Source: Myxococcales bacterium (lineage in GTDB: Bacteria > Myxococcota_A > Polyangia > Polyangiales > Polyangiaceae). From it: a stretch of 40,409 nt of DNA. Where the stretch lies: contig JAAFHV010000055.1 in NCBI GenBank assembly GCA_013297655.1, positions 608 to 41,016 on the forward strand, given 5' to 3'. The notes beneath the pieces were generated by a model, which searched no databases, was not told the origin of the DNA, and saw only the letters and a list, made by a program, of their open reading frames with translations. The position numbers and the translations under genes are program-made. This document shows positions 1 to 40,409 of this stretch, piece after piece (within the stretch, counting starts at the first letter, position 1; each line of letters opens with the position of its first letter).

Positions 1-759
1 GTCGTCGCGGTGCTGCCGAGCGATCATCACATCGAGGACGAGCCCGCGTTCCGCGAGGTGCTCGCGAAGGCCTACGCCACCGCGCGGAGCGGCCCGTGCA
101 CCACCATCGGCATCGTTCCCACCCGCGCCGAGACCGGCTTCGGGTACATCGAGGTCGGCGCGAGCCGCGGCCCGAACGCGAACAACGTGGTGCGCTTCGT
201 GGAGAAGCCCTCCCGCGAAGTGGCCGAGGGCTACGTCGCCGGCAAGAAACACCTGTGGAACGCGGGCATGTTCTTCTACCGGGTCGACGTGATGACGTCC
301 CTCGTCGGTGAGCATCTGCCCGCGATGGCGGAGGCCACCCAGCGCATGGTGGAGCGCGTCGCGAAGGGCGACAGCGGCGCCATCGCGGAGATCTTCCCCA
401 CCCTCGAGAGCATCTCCATCGACCACGGCGTCATGGAGAAGGCGAAGGAGCTCGCGGTCGTCCCCGGTAGCTTCGGCTGGAACGACGTCGGCAGTTGGCA
501 GAGCGCGTGGGAGCTCGCCGCAAAGGACGACAACGGCAACGCCCTCCCCGAGGGTGCCTTCACGAAAGATGCAGAGCGCAACTACTTCGCGAGCCTCGTC
601 TCGTCCGGAGCGAAGAAGCACGTCGCGTTCGTCGGCGTGTCGGACCTCGTCGTCGTCGAGACCGACGACGCCGTCCTCGTGCTCCCCCGTGATCGCGCGC
701 AAGACGTGAAGCTGGTGGTAGAGGCCTTGAAAGCCGCCGGAAAACGCGAGCTTTTGTAG
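1..759 (+). CDS. manC: Mannose-1-phosphate guanylyltransferase, C-terminal part (5' truncated by window)
   Basis: The reading frame is open from the first base, so the start lies upstream of the window. About 250 C-terminal residues are present; the family is usually 350-360 residues for the stand-alone enzyme, so roughly the first 100, with the nucleotide-binding loop, are missing. Motifs seen in order are TGFGYIEVG, FVEKP (the NDP-sugar pyrophosphorylase catalytic strand), WNAGMFFY, SIDHGVMEKA and WNDVGSW, all typical of GDP-mannose pyrophosphorylase. The enzyme makes GDP-mannose from GTP and mannose-1-phosphate in the cytoplasm for polysaccharide or glycoconjugate synthesis. It ends right after the nucleotidyltransferase domain, with no fused phosphomannose isomerase domain. 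The phosphohexomutase at 27446 is far away, so no operon link is visible. Confidence 0.9.
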   Translation, partial: VVAVLPSDHHIEDEPAFREVLAKAYATARSGPCTTIGIVPTRAETGFGYIEVGASRGPNANNVVRFVEKPSREVAEGYVAGKKHLWNAGMFFYRVDVMTSLVGEHLPAMAEATQRMVERVAKGDSGAIAEIFPTLESISIDHGVMEKAKELAVVPGSFGWNDVGSWQSAWELAAKDDNGNALPEGAFTKDAERNYFASLVSSGAKKHVAFVGVSDLVVVETDDAVLVLPRDRAQDVKLVVEALKAAGKRELL

Positions 760-962
760 CTCCGCGGCCGCTTCGGCGGAACGATGTGGGAGAGGCATCT
801 TCCGTCGAGCCGGCTCTCGCCGTCGTGGCCTGACGATGTCCCTGTTACGTGCCCACTTCGTGCTCGATGGCCCCCCTTGCTCGGCGGCCCGCGATCGCGG
901 CTACCCGCGAAGGTGCCCTCGTTCGACGCAGGCACCTCCGTAGGCAGATAGAGATCCGCGAT

Positions 963-985
963 CATTATGATCGGTGCTCATAATG
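963..985. promoter_or_regulatory. Inverted repeat upstream of the DUF234 ATPase (candidate operator)
   Basis: Arms CATTATGA (963-970) and TCATAATG (978-985) form a perfect 8-bp inverted repeat with a 7-bp spacer, 21 bp before the ATPase start codon. The stretch is markedly AT-rich for this genome, and a TATACA at 994-999 lies between the repeat and the ATG. It could be an operator or simply part of an AT-rich promoter. There is no biochemical evidence. Confidence 0.35.
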
Positions 986-1005
986 TTCGTTGATATACAT
1001 CTTTC

Positions 1006-2331
1006 ATGGTGGACTTCGTCAATCGCAAGCTCGAGCTCTCGGAGCTCACCGCGCTCGCGGAGCGGGGCGGTCTCGTGGTGGTCTACGGGCGGCGCCGAGT
1101 CGGCAAATCGCGGCTGCTCACGCGTTGGCTCGCGGAGCGGGGCGGTCTCTACGCGCAGGCCATCGAAGGCTCGCCGGCGATGCAGATGGAGCAGCTCGGG
1201 CGCGATCTGCGCGAAGGGGCGGGCGCGCTTCGGCAGGGCCCCGAGCTCACGCCACGCACGTGGGTGGAGTTCTTCGAGCTGCTCCGGCTCGATGGGCACC
1301 CGATCGTGTGCATCGACGAGTTTCCGTACCTGGTGCTCGCCGATTCGACGCTTCCCAGCGTCGTGCAGCGATTCGTCGACCACCGCATGCCCAAGGGGAT
1401 GACGCTGATCCTCGCCGGGTCGAGCATGCGGATGATGCACGATACGTTCTTGAACCGCGGCGCGCCGCTCTTCGGCCGCGCCGCGAAGCTTCTCCCGATA
1501 CGGCCGATGAGCTACCTCGCTTTCGCGGAGTCGGTGGGGAACGCGGCGGCTCTACGCGGCACCTTCGAGAAGTTCTCGCTGGTGGGCGGCGTCCCCCGGT
1601 ACTGGGAGTTCGTGCGCCCGCGCGCCTCGGCGGTGGAGCTTTCGGAGAGCCTCTTCTTCGGATTCGCGCCGTACTTCGGCGAGGAGCCCGCGCGCCTCCT
1701 GAAGGACGAGGGAATCCAGGGGCAGAACCCGCTCTCGGTGCTCGAGGCCGTGGGGCGCGGTGCGACCAAACCCTCGGAGATCGCCGCCCGTCTCGGCACC
1801 GCCCAGAGCAACCTCACCCGCATCTTCGATGCCTTGGTGGACGCCGCGCTGCTCGCCCGTGAGATCCCCTTCGGGGAGAGCTCGCGCACCACCAAGCGCG
1901 TCCTCTATTGCATCGCCGACCCCGCGCTGCGCTTCCATTTCCATGTATACTCCCCGCACCGTACGCGCTGGCAACACTACGCGGCGGAGGAAAAAGCACG
2001 CCTGGTCGCGACCCACGTCGGGCCCGTCTTCGAGGCCTGGTACCGCGCCGCACACCCCGGCAGCGGCCGCTACTGGGAGGGCGAGCGCGAATTCGACGTC
2101 GTTCGCCTCGAGACCTCACGCGGCAAAACGCGGCCCGTCGTGAGCGAGCTAAAATGGGGTGAGGTCACCAAGGCCGAACGCGTCCGTCTCGAAGAGCGCA
2201 TCGCGCTGGCCTGGACCGCCACCACTCCCGGCAAGAAGTACGGGCCCTGCGAGGTCGAGATCGTGGACTCGTCGCTGCTCAAAGACGCGCCACGAATGAA
2301 ACGCCTCTGCGCTGCGCAAGAGCGGGGATAG
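1006..2331 (+). CDS. AAA ATPase of the archaeal-ATPase/DUF234 family
   Basis: A 441-residue STAND-like P-loop ATPase. The Walker A GRRRVGKS is at residues 28-35 and the Walker B IVCIDEF at about 100-106, followed by a sensor strand LILAGSS. A winged-helix-like segment (PSEIAARLGTAQSNLTRIFDALV) sits at about 250-280. The C-terminus carries the DUF234 module, where FDVV followed by SELKWG resembles a PD-(D/E)xK nuclease core. Family members are common in accessory regions and in archaea; their function is poorly defined, with DNA-linked stress or defence roles proposed. The ATG at 1006 is the first in-frame start after an AT-rich promoter-like stretch; no clear ribosome-binding site is visible, so the message may be leaderless. 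It is a single-gene unit, next to the AbiE pair. Confidence 0.85.
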   Translation: MVDFVNRKLELSELTALAERGGLVVVYGRRRVGKSRLLTRWLAERGGLYAQAIEGSPAMQMEQLGRDLREGAGALRQGPELTPRTWVEFFELLRLDGHPIVCIDEFPYLVLADSTLPSVVQRFVDHRMPKGMTLILAGSSMRMMHDTFLNRGAPLFGRAAKLLPIRPMSYLAFAESVGNAAALRGTFEKFSLVGGVPRYWEFVRPRASAVELSESLFFGFAPYFGEEPARLLKDEGIQGQNPLSVLEAVGRGATKPSEIAARLGTAQSNLTRIFDALVDAALLAREIPFGESSRTTKRVLYCIADPALRFHFHVYSPHRTRWQHYAAEEKARLVATHVGPVFEAWYRAAHPGSGRYWEGEREFDVVRLETSRGKTRPVVSELKWGEVTKAERVRLEERIALAWTATTPGKKYGPCEVEIVDSSLLKDAPRMKRLCAAQERG

Positions 2332-2469
2332 CCCAACCCAGAAGGCACAAGCGGGGAGGGTTTCGGTGCGCCCAGTCCTGTCCTTTTCCGGCGCCCGAGC
2401 CGGGTGAACGTCGTCCAGCGACGAGGCCGATGGATCGCACTGCCTAACCCGTCGCTCGCACCAAGCACG

Positions 2470-2528
2470 CCCACGGTTCGTAAACGTCGCCGGTTTGCAT
2501 AAAACGGAACCGTGGGTTACGTTTTGTG
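2470..2528. promoter_or_regulatory. Operator-like palindrome array before abiEi
   Basis: Bases 2498-2528 form a near-perfect palindrome: arms CATAAAACGGAACC and GGTTACGTTTTGTG around a central GTG, with 12 of 14 positions paired (mismatches at 2500/2526 and 2507/2519). A third half-site, CCCACGGTT at 2470-2478, is the exact reverse complement of AACCGTGGG at 2508-2516. AbiEi antitoxins of characterised AbiE systems are known to repress their own promoter by binding inverted repeats, so this is a strong candidate autoregulatory site. The GTG at 2512 sits in the palindrome loop, which makes the GTG at 2530, just after it, an attractive alternative start. Confidence 0.6.
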
Positions 2529-3114
2529 TGTGCCACAATCGAAGTCCAGCAAGCCCGACTGGGATCGGCTGTTCGAGATCGCCGCCGCGCAGTCGGGGTA
2601 CGTCACGACGCAACAGGCTGCCGAGGCTGGTTACTCTACCCATCTGCTTCGGAAGCACATCCACGCCGGCCGCGTGGCGCGGCGTCGGCGGGGCATCTAC
2701 CGGCTCGTGCATTTCCCGGCTGGGGAGCACGAGGAGCTGGTCACTGCGTGGCTGTGGTCCGAGCAGGCGAGCGTCATCTCGCACCAGACGGCGCTGTCAC
2801 TGCACGGACTCTCCGACGCGCTGCCGGCGCAGGTTCACCTTACGCTTCCGGCTGCGTGGACGAAGCGGCGCTTTCGTGTGCCGCGCGACGTGGTGCTTCA
2901 CTACTCCGACATAGCACCCGAGGACCGCGCTTGGTCCTCGGCTGTCCCGACCACGAACCCGCGCCGCACGCTAAACGACTGCGCGCGCGAGGGACTCTCG
3001 CCCGATTTGCTTCGACAAGCGGCGCAACAGGCACTTCGCCGCGGCCTCGTCACGACGCCGGAGCTCCGTGAGGTCGAAGAAGCGCTCGACCCGTTCGGAG
3101 GGATCGTCGCATGA
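2512..3114 (+). CDS. abiEi: Type IV toxin-antitoxin AbiEi family antitoxin (transcriptional regulator)
   Basis: A 200-residue protein with the AbiEi N-terminal winged helix: a segment like GYVTTQQAAEAGYSTHLLRK (about 30-50) followed by the basic wing HIHAGRVARRRRGIYRL. The C-terminal domain contains SHQTALSLHGL and the late NPRRTLNDCAREGL segment usual for these antitoxins. Its role is to neutralise the co-encoded nucleotidyltransferase toxin and to repress the operon. It overlaps the toxin gene by 4 bases (ATGA), so the two are translationally coupled. Start uncertain: GTG 2512 lies inside the palindrome; TTG 2524 or GTG 2530 would shorten the protein by 4 or 6 residues without touching the domain. 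Confidence 0.85.
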   Translation: MGYVLCVPQSKSSKPDWDRLFEIAAAQSGYVTTQQAAEAGYSTHLLRKHIHAGRVARRRRGIYRLVHFPAGEHEELVTAWLWSEQASVISHQTALSLHGLSDALPAQVHLTLPAAWTKRRFRVPRDVVLHYSDIAPEDRAWSSAVPTTNPRRTLNDCAREGLSPDLLRQAAQQALRRGLVTTPELREVEEALDPFGGIVA

Positions 3115-4013
3115 CGATTCGCACGTACTCGTCGCCCGAGGCCTTCAAGCAGGCCCTCGAACAGCGCTTGCGCACATCCACCAATTCTGGCGCCGAGTTT
3201 GCCCGCAAGCGGCAACTGCTGGTGTTCGATCGTTTCCTGGCTCGCGTCGTCGCTGTGCTCGGTGATTCGGCGACGCTCAAAGGCGGGCTCGTCCTCGAGC
3301 TGCGAATCGACCGAGCTCGCACCACGAACGACATCGATCTGCGAATGATCGGCTCGCCCGACGACATGCTCGCGCGCCTTCAGGAGGCGGGACGTCGCGA
3401 GCTTGGCGACTTCTTCACGTTCGAGGTCCGCCCCGACGAGGACCACCCCGAGATTCAGAACGACGGCGTCCAGTACGACGGGCTTCGCTTCCGCGCCGAG
3501 TGCAAGCTCGCTGGCAAAGTCTACGGCCAGCGCTTTGGCGTCGACGTCGCGTTCGGCGACCCGATCCTCGGCGAGCCGGAGAGCGTGGTGGCGGACGACG
3601 TCCTCGCCTTCGCCGGCATCGCGCCACCGACGCTGCGCCTCTACCCGATCGAGACGCACCTCGCCGAGAAGCTGCACGCATACACGATGCCGCGGTCGCG
3701 CCCGAACTCGCGTGTGAAAGACCTCCCCGACATCGCGCTGCTCGCGACGGCGCAGTCCATCGAAGCGACGCGTCTGCGGATGGCTCTCGAGCAGACCTTC
3801 ACGTTCCGCAAGACGCACGCGCTGCCGGCGAAGGTGCCGGCGCCGCTCGCGGCGTGGACGGCGCCCTACGCAGCGATGGCTCGCGAAGACCAGCTCGCGT
3901 GGCGCTCTCTCGACGAGGTGACGCGGGCGGCCCAGACCTTCCTCGACCCTGCGCTCGCAGGACCCCTCGTTGCCACGTGGGAGCCCGAGACCTGGAGTTG
4001 GCGACTTCCGTGA
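3111..4013 (+). CDS. abiEii: Nucleotidyltransferase AbiEii/AbiGii-type toxin
   Basis: A 300-residue protein with the full motif set of the AbiEii/MenA-like nucleotidyltransferase fold. KGG is at 57-59, followed by ARTTNDIDLR with the metal-binding D74 and D76. VDVAF (D145) is the third acidic strand, and ETHLAEKLHA (K187) and RVKDLPDIALL (201-211) are the conserved helical motifs. Characterised relatives transfer nucleotides to RNA targets such as tRNA and cause abortive infection or growth arrest; the target here is unknown. It starts with the ATG of the ATGA overlap with abiEi. All catalytic residues I can recognise are intact, so the system looks functional. Confidence 0.87.
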   Translation: MTIRTYSSPEAFKQALEQRLRTSTNSGAEFARKRQLLVFDRFLARVVAVLGDSATLKGGLVLELRIDRARTTNDIDLRMIGSPDDMLARLQEAGRRELGDFFTFEVRPDEDHPEIQNDGVQYDGLRFRAECKLAGKVYGQRFGVDVAFGDPILGEPESVVADDVLAFAGIAPPTLRLYPIETHLAEKLHAYTMPRSRPNSRVKDLPDIALLATAQSIEATRLRMALEQTFTFRKTHALPAKVPAPLAAWTAPYAAMAREDQLAWRSLDEVTRAAQTFLDPALAGPLVATWEPETWSWRLP

Positions 4014-4043
4014 CCTTGTGATCACGCCGAAACGAGGTCGGCG

Positions 4044-4160
4044 GATCGTCGAGCCTCGACCGTATTTGGAGCCTACGTCGCACTCTCGCGTCGGCGGACA
4101 CCAGGTCGTCGGTCTTGCGTGGTTCGGTGGATACCAAGTCTTGACGGTTGCTCGACGATC
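4044..4160. repeat. 117-bp segment bounded by 11-bp perfect inverted repeats
   Basis: GATCGTCGAGC at 4044-4054 is the exact reverse complement of GCTCGACGATC at 4150-4160. Both ends are flanked on the outside by GCG (4041-4043 and 4161-4163), which could be a 3-bp target duplication or chance in GC-rich DNA. The interior has no gene and contains a degenerate direct repeat (GGACACCAGGTC at 4096, GGATACCAAGTC at 4129). It might be a small mobile-element relic or an operator/terminator region between the toxin gene and the next gene. Confidence 0.3.
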
Positions 4161-4295
4161 GCGCGGTTTCGCGCTCTTTTTTCCGAGGTTCCGTCGGTTG
4201 CTCCATCCCAACGCTTCTGTGTTGCAAGAGCATCGCAGATACAAAAAAAGCTAACGCTTGCGGTTCGCGCGGCCGTGAGGAAAAACGGGCGGACC

Positions 4296-4568
4296 ATGGC
4301 AAAGAACGGAAAGAAGTCGGCCCTCCAGAAGGCTGCGTCGAAGAAGCTCGCCGGCATCGGCCCCGCGGCGCCGAGCGCCGAGCAAGTCGCTCACATGATG
4401 CTTCACGCCGAGGAGCGTGGAGAGGTGAGCCGCGTCCGCCTCGAGGACGGCTCGTGGGGCTGGGCGCGCGCGCGCCAAGACGGCAAGACCGAGGTCATGC
4501 GCCCCACCCCCGAGATGCTCGAGTACCTCTCGCGTTGGGAAGCCGGCGCCGCGCACCCCACGCACTGA
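4296..4568 (+). CDS. Small protein of unknown function (90 aa)
   Basis: A 90-residue protein starting MAKNGKKS with a basic N-terminal third (KKSALQKAASKKL) and an acidic/mixed C-terminal part containing a WGWARARQDGKTEVM strand-like segment. It has no signal peptide or membrane segment, so it should be cytoplasmic. GAGG at 4277-4280 is the nearest ribosome-binding-site-like sequence, 15 bases before the ATG, so translation initiation is not strongly defined. I do not recognise the family. The codon use fits the host, the ATG is well placed after an A-rich stretch, and a strong hairpin follows the stop, which together support a real gene. Confidence 0.6.
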   Translation: MAKNGKKSALQKAASKKLAGIGPAAPSAEQVAHMMLHAEERGEVSRVRLEDGSWGWARARQDGKTEVMRPTPEMLEYLSRWEAGAAHPTH

Positions 4569-4589
4569 TCACGACTCGTTCTCACGCTT

Positions 4590-4655
4590 CCGCGCGAAAC
4601 GAGCTCTCGGTCCTCTTCGGAGGCAGCCGGAGCGTCTCGCGCGGTTCGAGTTTTG
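4590..4655 (+). terminator. Putative hairpin terminator after the 90-aa gene
   Basis: CCGCGCGA (4590-4597) pairs with TCGCGCGG (4637-4644). Nested inside is CCTC-TTCG-GAGG (4612-4623), a UUCG tetraloop closed by C-G, one of the most stable RNA hairpins. A short GTTTTG follows at about 4650. The T-tract is weak, so this may be an imperfect intrinsic terminator or only an RNA-stabilising structure. Confidence 0.35.
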
Positions 4656-4712
4656 TCGGCCCGCTCGTGCCGCGTTCGGTGCTCTAGGTGCGCCAAAAAC
4701 GCGGGTGCTTCT

Positions 4713-6878
4713 TCAGGGTTTCCACTTCGCGGTCGCGCGCTTCTTGGCGGCGGGGGACCGCGCGAGCGGCTTCTTGGTGTCGGCGGCGGCGGCCGGCTTC
4801 TTTCGCGTGCGCGACTTGGGTGAATACGGCTCGTACCCGCCCTCGAGGGAGGCCTGCGTGATCTCGGACCCGAGGGCGGCCTCGAGCCTCTTCAGGTCGT
4901 CGCGGAGTCGAGCGGCCTTCTCGAAATCGAGCGCCTCGGCGGCGGCGAACATCTCGGCGCGGAGGGCGCGGAGGGTCTCCGTGGGGTCGGCCGAGGTGTC
5001 GTCCGCTTTGCCCTTCTTGCTGCCGTCGGCGCGAAACTTGGGCACCTCGACATAGTCGATCGTGCCGGCGGCCGGGTTCATGTTCATGATCGCGCGAACG
5101 ACGGTCTGCGGCGTGATGCCGTGCTTCTCGTTGTAAGCCGCCTGGATGACGCGCCTTCGGTTCGTCTCGTCCATGGCTTGTTTCATCGCCTTGGTGATCG
5201 AGTCGCCGTACATGATCACGCGCCCATTCGCGTTTCGGGCGGCGCGGCCGATGGTCTGAATGAGCGAACGCGGGCTGCGGAGGAAGCCCTCTTTGTCGGC
5301 GTCGAAGATGGCGACGAGCGACACCTCGGGCAAGTCGAGCCCCTCGCGGAGCAAGTTGATGCCGACGAGCACGTCGAACTCGCCGAGCCGCAAATCGCGC
5401 AAAATATCCATGCGCTCGAGGGTGTCGATGTCGGAATGGAGATACCGAATGCGAACCCCGAGCTCGCGGTAATAGTCGGTCAGGTCCTCCGCCATGCGCT
5501 TCGTGAGAGTGGTGCAGAGCACACGCTCGTTGCGCTCGGCGCGGAGGCGAATCTCGGTCAAGAGGTCGTCTACCTGCCCCGCGACGGGGCGCACCTCGAT
5601 CACCGGATCGAGGAGGCCGGTCGGCCGGATGAGCTGCTCGACGAACACGCCTTCGGCCTTATCGAGCTCGTAGTCGCCGGGCGTCGCCGACACGTAAATG
5701 GCCTGCTTGATGTGGGCCTCGAACTCGTCGAACTTCAGGGGGCGGTTGTCGAGCGCGCTCGGCATCCGGAAGCCGTACTCGACGAGCGTCTCTTTGCGCG
5801 CGCGGTCGCCCTTGTACATCGCGCCCACCTGCGGGACCGTCTGGTGCGACTCGTCGAGCACCATGAGGAAGTCGCCCGGGAAATAGTCAATCAGCGTGGG
5901 CGGCGGATCGCCGGGCTTTCGATTCGACAGGTGGCGCGAGTAGTTCTCGATGCCATTGCAGAAGCCCATCTGCTCCATCATCTCGATGTCGTACTGGGTG
6001 CGCTGCTCTAGCCGCTGTTTTTCGACGAATTTGCCGGCTTTGTCGAACACGTCGAGCTGCTCACGGAGCTCTTCCCGAATGCTCGATACGGCCTTTCGCA
6101 TTTGGTCTTGCGGAGTCACGTAGTGCGAGCCGGGGAAGATGGCATACCGCTGGAGCGAGCCGCGCACCTTGCCGCGGAGGGGATCTACCTCTTTGATCGC
6201 CTCGATGGTGTCGCCGAAGAACTCGATACGAATCGCGGTCTCGTGCTCGTAGGCGGGGAACACCTCCACCACGTCGCCGCGGACGCGGAACGTGCCGCGG
6301 TGGAAGTCGACGTCGTTTCGCTCGTATTGGATGTCGACGAGCATGCGCAGCAACGTGTCGCGGCGGAACTCTTCGCCCACCTTCAGGTCGATGAGGAGCC
6401 CGTGGTAGCTCTCGGCGCTGCCGATACCGTAGATGCAGCTCACGGAGGCGACGATGATCACGTCGCGGCGCGAGAGGAGCGCGTGGGTCGCCGCGTGGCG
6501 CATGCGATCGATCGCGTCGTTGATGATCGCGTCTTTGTCGATGTACGTGTCGCTCGTGGGGACGTACGCCTCGGGCTGGTAATAGTCGTAATAGGATACG
6601 AAATACTGGACCGCGTTCTCCGGGAAGAGCTCGCGCATCTCCCCGTAGAGCTGGGCGGCGAGCGTCTTGTTGGGCGCGAGGATGAGCGCCGGCCGCTGCG
6701 CCTTCGCGATCAAATTGGCGATCGTGAAGGTCTTACCGGAGCCCGTGATCCCGAGCAAAACCTGGTGCTTTTCCCCGCGCTCGAGCCCCGCGACGAGCTG
6801 GGCGAGGGCGGCAGGTTGGTCACCTCGCGGCTCGAACGACGTGACGAGCTTGAATGGCCTCTCCGACATGAAGCGCAC
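4713..6878 (-). CDS. uvrB: Excinuclease ABC subunit B
   Basis: UvrB, the damage-verification helicase of nucleotide excision repair, which takes DNA from UvrA and recruits UvrC. It shows Walker A GITGSGKT (about 43-50), the beta-hairpin region with [18 protein letters not shown], helicase motifs [28 protein letters not shown] and QTIGRAARN, and a C-terminal UVR (UvrC-interacting) domain around [20 protein letters not shown] Lys-rich tail of about 45 residues follows and makes it slightly longer than usual. Start: GTG 6878 has GGAGGA (6887-6892) 8 bases upstream and gives MRFMSERPF; the ATG at 6869 gives the textbook MSERPFKL start but with 17-base spacing. The gene stands alone. Confidence 0.96.
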
Positions 6879-7029
6879 ATGGTCCGTCCTCCCGACGATT
6901 TCCGCAAGGCCTGCGGGCGCTTCCATGCCACCTGCGCGCGCCACCGAGTGGGGCGCGGCTGGCGCGGCGGGTGTGGCAACCGTGCACTCCCATCGAGAGC
7001 CCGCGTGCGCAGGCTGGCCTCGAGCCCGA

Positions 7030-8733
7030 TCAGTTCACCTTGGGGACCCGGCCGACGGAGTAGTCTACGTTGTTGCCCACCGAACGGGCGACGCCGTACG
7101 TCGGATACAAACACCCGTCGTCGAGCGTGATCGCGCGTACCGGGAGCGCGTCGCTCGTCGTGATGCGGCACGTCTCGTTCGCCGAAGCGGAGAGCCCGGC
7201 CTTTCGAATCGACACGAGCTCGGTCGCGCTGCGCATGTCCGGGAGGCTGCGCACCACGTAGATGCGATTGGCGTCCGCGGCGACGTCGACCACCCGAGTG
7301 GCGAGGATGTGGCTCGTCGCGCCTGATTGGATCCCCGGTTCGAGAAGAACGAGAGTGCTCCCATCGGTGCCGTTCGAGGCCGTGACGACGACGAGGCGCT
7401 CGTCGGGGGTGTAGGTCACGAGACGAGAGACTGCGGCGCCGGACGGCAGCGCCCCGGCGATCGTGGTCGTCGACTTTTCTTTCGGCGTCGCGGAGTGCGT
7501 GTCGGTCCCGGCGCCGTACACGAGGCTCGTCGTGGCGCCCTTGGTGGCGACCATCGGCACGATCGTCGGATTGTATGGAGTCTCCGTCCACGTCTCGAGG
7601 ACTGCCGCGCCGTCGAACGCGAACGCCGCCCCGAACCCGCCGCGCGTGTTGGTTATCCCGCCAAGGAGGCTCCCGTTGGTGGCCAGCGCCGTGATCGAGC
7701 CGCCCAAGGTCCCCATGAGCGACCACGCCCCGCCGTTGTACGTGTGCACCTCGTCGAGGCCGTCGCTCGTCCCGCCGGTGCGAAAGGCACCCACGAGCGC
7801 GTTCGCGCGGACCCCGATCGTCGAGTACGCGAGGAAGAGCGGGATCGCGAGGGCCGACGGCTTCGCTACGATCGCAGGGCCGCCGCTGTCGACCCCGAAA
7901 GTCCCTTCTTTGATCTCGGTCCCTTCGATCCACGCGGCGCGCCCGCTAGAGGCGACCACCTTGGGCATCGTGGTGGAAGATCCGATGAAGACGCGCGCTC
8001 CACCGAGGCACGTGAGGTTCGCCGCGGGGGCGCACAGGGGCATCCCGGCGTCGACCTTGACGCTTCCGTCGGAGGGCGGCTCGATCGTGGCGTCGATGCC
8101 CGCGTCCAGCGGCGGAGCGCCTCCGTCGGTCTCGGGAATGATCTCGTTGCCGCCGCTCTCGGTTTGGCTATTTTCGACCGGCTGCGTGCACAGGCGCGTC
8201 GCCGGGTTGCACGTGCGGCCCTCGGTGCAGATGACTCCCGCGCAGCGGCTCGAGAGGAAGACGTTCTGTTGCACCTCGGAGCCGTTCACGAACCGCACCT
8301 TGCGCCGCGCGACGACGCAGGTCGGCCCGCCGAGCACGCCGGTCGTCGGGTTCGCGCGGCCGTCCGGGCCGAGGTTGCACGCGGTCGCGGTGTCGCCCTC
8401 GGTGCCTACGATGGCGACGAGATCGTAGGTGACGTCGAACGGGGTCTCGCTCGTGGTGCTCGGGCGAAGGACGAGGCCATCCTTGTCGCCGATCGTCGCG
8501 CGCGGCCCCGGGGTGCACGTCTCCGCGTCTCGTGGGTCGCGGCTATCGAAGACCAAATCGCCGTTCGCCACCGCGAGCGCGAACATCACCTTGCGCTCGA
8601 GCTTGCTGTCTTCCCTGCAGCCGAAGTCGGTCGTGTAGTGTGCACGTATCGCGGTGGCCGTTTTGCAGGATGGAACCGCGACGACGACGACCACGGCAGC
8701 GCCGAGCGCGCCGAAAGGAAGAAGCTTACGCAC
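7030..8733 (-). CDS. Predicted lipoprotein of unknown function (567 aa)
   Basis: Starting at GTG 8733, the protein opens with RKLLPFG, a hydrophobic stretch and VPSC, an acceptable lipobox, so it is probably an outer-membrane or periplasmic lipoprotein. The first 200 residues contain a Cys-bearing segment ([20 protein letters not shown]), then a Pro/Asp/Gly linker with VDAG and DAGID repeats, typical of myxobacterial surface proteins. The last 330 residues form repeated beta-strand units with Thr/Ser/Gly-rich turns, suggestive of a beta-propeller, though I cannot name the family. An upstream in-frame start at 8814 would add 27 residues before the signal sequence and is unlikely. It is divergent from the oxidoreductase at 8841, with a 107-bp shared promoter gap. 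Confidence 0.72.
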
Positions 8734-8840
8734 ACCCCCATCGTACTTCGTATGGCGCGCGCGTCGAACGAATCCCGTGGTCTCTTTCGCGAATGTTTTC
8801 GTGCGTTCGGGCACGGAGCAATGGCAAATAGAAGTCTTCG

Positions 8841-9749
8841 ATGACGAACGAATCCCAAGTGCTCCCGAACGTCGCGCTCCTCGGTGCTGGTGCGCTCGGG
8901 AGCGCGGTCGCGGCGCGGCTCTTGGGGCTTCGATTTCCGCTCGTCGTCTACAACCGCACGCCCGCGCGCGCCGAACGGCTCGTCGGCCTCGGCGCGAAGG
9001 TCGCCGCGACCCCGAAAGAGGCCGTCCGCGACGCGCGGGTGGTGCTCGCCTGCGTGAGCGACGCCGACGCCCTCCGCGCGATCCTCACCGGCGACGACGG
9101 CGCGGTGCGCGGGCTCGGCGCGGTGCCACGGCAAGTCTTTTGTGACCTCTCCACCGTCGGCCGCAAAGCCGCACGCGAGATGGCGGCCCTCGTCGACGCG
9201 CGCGGCACCAAGTACCTCGACGCCCCGATGAGCGGCACCGTGGGGCCAGCTTCGCGGGGCGAGCTCGTCGCCCTCGTCGGCGGGTCCACGGCGGCCCTCC
9301 GCCGCGCAGAGCCGGTGCTGAACGCGATCTGTCGCAAGATCATCCACGCCGGCTCGGTAGGGCAGGGGCAGGTGCTCAAGGTGGTGTTGAACGGCCTCGG
9401 CGCGCATCATCTCGTCGCGTTCACGAGCATGCTCGTCTTGGGTGAGCGCGCGGGCCTCTCGCGGGAGCACATCGTCGACGCGTTCACGAGCGGCGCGTTC
9501 GCGACCCCGAGCTACCAGGGCAAACGATCGAAGGTGCTCGCGCGCGACTTCTCGCCGGACTTCGCCCTCGCGCTCGCGTTGAAAGACGCGGCCCTCGCGG
9601 TGGAGCTCCAGTACGAGCTCGACATGAAGCTCCCCGTCCATCGCGCCGTCGTTCGTGATCTCGAAGAGGCGGTCTCCGCGGGCCTCGGCAAGGAAGACTT
9701 GTTCGGCCTCGAGCGCCTCTACTCGGGCCGCCCCAAGCGCGAAGGCTGA
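8841..9749 (+). CDS. NAD(P)-dependent oxidoreductase, 3-hydroxyisobutyrate dehydrogenase family
   Basis: A 302-residue beta-hydroxyacid dehydrogenase. The Rossmann motif GAGALGSAVAARLL sits near residues 15-28, followed by VYNRTPARAERL, where NRT suggests NADP(H) preference. The substrate motif DAPMSGT is near residue 130. The cofactor/catalytic helix GSVGQGQVLKVVLNGL carries the conserved Lys and the Asn four residues later. These enzymes oxidise or reduce small beta-hydroxyacids or related imines (3-hydroxyisobutyrate, tartronate semialdehyde, succinic semialdehyde, or imine substrates); the exact substrate cannot be read from sequence. No valine-degradation genes are nearby. The ATG at 8841 is preceded only by a weak purine stretch. 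Confidence 0.85.
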   Translation: MTNESQVLPNVALLGAGALGSAVAARLLGLRFPLVVYNRTPARAERLVGLGAKVAATPKEAVRDARVVLACVSDADALRAILTGDDGAVRGLGAVPRQVFCDLSTVGRKAAREMAALVDARGTKYLDAPMSGTVGPASRGELVALVGGSTAALRRAEPVLNAICRKIIHAGSVGQGQVLKVVLNGLGAHHLVAFTSMLVLGERAGLSREHIVDAFTSGAFATPSYQGKRSKVLARDFSPDFALALALKDAALAVELQYELDMKLPVHRAVVRDLEEAVSAGLGKEDLFGLERLYSGRPKREG

Positions 9750-9803
9750 GGCGGGTCGCGCACGCGGTCCTTCGGCCCGGCCCCGCCTCCACGGCGGCTC
9801 GCA

Positions 9804-9822
9804 CGGTCGACCTCTTCGACCG
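9804..9822. terminator. Hairpin between convergent genes
   Basis: CGGTCGA (9804-9810) and TCGACCG (9816-9822) form a perfect 7-bp stem with a 5-base loop, in the 78-bp gap between two convergent genes. No T-tract follows on either strand, so it is a terminator by position more than by sequence. Confidence 0.35.
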
Positions 9823-9827
9823 GTGCT

Positions 9828-11129
9828 CTAGCTCCGGTAGTCCGCGTTTTCGCTTATGTATTCGTGGGAGCGGTCCGAGCCGAGCACAGTCGCGCGCTCG
9901 CTCCCGGCGCCGAGATCGACCGCGATTTCGACGGCGCGCTCGTGGCTCGGAAACCGTACCGGGGGAACGAACGTGAGCCCGTCGGCGGGAGCGACGCTCG
10001 CGTAAAGCTCGGCCTCGCGCATGTGCGCCACGAGGGCGCCCTCCGTCTCGTGCGAGAGCCGAAACGCGCCCCCCTCGAAGATGGTGTGGCCCGCCATCGC
10101 GATCGTCGCGCGCGAAAGATCGAGCCCCGGCGCGAAGGTGCCCACATGCTTCCCGATCGCCATCACGAGCCGCCCCACGTTCGGATCGTTCCCACAAATC
10201 GCGCACTGGAAGAGCGGCGAGCCCACGATCGCCTTGCCCACGCCGAGCGCGAGCGCCCTCGTCGGCGCGCCGGAGACCGCGACCCGAATCACGTGGTGCA
10301 CACCCTCGCCGTTGCGCACCACGTCCGCCGTCAGCTCGGCGCACACGCGCACGAGGGCCTCGCGGAATGCTTGTAGATCGCACGGAACTCGGCGCGACGA
10401 CACGATCGCGACCGTGTCGGACGTGCTCGTGTCGGTGTCGATCGACATCGCGTTGAACGTGGGCGTCACCGCGTCGCGGAGGGCCTCGCGGAGCGCTTCG
10501 CGCGGCACGTCGCAGTCGGTCAGGAGATACACGAGCATCGTCGCGAGGTTCGGCTCGATCATGCCGGCGCCCTTCGCGATGCCGACGATGCTGCCCGCGC
10601 CCACGCTCGCGCGGCGCACCTTCGGGTACAGGTCGGTCGTCACGATGCCCTCGGCCGCGGGCATCACCGAGGTGCTCTGGAGCGCGCGCACCGCCTCGGG
10701 CACCGCGCTCACCATCGCCTCGACCGGCAAACGCCACCCGATGACCCCCGTCGACGACGGCAACACCGCGGTCTCCGCCACGCCGAGCTCCTTCGCGACG
10801 GCGCGGCACACCGCGTTCGACGCCTCGACCCCGCCCGGGGCGCACACGTTGGAAATCTTGTTGTTCACGACGATCGCCGAGAGCAAAGGCTCGTCGAGGC
10901 GCGCGCGGCCCACGATCACGGGCGCGCCCGGAAACGCGTTGTTGGTGAACATCGCGCCGAACGCGTCGGTCGGCTCGTCGAGCGCGATCAACGTGAGCGT
11001 CATGGTCCCCGGCTTGTCGACCTCGATCGGGACGAACGAAAAACGGGCGGCGCCGACGCGGAACCCGGCCGGTAGCGCGGAGACCGACTCGAGCCAAGCT
11101 CGGTGCGAAGCGAGAGATGCGTGTTCCAT
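9828..11129 (-). CDS. argJ: Bifunctional glutamate N-acetyltransferase / amino-acid acetyltransferase (ArgJ)
   Basis: A 433-residue ArgJ of arginine biosynthesis, which transfers the acetyl group from N-acetylornithine to glutamate (and may also make acetylglutamate from acetyl-CoA). Typical motifs are ALDEPTDAFGAMFTNNAFPGAPV, STGVIGWRLP, and the autocleavage site PNLATMLVYLLTD, where the Thr of ATML becomes the N-terminal nucleophile of the beta chain. NDPNVGR and the C-terminal SHEYISENADYRS also fit. The start at ATG 11129 has GGAG (11137-11140) 7 bases upstream; the ATG at 11153 would touch its ribosome-binding site. No other arg genes are near. Whether it is mono- or bifunctional cannot be decided here. 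Confidence 0.93.
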   Translation of the reverse strand: MEHASLASHRAWLESVSALPAGFRVGAARFSFVPIEVDKPGTMTLTLIALDEPTDAFGAMFTNNAFPGAPVIVGRARLDEPLLSAIVVNNKISNVCAPGGVEASNAVCRAVAKELGVAETAVLPSSTGVIGWRLPVEAMVSAVPEAVRALQSTSVMPAAEGIVTTDLYPKVRRASVGAGSIVGIAKGAGMIEPNLATMLVYLLTDCDVPREALREALRDAVTPTFNAMSIDTDTSTSDTVAIVSSRRVPCDLQAFREALVRVCAELTADVVRNGEGVHHVIRVAVSGAPTRALALGVGKAIVGSPLFQCAICGNDPNVGRLVMAIGKHVGTFAPGLDLSRATIAMAGHTIFEGGAFRLSHETEGALVAHMREAELYASVAPADGLTFVPPVRFPSHERAVEIAVDLGAGSERATVLGSDRSHEYISENADYRS

Positions 11130-11291
11130 GCGGTCGCTCCGCTTTCGCTTCATTCCTCGCGCAGGTCAAGGGGGGCCGTCGGGGCGCAGAATCTCCCGCT
11201 CGGCGCGCTCTTTTTCTCGAGGTGCGAGGGCGAGGCGCGGTACGTTTTTGGTCGTGACGAGGCGCGTGCCCCGTCCGTGGAGAGGTTCGCC

Positions 11292-11771
11292 ATGTCGCTC
11301 GCCCCGTGCCCCACTTGCTCCCGCCACGTTCGCCAGTCGGAGGACGCGTGCCCGTTTTGTGGCGCCACGTTCGCGGCCGCGCTGGTGCCCACCTCGAAGC
11401 TCGTGAGCGGCGTGTCCCGCGCGATGCTCGTCTTCGGCGGGGTCGTCGCGCTCTCGGCGGCGATCGAGGGCTGCGGAGACACGATCCCGGCCGCGGCGGC
11501 GATGTACGGCGCCCCTCCCGTCGTGGAGGACGCGGGGATGGTCCCGCCGGCCGCGCCGAGCACGTCATCGAGCGGCCCCACGAGCGATGCCCCCAAGCCC
11601 CCTCCTGGCGCGATCGTCGCGATGTATGGCGCGCCGCCGGCGCCGGAGCCACCCGCGAAAGCCGACGCGGGCGCAAAACCGATGGCCCCGATGGCCCCAG
11701 CGGCCGCTTACGGCGCGCCGCCGAGCTTCCTCCCGCCCCCGAAGGACGGGCCCAAACCGAAGAAACCCTAA
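11292..11771 (+). CDS. Zinc-ribbon membrane protein with YGAPP repeats
   Basis: A 159-residue protein. The N-terminus has a double-CxxC zinc ribbon (CPTC at 6-9, CPFC about 13 residues later). One membrane segment follows (AMLVFGGVVALSAAIEGCG), then a Pro/Ala-rich tail with three copies of the motif MYGAPP/AYGAPP, ending PKPKKP. The ribbon presumably lies in the cytoplasm and the tail outside, or the reverse. GGAGAGG (11279-11285) sits 6 bases before the ATG, a good ribosome-binding site that fixes this start. The function is unknown; the zinc ribbon resembles the short zinc-ribbon modules that head many membrane proteins. The YG-P motif recurs in two other proteins of this window. Confidence 0.7.
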   Translation: MSLAPCPTCSRHVRQSEDACPFCGATFAAALVPTSKLVSGVSRAMLVFGGVVALSAAIEGCGDTIPAAAAMYGAPPVVEDAGMVPPAAPSTSSSGPTSDAPKPPPGAIVAMYGAPPAPEPPAKADAGAKPMAPMAPAAAYGAPPSFLPPPKDGPKPKKP

Positions 11772-11842
11772 CGGGCTATCTCTCCGGATTTGCTTCGGTT
11801 CTTGCCGAGGCTCGTGCGCGCCGTCGTGACCCGCGCGAGCGG

Positions 11843-12424
11843 TTACAGGCCGCGGACGCCGTGTTTTCCCATGACGGCTTTGGCCTGTCCGAGCACGCTC
11901 GAGACGTCGACGAAGCCGAAGGTGCGGCCGTCGCGGCTGTTGCCGCGGTTGTCGCCCATGACCAGCATTTTCCCTTCCGGAACGCGCTGCTCGAGCAGGT
12001 TCGGCCCGCCCCCGAAGTCGAGTGAGATCGCGAAGTCGACCCCCTCGCGCGCCGACGTGGACGAGCCCCGCGCGGGGGTGACGTTCACGTGGCCGTCGGT
12101 GACGGAGACCATGTCGCCGGCGACCGCGACGACCCTCTTGAGGAGCACGATGCCGTCGTCCGGGGAGGTGAGCACCACCACGTCGCCGCGCGCCGGTGTG
12201 CGCGGACCGAGCAAATACGCGTCCGTCAGCGGAGCGCGGAGACCGTAGGCGGCCTTCAGCACGACCACGTGGTCCTCGACCTCGACCGTGGGCTCCATCG
12301 AGCCCGAAGGCACGCGGTAGTGATCGGCGAGAGAGGCCCTTGTGAAGAGCAGCGCGGCGGCGAAGCCGGCGACCGAGAGGAACGAGCGAGCGCGCGACGG
12401 CGTGGTGCGACGAGGGCGAATCAT
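11843..12424 (-). CDS. lepB: Signal peptidase I
   Basis: A 193-residue type I signal peptidase that removes Sec/Tat signal peptides at the outer face of the inner membrane. One N-terminal membrane segment is followed by YRVPSGSMEPTVEVEDHV with the nucleophilic Ser, LLKRVVAVAGD with the general-base Lys, and the conserved box GDNRGNSRDGRTFGFV. The protein is short but has every catalytic box. The ATG at 12424 is chosen because residues further upstream are charged, low-complexity and not family-like. It is convergent with the zinc-ribbon gene and divergent from the ATPase at 12576. Myxobacteria often have several lepB paralogues, so this need not be the only one. Confidence 0.92.
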   Translation of the reverse strand: MIRPRRTTPSRARSFLSVAGFAAALLFTRASLADHYRVPSGSMEPTVEVEDHVVVLKAAYGLRAPLTDAYLLGPRTPARGDVVVLTSPDDGIVLLKRVVAVAGDMVSVTDGHVNVTPARGSSTSAREGVDFAISLDFGGGPNLLEQRVPEGKMLVMGDNRGNSRDGRTFGFVDVSSVLGQAKAVMGKHGVRGL

Positions 12425-12575
12425 ACGAACCGAACCCGGTCCCGCGCGCGAACCTTCCCGATCTGGCTTTATTTCCGAGAGAACAGTGAAATCTTCGTCG
12501 GGCGCCGGAAAAAGAGCGCCGGCCGGCAATCCGGTAGGCCGCCTCCTTCGTAGATGTCGAGACGCTGGAGGATTC

Positions 12576-13535
12576 ATGCTCTTGGAGTCGCGGCCACTCT
12601 CTCGAACCATTCCCACCGTGAGCACCAACCCGGCCCCCAAGGCCCGACTGTTCGCTCACCGGACCACGCTGGATCTCGAAGGTCTCATCGAGCCCCTCGC
12701 GCTGACCTCGCTCCCCGTGCTTCTCTGCGGCGAGGCCGGGACCGGAAAGACCTCGTTCGCCGATGCGCTCTTCAAACGCTCGCGACGTGTCCACGCTCCG
12801 GTCGTGCGCCTCATGGCCCGAGCCCTTCCTTCGGAAGAAGAGCTCTTCGGGGTCGAGCGCCGCGAAGCAGGCGGGCTCCGCTCGGTCGACGGGATCTTCA
12901 CCCGCGCCGACGGCGGCACGGTCATCCTCGAAGACGCGGACGAGCTCCCGATCGACCTCGATCGCCGCTTCGTACGGCTCTTTCAGGACGGCGAGCTGTC
13001 CCCCGTCGCGAGCTCGATCACGAGGCGCGTCGATCTGAGAATCATCGCGACCAGCTCGAGCACCTCGGAGCCTTCGCTCCGCGGGCGCCAGAGTGAGCTC
13101 GTGCAGCGCGCCTTCACGACCTCGCTCACGCTCCCCCCGCTGCGCCAACGTCTCGACGACGTCGAGGCTCTCGCGAAGCACTTCGCTCGCATCGCGCTCG
13201 AGCGCACCCTCCCGGAGCCCATCGTCGTGCTCTCGCGCGAGGCGATCGCGAAGCTGCGGTCGCACGCCTGGCCCGGCAACGCCCACGAGCTCCGGCGCGT
13301 GATCGACGACGCGGTGCTCGCGTCTCGCGGCGCGCCGATCGAGCCCTCGCACCTCACCTTCACGGTCACCCGTCCCTCGTCCACGCTCGGCAACGGAGAA
13401 CGGGAGCGCCTCGTCGCCGCGCTCGCCGAGGGCGCCTGGAACCAGAGTCGCGCCGCAGAAATCCTAGGAGTTTCGCGGCGTACCGTGATCAGAAAGATGG
13501 AGCGCTTCGGCATCCCGCGTCCGCGCAAGGGCTAG
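12576..13535 (+). CDS. Enhancer-binding-protein-like AAA+ ATPase with Fis-type HTH, lacking GAFTGA
   Basis: A 319-residue protein built like the core of a sigma-54 activator: Walker A GEAGTGKT (52-59), ELFG (89-92), GGTVILEDADELP as Walker B, LPPLRQRLDDVEALAKHF, the WPGNAHELRRVI sensor II box, and a C-terminal Fis-like helix-turn-helix (NQSRAAEILGVSRRTVIRKM). The GAFTGA loop that contacts sigma-54 is absent: between ELFG and the Walker B the protein is several residues shorter and reads REAGGLRSVDGIFTR. The Walker B Asp-Glu is changed to Glu-Asp. It may therefore bind DNA and ATP without activating sigma-54. GGAGG (12567-12571) lies 4 bases before the ATG. There is no sensor domain. Confidence 0.75.
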   Translation: MLLESRPLSRTIPTVSTNPAPKARLFAHRTTLDLEGLIEPLALTSLPVLLCGEAGTGKTSFADALFKRSRRVHAPVVRLMARALPSEEELFGVERREAGGLRSVDGIFTRADGGTVILEDADELPIDLDRRFVRLFQDGELSPVASSITRRVDLRIIATSSSTSEPSLRGRQSELVQRAFTTSLTLPPLRQRLDDVEALAKHFARIALERTLPEPIVVLSREAIAKLRSHAWPGNAHELRRVIDDAVLASRGAPIEPSHLTFTVTRPSSTLGNGERERLVAALAEGAWNQSRAAEILGVSRRTVIRKMERFGIPRPRKG

Positions 13536-13576
13536 CCCGCCTCGCTCCGCGTTCGGCGCAACCGCCGTTCCCCACT

Positions 13577-14779
13577 CTAGACGAGCCGGCTCACGAGGCC
13601 GGGGTGCCCTCCGAAGACGATCGCGTCGAGGAGGGCATCGTCGTTTACGAGCGCGAGCGAGGGATGGCTCGGATCGATCACGATGCGCTTCGCGGGTCCG
13701 TCGAAGCCGCAAGCGCGCGCGCCGTGCTCGGAGCCTTCGCGCCAGAGCTGCTCCGCGGGCGTGCCTTCGCGCGGCGTGAACGTCACGCGCGCCTTGGTGC
13801 GCAGGCGCTCGTGGGTCTCGAGGGAGCGTAGATCGTCGAATGGATCGGTGATGACGTGGCTGTCGATCCCGGTGCAGAGGCGCGCCCCGGCCTCGCGGAG
13901 GGAGCCGAGATCGGGGAGCCCGTCGCCGAGATCGCGCTCGGTGGTCGCGCACACGCACGCGAAGGCGCCCGCCTCGCCGAGGAGCCGCGCCTCGTGGGGG
14001 AGGAGCTGCGTCGCGTGCACCGCCACGAACCGCGGGCCCAAGATCCCGAGGTCGGCCAGGAGCTCGGCGGGGCGTCTTCCCGTCTCCGCGAGGCACTCCT
14101 CGACTTCGCGCGGCTGCTCCGCCACGTGCATATGAAGCGGCAAATCATGGGTCTTTGCGTACTCGGCGAGGGGGACGAGAAAGTCCCGCGGGACGGCGCG
14201 CACCGAGTGGGGCGCGAGGCCGACCCGCACCCGCGGCTCGTTCGCGTAGAGCGCGCGCAGCCTCTCCACGTCACGAAGCACGACGTCCGGATCGGGATCG
14301 CAGAACCGGAGCTGCCCCGGCTCCGGAGGCCGCCCCGGCCCGGCGCGAAAGTACGCGGTTCGAAGGAGCGACACGCGCAGGCCCTCCGCGAGCGCGGCTT
14401 GCACCACCCGCTCCGCGAGCTCGGTCCGGTTCGCGTAGGGCGTGCCGTCGGGTGCATGATGCACGTAATGAAACTCGCCGACCGTGTCGACGCCGGCGCG
14501 ACGGAGCTCGGCGAACGCGACGCGCGCGATGCTCTCGATCGACTCGGGATCGAGGCTCGTCGCCACGCGGTACATCTGGCCACGCCAGGTCCAGAAGTCG
14601 TCGGCCGGGTTCGCGCCGCGGCGCTGGGCGAGGCCGCGCATGCCACGCTGGAACGCGTGCGAGTGGGCGGTGGTGAGGGCGGGGAGGGTGAGGCCTTCGT
14701 TCGTTCGCGCGAGCACGTGGCCCGAATAGCACGCGCCCTCGAAACCTCCCGCTTCGGGTGGCCGCGCGCGCGATGCCAA
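13577..14779 (-). CDS. hutF: Formimidoylglutamate deiminase (amidohydrolase)
   Basis: A 400-residue amidohydrolase of the HutF branch of histidine degradation, converting N-formimino-L-glutamate to N-formyl-L-glutamate and ammonia. It has TTAHSHAFQRGMRGLAQR with the metal-binding H39/H41, DDFWTWRGQMYRV, and EFHYVHH, which are all diagnostic of HutF, then HMHVAEQ, VHATQL, TTERDLGDGLPD and GIDSHVI with the remaining metal and catalytic residues. The N-terminal beta-sandwich half is about 15 residues shorter than usual, and the start appears to be a TTG (14777-14779), because the frame closes just upstream. No hutH, hutU, hutI or hutG is in the window, so the pathway partners lie elsewhere. Confidence 0.88.
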   Translation of the reverse strand: MASRARPPEAGGFEGACYSGHVLARTNEGLTLPALTTAHSHAFQRGMRGLAQRRGANPADDFWTWRGQMYRVATSLDPESIESIARVAFAELRRAGVDTVGEFHYVHHAPDGTPYANRTELAERVVQAALAEGLRVSLLRTAYFRAGPGRPPEPGQLRFCDPDPDVVLRDVERLRALYANEPRVRVGLAPHSVRAVPRDFLVPLAEYAKTHDLPLHMHVAEQPREVEECLAETGRRPAELLADLGILGPRFVAVHATQLLPHEARLLGEAGAFACVCATTERDLGDGLPDLGSLREAGARLCTGIDSHVITDPFDDLRSLETHERLRTKARVTFTPREGTPAEQLWREGSEHGARACGFDGPAKRIVIDPSHPSLALVNDDALLDAIVFGGHPGLVSRLV

Positions 14780-14832
14780 AACCGAAATTCACGAACCGTT
14801 ACGAGCGCTTCCGTGGCTTCCTTGGCCGGCGG

Positions 14833-16779
14833 TCAGGCGGTGGCGGGCTTTCGAATGGCCCGCATCACGAGCTCCGCCGCGGTCAGCGCGAGGAGGAGGA
14901 GCGCGAAGACCCACGAGATCTCGGTCTGCGTGCGCACGCCGCCGGTCTTCGCGCTCGCCTCTGCGCCTTCGACTTTCCGCGGCGTGGTGTCGAGCTCGGC
15001 GGTCGGAAAGGAGGCGACCCGTGTCTCGCGTTGGCCGTCGACGACGAGCGTGTAGATGCCGGCGAGACCGGGCACCACGCGGGTGCCGTCGGCGTCTTTC
15101 ACGGAGGGGACCGCGCGCTCGTCGGGGCCTTTGATCTCCTTCACCGCAGAGGCGAAGAGCCAGGGCATGCCCACCTCGGACCTCCGCGGGGCAGAGTGGC
15201 GGCGCGCGGCGTCGGCGAAGTTGTCGAGGATGGAGAGAAAGCCGGGCCGGAGCACGAGATCGCTGTCGTCGACCGAGAACGGGAGCGTCACGATCCACGC
15301 TTCGCCGGGGCCCATCACACGACGCCCGAGCAGCGGCGCGCCGTCCGAGAACGCGAGCAGCGACTCGAAGGCCGGGAGATCTTTGACCCCGAGCACGATC
15401 CGCTTCTGCGCGAAGAGCTCGGTGAGGCTCTTCGCCGACTCCGCGAAGAGCGCGTGCGCCGAAGTGGCGGTCGCGCCCGCGGCGGGGTTCTTCTCCCATG
15501 TCACGGCTTGGCCGAGGATAGGCTCGAAGGTCGCGCCGAGGGGAGCTTCTGCCGCGCGTGGTCCGAGCGCGAAGAGCACGACGCCCCCTCCGGCGACGAA
15601 CCGCGTGACCGCCCTCCGCTGCTCTGGGGTGAGCCCGGGCGGATCGTCGACGAGGATGCCGGCGAAGCTCGCGAGGTCCTCCGGGCTCTCGGGGAGCTGG
15701 GGGAGAGGTCGAATCGAGAGGTCGCCCCGGAGCGCGGTGAACGCTTGTTCGACGACCGGCGCGCCGCCGGTGACGGTGGTCTCGGTCGCGGTGTCGGCGA
15801 CGACGGCGATCGCGCTTGGCCCCGCTTCGGAGAGCACCGGCGCGCGATCGTTCGTCGGCACGCGGTCCGGTGTCGCGAACGCAGCGACGAGGGCGACGGG
15901 CGCATCGGCAGGGATTTTTACGAGGATTTCGGTCGCCGACGACGCGACCCCGGGAGACGCGCCGATCGCCTTTCCGCCGGCGAGGACCTCGATGCTCCGA
16001 CCGGCGAAGGTGTCTCCCGGAGAGCACGCGACGCGCACACGGACCGCGGTTCCGGAGCGGTCGGCCGATACGATCGCGCAGTCGGCGACCTTCTCGGCGA
16101 GGTCGACGAGCGGGACACCGAGCGGCAAGGTGCTCCCGCGGCCGAGCGGAGGCGCGGTGGCTTTCCCGTCGGCGAGATCGCTGAGCAGCACGAGCTTCTT
16201 GTCGACGTGGGGCAGATCCTTGAGCAGCCCCTCGCCGACCGCGATCGCGCCCTCGAGGTCCGTCGCGCGATCGGACGGCACGGCGTCGTCGATCGCGGCT
16301 TTCGCGGCGGCGAGGTCGGTCGTGGGGGCGAGCAGCACACGTGGCGGCGCGCCGCCGAGCACGACGGCGATCGCGTCCCCCTCGCGCGCGCTCGAAAGGA
16401 GCTGCGTCGCGCCCGCTTTTGCCGTCTCGAAGCGCGACTTCGTGGTGCCCTTCGCGGGCGCTCGCATGCTGCCCGAGTCGTCGAGCACGATCGCGAGCGC
16501 GACCGAAGCTCCACCCTCACGATCGAGCGACAGATGGGAGCACTTCACGAACGGGGAGGCCCCGAGGAGCGCGAGCGCCAGCACCACCAGCGCGCGTACC
16601 GCGAGCAGCGCCTTGTCTTCGATTTTGGAACGTTTCCGAGCCTTTGGCGGTGTTGGTGGGACCAGCTTTGCCGCCGGGAACGGGCGCACGTCGGCTTCGC
16701 GGCGCCGCAGCCGATGGGCCAGCACGGGCACCACCACGAACAACGCGATCGCGAGCGCGAGCGGCGTGAGGAGCATCAC
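14833..16779 (-). CDS. BatA/VWA-domain membrane protein
   Basis: A 648-residue protein with the N-terminal double-membrane-segment aerotolerance (BatA-like) region: a first hydrophobic segment, the basic loop with FPAAKLVPPTPPKARKRSK, then a second segment at 61-77. A VWA domain follows with the MIDAS motif DDSGS near 90. A middle region resembles a type 1 glutamine-amidotransferase-like fold (FAGILVDDPPGLTPEQRRAV, VAGGGVVLFALG), and the C-terminus ends in a membrane helix. Such proteins usually sit with a MoxR ATPase and DUF58 genes; none is in this window. The start is GTG 16779 or ATG 16776, adjacent codons. Role unknown; a metal-dependent scaffold or chaperone-like complex in the inner membrane is the general guess for the family. 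Confidence 0.82.
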   Translation of the reverse strand: MMLLTPLALAIALFVVVPVLAHRLRRREADVRPFPAAKLVPPTPPKARKRSKIEDKALLAVRALVVLALALLGASPFVKCSHLSLDREGGASVALAIVLDDSGSMRAPAKGTTKSRFETAKAGATQLLSSAREGDAIAVVLGGAPPRVLLAPTTDLAAAKAAIDDAVPSDRATDLEGAIAVGEGLLKDLPHVDKKLVLLSDLADGKATAPPLGRGSTLPLGVPLVDLAEKVADCAIVSADRSGTAVRVRVACSPGDTFAGRSIEVLAGGKAIGASPGVASSATEILVKIPADAPVALVAAFATPDRVPTNDRAPVLSEAGPSAIAVVADTATETTVTGGAPVVEQAFTALRGDLSIRPLPQLPESPEDLASFAGILVDDPPGLTPEQRRAVTRFVAGGGVVLFALGPRAAEAPLGATFEPILGQAVTWEKNPAAGATATSAHALFAESAKSLTELFAQKRIVLGVKDLPAFESLLAFSDGAPLLGRRVMGPGEAWIVTLPFSVDDSDLVLRPGFLSILDNFADAARRHSAPRRSEVGMPWLFASAVKEIKGPDERAVPSVKDADGTRVVPGLAGIYTLVVDGQRETRVASFPTAELDTTPRKVEGAEASAKTGGVRTQTEISWVFALLLLALTAAELVMRAIRKPATA

Positions 16780-16812
16780 GTCGGCGCGCCCTCGCGCACG
16801 CCGCGATCCCCG

Positions 16813-16836
16813 TCACGGGACCTATCACGGGACCTG
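16813..16836. repeat. 12-bp tandem direct repeat upstream of the BatA-like gene
   Basis: TCACGGGACCTA (16813-16824) and TCACGGGACCTG (16825-16836) stand head to tail in the 91-bp gap before the BatA-like start, 34 bp from it. This may be a regulatory site or a local slip duplication. Confidence 0.4.
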
Positions 16837-16870
16837 TCGGAGCGAACGGAGCGCCCGGGCGAAGCGGGCT

Positions 16871-17407
16871 TCACTTGCACCGACGATCGACGCAGAGCCG
16901 ACTGCAGCACTCGTTCGGCGAGGAGCAAATCGCGAGCGTCTTTTTGCACTCGAAACCGCCGCCGCCGCCCCCACCGAAGCCGCCGTCGACCGCCGCGCCG
17001 CCTCCGCAGCGCCCGTCCGCGCACGCGCCGGTGCAACACTCTCGGCCGGTGGCGCAGCCAGCGCCCGGGGGTCTGCAGACGCCAGCGCCGCCGCCGTCGG
17101 TGCCCATGTTCGACGAGCTAGGCGGTTGCTGTCCGACGCACCTGTCGCTCTCGCAGACGGTGCTGCAGCAATGGCTTCCCTGGGTGCACCCGTCGCCCGC
17201 TTCTTGGCACGGTGGGGGATCGAGCTTCGCTTCTTGGCAGAACCCGCCCCCTTGCCAGCGGCAGCTCCCGCTGCAGCAGTCGCCGTCGGCGCGGCAAGAC
17301 GAGCCGTTCTTGGTCTTCTCGCATGGGCCGCCTTCGGTGGTGGTCGCGGAGCAGCCGAGGGCGAGCGTGAGCCCGAGGAGGGGACCAAAGAAGTGCTTGT
17401 AGATCAT
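16871..17407 (-). CDS. Cys-rich lipoprotein with four CC-type modules
   Basis: A 178-residue protein starting MIYKHFFGPLLGLTLALGC, a lipoprotein signal with its Cys at position 19. The mature part has four similar Cys modules of the pattern C-x5-6-CC-x3-C-x4-6-C (SCRADGDCCSGSC, GCTQGSHCCSTVC, GCATGRECCTGAC, ICSSPNECCSRLC), separated by Gly/Pro/Ser linkers including a Gly-rich run. This resembles knottin/disulfide-rich repeats seen in surface proteins of myxobacteria; the function is unknown. It begins 4 bases after the stop of the Bax-inhibitor gene, so the two are probably cotranscribed. No good ribosome-binding site is visible. Confidence 0.7.
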   Translation of the reverse strand: MIYKHFFGPLLGLTLALGCSATTTEGGPCEKTKNGSSCRADGDCCSGSCRWQGGGFCQEAKLDPPPCQEAGDGCTQGSHCCSTVCESDRCVGQQPPSSSNMGTDGGGAGVCRPPGAGCATGRECCTGACADGRCGGGAAVDGGFGGGGGGGFECKKTLAICSSPNECCSRLCVDRRCK

Positions 17408-17411
17408 AGGC

Positions 17412-18509
17412 TTACCGCCGCGACATGAAGATGCGGAGGAGGAACACGAACAGGTTCCGGAGCTGGACGACGAGGCCGAGGGCGTCGCCGACCGGGTTGT
17501 CCATCGCGCTGTTCCGGAAGATGTGGCTCGTTTGGTAGAGCAAGAACCCGATCGAGAGAAGCGCGCCGACGCTCGCGACGGCGAGAGAGAACGGCTCACT
17601 GCCGAGGAACACCGAGAGGATCGCGGCGGAGAACACGACCCAAAAGCCCATCGCGAGGGTCGCCTTCAGGTACGAAAAATCCTTCTTCGTGACGAACACG
17701 TAGCCGGTGAGCGCGGCGAAGATGCCTCCGACCATCACGAACGTGTCGCGGATCGGGTTGGCGGAGAGGGTCTCCCCGCGCGAGGCGAGGACCTGCGCGA
17801 TGAACGCCATCGGCGCGAGCTCGAGGCCCATGAGCGCGGCCACGCCGAAGAGCGCGATCACGTTGAGCACGCGGACCCGGCTCACCCACCCCGCGACGAG
17901 GGTGGAGACGAACAGGAGCGCGAACGCCACGATGTGGAAATGCAGCAAAAATGCGCACGCGATGGGCACCTCGAGGGTGGACCCGTCGTCCAAGCTCACC
18001 GTCTCGGTGGGGCTCAAGTAGATCGCGGAAGCGCCGAGCGTGATCGCGACGGCAGCCGCACCGGCGAGCAGCCCGTACACCTTGCGGAGGTAGGCGACCC
18101 GCTGGCTCCCGAGGGCCGGCGCCGCGCCGCCGTGGGCTTCGGCGTGGGCCTTGTTCGCCGCGTTGTCGACCGAGCCACCGGCATGCGCGTGCGACAAGCC
18201 GTGTGCTCCGTAGGCCGCGGGCTGCGGGCGACCGTAGGCGGGCTGCGGGCCACCGTAAGCGGGCTGCGGGCCACCGTAGGCGGGCTGCGGGCCACCGTAG
18301 GCGGGCTGCGGGCCACCGTAAGCGGGCTGCGGGCCACCGTATGCCGAGTGCGCGGGCTGACGCGGGACCGCGCGTACGTGAAGGCCGCCCTGCGGCATGG
18401 GCGAGACGCTCAACGTCATGCCTTGGGACTCGGCTTGTCTGCGGAGGCCCTCGACGGCCTGAGCGTCGCTCGAGGGGTGCCCGGTACGAACGGTGGTTTC
18501 CCAGCTCAT
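17412..18509 (-). CDS. Bax inhibitor-1/YccA family membrane protein with N-terminal AYGGPQP repeats
   Basis: A 365-residue protein. Residues 120-365 hold seven hydrophobic segments typical of the BI-1/YccA (TMBIM) family of small ion-leak or FtsH-modulating inner-membrane proteins; the charged C-terminal end MSRR follows the last helix. Residues 1-115 are a soluble tail with six copies of a 7-residue repeat (AYGGPQP five times, then AYGRPQP; residues 56-97). The ATG at 18509 gives MSWETTVRTG; the frame extends 17 codons further upstream, but those are poor in family character. It lies upstream of the Cys-rich lipoprotein and downstream of fur, all on the minus strand. Confidence 0.85.
   Translation of the reverse strand: MSWETTVRTGHPSSDAQAVEGLRRQAESQGMTLSVSPMPQGGLHVRAVPRQPAHSAYGGPQPAYGGPQPAYGGPQPAYGGPQPAYGGPQPAYGRPQPAAYGAHGLSHAHAGGSVDNAANKAHAEAHGGAAPALGSQRVAYLRKVYGLLAGAAAVAITLGASAIYLSPTETVSLDDGSTLEVPIACAFLLHFHIVAFALLFVSTLVAGWVSRVRVLNVIALFGVAALMGLELAPMAFIAQVLASRGETLSANPIRDTFVMVGGIFAALTGYVFVTKKDFSYLKATLAMGFWVVFSAAILSVFLGSEPFSLAVASVGALLSIGFLLYQTSHIFRNSAMDNPVGDALGLVVQLRNLFVFLLRIFMSRR
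18218..18343. repeat. 21-bp tandem repeat (6 units) inside the Bax-inhibitor gene
   Basis: Six head-to-tail 21-bp units of the form gcgggctgcgggccaccgta encode the PAYGGPQ heptads. The units are almost identical in DNA as well as protein; the first differs by a few bases. That suggests recent copy-number change by slippage. Confidence 0.85.
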
Positions 18510-18642
18510 GGCGATCGAGCTTACCCACGAGCCGGGCCGAGTGAAAGCTGGGCCGCGCACATGCCCGACCGCCGCGGACGCGCCTCCCGCGAAGGACAGA
18601 ACGGTGAATCCCGTGCCCTCGTCGGCCTCGAGCTGGCTCGCG

Positions 18643-19131
18643 CTAGTTCTTTCGAGCGCGCGAGGCCTTGGCCTGGCATTCGGGGCACACGCCGTACATC
18701 TCGTGCTTGTGGCTCTTGAGGATGTAGCCGTACTTCTTGGCGATTTCGTCCTGGAGGACCTCGATACGGTCTTCCTCGAACTCGAGAATTTTGTCGCACT
18801 CGACGCAGATGAGGTGGTCGTGGTGAGACTGCTCGTCGGCCAGCTCGTAGCGGGTGAGGCCGTCGCCGAAGCGGCGCTCGAGGGCGACCCCGCACTCCGC
18901 GAGCAGCTTGAGCGTGCGGTAAACGGTGGCGTAACCCACCTTCGGATCTCTCGCGCGCACCTGGGCGAGGAGCTCCTCGATGCTCACGTGGTTCGGCGCG
19001 CCGAAGAACGTCTCCACGATGAGGCGCCGCTGGTCCGTCGAGCGCAGCCCCTTCTTCACCATGTGCTGGTGGAGCAAGGTGCGGAAGTGCTCTAAGTTCG
19101 GCGGAGCATGGGTGTGCGGCTTCTGTTTCAT
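18643..19131 (-). CDS. fur: Fur-family metal-responsive transcriptional repressor
   Basis: A 162-residue Fur family regulator. The N-terminal winged helix contains GLRSTDQRRLIVETFF and VGYATVYRTLKLL (recognition helix). The C-terminal dimerisation domain has the HHDHLIC metal motif, two CxxC pairs (CVEC and CPEC) for the structural zinc, and HKHEMYG. This set fits Fur or PerR, and I favour Fur since the sequence lacks a clear PerR Asp signature; sequence alone does not separate iron from peroxide or zinc sensing. GGGAGA lies 8 bases before the ATG at 19131. It is divergent from the PAP2 gene with a 78-bp gap in which I see no clear Fur box. Confidence 0.88.
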   Translation of the reverse strand: MKQKPHTHAPPNLEHFRTLLHQHMVKKGLRSTDQRRLIVETFFGAPNHVSIEELLAQVRARDPKVGYATVYRTLKLLAECGVALERRFGDGLTRYELADEQSHHDHLICVECDKILEFEEDRIEVLQDEIAKKYGYILKSHKHEMYGVCPECQAKASRARKN

Positions 19132-19209
19132 CGCAAAGTCTCCCGCCTCGGTCGCCTCGGCACACGCTGCCCACCAGAGATGGATGCGTCAAGCCGCAAA
19201 GCTCTTCCC

Positions 19210-20064
19210 ATGAATTTTAGAGGCCAATCACGGTCGCGCGTCCGGGCGTGGGCGCTCCTCGTGTGCGCGGCCTTCGCGTGTGCGACGAGCGTGTCGACGT
19301 CGTCCCGCGCCGACGAGCCCCCTCGGCCGCTCGCGCACGATCTCAGGCTCGATCTCCCCGTGACGGTCGTCTCGGCGGGGGCCGCGCTCGGGCTCGGGCT
19401 CGCGTCGAGCTCGCTCGCGTCGAGCTGCCGGTGGTGCGGCTCGAATGGCATCGACGACAGCATGAGGAGCGCGCTCCGTCGCAACGATCCGGGCCCCGCT
19501 GGCGTCGTGAGCGACGTGGTCGTCGGGGCTGCGCCGTTCGCGGGTCTGGGTCTCCTCGCGCTCGCCGCGCACGACGAGGGCCACGCCGATCAGATCCCGC
19601 TCGACGCGCTGCTCGTCGCCGAAGCGACCGCCGTCGCGATGCTCGCGAGCTCCGTCACGAAGGTCACGCTCGCGCGCAGGCGACCCTCCGCGCCGGCGCT
19701 CTCCCCCGAGGAAGGCTCGCTCTCCACGAGCTCCTCCGACAACACGTCGTTCGTCTCCGGGCACGCGACGTTCGCGTTCTCGCTCGTCACCTCGGCGGGC
19801 ACGATCGCGCAGATGCGCGGCTATCGCATGGCGCCGCTCGTGTGGGGCGTTGGTGTGCCCCTCGCGCTCGCGACCAGCTATTTTCAGCTCGCCGGCGATC
19901 GTGAGCATTTCACGGACGTGCTCGGCGGCATGCTCGTCGGCGCGCTCGTGGGCGTCGGGCTGCCGCTGCTCTTCCACGCGCCGGTCACGAACAAAGTGAT
20001 GGTAAGCGCGGCCCCGATCGTCGGCGGCCAGATGCTGACGGTGACGTTCCGGTCGCCGCTCTGA
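19210..20064 (+). CDS. PAP2-family membrane phosphatase
   Basis: A 284-residue protein with an N-terminal hydrophobic signal/membrane segment (RVRAWALLVCAAFACATS). The PAP2 phosphatase signature is in the usual order: KVTLARRRP (motif 1, Lys and Arg-Pro), SFVSGHATFAFS (motif 2, Ser-Gly-His) and GDREHFTDVLGG (motif 3, Arg-His-Asp). It most likely dephosphorylates lipid phosphates (undecaprenyl pyrophosphate, phosphatidic acid or a lipid A phosphate) on the periplasmic face. The hydrophobicity between motifs is moderate, so it may be partly periplasmic. The ATG at 19210 is chosen because it directly precedes the signal segment; no ribosome-binding site is obvious. Confidence 0.85.
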   Translation: MNFRGQSRSRVRAWALLVCAAFACATSVSTSSRADEPPRPLAHDLRLDLPVTVVSAGAALGLGLASSSLASSCRWCGSNGIDDSMRSALRRNDPGPAGVVSDVVVGAAPFAGLGLLALAAHDEGHADQIPLDALLVAEATAVAMLASSVTKVTLARRRPSAPALSPEEGSLSTSSSDNTSFVSGHATFAFSLVTSAGTIAQMRGYRMAPLVWGVGVPLALATSYFQLAGDREHFTDVLGGMLVGALVGVGLPLLFHAPVTNKVMVSAAPIVGGQMLTVTFRSPL

Positions 20065-20157
20065 CCCACGTCGCAGTCGAGCTTTACGCGGACGACGAAC
20101 TTGGCGATCGTGGGACATCCGGGATGCGCCTTCGTGCTCTCGAGCGTTCGAGGATCC

Positions 20158-21507
20158 ATGCGCGTATCGGCTCGTCTTTTGTTCCCCGCTGCGGCCTTCG
20201 TGACGTGCCTCGCGTCGCCGGGTTGTCACTCCGTCGAGTCGCCGCCGAACGCGGCCGCGAGCCCGAAGAGTGTCCCCGTGCTCGTAGCGACGAGCGGCGA
20301 CGCGTCGAGCCCCGACGCCGCGGTCACGAGCGCGGCGAAGGAGATCGACCTGCTCCACTCGGTCGCTTGTGTGGTGGCGGTGTCGTCGAAGGTAGACAAC
20401 CCGAAGGACTTCCCGGAGCACCTCGTCGACGGAAAGCTCGAGACGGCCTGGAACGGGCGAACCGGCGATCTAAAGGGCTACATCGCGTTTCGCACGCCTG
20501 CCGTCACGCGCGTGCGAAGAGTTTCGCTCACGGTCGGTTTCGATCGCGGGGAGCTCTTCACGAAGAACCATCGGATCGCGAAGGTGAGGCTCTCGCGGGC
20601 CGGGAAAACGCTGCTCGAACGTGACTTGAACCCCGACGCACGAGGGTTCCAGGATCTCACGATCGACGAGGCGGGAGGGGACTTCAAGCTCGAGGTTCTC
20701 GAGACCAAGCCGGGCACCGAGAAGGGGTGGCGCGAGCTGGTCGTCTCCGAGCTCCGTGTGTTCGGCTACGCGAACGGCGCTCCCGAAAATCCGAACCATT
20801 TGCCGGAGCTCGCGCTGGGCTCCCTCGACGGCGCGCCGCCACGTCGCGAGGCGCTCGAGGGCAAGCCGAAAGCGGGGCCCTTCGCGTCGGTCGCGGAGCT
20901 CTGCAGCGACTACACCCGCGCGATGAGCAAGCCGATCGACGCCGCGTTTCCAGGCGATCGATACCCTGGAAAAATAGGGCCCGTTCATTGCGCGCCGGTC
21001 AAGGAAGCTGCCCCCGTCGTGACGGGACAAGGCTCGCCCTTCCGCTCCGCGATCGTGGTCCGAGTGGACGATCCGGAGCGCGAGAACGCGCGCCTCGTCC
21101 TCGAGACGGCGAAGGGCTTCGCGCTCACGAGCGTCAAGCTCTGGTCGCGGTACCACGACGATCCGGGTTGTGGGCACGCGTCGGAGCATTCGTTCGAGGA
21201 CGCCAAGCTCGTGACCGGGGCACGGGGGCGCACGGTGCTCGTGCTGCGCACCCTCGCGACCGACGTGTACTGGCTCGGCGCGACCGATCCGGGAGGCACC
21301 GTCGAGCGAGCCTACGCGTGCGACGAGGACGAAGCGGGCGCCGCGCGTTGCGAAGGGCCGCTCGTCACCGCGCGTACGGAAGGTTGGCCCCCGGGGTGGG
21401 ACGTCGCAAGCGGGCAGTTTCCGAAGGTGGACGCCGACAAGCTCGTATGGACGTTCCGTAAGCCTGCTGTGCTCGGGCCGGCTGGCGATCTGCGGCTCGG
21501 CCCCTGA
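20158..21507 (+). CDS. Lipoprotein with NADase-type glycan-binding/discoidin-like module
   Basis: A 449-residue protein with a signal peptide ending LASPGC, a plausible lipobox. After a Ser/Ala-rich linker, residues about 75-200 carry HLVDGKLETAWNGRTGDLKG then FTKNHRIAKVRLSRAG, the pattern of the NADase-type glycan-binding domain (a discoidin-like fold: 'DGk..TaW', 'N.R...v'). The rest, with several Cys (SVAELCSDY, GPVHCAPV, DPGCGHASEH, AYACDEDEAGAARCEG), is not recognised. It is probably a secreted or surface lipoprotein that binds carbohydrate. GAGGA (20150-20154) is 3 bases before the ATG. Confidence 0.65.
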   Translation: MRVSARLLFPAAAFVTCLASPGCHSVESPPNAAASPKSVPVLVATSGDASSPDAAVTSAAKEIDLLHSVACVVAVSSKVDNPKDFPEHLVDGKLETAWNGRTGDLKGYIAFRTPAVTRVRRVSLTVGFDRGELFTKNHRIAKVRLSRAGKTLLERDLNPDARGFQDLTIDEAGGDFKLEVLETKPGTEKGWRELVVSELRVFGYANGAPENPNHLPELALGSLDGAPPRREALEGKPKAGPFASVAELCSDYTRAMSKPIDAAFPGDRYPGKIGPVHCAPVKEAAPVVTGQGSPFRSAIVVRVDDPERENARLVLETAKGFALTSVKLWSRYHDDPGCGHASEHSFEDAKLVTGARGRTVLVLRTLATDVYWLGATDPGGTVERAYACDEDEAGAARCEGPLVTARTEGWPPGWDVASGQFPKVDADKLVWTFRKPAVLGPAGDLRLGP

Positions 21508-21618
21508 CACGATGATAGGCAAAAACAAGCCAATAGCGGCCCTTCGTGCCCCCGCGAGGGTGGCATTTTCGCGCCGGGAGACTTCCCTCTTTTCCGCGCA
21601 TCGACTACTCCACGCGTC

Positions 21619-22323
21619 ATGATCCTCGGTGGCGGATTCGGTGGTGGTGGCGGGCTCGGTGGCAAGGGTCCGGGCGCGGAGAGCAAGCTCAAGACAATCG
21701 GCGAACGCGACTTCGAGGCCGAGGTCTTCCGCGCGACGGAGCCGGTGCTCATCTACTTTTCGTCGCAGCGCGCGGGCCAAGCGGGCCAGCGCACCGACGC
21801 CGAGGTCGAGAGCGTCGCGAGCGAGCTCGCGGGCAAGCTCAAGGTCGTCAAGGTCGACATCGAGAACGCGCCCACCCTCGTGCGGCAGCTCCGCATCCAA
21901 CAAGTGCCGATGTTCATGGTGTTCGCGGGCGGTCGGATCGTCGACGGTCAAGCGGGTGCCCTCACGAAAAAAGCGCTCCTCACCATGGTGGACCCACACC
22001 TCCCGCGCCAAGCCGGCGCGCTGAAGGCGGTCGAGGTCGCCGAGCTCGTCAAGCGTGGAGTCATCTCCGTGGTCGACGCGAGGGACGCCGGGGCGTTCGG
22101 CCGCGCGCACGTTCCGGGTTCTACGAACCTCCCCCTCGAGCAAATCGAAGAGCGCCTCGCCGAGCTCTTCATGCTCCAGGGGCAGCCGATCCTTTACTGC
22201 CGCTCGGGTGACAAAACCAAGGAGCTCTCGGCCAAGCTCGCCGAACAGGGCACCGAGGTCGGTTATCTCGAGGGCGGTTTCCTCGCGTGGGAGTCCGAGG
22301 GGCTCCCGATCGAACGCGGCTGA
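21619..22323 (+). CDS. Thioredoxin-fold/rhodanese fusion protein
   Basis: A 234-residue fusion. Residues 1-20 are a Gly-rich lead. Residues 25-130 have thioredoxin-fold features (PVLIYFSSQ, LKVVKVDIENAPTL, the cis-Pro VPMFMVFAGGR), but the place of the CxxC is taken by QRAGQAG (50-56), so there are no redox cysteines. Residues 135-234 form a rhodanese domain with DARDAGAFGRAHVPGSTNLPL and the active-site loop CRSGDK (C194). It probably is a cytoplasmic sulfurtransferase with a non-redox thioredoxin fold used for binding. It stands alone, 111 bp after the preceding lipoprotein gene, and is far from the sulfur island at 33-40 kb. Confidence 0.8.
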   Translation: MILGGGFGGGGGLGGKGPGAESKLKTIGERDFEAEVFRATEPVLIYFSSQRAGQAGQRTDAEVESVASELAGKLKVVKVDIENAPTLVRQLRIQQVPMFMVFAGGRIVDGQAGALTKKALLTMVDPHLPRQAGALKAVEVAELVKRGVISVVDARDAGAFGRAHVPGSTNLPLEQIEERLAELFMLQGQPILYCRSGDKTKELSAKLAEQGTEVGYLEGGFLAWESEGLPIERG

Positions 22324-22544
22324 GCGGCCAACGTCGCGAGCGCGCCACCTCGCCTCACCATCTCACCCATTCGGGGCTCCGGTTGCGCCCGTGCGCGCCG
22401 CCGCGCGGCGTTCGACGTGACGGCCGGGTGCCAAACGCCGTCGAGGTGGCCAGTCTCGCAGTGTCCACCACCCACGATTGGCGGACCAAGGTCGCGTAAC
22501 CTTCAGTTCCTTTCGGGGGAAGAATTGGGAATTGTGGGCACGGC

Positions 22545-24686
22545 ATGGTTCCATCGCGGCTGATGGGCCAAAACGTCGCACAAACCTCCGCTCCCTCCGT
22601 CTCGTTCGGCCCCGGAGGATATGGCCCGCCCGGCGCGCCGCCATCCGGTGGAGGCGGAGGCGGATATGGCCCGCCGCCCGGTGGAGGCGGTGGCTATGGC
22701 CCGCCCGGCGCGCCGCCCGGTGGAGGTGGTGGTGGTTATGGTCCGCCGTCGGGTGGAGGCGGAGGTGGCTACGGTCCGCCAGGCGCGCCGCCCGGTGGAG
22801 GCGGAGGTGGCTACGGTCCGCCAGGTGCGCCGCCCGATGGAGGCGGAGGTGGCTATGGCCCGCCAGGCGCGCCGCCCGGTGGAGGCGGCGGTGGATATGG
22901 CCCGCCGTCCGGTGGGGGAGGTGGTTACGGTGCGCCTCCCGGTCCGCCGGGCGGGAGCGGCGGTTATGGCGCGCCTCCGGGGGCCGCCGCGCCGCCATCG
23001 TTCGGGGCGCCCCCTGCGACCCCTCCCGGCGGAAAAAAGAAGAGCAACGCGCCCCTCGTGATCGGCATCACTGTCGGTCTCTTGCTCATCGCCGGTGGAA
23101 TCGTCGGGGGTGTGTCGATGATGGGGAAAAAGAAGCGTGTCGTCCTCCCCGTCGATGCGAAGCTCATGCCCGGCGGCACGACCGAGATTGCCACTCAGCT
23201 CATCGAGTCCACTCGCGAGCCGGACGAGCGAATCAAGAATGCCTATCTCGCCGCCGAGCTCGGGTCGGAGATGTGCAGGCCCGGGGGCCGCAACTACGCT
23301 TCGTTCTTCGAGCGCCTCGGATCGCTCACCCCGCAGTCGGCACGCGAGTTCTTCTTCGACAAAAAGGCCATAACCGACGCGCAAGACGTGCTCGCGTGCG
23401 GCGCGCTGCTCGGCGGGTCGCTCGCCTCGCCCTACCAGACCGTGCTCGTCTTCGACGACGACGGCAAGAAGCGCCGTGTCGGCATCGCACAAGAGAAGCT
23501 CACCGGGTTGCCCGATTCGATCGGCTTCTCGAAGGAGAAATTCTCGAGCAGCAACGGCTATTGTCGAAGCGTGGACTCGGCTGGCAAGAACGTCGATTGT
23601 AAGGGCGACTCCCACGCGATGTTCATCAAAGAACCCAACTGGTTCATGGGCACTCGCGACGCCTTGGAGTCGATGGCGCTCGCGATCGAGCACCCGAAAG
23701 AGGAGCTCACCGCGACCGTGTCCGCCATCCGCGACGCCGCCGCGGAGCTCGATGGTCTCCCGATCGTGCGCCTCCAGGCGGAGCCCAAATCGGCAAAAGA
23801 GTTCTTCATGATGCCGTGCACCTTCGGCTCGCTCCACTCGTCGGCGCCGATGAAGGAGTTCAACGAGGGCTGTTTCCCGAAGGGCATCGACAAGGAGATC
23901 GAAAGCCTCGACGCCAAGCTGCGCGCCGCCGGCTACGAGCTGGACGGCGACTACGCCAAAGCGGGCGCCATCCACGGCTCGCTCGTCTTCGTCTTCCGCA
24001 ACCCCGACTCCGCGAAGGACTCCGAGAAGACGGTGAAGGGCATCGTCGACGAGTGGAAGAGCCACCTCGAGGAGAACGCGAAGAAGCTCACCCGCTCCTC
24101 GCGCGAGTCTCCTTACGACGCGCGAACGAAGCGCTTCGCCGCGATCGTGGACAATTACTTCGATGCGCTCAAGGCGATGAAGATCACGCGCAACGGCCGC
24201 GCGATCCGGATCGCGTTCTCGAGCCTCATCTCCGCCGAGGACAAGACCGCGCTCGAAGAAGCGGAGAAGTCGACGGTCGACAAGCGCCGCGCTTCGTCCG
24301 AGATCGTCGACGCCATTCGCGAGAAGAAGGCGGTGCCGGTGAAGTCGCTCGCGAAGCTGGTCGGGGAGCCCTGGGCGAAGTACCTCGCCGCGCCTCCGCC
24401 AGAGGGTAACGCCGCGCGCGTGGCCCTCACCCTCGAGCAGTGCCTCGACGCGGTGAAGCGCACGACCCCGATGAAGATCACCGAGTTTACGACGCCCGAG
24501 GCGCGCTCATTCTACTTCCAACTTCGGTTCGCGCAGTGCCCCAAGACGCCGCCGCAGGTGCTCGGCTGGCAGCGCGACTGCATCGGACGCGCGAAGAAGG
24601 CGGCCGACCTCCAAGTGTGCTCCGCGATGAAACCGACCAACGAGCCCGCCGACGCCGAGTACGGCGATCGTGGCATGAAGAAGTGA
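22545..24686 (+). CDS. GYGPP-repeat membrane protein of unknown function (713 aa)
   Basis: Residues 1-165 are low complexity: eight GYGPP motifs, two GYGAPP, separated by poly-Gly and APP runs. A single membrane helix follows (about 170-192, APLVIGITVGLLLIAGGIVG) with basic residues KKKR right after it. Residues 200-713 are a soluble domain with many Lys/Glu helices and several Cys, which I do not recognise. By charge rule the repeat tail and the C-terminal domain lie on opposite sides of the membrane. Starts ATG 22545 and ATG 22563 (MGQNVAQTS) are both possible; neither has a good ribosome-binding site. The 221-bp gap upstream shows no gene and no clear signal. Confidence 0.75.
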   Translation: MVPSRLMGQNVAQTSAPSVSFGPGGYGPPGAPPSGGGGGGYGPPPGGGGGYGPPGAPPGGGGGGYGPPSGGGGGGYGPPGAPPGGGGGGYGPPGAPPDGGGGGYGPPGAPPGGGGGGYGPPSGGGGGYGAPPGPPGGSGGYGAPPGAAAPPSFGAPPATPPGGKKKSNAPLVIGITVGLLLIAGGIVGGVSMMGKKKRVVLPVDAKLMPGGTTEIATQLIESTREPDERIKNAYLAAELGSEMCRPGGRNYASFFERLGSLTPQSAREFFFDKKAITDAQDVLACGALLGGSLASPYQTVLVFDDDGKKRRVGIAQEKLTGLPDSIGFSKEKFSSSNGYCRSVDSAGKNVDCKGDSHAMFIKEPNWFMGTRDALESMALAIEHPKEELTATVSAIRDAAAELDGLPIVRLQAEPKSAKEFFMMPCTFGSLHSSAPMKEFNEGCFPKGIDKEIESLDAKLRAAGYELDGDYAKAGAIHGSLVFVFRNPDSAKDSEKTVKGIVDEWKSHLEENAKKLTRSSRESPYDARTKRFAAIVDNYFDALKAMKITRNGRAIRIAFSSLISAEDKTALEEAEKSTVDKRRASSEIVDAIREKKAVPVKSLAKLVGEPWAKYLAAPPPEGNAARVALTLEQCLDAVKRTTPMKITEFTTPEARSFYFQLRFAQCPKTPPQVLGWQRDCIGRAKKAADLQVCSAMKPTNEPADAEYGDRGMKK
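22612..22985. repeat. Degenerate Gly/Pro/Tyr-coding repeat tract
   Basis: Imperfect repeats of about 24-45 bp built from ggcggaggtggctatggcc and gcgccgcccggtgg, encoding the GGYGPPGAPP tract of the 713-residue protein. Similar units at 22786 and 22828 differ by only a few bases, indicating repeat turnover. Confidence 0.75.
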
Positions 24687-24696
24687 GCCTGCTCCT

Positions 24697-24718
24697 CTCA
24701 CGCTCGCGCGAGCGTGAG
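24697..24718. terminator. 22-bp perfect palindrome between convergent genes
   Basis: CTCACGCTCG-CG-CGAGCGTGAG is a perfect 22-bp palindrome 10 bp after the stop of the GYGPP-repeat gene and 51 bp from the end of the permease gene on the other strand. It can form a long GC-rich hairpin in both transcripts. There is no T-tract, so it is a bidirectional structured terminator candidate and not a classic intrinsic one. Confidence 0.5.
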
Positions 24719-24769
24719 GGCGCGACCGTTCGCATGTGGAGTGCATGTATGTGGCACCCCGCGCCGCCG

Positions 24770-25804
24770 TCAGCGTCGCTTGCGCGAGAACGCGCGCGGG
24801 TCGAGCGCGTCGCGGAGTGCCTCGCCGACGAGGTTCGACGCGATGAGCGTGACGAGCAAGAAGACGCCCGGGAAGAAGAGCAGCCAGTAGGCCTCGGGGC
24901 GCTGCCGCACGTCGCTCATGACCTGTCCCCACGACGCATAACGGCCACGATCGCCGACGCGGAGGAAGTCGAGCTGCGCCTCGAGGAGCACGACCGCGCC
25001 GAGGCCGAAGGTGGCCGACACGATCGCCTGTCCGCTCGCGTTCGGGATCACGTGACGGAAGAGCACCCGCAGCGGCGACGCTCCGAGCGCGCGCGCGGCA
25101 ACCACGTAATCGCGCGAGCTCACGTCGACCACCTCGGTGCGGACGAGGCGGGTGACCTCCGCGAACCGGGCCGCCACGATCGTGAGGAAGAGCGTCGTCA
25201 AGTCCGGGTGCGGGAGCGCTGCCTGCACGCACAGCACGAGGACGAAGCTCGGCATCGAGCTCATCGTGTCCGTGAGTCGTTGCACCATGAAGTCGAACGA
25301 CCCGCCGAAATAGCCAGCGAGCGCCCCCAGGAGCGCGCCCAACGTCACGTAGGCGACCACCGCGAGGAGCGCGAAGCCGAGCTGCGTGCGAACTCCGTGC
25401 ACCGTCTGCGCGAACACGTCGCGGCCGCTCCCGTCCGTTCCGAAGGGGTGCCCGCGCGAGGGCCGCGCGACCCGGTCCGCGCTCTGGGTGGTGGGCCCGT
25501 GCCGGACGACAGGATAGATCGCGAAACCTGCGTGCGCGTTCGCGATTTGTTCGTTGTCGAGGCCGGTGAGGGAGGCCGGGTGGGTGACGGCGGGCAGCAC
25601 GTAGACCGTGCCGTCGACCGAGCAAATCAGGGGAAAGTCGCTCGCGAGGAGGTCCGCGAAGATGGCGATCATCGCCAAGAGGGAGAGCACGAGCACTCCG
25701 GCGCGCGCGCGGCTTCGCTCCGTGAGGCGGTCGAACGTGTGCGCGAACGAGCCGGGGATGGTGCGTCGCCGTCGCTTCGTCGCGGTCGAGTTGGGGCCGC
25801 TCAC
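24770..25804 (-). CDS. ABC transporter permease, Opp/Dpp (peptide/nickel) type C subunit
   Basis: A 344-residue inner-membrane permease of the DppC/OppC type: an N-terminal cytoplasmic segment, the first membrane helix near residues 36-55, then the HPFGTDGSGRDVFAQ segment typical of these C subunits, several membrane helices, and the EAA loop DYVVAARALGASPLRVLFRHVIPN that contacts the ATPases. Between the first helix and HPFGTD it carries a longer-than-usual loop (about 60 residues). GTG start at 25802-25804, overlapping the stop of the B subunit (GTGA). No substrate-binding protein or ATPase gene is in the window, so the transporter is incomplete here. Confidence 0.88.
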   Translation of the reverse strand: MSGPNSTATKRRRRTIPGSFAHTFDRLTERSRARAGVLVLSLLAMIAIFADLLASDFPLICSVDGTVYVLPAVTHPASLTGLDNEQIANAHAGFAIYPVVRHGPTTQSADRVARPSRGHPFGTDGSGRDVFAQTVHGVRTQLGFALLAVVAYVTLGALLGALAGYFGGSFDFMVQRLTDTMSSMPSFVLVLCVQAALPHPDLTTLFLTIVAARFAEVTRLVRTEVVDVSSRDYVVAARALGASPLRVLFRHVIPNASGQAIVSATFGLGAVVLLEAQLDFLRVGDRGRYASWGQVMSDVRQRPEAYWLLFFPGVFLLVTLIASNLVGEALRDALDPRAFSRKRR

Positions 25805-27351
25805 GAGAGCCTCCCGCGGAGCTGGCGCTCGCGCACGCGCGGATCGAGCGCCCCGAGCGCGACGTCGCTCGCGATGAGCATCACGGAGGTGACGATCGCG
25901 GAGAGGAGGACCGTGACGACGATCCAGGCGGTGTCGTGCGCTTCGATCGCGCGGAGCGTCTCCCAGCCCATGCCGCGAATGCCGAACACCTCTTCGATGA
26001 CGAAGGCGCCGCCGAGGAGGGCGGGGAACTGGAAGCCGGCGAGTGTGACCGTCGGCAATATGGCATTACGGAGCGCGTGGAACACCGCGACGCGGAAGGG
26101 GCTCACCCCTTTGGCCTTCGCCGTTCGCACGTAGTCGCTCTGGACCACCTCGAGGATGCTGACCCTTTGATGGCGAGACAAGGTCGCCATCGCGGTGATC
26201 GCGAGCGCGACGACCGGGAGCGCGACACCCGCGTAGCTGCGCACGTCGGCGAGGCTGAAGAGCACCTGCGCGACCCAAAACGTCGGCAGCGAGTACGCCG
26301 TGAACAGCACCGCCGTGACGGTGCGGTTGATGCCGAGCCCGCGCTTCCAGGCCGTGAGCGCGCCGATCGGGACCGCGAACGCGAACGCGAGCAGCATCGC
26401 CAAGGTGGTCATCGCGAACGTGATCGGGGCGCGGCTCGCGAGCTTCTTTCCGATCGGCTCGTTGTCGCGGCTGGAGAGGCCGAGCCTTCCCGTGGCCGCG
26501 CCGGTCATCCATTTGGCGTAGCGGGTATCGCCCACGCTCGCCGTCATGCGGATGGTGCCCTCGCGGACCACGAAATCCGACTCGTGGATGAACCACCATG
26601 ATTGCCAATCAGCGACGGAGCGCGCGACCTCCGAGTCGGTCGCGGTGACGCCGAGCGGAGACGAGCGCTGCGTCGCGTGGGCGAGCAGGCGGGTCACGTT
26701 CGCGAGCGCCTCTTTGTCTTTCGTGCCGTCGAGCGCGACGAGCAACGCGGGCAGCGCGAACGTGTCCACCATTTCGAGGTCGCGCGCGCGGGCGGGAGTG
26801 GCCTTTTGCACGTAGCGCTCGACGTTTCGCTTCACCGCCGGCCCGGTGAAGTCGGTGGAGCGGTCGTCCCAGAAGTGCTTCCAAAAGAGGAACGCAGCGT
26901 CTTGGCTGACGGTCGTGTCCGGCAAATCGAGGCCCATTCGTGCGCCGAGGGGCAAGAGCGCGGTCGCGACCCGTCGCCGCGCCTCGGGGCTCAGGCGGTC
27001 GAGGTGGGGCAGCACGTAGGGGAGCGCGGCCCCGCCGAGGCGAACGAGGGTCGCGCCCGCGACGGCGGCCTCTTCGTCGTCCTTTTCGAGGTGATCGAGC
27101 GCGTCGTCGGTGCGGGATCGAACGTCCTCCGGGGTCACGTTCACGATCCGCGGGAGGTCCAAAAAGAGCTGTCGGCGTCGCTCTTCGAGCTCGAGGTAGC
27201 TCTCCGGCTTCGCGAGCAGGGTTCGTCGTTCGGCCTCCGTCAGGCGCGACTTCGGATCGGGGAGCAGCGTCGTCAGCAGGAAGACGACGAAGCTCACCCC
27301 GAACAGAGTCGGGACCGCCCACAAGGCGCGGCGCAGCATGTACCGGAGCAT
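25801..27351 (-). CDS. ABC transporter permease, Opp/Dpp type B subunit with very large extracytoplasmic insert
   Basis: A 516-residue DppB/OppB-type permease. It opens with MLRYMLRRALWAVPTLFGVS (first membrane helix about 8-30, typical of B subunits) and the last 209 residues are the usual permease core with the EAA loop YVRTAKAKGVSPFRVAVFHA. Between them lie about 275 residues, about 200 more than in E. coli DppB; this insert should face the periplasm. Part of it (EEAAVAGATLVRLGGAALPY, LSPEARRRVATALLPLG) looks like HEAT/ARM-type helical repeats. It is translationally coupled to the C subunit. Perhaps the insert replaces a substrate-binding protein, which is missing nearby; this is speculative. 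Confidence 0.85.
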   Translation of the reverse strand: MLRYMLRRALWAVPTLFGVSFVVFLLTTLLPDPKSRLTEAERRTLLAKPESYLELEERRRQLFLDLPRIVNVTPEDVRSRTDDALDHLEKDDEEAAVAGATLVRLGGAALPYVLPHLDRLSPEARRRVATALLPLGARMGLDLPDTTVSQDAAFLFWKHFWDDRSTDFTGPAVKRNVERYVQKATPARARDLEMVDTFALPALLVALDGTKDKEALANVTRLLAHATQRSSPLGVTATDSEVARSVADWQSWWFIHESDFVVREGTIRMTASVGDTRYAKWMTGAATGRLGLSSRDNEPIGKKLASRAPITFAMTTLAMLLAFAFAVPIGALTAWKRGLGINRTVTAVLFTAYSLPTFWVAQVLFSLADVRSYAGVALPVVALAITAMATLSRHQRVSILEVVQSDYVRTAKAKGVSPFRVAVFHALRNAILPTVTLAGFQFPALLGGAFVIEEVFGIRGMGWETLRAIEAHDTAWIVVTVLLSAIVTSVMLIASDVALGALDPRVRERQLRGRLS

Positions 27352-27445
27352 TCGCGGCCTACTATCGCACTTCGGGCCGCCCACGCGAAGCACCGCCGAG
27401 CGCGATCGCGGCGCGACGCGAGGAGCGTGGTAACGTCGTCGCCCG

Positions 27446-29197
27446 ATGAAAGACCTTGTCGAGAAGGCGCGCGAGTGGCTCGAAAACGATCCGGACGCGG
27501 ACTCCCGCGCGGAGCTCGCCGAGCTCCTCGCGGTAAGCGATCCGGCCACCACGGACCTCGCCGACCGGTTCGCGCAGAGCCTCGAGTTCGGCACCGCGGG
27601 CTTGCGCGGGGTGCTCGGCGCGGGGCCGAACCGCATGAACCGCGCGGTCGTGCGCGTCGCCACCTACGGCCTCGGAACCGCGCTCCTCGACCTCGTCGAC
27701 GCGCCGAAGACCCGTGGCGTGGTCATCGGCTACGACGGTCGCGTGCTGAGCCGCGAGCTCGCGGAGGACACCGCCGGCGTGCTCGCTGCGATGGGCATTC
27801 GTGCGTTCCTCTTCCCCACTCTCGGCCCTACACCGCTCACCGCGTACGCGCTCACTGCCCTCGGCTGCGCGGCCGGAGTCATGGTCACCGCGAGCCACAA
27901 TCCTCCCGAGTACAACGGCTACAAGGCCTACTGGGAAAACGGCGCGCAGATCGTGCCCCCGATCGACGTCGCGATCGCGGACGCGATCCTCGCCGCGCCG
28001 CCCGCGAAAGACGTCGCGGTGCTCTCCCTCGCGGAAGGCCGCGAAAAGGGCCTGATTTTGGACGTGCCCCCGCCGATCGAGGAGCAGTACCTCGCCGCCG
28101 CGAAGGAGCTCGCGCCCTCGGAGGGAAAGCGCCGCGACCTCCGCATCGTGTACACGCCGATGCACGGCGTGGGGGGCAAGCTCGTGAAGGAGCTCTTCGC
28201 CGAGGCGGGCTTCACCGCGCTCACCACCGTGCCGGAGCAAGCGGAGCCAGACGGAAAGTTTCCCACCGTCGCCTTCCCCAACCCGGAAGAAAAAGGGGCG
28301 ATGGATCTCTCGTTCGCGCTCGCGAGGAAGCTCTCCGCGGAGCTCGTGCTCGCCAACGATCCGGACGCCGACAGGCTCGCCGTCGCGATCCCGGATCCGA
28401 GCTCGCCGACGGGATACATGCAACTTACAGGTAACCAGGTCGGTGTCCTCCTCGGGCACCACGTGCTCTCCCGCGATCCCGATCCGGCGACGGCGGTGCT
28501 GCTCGCGTCGCTCGTTTCGTCACCGATGCTCGGCGTCGTCGCGCGCTCGATGGGGGCGCACTACGAGGAGACGCTCACCGGCTTCAAATGGATCGCGAAC
28601 CGCGCGATCGCGCTCGAGGCGGACGGCAAGAGCCGGTTCCTCTTCGGCTACGAAGAGGCGCTCGGCTACACCGTCGGCAGGCTCGTGCGCGACAAGGACG
28701 GCGTCAGCGCCGCGCTCGCCTTCGCGGAGCTCGCGAGCGAGCTCTCGGCCCTCGGCACGTCGGTCAAGGATCGCCTCGAGGTGCTCTATCGTAAGTACGG
28801 CCTCTTCGTGAGCACGCAGGTGAACCTCACCCGCAAGGGGCAAGCCGGCGCGCGTGAGATCGCCGCGATGATGGACGCGCTCCGCAAAAATCCCCCGTCG
28901 AGCATCGGTGGAGTCGCCGTCGCGGCGTTCTCCGACGTAGAAGCGGGCACCCGCGTCGCCGCGGGCAAGACGGAGGAGCTCCCGCTCCCCCCGAGCAACG
29001 TGCTCGTGTTCGAGCTCGAGGGCGGAAGCCGTGTCATCGCGCGTCCGAGCGGCACCGAGCCGAAGGTGAAGTTCTACGTCGACGTGCGTGAGCCAATGAC
29101 CGCAGGGGAGACCCTCGCCCAGGCCGAGGCCCGGGCCAGCGCGACGATGAAGCGCCTCGCCGACGCGTTCGTGGCCATCGCCGTCCCCACGACCTGA
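27446..29197 (+). CDS. Phospho-sugar mutase (phosphoglucomutase/phosphomannomutase, PGM2/PgcA-like)
   Basis: A 583-residue alpha-D-phosphohexomutase in four domains. It starts with WLENDPD and LEFGTAGLRG, the active Ser loop is VTASHNPPEYNGYK, the metal loop NDPDADRLAV, the sugar loop GYEEALGYTVG and the phosphate loop RPSGTEPKVKFY. The GYEEALG form and the length of about 580 residues fit the PGM2/PgcA branch, which interconverts glucose-1-P/glucose-6-P, and in some members glucose-1,6-bisphosphate or pentose phosphates. ATG at 27446 without a clear ribosome-binding site; the 94-bp gap to the divergent permease genes must hold both promoters. Confidence 0.93.
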   Translation: MKDLVEKAREWLENDPDADSRAELAELLAVSDPATTDLADRFAQSLEFGTAGLRGVLGAGPNRMNRAVVRVATYGLGTALLDLVDAPKTRGVVIGYDGRVLSRELAEDTAGVLAAMGIRAFLFPTLGPTPLTAYALTALGCAAGVMVTASHNPPEYNGYKAYWENGAQIVPPIDVAIADAILAAPPAKDVAVLSLAEGREKGLILDVPPPIEEQYLAAAKELAPSEGKRRDLRIVYTPMHGVGGKLVKELFAEAGFTALTTVPEQAEPDGKFPTVAFPNPEEKGAMDLSFALARKLSAELVLANDPDADRLAVAIPDPSSPTGYMQLTGNQVGVLLGHHVLSRDPDPATAVLLASLVSSPMLGVVARSMGAHYEETLTGFKWIANRAIALEADGKSRFLFGYEEALGYTVGRLVRDKDGVSAALAFAELASELSALGTSVKDRLEVLYRKYGLFVSTQVNLTRKGQAGAREIAAMMDALRKNPPSSIGGVAVAAFSDVEAGTRVAAGKTEELPLPPSNVLVFELEGGSRVIARPSGTEPKVKFYVDVREPMTAGETLAQAEARASATMKRLADAFVAIAVPTT

Positions 29198-29561
29198 TCC
29201 ATCAGGGCGCGGCCGCCGCTTCCAAATTCGTGTAGAGTGCAAGCTCTTCCGCGAGGGGCGCGCCGCGCTCGGGCCGTCGCGTTGGCGCGATCGGCGCTCA
29301 CCGAGGCGATTTTGGACGTGTGCCGCGCGAAGATGGGGATCGCGCGGCGAGCTGATCGCGCGCTGCTACGGCCGTGGCGCATGGCGTAGCAGAAGCCCGC
29401 GCGCGCGGTCGATCGCCTCGAGCTCGCCCGAGCCAACCTGTCGTTTCGCGGCCCGAGGCTTCGCTCGCCAGAAGCCCGCGGGCGCGGCCGATCGCCTCGA
29501 GCTCGCCCTGCGATCGAGCCAACCTGTCGTTTCGCGGCCCGAGGCTTCGCTCGACGGCTCG
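29198..29561. other. Gene-free gap of 364 bp with repeats
   Basis: No convincing gene is seen between the phosphohexomutase and the exported protein that is encoded on the minus strand (convergent). It holds an 8-bp inverted repeat (CTGCTACG 29363-29370, CGTAGCAG 29385-29392) and a pair of near-identical direct repeats of about 80 bp described separately. Confidence 0.7.
29391..29554. repeat. Two direct repeats of about 80 bp in the convergent gap
   Basis: Copy 1 runs from 29391 to about 29468 and copy 2 from 29470 to about 29554. Both start agaagcccgcg and end with ggcccgaggcttcgctcg. Copy 2 carries a 7-bp insertion (tgcgatc) at about 29509. Outside this the copies differ at very few positions, so this is a recent tandem duplication or a pair of interspersed elements. 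No open reading frame spans it. Confidence 0.75.
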
Positions 29562-30500
29562 CTACTTCTTCTTCTTCTTGTCTTCGCGGAGGGCAAAAAT
29601 CGAGGCGATGAGCGCGACGAGGCCGAATCCGAGCATGAGCTTGTTCGCTGGGCTGAGCCTGCGCTTGTGAGGAACGAGCTCGGCCTCGGCGGGCGGCGCC
29701 TCGAGCTTCTTTCGCTTCACGAACATCGAACGATCGAGGTGGAAGTCCTTCGGGTTCGGCGGGGTGGTGGCCGCGCCAGCGTCGCTGTCTGCCCCCGCGT
29801 CGCCCTTGTCGACGAGGCCGCCCATCCAGTCACGGGCGGCCGTGCGGCGCGGCTGCGGTCGCGAGCCGACGGTGTAGGTGTGCGCCTCTTGCTCGCCGTC
29901 CTTGTACTTGTAGACGAGCCTCACGTTCTGCACCCGCGCCGGGATGCCGCCGAACGCGACGGTCTCGGCCACTTCGGTGAGCGGGTTGTCGTCGTTCACC
30001 ATGCCGACCGCGGGCATCGCGAAGCCGGTCGCGTGCACGTTCTGGTTCTTCGTGAAAAAGAGCTGCCGATCGTCGACCTTGATCTTGGAGAGCTCCTCGA
30101 GCTTCCACTCGCTGCGCACGAACGCGGGCACCTTCTCGCCGGCGACCTTCTTGAACGCGCTCGTGTCGAGGATCCACACCTTCGTTTTGTCGCCGCAGCT
30201 CTTGTACGGCGCGCGCGGGGTGTTCGGCTCCACGACGTCGTAGTTCTGGAAGTACTCGAGCGAAGGGTTCTGCTTCGTGTCGAGGCCCATGCAGTCGATC
30301 GGATACGCGACGACGTGGCCGTCGGTCGGCGCCTCGAACGTGACCGCGACCTTGATCGGGTGCATGCCCTCCGGGAGGATGTCGGCTCTTGCGACAGAAG
30401 TCGCGAGGACGAGGACGAGCCCGATACCGATACCGAGGGCGGCAGGAACGGAAGCGCACAAGGCGCGAGAGTCGAGAAAGGCAGAACCTCGGGGCTTCAT
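29562..30500 (-). CDS. Exported single-pass protein of unknown function (312 aa)
   Basis: A 312-residue protein starting MKPRGSAFLDSR, with a signal peptide (VPAALGIGIGLVLVLATSVARA) ending at about residue 39, so the body is periplasmic. Residues 40-220 contain two Cys (YPIDCMGLD, YKSCGDKT) that may form a disulfide. The sequence then becomes a Gly/Asp/Ala-rich linker (GDAGADSDAGA) followed by a basic stretch, one membrane helix (KLMLGFGLVALIASIFAL) and a Lys-rich tail EDKKKKK. Similar signal-peptide plus C-terminal-anchor proteins are common in myxobacteria. I do not recognise the family. It is divergent from lpxC with a short gap of about 63 bp. Confidence 0.7.
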   Translation of the reverse strand: MKPRGSAFLDSRALCASVPAALGIGIGLVLVLATSVARADILPEGMHPIKVAVTFEAPTDGHVVAYPIDCMGLDTKQNPSLEYFQNYDVVEPNTPRAPYKSCGDKTKVWILDTSAFKKVAGEKVPAFVRSEWKLEELSKIKVDDRQLFFTKNQNVHATGFAMPAVGMVNDDNPLTEVAETVAFGGIPARVQNVRLVYKYKDGEQEAHTYTVGSRPQPRRTAARDWMGGLVDKGDAGADSDAGAATTPPNPKDFHLDRSMFVKRKKLEAPPAEAELVPHKRRLSPANKLMLGFGLVALIASIFALREDKKKKK

Positions 30501-30563
30501 CGCGGCGCACTCTCGCAGAGCTTGTCGCGCATTTCCACGTCTTCCGCGCTCTCCGCGAACCTC

Positions 30564-31424
30564 GTGATCTTGTTGCACAATCGAGCCCTCCCTCTTAAAC
30601 AAAGGGCCGTGATCACCCTCGAAGGGCGCGGACTTCACGGCGGAGCGCCAGCGCGGATTACGCTCGTCCGTGCTCCGGGCGAGGTCGCGTTCGAGAAGGA
30701 GGGCCGCCGTTTGCCGCTCTCGGCGGCGGTTCCATCGGGCGCGCGGCGCTCGACCGAGCTCTCCTGGGGGCCTCACACCGTGCGCACGACGGAGCATCTG
30801 TTGTCCGCGTTCGGCGGCCTCGGGATCCACGAAGGGGTCACGATCGTGATCGAGGGCGACGAGGTGCCGCTCCTCGATGGTCGCGCGACCGCGTTCGTCG
30901 ATGCGCTACGAGAGCTCGCCGTCGCGCCTTCGCCGTCACTCCTCGAGGTCGTCGAAGACGCTGCGCTCACCCACGAGAGAACGACGATGGTCTTTGCGGT
31001 CGCCGCAGAGACGCGGGTCTCCGTCACCATCGATTTCGGCGACTCGCGGATCTCGGATCTCGCGGCGTGGTGGGGCGATCCGGACGACTACGCGTCTCGT
31101 GTGGCGTGCGCCCGTACCTTCGGTTTCGCGCACGAAATGGAGGCCCTCGCCGCGCGTGGGCTCGCGTCCCACGTGTCTCCCGAGAGCGTCGTCATTCTCG
31201 CGGACGACACGATCCATTCCGCCGGCGACCCGTTCTGGAAGGCCGAGCCGGCGAGCCACAAGTTGCTCGATCTCGTCGGCGATCTCTTCGTTCACGGAGG
31301 GCCGCCGCGAGGCCGTGTGCACGCGATCTTCCCGGGCCACGCCGCCACCCACGTGCTCGTCGCGAGGGCGCTCGAAGAAGGCGTGCTCGCCGTCCGCCCA
31401 CCTCGCTCGCACACGAGCCCGTGA
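30564..31424 (+). CDS. lpxC: UDP-3-O-acyl-N-acetylglucosamine deacetylase
   Basis: LpxC catalyses the committed step of lipid A synthesis: zinc-dependent deacetylation of UDP-3-O-acyl-GlcNAc. It has TLEGRGLHGG near the N-terminus, the zinc/catalytic TTEHLLSAFGGLGI (E77, H78 with this start), ACARTFGF, SHKLLDLVGDLFVHGG (His and Asp zinc ligands) and a GHAATH (catalytic His). About 286 residues, normal is 300. The start is uncertain: GTG 30564 keeps the LKQRAVITLEG strand that matches the family N-terminus; TTG 30570 or 30573 are close alternatives, and GTG 30609 would cut into that strand. The downstream MFS gene starts 89 bp after the stop. No cell-division (dcw) neighbours are here. Confidence 0.9.
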   Translation: MILLHNRALPLKQRAVITLEGRGLHGGAPARITLVRAPGEVAFEKEGRRLPLSAAVPSGARRSTELSWGPHTVRTTEHLLSAFGGLGIHEGVTIVIEGDEVPLLDGRATAFVDALRELAVAPSPSLLEVVEDAALTHERTTMVFAVAAETRVSVTIDFGDSRISDLAAWWGDPDDYASRVACARTFGFAHEMEALAARGLASHVSPESVVILADDTIHSAGDPFWKAEPASHKLLDLVGDLFVHGGPPRGRVHAIFPGHAATHVLVARALEEGVLAVRPPRSHTSP

Positions 31425-31512
31425 CGCCACGCGCCACGCGGCCACGCCGAACGCGTGAGCGCGGCCTTCTCGATTGACCGTCTCGGTGCCGCTCTGGTGT
31501 TGTGCACCACGC

Positions 31513-32733
31513 ATGGACGAGAAGACGAAGCGCAACGTGATGCTCACGGTGGTGGTGGCCGCGCTCGGCTATTTCGTCGACATCTACGATCTCATCCTCT
31601 TCAGCATCGTCCGCGTGCCGAGCTTGAAGTCGTTCGGTCTGTCCGGGGAGGCGCTCACCGACGTGGGGGTGAGGCTCATCAACTGCCAAATGGGCGGCAT
31701 GCTCATCGGCGGAATCCTCTGGGGAATTCTCGGCGACAAGCGCGGGCGCCTCACTGTGCTCTTCGGATCCATCCTCACCTATTCGCTCGCCAACATCGCG
31801 AACGGCTTCGCGCAGACGGTGCTGCAATACGAGATCATGCGCTTCGTCGCGGGGGTGGGCCTCGCCGGTGAGCTCGGCGCCGGGATTACGCTCGTCTCGG
31901 AGGTGATGCCGAAGGAGAAGCGCGGTATCGGCACCACGATCGTAGCGGGGGTGGGCATCCTCGGCGCGGTCGTCGCGGCTCTCGTAGGGGACGCGTTCTC
32001 CTGGCGTACGGCGTACTTCGTGGGCGGCGGCCTCGGCCTCGCGCTCCTCTTCGTGCGCGTCGGCGTGACGGAGAGTGGCATGTTCGAACAAACGAAGAAG
32101 AGCGGCGTCCGCCACGGCGACTTTTTCTTGTTGTTCCGCAAGGCGACCCGCCTAAAGCGGTATCTCGCCGTCATCTTGGTCGGAATCCCGGTTTGGTACG
32201 CGGTGGGTATCCTCGTCACGTTTTCGCCCGAAATCGCGAAGGGGATGGGCCTCGTCGAGCTGCCCAAGCCTTCGACCGCGGTGATGCTCATGTACAGCGG
32301 GCTCGCCGTGGGCGACTTCGGGAGCGGCTTTCTGAGCCACATCCTCAAGAGTCGCAAAAAGGTGCTCTTCGGGTTCCTGACGCTCTCGAGCCTCGCCACG
32401 GTCGCCTACTTTACGATCGGTCGCTCCTCGCTCTTCGCGTTCTACGTGGTCGTGGTGATTTTGGGAGTCGCCTCGGGGTACTGGGCAGTCTTCGTCACCG
32501 TCGCGTCGGAGCAGTTCGGTACCAACATTCGCGCGACGGCGACCACCACCGCGCCCAATTTCGTCCGCGGCGCGGTGGTCATCGTGACCTCCAGCTTCCA
32601 GTTGCTGAAAGGCCCACTCGGGGTCGTTTGGAGCGCGGCCGTGGTCGGCGTCGTCGTCCTCGGGATCGGGTTCTTGTCGATCGCGGGCCTCGAAGAGACG
32701 CACGGGAAGGACCTCGACTTTACGGAAGATTGA
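31513..32733 (+). CDS. Major facilitator superfamily transporter
   Basis: A 406-residue MFS permease with about 12 membrane segments. The first loop has motif A-like GDKRGRLTVLFGS, preceded by the helices LTVVVAALGYFVDIYDLILFS. Charged FVAGVGLAGELGAGITLVSE resembles the metabolite:H+ symporter (MHS) and sugar-porter-like group, where GLAGELGAG is common. The cytoplasmic middle loop is short. Substrate cannot be told from sequence; sugars, organic acids or aromatic compounds are typical. The ATG at 31513 gives MDEKTKRNVM. It follows lpxC in the same direction. Confidence 0.88.
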   Translation: MDEKTKRNVMLTVVVAALGYFVDIYDLILFSIVRVPSLKSFGLSGEALTDVGVRLINCQMGGMLIGGILWGILGDKRGRLTVLFGSILTYSLANIANGFAQTVLQYEIMRFVAGVGLAGELGAGITLVSEVMPKEKRGIGTTIVAGVGILGAVVAALVGDAFSWRTAYFVGGGLGLALLFVRVGVTESGMFEQTKKSGVRHGDFFLLFRKATRLKRYLAVILVGIPVWYAVGILVTFSPEIAKGMGLVELPKPSTAVMLMYSGLAVGDFGSGFLSHILKSRKKVLFGFLTLSSLATVAYFTIGRSSLFAFYVVVVILGVASGYWAVFVTVASEQFGTNIRATATTTAPNFVRGAVVIVTSSFQLLKGPLGVVWSAAVVGVVVLGIGFLSIAGLEETHGKDLDFTED

Positions 32734-32920
32734 GCGACACGGCTCCTGCGCGCGAGTGGCGAGGAGCGAGTGGCGAGGGCGAGCGCGGGCGCCGCCGAGG
32801 ACCGTGGGCCGTCATGGGCGCTCCGCTTTTGCAACGAGCGGCCCAACGCCGCGCTTGCGGACCGGGGTGGTGTGCTCTACCCGCGCGCCGAGCTGAAACG
32901 TTCGTCGTTTCGTTATGTTT

Positions 32921-32932
32921 CACAGTGCAACG
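32921..32932 (+). promoter_or_regulatory. CACAGTGnAACG motif, copy 1 (candidate activator site)
   Basis: CACAGTGCAACG matches CACAGTGAAACG at 37486-37497 in 11 of 12 positions, in the same orientation. It starts 149 bp before a TGGCACG element, a normal distance for an enhancer-type site used by sigma-54 activators. The flanking GTTTC repeats may belong to the site. Confidence 0.4.
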
Positions 32933-33069
32933 TTGGGTCCCGCTGACGAGCGGGGCGTCTCGCGATGCGCGGCGACGTGCGCGCGCAAATGAAGCGTCGA
33001 CGGACCCTTCAGCGGAGGAAATCGCGGAGAGCGCGCGCCGACGGAGATAGTGCCCGGGCCGCGGTCCGC

Positions 33070-33085
33070 TGGCACGATAAGTGTA
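33070..33085 (+). promoter_or_regulatory. Weak sigma-54-like promoter before the TauE gene
   Basis: TGGCACG-ATAA-GTGTA matches the -24 box fully, but the invariant GC of the -12 box reads GT. The predicted start of transcription would be at about 33096, only 2 bases before the ATG at 33098, so if real the message is nearly leaderless. Confidence 0.35.
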
Positions 33086-33088
33086 TTG

Positions 33089-33997
33089 ATGGGAGTCATG
33101 CTCGCCGTCGCCGCCGTACTCGCCGCGCTCATCGGTGTCCTGCTGGGCTTGCTCGGCGGGGGCGGCTCGATCCTCACCCTCCCGATGCTCGTCTACGTCG
33201 TCGAGCTCGACCCGAAGGAGGCGATCGCGAGCTCGCTCTTCGTGGTCGGCACGACGAGCCTCGTCGGGATGATCGCCCACGCGCGCGCGGGTCGCGTCGC
33301 CTACGCGGAGGGCGCGATGTTCGGCCTCGCCGGCATGGGCGGCGCGTATCTCGGCGGCCGCCTCGCGCATCACGTACCCGCCACCGTGTTGCTCGTCTTG
33401 TTCGCCGCCATGATGCTCATGACGTCGATGGCGATGCTTCGCGGTCGGCGCGGCCGAGACGGTGGACCCACCGCGGACGCCGGCAAGGGGCCTATCGCGC
33501 CCGCGAAGGTCGCGAAGGCGCTCGCGCTCGGGTTCGTGGTCGGGAACGTGTCGGGGCTCGTAGGCGCGGGCGGAGGGTTCCTCGTCGTGCCCGCGCTCTC
33601 CATCCTTGGTGGACTGCCGATGCCGAGGGCCGTCGCGACGTCGCTGATGGTCATCGCGATGCAGTCGTTGTCGGGTTTCGCCGGGCACATCAGCCATGTA
33701 TCCCTCCACTGGCAGCTCCTCGGAGTCGTCACGATCGCCTCGGTAGGTGGCAGTCTCGTCGGTGCTCGCCTCGCGAAGTACGCGAACCCAGACACCCTAC
33801 GAAAGTCCTTCGGCTGGCTCGTTCTCGCGATGGGGGTCTTCCTCCTCGGAAAGCAGCTCCCTCCCGGTGTGCTGCGAGATTTCGGCACCCCGGCAGGCGT
33901 AGCCGTCGTCGTCGCCCTCGCGATAGTGTTCCTCGTCCGCGGTGCGCGCGAACAGAAAACCCTCGAAACCTCTACCCCCTCCGCAAAGCCAATATGA
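33089..33997 (+). CDS. TSUP/TauE-SafE family sulfite or sulfoacetate-type exporter
   Basis: A 302-residue inner-membrane protein with about eight membrane helices in two halves: the first half has [20 protein letters not shown], the second [20 protein letters not shown], the repeated GGGG/GGGF-P motif of the TSUP (TauE/SafE) family. These carriers move sulfite, sulfoacetate, thiosulfate-like or other organosulfur anions. In this operon, sulfite export after persulfide oxidation is the natural guess (inference). The ATG at 33089 and the ATG at 33098 are both possible. Its stop overlaps the next start (ATGA). Confidence 0.88.
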
Positions 33998-34425
33998 GCC
34001 AGTTTACGCCTATCGCCTCCGGAATCGGTGGCATGTTGATCGGCCTCGCGGCGTCCATCATTCTTGCCGTTCACGGCAAAGTGGCCGGCATAAGCGGAAT
34101 GTTCGGGGGCTTGTTCCAGCGCGAGGTGCACGACCGTGACTTCCGCCTCGCGTTCGTCGGAGGGCTCTTCGCCGGCGGCGTCGGGCTGCTGTTCTTGCGA
34201 CCGTCGAGCTTTCCTTCCGCCAGCTCCGGCGTGCCTATGGCAGCCGTCGTCGTGGCGGGCCTCCTCGTCGGGTTCGGTACGCGGTTGGGCAACGGATGCA
34301 CGAGCGGGCACGGAGTTTGTGGCCTATCTCGTTTTTCGGGTCGCTCGCTGGTCGCGACAGTGACGTTCATGGCGACCGGCGCGCTCACCGCGTTCCTTAC
34401 GCACAAGCTCGGAGTCGTGAAATGA
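33994..34425 (+). CDS. YeeE/YedE family transporter half 1 (PmpA-like)
   Basis: A 143-residue protein with four membrane helices. It carries the YeeE/YedE signature [14 protein letters not shown], with the Cys residues that are thought to pass thiosulfate-type sulfur in TsuA/YeeE (known for the family). It is half the size of full-length YeeE, so it should work together with the next gene, as in the PmpA/PmpB pairs found in H2S-detoxification operons. It starts at an ATGA overlap with the TauE gene. Confidence 0.88.
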
Positions 34426-34895
34426 ACAAGCAACGAGAGCTCGGATTCGCGTTCGTCGCCGGAGTCGTCTTCGCCGCTGGGCTCGGCCTCTCGGGCATGA
34501 CGCTCCCCACCAAGGTCATCGCGTTCCTCGACGTCACCGGCGACTGGGACCCCAGCCTCGCGTTCGTGATGGGGGGCGCGATCGCCGTGCACCTGGTGGT
34601 TACTCGTCTGATTCAAAAACGAGGTCGCCCGCTCCTCGCCGAGATATTTCACCTCCCGAAGCGATCCGAAATCGACGGGAAGCTCGTCGCGGGAGCCGCG
34701 ATCTTCGGGGTTGGATGGGGGCTCGGGGGCTATTGCCCCGGCCCCGCCCTCGTGAGCGCTGCCGCTGGGCGCACCGAGGCCATCGTGTTCGTTGTTGCGA
34801 TGACGATCGGCATGCTCGTGCAACACGCCACGGCGAGCCCCTCCAAACCGACCCGATTCGAGGACGAGGCCATCGGGAAGGGGAGCACTCCATAG
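34422..34895 (+). CDS. YeeE/YedE family transporter half 2 (PmpB-like, DUF6691)
   Basis: A 157-residue membrane protein, second half of the split YeeE/YedE transporter. It has the family's [14 protein letters not shown] motif with its Cys, and membrane helices before and after. A hydrophilic tail follows ([17 protein letters not shown]). It overlaps half 1 by 4 bases (ATGA), which fits tight translational coupling of a two-subunit importer for sulfane sulfur. Confidence 0.87.
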
Positions 34896-34949
34896 GAATC
34901 GATAGCTCCGTAGTGTGAAGCCATCGCCAAACAGGAAGCCGAGGCCAAG

Positions 34950-35642
34950 ATGCTCCTTCGACAGCTCTTCGACCAGGAAAGCTCGACATACACCTATCTC
35001 ATCGCGGACGTCGGCGCGCGCCAGGCCGCCCTCGTCGACCCGGTCCTCGGCCAAGTCGAGCGCGACCTGAAGCTCGTCGCCGAGCTCGGCCTCGAGCTCA
35101 CCCATGTGCTCGAGACCCACGTTCATGCCGACCACGTGACGTCGGCGGGCGTGTTACGAGAGCGCACCGGGGCGAAGACCCATGCGAGCGCGAGCGGCGC
35201 GCCCTGCGTCGACGTGCATTTGCAGCACGGCGACGTGGTCCGCGTAGGAGAGGTGGTCATCACCGCGCTCGCGACCCCCGGTCATACGGACGACGGGATG
35301 TCCTTCGCGGTGAGCGGTCACGTGCTCACCGGCGACACGCTGCTCATCCGGGGCTGCGGGAGGGCCGACTTTCAAAACGGCAATCCGGAGGCCCTCTTCG
35401 AGTCGATTACGGGCGTGCTCTTCGCGCTCCCGGACGCAACCGTCGTGCTCCCCGCGCACGACTACAAGGGCATGACGTCCTCCACGATCGGCGAAGAAAA
35501 GGCGCTGAATCCCCGTGTCGTGGGGAAAACCAAGGCCGAGTTCGTGGGGTTGATGAACGGACTCAAGCTCCCTCCCCCGAAGCACCTCGACGTCGCCGTC
35601 CCGGCCAATCGAGCGTGTGGAAACGTTACCCCCGAATCCTGA
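34950..35642 (+). CDS. Persulfide dioxygenase-type MBL-fold hydrolase (ETHE1/Blh-like)
   Basis: A 230-residue metallo-beta-lactamase-fold protein. The metal motif HVHADH gives H57, H59, D61, H62; further ligands are H112 (TPGHTDDGMSF), D129 (LTGDTLLIRGCGRADFQNG) and H170 (LPAHDYKG). GCGRADFQNG is the signature of the ETHE1 persulfide dioxygenases, which use Fe(II) and O2 to oxidise glutathione persulfide to sulfite. The protein has no fused rhodanese, but one follows as a separate gene 17 bp after its stop. It lies 54 bp after the YeeE pair. Cytoplasmic. Confidence 0.9.
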   Translation: MLLRQLFDQESSTYTYLIADVGARQAALVDPVLGQVERDLKLVAELGLELTHVLETHVHADHVTSAGVLRERTGAKTHASASGAPCVDVHLQHGDVVRVGEVVITALATPGHTDDGMSFAVSGHVLTGDTLLIRGCGRADFQNGNPEALFESITGVLFALPDATVVLPAHDYKGMTSSTIGEEKALNPRVVGKTKAEFVGLMNGLKLPPPKHLDVAVPANRACGNVTPES

Positions 35643-35659
35643 ATAGAACGGTGAAGCAG

Positions 35660-36004
35660 ATGATCTACGATAAAGGTACCCAGAACCCCGCCGGCTACCG
35701 CGACGCCACGGTGGCGGACGTCTATGCCGCGAAGGGTCGTGTTCGAATGGTCGACGTGCGCGAGCCCGACGAGTTCACGGGGGAGCTCGGTCATGTCGAG
35801 GGGGCGGAGCTCGTTCCCCTCGCGACCGTCGTCGAAGCGGCCGCCTCGTGGGACAGGAGCGCGGAGATCGTGCTCATTTGTCGCTCGGGTGGTCGCTCGG
35901 GTAAGGCCGCTGCCGCGCTCGCGAACCTGGGATTCACTCGCGTCGTCAATATGGCGGGCGGAATGCTCGCCGTGAACGAAGCCAAGCTCGCTGTCGCTCG
36001 GTAG
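35660..36004 (+). CDS. Single-domain rhodanese (sulfurtransferase)
   Basis: A 114-residue rhodanese with VDVREPDEFTGELGHVEGAELVPL and the active-site loop CRSGGRSG, C74 being the catalytic Cys that carries the persulfide. It should hand sulfane sulfur to or from the ETHE1 enzyme encoded just upstream. The ATG at 35660 gives MIYDKGTQNP; GTG 35651 is an alternative. Cytoplasmic, as no signal peptide is seen. A hairpin terminator follows. Confidence 0.9.
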   Translation: MIYDKGTQNPAGYRDATVADVYAAKGRVRMVDVREPDEFTGELGHVEGAELVPLATVVEAAASWDRSAEIVLICRSGGRSGKAAAALANLGFTRVVNMAGGMLAVNEAKLAVAR

Positions 36005-36060
36005 TCGCGCCGACGAATACGCGCCTCGCCAGCTCTCGCGAGTGGTGCATCGAATAACGA

Positions 36061-36085
36061 AGAGGCGTCCCCGGTGGGCGCCTCT
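36061..36085 (+). terminator. Hairpin terminator after the rhodanese gene
   Basis: AGAGGCGTCC (36061-36070) pairs with GGGCGCCTCT (36076-36085), ten pairs with one G-U, around the 5-base loop CCGGT. A short TTTC follows at 36091. It ends the TauE-to-rhodanese operon and separates it from the porin gene. Confidence 0.6.
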
Positions 36086-36205
36086 CGCTATTTCAGTCCG
36101 AGACAGCACGCGGATTCATTCGTTTCAGTTCGTTTCTCGTGACCCGGACGTGCGCACATTTTGGCTCCGTCTTAGGTCGGCCTGGCCCGTGCAGTACCGG
36201 CGAGA

Positions 36206-37468
36206 ATGAAACGTCCGCTCGTCGCCGCCGTGCTCGTCGCCTTCGTCGTCGGTGATGCAAATCGAGCCCTCGCCGCCGATTGGCCCATCATCACCGCGAC
36301 GGAGGAGGGCGTCAAAGAGACCCCGTTTCGTTTCTTCGGGTTCGCCCAAATCGTGGGAGAGGCGAACGTGCTCGGCGACCGTGTTTACGGGCTCACCGCT
36401 CCGCGTCTAAGGGCCTATGAAGGCCAGTGGGCGACGTTCAATACGCTCCAAGACAGCGAGGCCACGTGGGGCCTAGCGGTGCGCCGTTTGCGGCCCGGGG
36501 TGAGGGGCGCGGTGCCGGGGACGGACCAGAAGATCACGTACATCGCGACGGTGGAGCTCGGGCGCGCGGGAGTCACCCGCCTCACCCCCGCTACGTTGAT
36601 GGACGTGGGAGTCACGTTCTCCTACGTGCCGGGGATGAAGCTCCGGATCGGCCAATTCAAGCTGCCGCTGTCGGACGAAGCGGTCGAAGCGAACCCGCTC
36701 GCGTCGGAGCTCGTGAATTACTCGAACGTGGCGTCCCAGCTCCTCCTCGAGAACCGCGTCGAAGGAGGCAAAATCACGAGCAACGCGTACGGCTTTCGCG
36801 ATCTCGGCGTCGAAGCGTTCGAGAGCTTCGCGCTCGGCAAGAAGATGTCGCTCGCGTATGCCGCGATGGTCTCGCAAGGGCGAATGGGCGCGCTCGACGA
36901 CGACGTCGAGAAGGACGTCTCCGGTCGCGTGACCGCGTCGTGGGTATTCTCGGGCAAACGGACCGACCCCCATCGCCAGGAGCTCTCGCTCTATTTTTGG
37001 GGGCTCCACGGCTCGCGCGGATACGAGGGGCTTCGCCACCAAAGGATCCGCTCCGGAGCCGGGCTGTCCCTCGAGCTCGAGCCAGTGCGGTTGCGAGCCG
37101 AGCTCACGTCGGCGAAGGGGATGGTATTTCTCGGCCAACAGCCGCCTTTTGCAGGCGCCGACGCGGCGGTGGCGCCAAACGGGAGCGCGCTCGGGTTCGT
37201 CGCCTTCGGACGGGTGCGGATTGCCAAGTATCTCCTCGTCAAGCTCCGCTACGACGAGCTCCATCGTCAAACCGAGAGCGATCCCGACACGCGCGTGTTT
37301 CGCACGCTCACCCCCGCGGTCGAGGCGCAGATCACGCCCAAGATGCGCATCATGCTCGACTACGAGCGCAGGTGGATCGTGGCGCCCGAGGGGACGGCAG
37401 ACGCGAAGCGAATCCTCGATACCGTCGGGGATCGTGTGCTCCTCCAAGCCTCGCTGTTCTTGCCTTGA
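36206..37468 (+). CDS. Outer-membrane porin (OprO/OprP-like)
   Basis: A 420-residue protein with a signal peptide (MKRPLVAAVLVAFVVGDANRALAA). The body has alternating aromatic/charged strands (MKLRIGQFKLPLSDEA is the phosphate/pyrophosphate-porin signature strand, followed by LLENRVEGG, FGFA, YAAMVSQGR) and a C-terminal LLQASLFLP with the usual final aromatic beta-signal. It is very similar in style to the OprO/OprP porins. In this cluster it probably lets thiosulfate, tetrathionate or another sulfur anion across the outer membrane (inference). It has its own gap before it (201 bp), with a terminator. Confidence 0.82.
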   Translation: MKRPLVAAVLVAFVVGDANRALAADWPIITATEEGVKETPFRFFGFAQIVGEANVLGDRVYGLTAPRLRAYEGQWATFNTLQDSEATWGLAVRRLRPGVRGAVPGTDQKITYIATVELGRAGVTRLTPATLMDVGVTFSYVPGMKLRIGQFKLPLSDEAVEANPLASELVNYSNVASQLLLENRVEGGKITSNAYGFRDLGVEAFESFALGKKMSLAYAAMVSQGRMGALDDDVEKDVSGRVTASWVFSGKRTDPHRQELSLYFWGLHGSRGYEGLRHQRIRSGAGLSLELEPVRLRAELTSAKGMVFLGQQPPFAGADAAVAPNGSALGFVAFGRVRIAKYLLVKLRYDELHRQTESDPDTRVFRTLTPAVEAQITPKMRIMLDYERRWIVAPEGTADAKRILDTVGDRVLLQASLFLP

Positions 37469-37485
37469 TCGTCCGCGCTCGCGCA

Positions 37486-37517
37486 ACACAGTGAAACGTC
37501 GCCGAAGCGCAGTGAAC
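37486..37517 (+). promoter_or_regulatory. CACAGTGAAACG motif, copy 2, with 21-bp spaced partner
   Basis: CACAGTGAAACG (37486-37497) and CGCAGTGAACG (37507-37517) are direct repeats spaced 21 bp, two helical turns. The first copy matches 32921-32932 in 11 of 12 bases. The pair starts 164 bp upstream of the TGGCACG element at 37650, as expected for enhancer sites of a sigma-54 activator. Confidence 0.5.
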
Positions 37518-37649
37518 GCACGAGCGCGTGGTTCTCGGTCGTTCGGGGCTCGCCATCTGCGCTCGGCTCGAGCGCACCAGGGTCGCGGATGATGCTCACT
37601 GCCGAACGACTGCAGTCTGGCGCGACCTGGACGAGTGCCATCTACGAAG

Positions 37650-37665
37650 TGGCACGCCGCGTGCT
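37650..37665 (+). promoter_or_regulatory. Sigma-54 promoter before the TsdA gene
   Basis: TGGCACG-CCGC-GTGCT matches the -24/-12 consensus TGGCACG-N4-TTGCW in all positions but one, with the invariant GG and GC 10 bp apart. Transcription would start at about 37676, leaving a 33-base leader with GGAGA (37698-37702) 7 bases before the ATG. Confidence 0.6.
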
Positions 37666-37708
37666 CGGAAGTCGGAATGGCGCCCCGCTGGTGCCTCGGA
37701 GAATCGCG

Positions 37709-38644
37709 ATGAAACGTCACGCAAGCTCGCTGTCGAAACGTCTCTTTCTGCGTCCACTCGCGCCGTTCCTCGTCGCGCTCGCGCTCGGATCGCAGGCGTG
37801 TGGCCGGAGGGAGAGCTCGAGCTTCGTGCGCCCGGATCCCCCTCCCGGCCGCGAGCATACGGAGTGCGTCTCGACGAACGGCAAAGTACTCGGGGCAGGG
37901 GAGAAGGTCGCCCTCCGGATTCCTGACGAGAGCACGATCCCGAAGGGGCCGCTCGGCGACGCCGTGTTGCGTGGGAGAAAGCTCGCGACTGCCACCTACG
38001 AGGAGCTCCCCGCCAACGTCGGAAACAGCCTTCATTGTTCGAGCTGTCACCTCGGGGCCGGCACCGTCGCCGGCGCCGCGCCTTGGGTCGGGCTCGCTGG
38101 TATGTTCCCCGAGTATCGCGCGCGGAGTGCGGACGTCGCGACCCTCGAAGATCGCGTGAACGACTGCTTCGAGCGCAGCATGAACGGAACGAAGCTCCCC
38201 GCGGGCAGCACCGACATGACGGCGATCGTGGCGTACATCACCTGGCTCTCGCGTGACGTCCCCGTGGGGCACCCCGTCGAGGGGCGCGGGTTCGACAAAA
38301 CGACCAATCCACCTATTGGCAATAAGGATCGAGGTCAGCAAGTGTTCGCGACCAAATGCGTGAGCTGTCACGGCGAGGATGGTCTCGGGAAGCGCGCCGG
38401 GAACGACTACCAATTTCCTCCGCTATGGGGAGCTCGCTCGTTCAACGTGGGGGCGGGAATGGCGAGGCTCGACACCGCCGCTGCGTTCGTCAAAGCCAAG
38501 ATGCCCCTCGGTTCGGGCAATACGCTCACCGAGCAAGAGGCCTATGACGTCGCAGCCTATTTCACGACCATGCCGCGCCCGGATTTCACGGGGAAGCGCA
38601 AGGACTGGCCGAAGGGCGACAAGCCGAAGGACGCACGGTACTGA
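37709..38644 (+). CDS. tsdA: Dihaem thiosulfate dehydrogenase (TsdA-type), exported
   Basis: A 311-residue c-type cytochrome with a signal peptide or lipoprotein signal (ending SQAC31). Two haem motifs CSSCH (110-114) and CVSCH (217-221). Other TsdA hallmarks: RVNDCFERSMNG with C153, the cysteine haem ligand that binds thiosulfate in characterised TsdA; PPLWGARSFNVGAGMARL; and KAKMPLG with K264-M265, matching the Lys/Met ligand-switch pair of the second haem. Spacings H114-C153 and H221-K264 agree with Allochromatium TsdA. It oxidises two thiosulfate to tetrathionate (or, in some relatives, the reverse) in the periplasm or outer-membrane face. The ATG at 37709 has GGAGA 7 bases upstream. Confidence 0.88.
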   Translation: MKRHASSLSKRLFLRPLAPFLVALALGSQACGRRESSSFVRPDPPPGREHTECVSTNGKVLGAGEKVALRIPDESTIPKGPLGDAVLRGRKLATATYEELPANVGNSLHCSSCHLGAGTVAGAAPWVGLAGMFPEYRARSADVATLEDRVNDCFERSMNGTKLPAGSTDMTAIVAYITWLSRDVPVGHPVEGRGFDKTTNPPIGNKDRGQQVFATKCVSCHGEDGLGKRAGNDYQFPPLWGARSFNVGAGMARLDTAAAFVKAKMPLGSGNTLTEQEAYDVAAYFTTMPRPDFTGKRKDWPKGDKPKDARY

Positions 38645-38685
38645 TCGAAAGGCCACTCGGCGCGGGACCGGCGTAGTGTGTCGTC

Positions 38686-40035
38686 GTGAGCAAGAGCCGC
38701 GCGAAGACCAAATCGATGGCGATGGCCGATCTCTACTCGGCGGCGCTGGGCACCGCGGCGGGCGCGGCGATCGTGCTCGACGAGGACCTGCGCGTCGCGC
38801 TCGTGACAGGCGCTGCAGAGGATTTCATCGGGGGCGCCGTACCGCGTGGTGTCTCGGCGCCAGCGTTCTTCTGTGGAGGGCGGTCGAAGCGCCCGTTCGC
38901 CGAGGCGCTCGCCGCGGGCCGCGCGGTGGAGGCCACGATCCCGCGCCCGTCCGACGGCAAAGCCATGATCCGTGTACGAGCGAACCCGATCGTCCGCGAC
39001 GACGTGCGGGTTGGCTGGCTCCTGACGCTCGAGGGAGCGGGGGAGGCGAACGACGACGGCGCGGTGCTCTTTCACGGCATGTGGACACGCGACGCGAAAA
39101 TGAAGGATCTGTTTCGGCTCTTGGCGCGCGCCGCCGCGGAGGACGTCACGGTCCTGGTGCGCGGCGAGACGGGGGCGGGGAAGGAGCTCGTCGCCCAGGC
39201 CGTTCACGACTGTTCGCCGCGCGCGAAAGGGCCATTCCGCGCGATCAACTGCGCAGCCCTACCGGGTAATCTCCTCGAGAGTGAGCTCTTCGGTCACGCG
39301 AAGGGGGCATTCACCGGCGCCGTTCGCGACACGCTAGGCCATATGCAGCTCGCCCATCGGGGAACGCTCTTCCTCGACGAGGTGGCCGAGCTCCCCCTCG
39401 ATCTCCAGGCGAAGCTGCTCCGAGTGCTCGAGACGCGCTCGGTGCTGCCGGTGGGGGCGCGCGACGGGGTGCCGGTCGACGTGCGCATCGTGTCGGCGAC
39501 TCACCGCGCGCTGCGGCGAGAGGTGGAGGCAGGTCGCTTCCGCGCCGATCTCATGTACCGACTCCGTGTAATCCCGATCTTCCTGCCCGCCCTCCGAGAA
39601 CGCCCGGGCGACATTCCACTCCTCGTCGAGAAGCTCGTCGAGACGATGAACAAGACGAACCGGCGCACCATCTCCCACGTCGCGGAGAGCGCGATGGAAG
39701 CTCTCACGCGGTACCCGTTTCCCGGGAATGTTCGCGAGCTGAAGAACATCCTCGCGTATGCCTACGTCGTGGGCGACGGCGCGCGACTCGAGCTAGGCCA
39801 TTTGCCTCCCGAGGTGGCCGCGGTGGACAGTCTCGCGCCGTCGTTCGCGGGGGAGGACGCAGCTTCGTTCCCCGATCCGGAGTCGCACGACGAGAAGCGC
39901 ATCCGAGCCGCCCTCGTGCGCACCGGCGGGAGCCGCGAGCAAGCCGCGAAGCTGCTCGGACTCTCACGCGTCACCCTGTGGCGGCGCATGCGCGAGCTCG
40001 GGATCGCCGCGTCTCGCAAGCGCGCCCTAAAGTAG
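38686..40035 (+). CDS. Sigma-54 dependent Fis-family activator with PAS-like sensor
   Basis: A 449-residue bacterial enhancer-binding protein. Residues 16-118 form a PAS-like domain (AAIVLDEDLRVALVTGAAEDF and WLLTLEGAGEAN) with one cysteine (C63), possibly a sensor. The AAA+ core has Walker A GETGAGKE (160-167), GAFTGA (207-212), which contacts sigma-54, Walker B LFLDE (228-232), the LPALRERPGDIPLLVEK segment and sensor II FPGNVRELKNIL. The C-terminal Fis-like helix-turn-helix is REQAAKLLGLSRVTLWRRM. GTG start at 38686, 41 bp after the tsdA stop. It has no phosphorylation receiver domain, so it should respond directly to a ligand. It most likely controls the sulfur island. Confidence 0.93.
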   Translation: MSKSRAKTKSMAMADLYSAALGTAAGAAIVLDEDLRVALVTGAAEDFIGGAVPRGVSAPAFFCGGRSKRPFAEALAAGRAVEATIPRPSDGKAMIRVRANPIVRDDVRVGWLLTLEGAGEANDDGAVLFHGMWTRDAKMKDLFRLLARAAAEDVTVLVRGETGAGKELVAQAVHDCSPRAKGPFRAINCAALPGNLLESELFGHAKGAFTGAVRDTLGHMQLAHRGTLFLDEVAELPLDLQAKLLRVLETRSVLPVGARDGVPVDVRIVSATHRALRREVEAGRFRADLMYRLRVIPIFLPALRERPGDIPLLVEKLVETMNKTNRRTISHVAESAMEALTRYPFPGNVRELKNILAYAYVVGDGARLELGHLPPEVAAVDSLAPSFAGEDAASFPDPESHDEKRIRAALVRTGGSREQAAKLLGLSRVTLWRRMRELGIAASRKRALK

Positions 40036-40064
40036 CGCGCGACCTTTCACGTCCCGTTTTGCCG

Positions 40065-40093
40065 GCCTCGTCGCCGAAGGCCGACGACGAGGC
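40065..40093. terminator. Hairpin between convergent activator and pyrG genes
   Basis: GCCTCGTCG (40065-40073) and CGACGAGGC (40085-40093) form a perfect 9-bp stem with an 11-base loop, between the stop codons of two convergent genes. No T-tract on either strand. Confidence 0.4.
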
Positions 40094-40111
40094 GAACGCG
40101 TGGCGACGCGC

Positions 40112-40409
40112 TCAGTTCACGATCGGGAGGCGAGCCTCACTCGGCCGCAGCTCGCCGCGGGCGCGCGCTTCTTTGCGGTGGAGCGCGGCTTTCACGAAAC
40201 GAGCGAAGAGCGGGTGCGCGTGGGCGGGTCGGCTCTTGAACTCGGGGTGGAACTGGCAGCCGAGAAAATGCGGGTGATCCTTGAGCTCGACGACCTCGAC
40301 GAGCTTGTGATCGGGCGAGGTGCCCGAGAGCACGAGGCCGGCGGACACGAGGTGATCGCGGTACTCGTTGGCGAACTCGTAGCGGTGGCGGTGGCGCTCG
40401 CTGATCTCG
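40112..40409 (-). CDS. pyrG: CTP synthase, C-terminal fragment (start outside the window)
   Basis: The frame is open to the right end of the window. The last about 98 residues of PyrG are seen: the segment [17 protein letters not shown], then [21 protein letters not shown], and [21 protein letters not shown], which has the glutamine-amidotransferase His and Glu of the triad (FHPE). CTP synthase makes CTP from UTP with glutamine in the cytoplasm. A short tail of about 20 residues ([21 protein letters not shown]) follows the core. Confidence 0.93.

Follow-up and report, generated by a model that had tools for sequence, protein, structure and literature searches.

The window, that is the whole stretch of 40,409 nucleotides analysed here, carries two genes of an AbiE system on its forward strand. 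The gene abiEi (2530–3114, + strand) would encode an antitoxin/repressor of 194 amino acids when read from GTG 2530, and abiEii (3111–4013, + strand) a nucleotidyltransferase toxin; the two reading frames overlap by 4 nt (ATGA). The product of abiEi matched the winged-helix antitoxin family AbiEi_4 (PF13338) with 49.8 bits at a cut-off of 25, and its partner matched AbiEii/DUF1814 (PF08843) with 120 bits at a cut-off of 22.5. These matches bear out the initial annotation, which had placed a palindrome at the head of an AbiE operon. A comparison with PADLOC AbiEi gave 1.6e-73. The best Foldseek match was AbiEi in 6y8q with an E-value of 1.3e-5, yet with a TM-score of 0.29, and a profile of the protein reached an E-value of only 0.02 against PDB sequences. 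A genome-contig scan gave 24 loci, 22 of them with AbiEii; in L019 and L023, the two without it, the sequence breaks off 131 and 4 bases past the AbiEi match, respectively. Among 150 of 238 candidates scored in the window's genome, one matched AbiEi_4. An AlphaFold model of AbiEi, based on 21 alignment rows and with a mean pLDDT of 65, predicts with low confidence a helix at residues 37–45 in which residues 38 and 42 lie one turn apart. This helix, with His38 and Lys42 in the window, is likely the recognition helix of AbiEi; given the weakness of the model, the contact geometry is not readable from it.

The palindrome upstream of abiEi and its conservation

A 35-bp dyad, the putative proximal operator, occupies positions 2496–2530 (+ strand). 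Its 16-nt arms pair at 12 of 16 positions around a 3-nt centre at 2512–2514 (centre base 2513), and its core reads CATAAAACGGAACC-GTG-GGTTACGTTTTGTG. The near-perfect palindrome reported before at 2498–2528 was recovered, with 12 of 14 pairs between the arms 2498–2511 and 2515–2528 and the GTG at 2512–2514 as the loop. Positions 2470–2479 are a perfect 10-nt inverted match of 2507–2516. Palindromes of equal quality (arms of 14, at least 12 pairs, gap of 0–10 nt) occupy seven places of the 40-kb window (9 rows), and block shuffling of 2401–2540 produced one in 7 of 2000 rounds. Taken singly, the palindrome therefore proves little, and its significance derives from its conservation upstream of abiEi across loci.

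Relatives were collected from the genome-contig scan (24 loci, mostly from Polyangiaceae, Myxococcales or Deltaproteobacteria, and one from Planctomycetota), from the window's genome and from a search of the phylum, in which 82 of 377 genomes had a match. A scan of viral contigs gave one distant relative. Twelve places of the phylum search, mostly partial matches, and eight places found later, partial or duplicate, were left out. The collection comprised 103 distinct upstream regions, with distinctness judged by identity over the last 100 nt; one was too short, which left 102, the window's own included. At one locus (L002) a tRNA gene at 1869–1941, separated from the downstream abiEi by about 100 bp, marks a possible integration site.

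A motif of 45 positions was derived from an alignment seeded via a regular expression on 38 sequences, and the 42 sites outside the seed were examined separately. It reached a score of 5 bits or more in 80 of the 102 abiEi upstream regions of the window's phylum (window included) and in 2 of 2040 block-shuffled upstream regions; the remaining 22 of 102 fell below 5 bits. The consensus is approximately TTGCAcAAAAC..AA.C-nnn-G.TTA..TTTtGTGc, followed by the start codon. Applied to 42 held-out loci, the frozen motif reached 5 bits or more in 35. This set was left from 53 fetched loci after 11 were skipped as already in training; it stems from the window's own class and retains near relatives, with 34–96% identity to the nearest training protein. 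A short core pattern was useless as a search query, with 343 matches against 473 for the reversed control. A model built from 19 operators, including that of the window, gave 51.5 bits to the window site and 17.1 bits to its reverse reading, and the next separate place in the genome scored 13.5 bits (E 0.38). Among 150 of 1692 first-look candidates scored, a second convincing operator, as expected for a regulon in trans, was not found in the window's genome.

Promoter signature and start codon

Positions are numbered with the usual start codon at +1, which corresponds to 2530 in the window. A putative −35 element, TTGCAT (2495–2500, + strand), lies in the left arm and reads TTGCAC in most relatives; a putative −10 element, TACGTT (2518–2523, + strand), lies in the right arm behind a 17-bp spacer. 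The motif is spaced like a sigma70-type promoter with 17 bp between its two elements. Across the 80 sites, conservation reached 91% for T−35, 91% for T−34 and 93% for G−33, and 96% for T−12, 86% for A−11 and 95% for T−7. The same bases were found in 35, 35, 37, 39, 32 and 38, respectively, of the 42 non-seed sites. The −35 hexamer of the window fits TTGACA at three positions only, and a consensus promoter scan of 2300–2700 found none. Inverted repeats lie over the putative abiE promoter, as in an AbiEi autoregulatory operator, and the palindrome is most likely the operator by which AbiEi would regulate its own operon.

The start codon is locked to the motif. An in-frame ATG or GTG stands at +1 or +2 in 70 of the 80 loci, with N-termini of differing length, and is missing there in the other ten. 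Among the held-out loci the proportion was 26 of 35, and six of the other nine have an ATG at +4. The GTG at 2530–2532 (+ strand) is most likely both the start codon of AbiEi and the transcription start. In a survey of leaderless genes (Zheng et al. 2011, PMC3160421), as far as its available parts go, such genes are recognised by TANNNT whose first T stands some 12 bp ahead of the start codon, and this signal was described for 8 of 33 delta-proteobacterial genomes. TANNNT is found at this distance from the abiEi start codon. This spacing and the start-codon lock together indicate that the abiE mRNA is most likely leaderless from GTG 2530, with the AbiEi start at 2530 and GTG 2512 upstream of the transcript.

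A neighbouring gene of the window, ATPase_2/PDC-S27 with its ATG at 1006, is preceded by a palindrome at 959–989 (12 of 14 pairs, 3-nt gap, within 959–1008) and, at 12 bp from the ATG, by TATACA; on these grounds this gene, too, may lack a leader and be under operator control. In a copy of 90% identity (L126), GATATACAT is retained ahead of the ATG, where the available sequence stops.

Distal palindromes and covariation with AbiEi

A search for palindromes resembling each locus's own proximal arms revealed a complete second, distal palindrome in about 28 of the 80 loci, against 0.8 expected at a shuffle floor of p ~0.01. Two candidates (L071 and L078) had been removed by eye and one (L098, p 0.02) was kept. 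The centres of the distal and proximal palindromes are 38–66 bp apart, most often 51–54 bp. The window's own copy (L025) showed no significant complete distal site. Its alignment with 13 relatives places a remnant distal right arm at 2475–2490 (+ strand) and a degenerate left arm at 2456–2471 (+ strand), whose GGAAC core is lost. The two centres, 2473 (distal) and 2513 (proximal), are 40 bp apart; whether this shortened spacing reflects a deletion or substitutions depends on the alignment.

The additional half-site that the initial annotation had seen at 2470–2478 is thus real as an inverted match, extending to 2479, and belongs to the right arm of a distal palindrome instead of being a lone third site. 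A cooperative array of three half-sites, one followed by an inverted pair, was discarded because relatives carry two whole palindromes, of which the distal one is degenerate in the window. Since it has decayed in the window's genome, repression there probably rests on one dyad. Helical phasing of the operator pair is not claimed: the Rayleigh R was 0.41 at 10.5 bp (p 0.017, uniform null with kinship ignored), and a period of 11.5 bp fits better.

The proximal palindrome is imperfect where the promoter would demand it. The palindrome mate of A−11 is complementary in only 31 of the 80 loci, leaving a pair that is not Watson–Crick in 49, and T−35, which lies outside the dyad, has a complementary mate in 10% only. 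With sites treated as independent, A at the −11 equivalent was present in 24 of 28 proximal versus 8 of 28 distal sites (Fisher p 3e-5) and T at the −7 equivalent in 26 versus 9 (Fisher p 4e-6). Conversely, pairing at −11 was retained in 18 of 28 distal versus 7 of 28 proximal sites (Fisher p 0.007, sites again taken as independent). An asymmetry at A−11 that is strong in the proximal copies and weaker in the distal ones is expected of a promoter constraint laid over an operator. The distal right arms (about 28 loci, e.g. L004 and L017) have A instead of the symmetric T at the −7 equivalent in 19 of 28 cases and A at the −8 equivalent in 16 of 28.

The bases of the palindrome co-vary with residues of AbiEi. 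Among 2772 residue–base pairs in the 80 loci, the top four joined residue 42 with −14 and −20 and residue 38 with −23 and −24. In 26 representatives of less than 60% identity, residue 42 again took ranks 1 and 2 with an exception-free table, and residue 38 ranked third with −23 and tenth with −24. In the held-out loci, predictions from residue 42 were right in 29 of 35 on each arm (16 of 16 on both arms for Lys42) and those from residue 38 in 26 of 35. Over all 115 loci, Lys or Arg at position 42 occurred with C at −20/−14 in 52 of 52 cases and Tyr, Phe or Ala with A in 17 of 17. His42 loci follow the code less strictly: His-His loci have G on at least one arm in 35 of 36, and the seven His-Tyr loci are mixed. 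At residue 38, His accompanied GG in 23 of 23, Gln TA in 53 of 60 and Pro TT in 19 of 24 of these loci. With His38 and Lys42, the window has GG and C as predicted. On a tree from which the DNA-binding domain had been left out, the class of residue 42 changed 22 times and base −14 changed 21 times, with only 25 changes when both were counted jointly. At the distal sites the base fitted residue 42 in 27 of 28 left arms and 24 of 28 right arms; part of this fit is built in, the sites having been selected for similarity to the proximal arms. This covariation of operator and protein ties the palindrome to AbiEi.

Among five plasmid loci of other phyla, only that of Simkania (Chlamydiota) has a dyad at the same offset, with 14 of 16 pairs. 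In this locus (L139, Simkania negevensis plasmid, upstream of 577) the dyad centre lies 17 bp before the ATG. The geometry is kept but Tyr42 occurs with C at −20, against the code, and the residue–base code is therefore proposed for the window's phylum only. The same upstream region carries TTGACA within one base of the −35 position. The Deinococcus locus has a dyad about 50 bp upstream (13 of 16 pairs) and the Thermus locus weak dyads (11 of 16) at −5 and −50; for the Neochlamydia and M. branderi loci no dyad above 10 pairs of 16 was found. A study of Deinococcus-Thermus reportedly deals with leaderless genes whose TANNNT lies some 12 bp ahead of the start.

Proposed mechanism and comparison with known systems

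The conservation, the promoter signature, the start-codon lock and the covariation are read directly from the sequences. From these we infer binding, repression and the transcript start: the palindrome is very probably the autoregulatory operator of an AbiE type IV toxin–antitoxin system, superimposed on the core promoter of a leaderless mRNA that begins at GTG 2530. The dyad would span −34 to +1, with the −35 element in the left arm, the −10 element in the right arm and +1 at the first base of the AbiEi start codon. Most likely, each arm would be bound by one AbiEi monomer via its winged helix, with the inner bases recognised through residues 38 and 42, and the bound protein would exclude RNA polymerase. 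The earlier suggestion that an AbiEi site could block transcription fits this well, as the operator most likely sits at the operon promoter and is tied to AbiEi by covariation. When AbiEi is scarce, the promoter would fire and both genes would be made from the leaderless mRNA. Some relatives would have an extra operator, mostly about 50 bp upstream, which in the window would have decayed to part of one arm.

The position of the start codon might be read differently. If translation began at GTG 2512 in the operator loop, as first annotated, an mRNA hairpin would also hide the ribosome site. GTG 2512 is in frame and opens the longest reading frame, and the palindrome strand folds as RNA (−15 kcal/mol, z −2.25), as any palindrome would. 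The start at the 2530 equivalent in most loci, however, argues against this reading, as do a stop codon immediately 5' of the conserved start in some relatives (L009, L016 and L022), the frequent lack of Watson–Crick pairing in the stem at −11 and an Rfam search of 1–6000 without a match at gathering score. With +1 at 2530 the palindrome would be untranscribed, so that the ribosome-blocking hairpin is not supported; an RNA element, though its hairpin folds, was rejected as absent from a transcript beginning at the start codon. We consider translation from the loop very unlikely. It is somewhat easier to imagine, though still unlikely, that the operator acts as proposed on a transcript that starts further upstream and has a leader. 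In the available parts of Dy et al. (2014, PMC3985639) the abiE transcript of S. agalactiae starts 26 bp before the ATG and has a ribosome-binding site, and in one exceptional relative (L053) the first in-frame ATG stands at +14 and is preceded by GGAGG. The distance from −12/−7 to the start codon is nevertheless fixed, whatever the N-terminal length.

Two further readings question the link to AbiEi itself. Binding of AbiEi to its repeats has been published for distant homologues only, and a global or phage factor could occupy the palindrome instead; we hold this to be highly unlikely, as the bases co-vary with residues of the AbiEi recognition helix (22 and 21 changes on the tree, but only 25 when taken jointly) and no second convincing site emerged among the genome candidates scored. 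A palindrome arising by chance or composition would agree with the seven such places in the 40-kb window, but hardly with recurrence at one fixed position in 80 of the 102 upstream regions, and its probability is close to nil.

Returning to the AbiEi operator over a leaderless start, we think it fairly probable that the AbiE systems of the phylum share one 35-bp element that superimposes operator, −35/−10 and start codon and is read via a modular two-residue code. As part of that reading and with the same reservation, Lys or Arg at residue 42 would specify C, His G, and Tyr, Phe or Ala A, and at residue 38 His would specify GG, Gln TA, Pro TT and Glu CT. If true, the code could keep different AbiE systems mutually insulated and would allow operators to be predicted for uncharacterised ones. 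The start codon would be drawn into the repressor site and the likely gene start corrected to 2530 from 2512. A vague palindrome would thereby be turned into base-by-base predictions of transcript and protein starts, of promoter versus operator bases and of two specificity residues.

Autorepression by AbiEi at inverted repeats, also in tandem pairs, is already known; the leaderless fusion and the residue–base code, as proposed here, are new. A literature search with most subscription papers outside it found neither a leaderless abiE promoter nor an AbiEi residue–base code; in the available text of PMC7319586 'leaderless' occurs only in the reference list, and promoter detail was not found in the part of the Mesorhizobium AbiEi paper at hand (PMC8436566). 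The accessible description of S. agalactiae abiE (Dy et al. 2014, PMC3985639) reports that AbiEi represses its own promoter via inverted repeats, with 23-bp arms, a 3-bp centre, the −35 element TTGCTT in the left arm and a 17-bp spacing. The window resembles it in the bicistronic order abiEi–abiEii with a 4-nt overlap, in repeats with a 3-bp centre over the promoter, in the −35 element in the left repeat and in the 17 bp to the −10 element. In S. agalactiae, however, the outer 11 bp of the arms are perfect, whereas the arms of the window are about 16 nt long and their co-varying bases lie inside; the mapped start precedes the ATG, whereas in the window the start codon would lie at +1. Instead of two 23-bp repeats 3 bp apart, conservation ends at 16-nt arms around the shared 3-bp centre, save for T−35 and the start codon, and the operator of the window is a variant geometry relative to the S. 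agalactiae form.

The promoter of rv2827c–rv2826c in M. tuberculosis, as far as described in the available parts of Beck et al. (2020, PMC7319586), has two pairs of inverted repeats between −1 and −131 of the start codon. It resembles the loci with both distal and proximal palindromes in its tandem pairs, the proximal of which (−1 to −71) lies over the predicted promoter, but has 23-bp repeats with 13-bp gaps inside the pairs in place of 3-bp centres at a centre distance of 38–66 bp. Unlike there, the distal pair was often not found in the relatives and has decayed in the window. The same source reports positive cooperativity of AbiEi in S. agalactiae and negative cooperativity for Rv2827c, and that neither protein binds the repeats of the other; the latter could in part be explained by the residue–base code. 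The window shares with the TANNNT leaderless genes of Zheng et al. (2011, PMC3160421, available parts) a −10 element whose first T lies 12 bp before the start codon; their analysis was genome-wide, whereas here the −10 element and start codon would also belong to a repressor site. Judged on sequence evidence, the window holds a compact and apparently leaderless version of a known type of AbiEi operator, in which one dyad is intact and the other has decayed.
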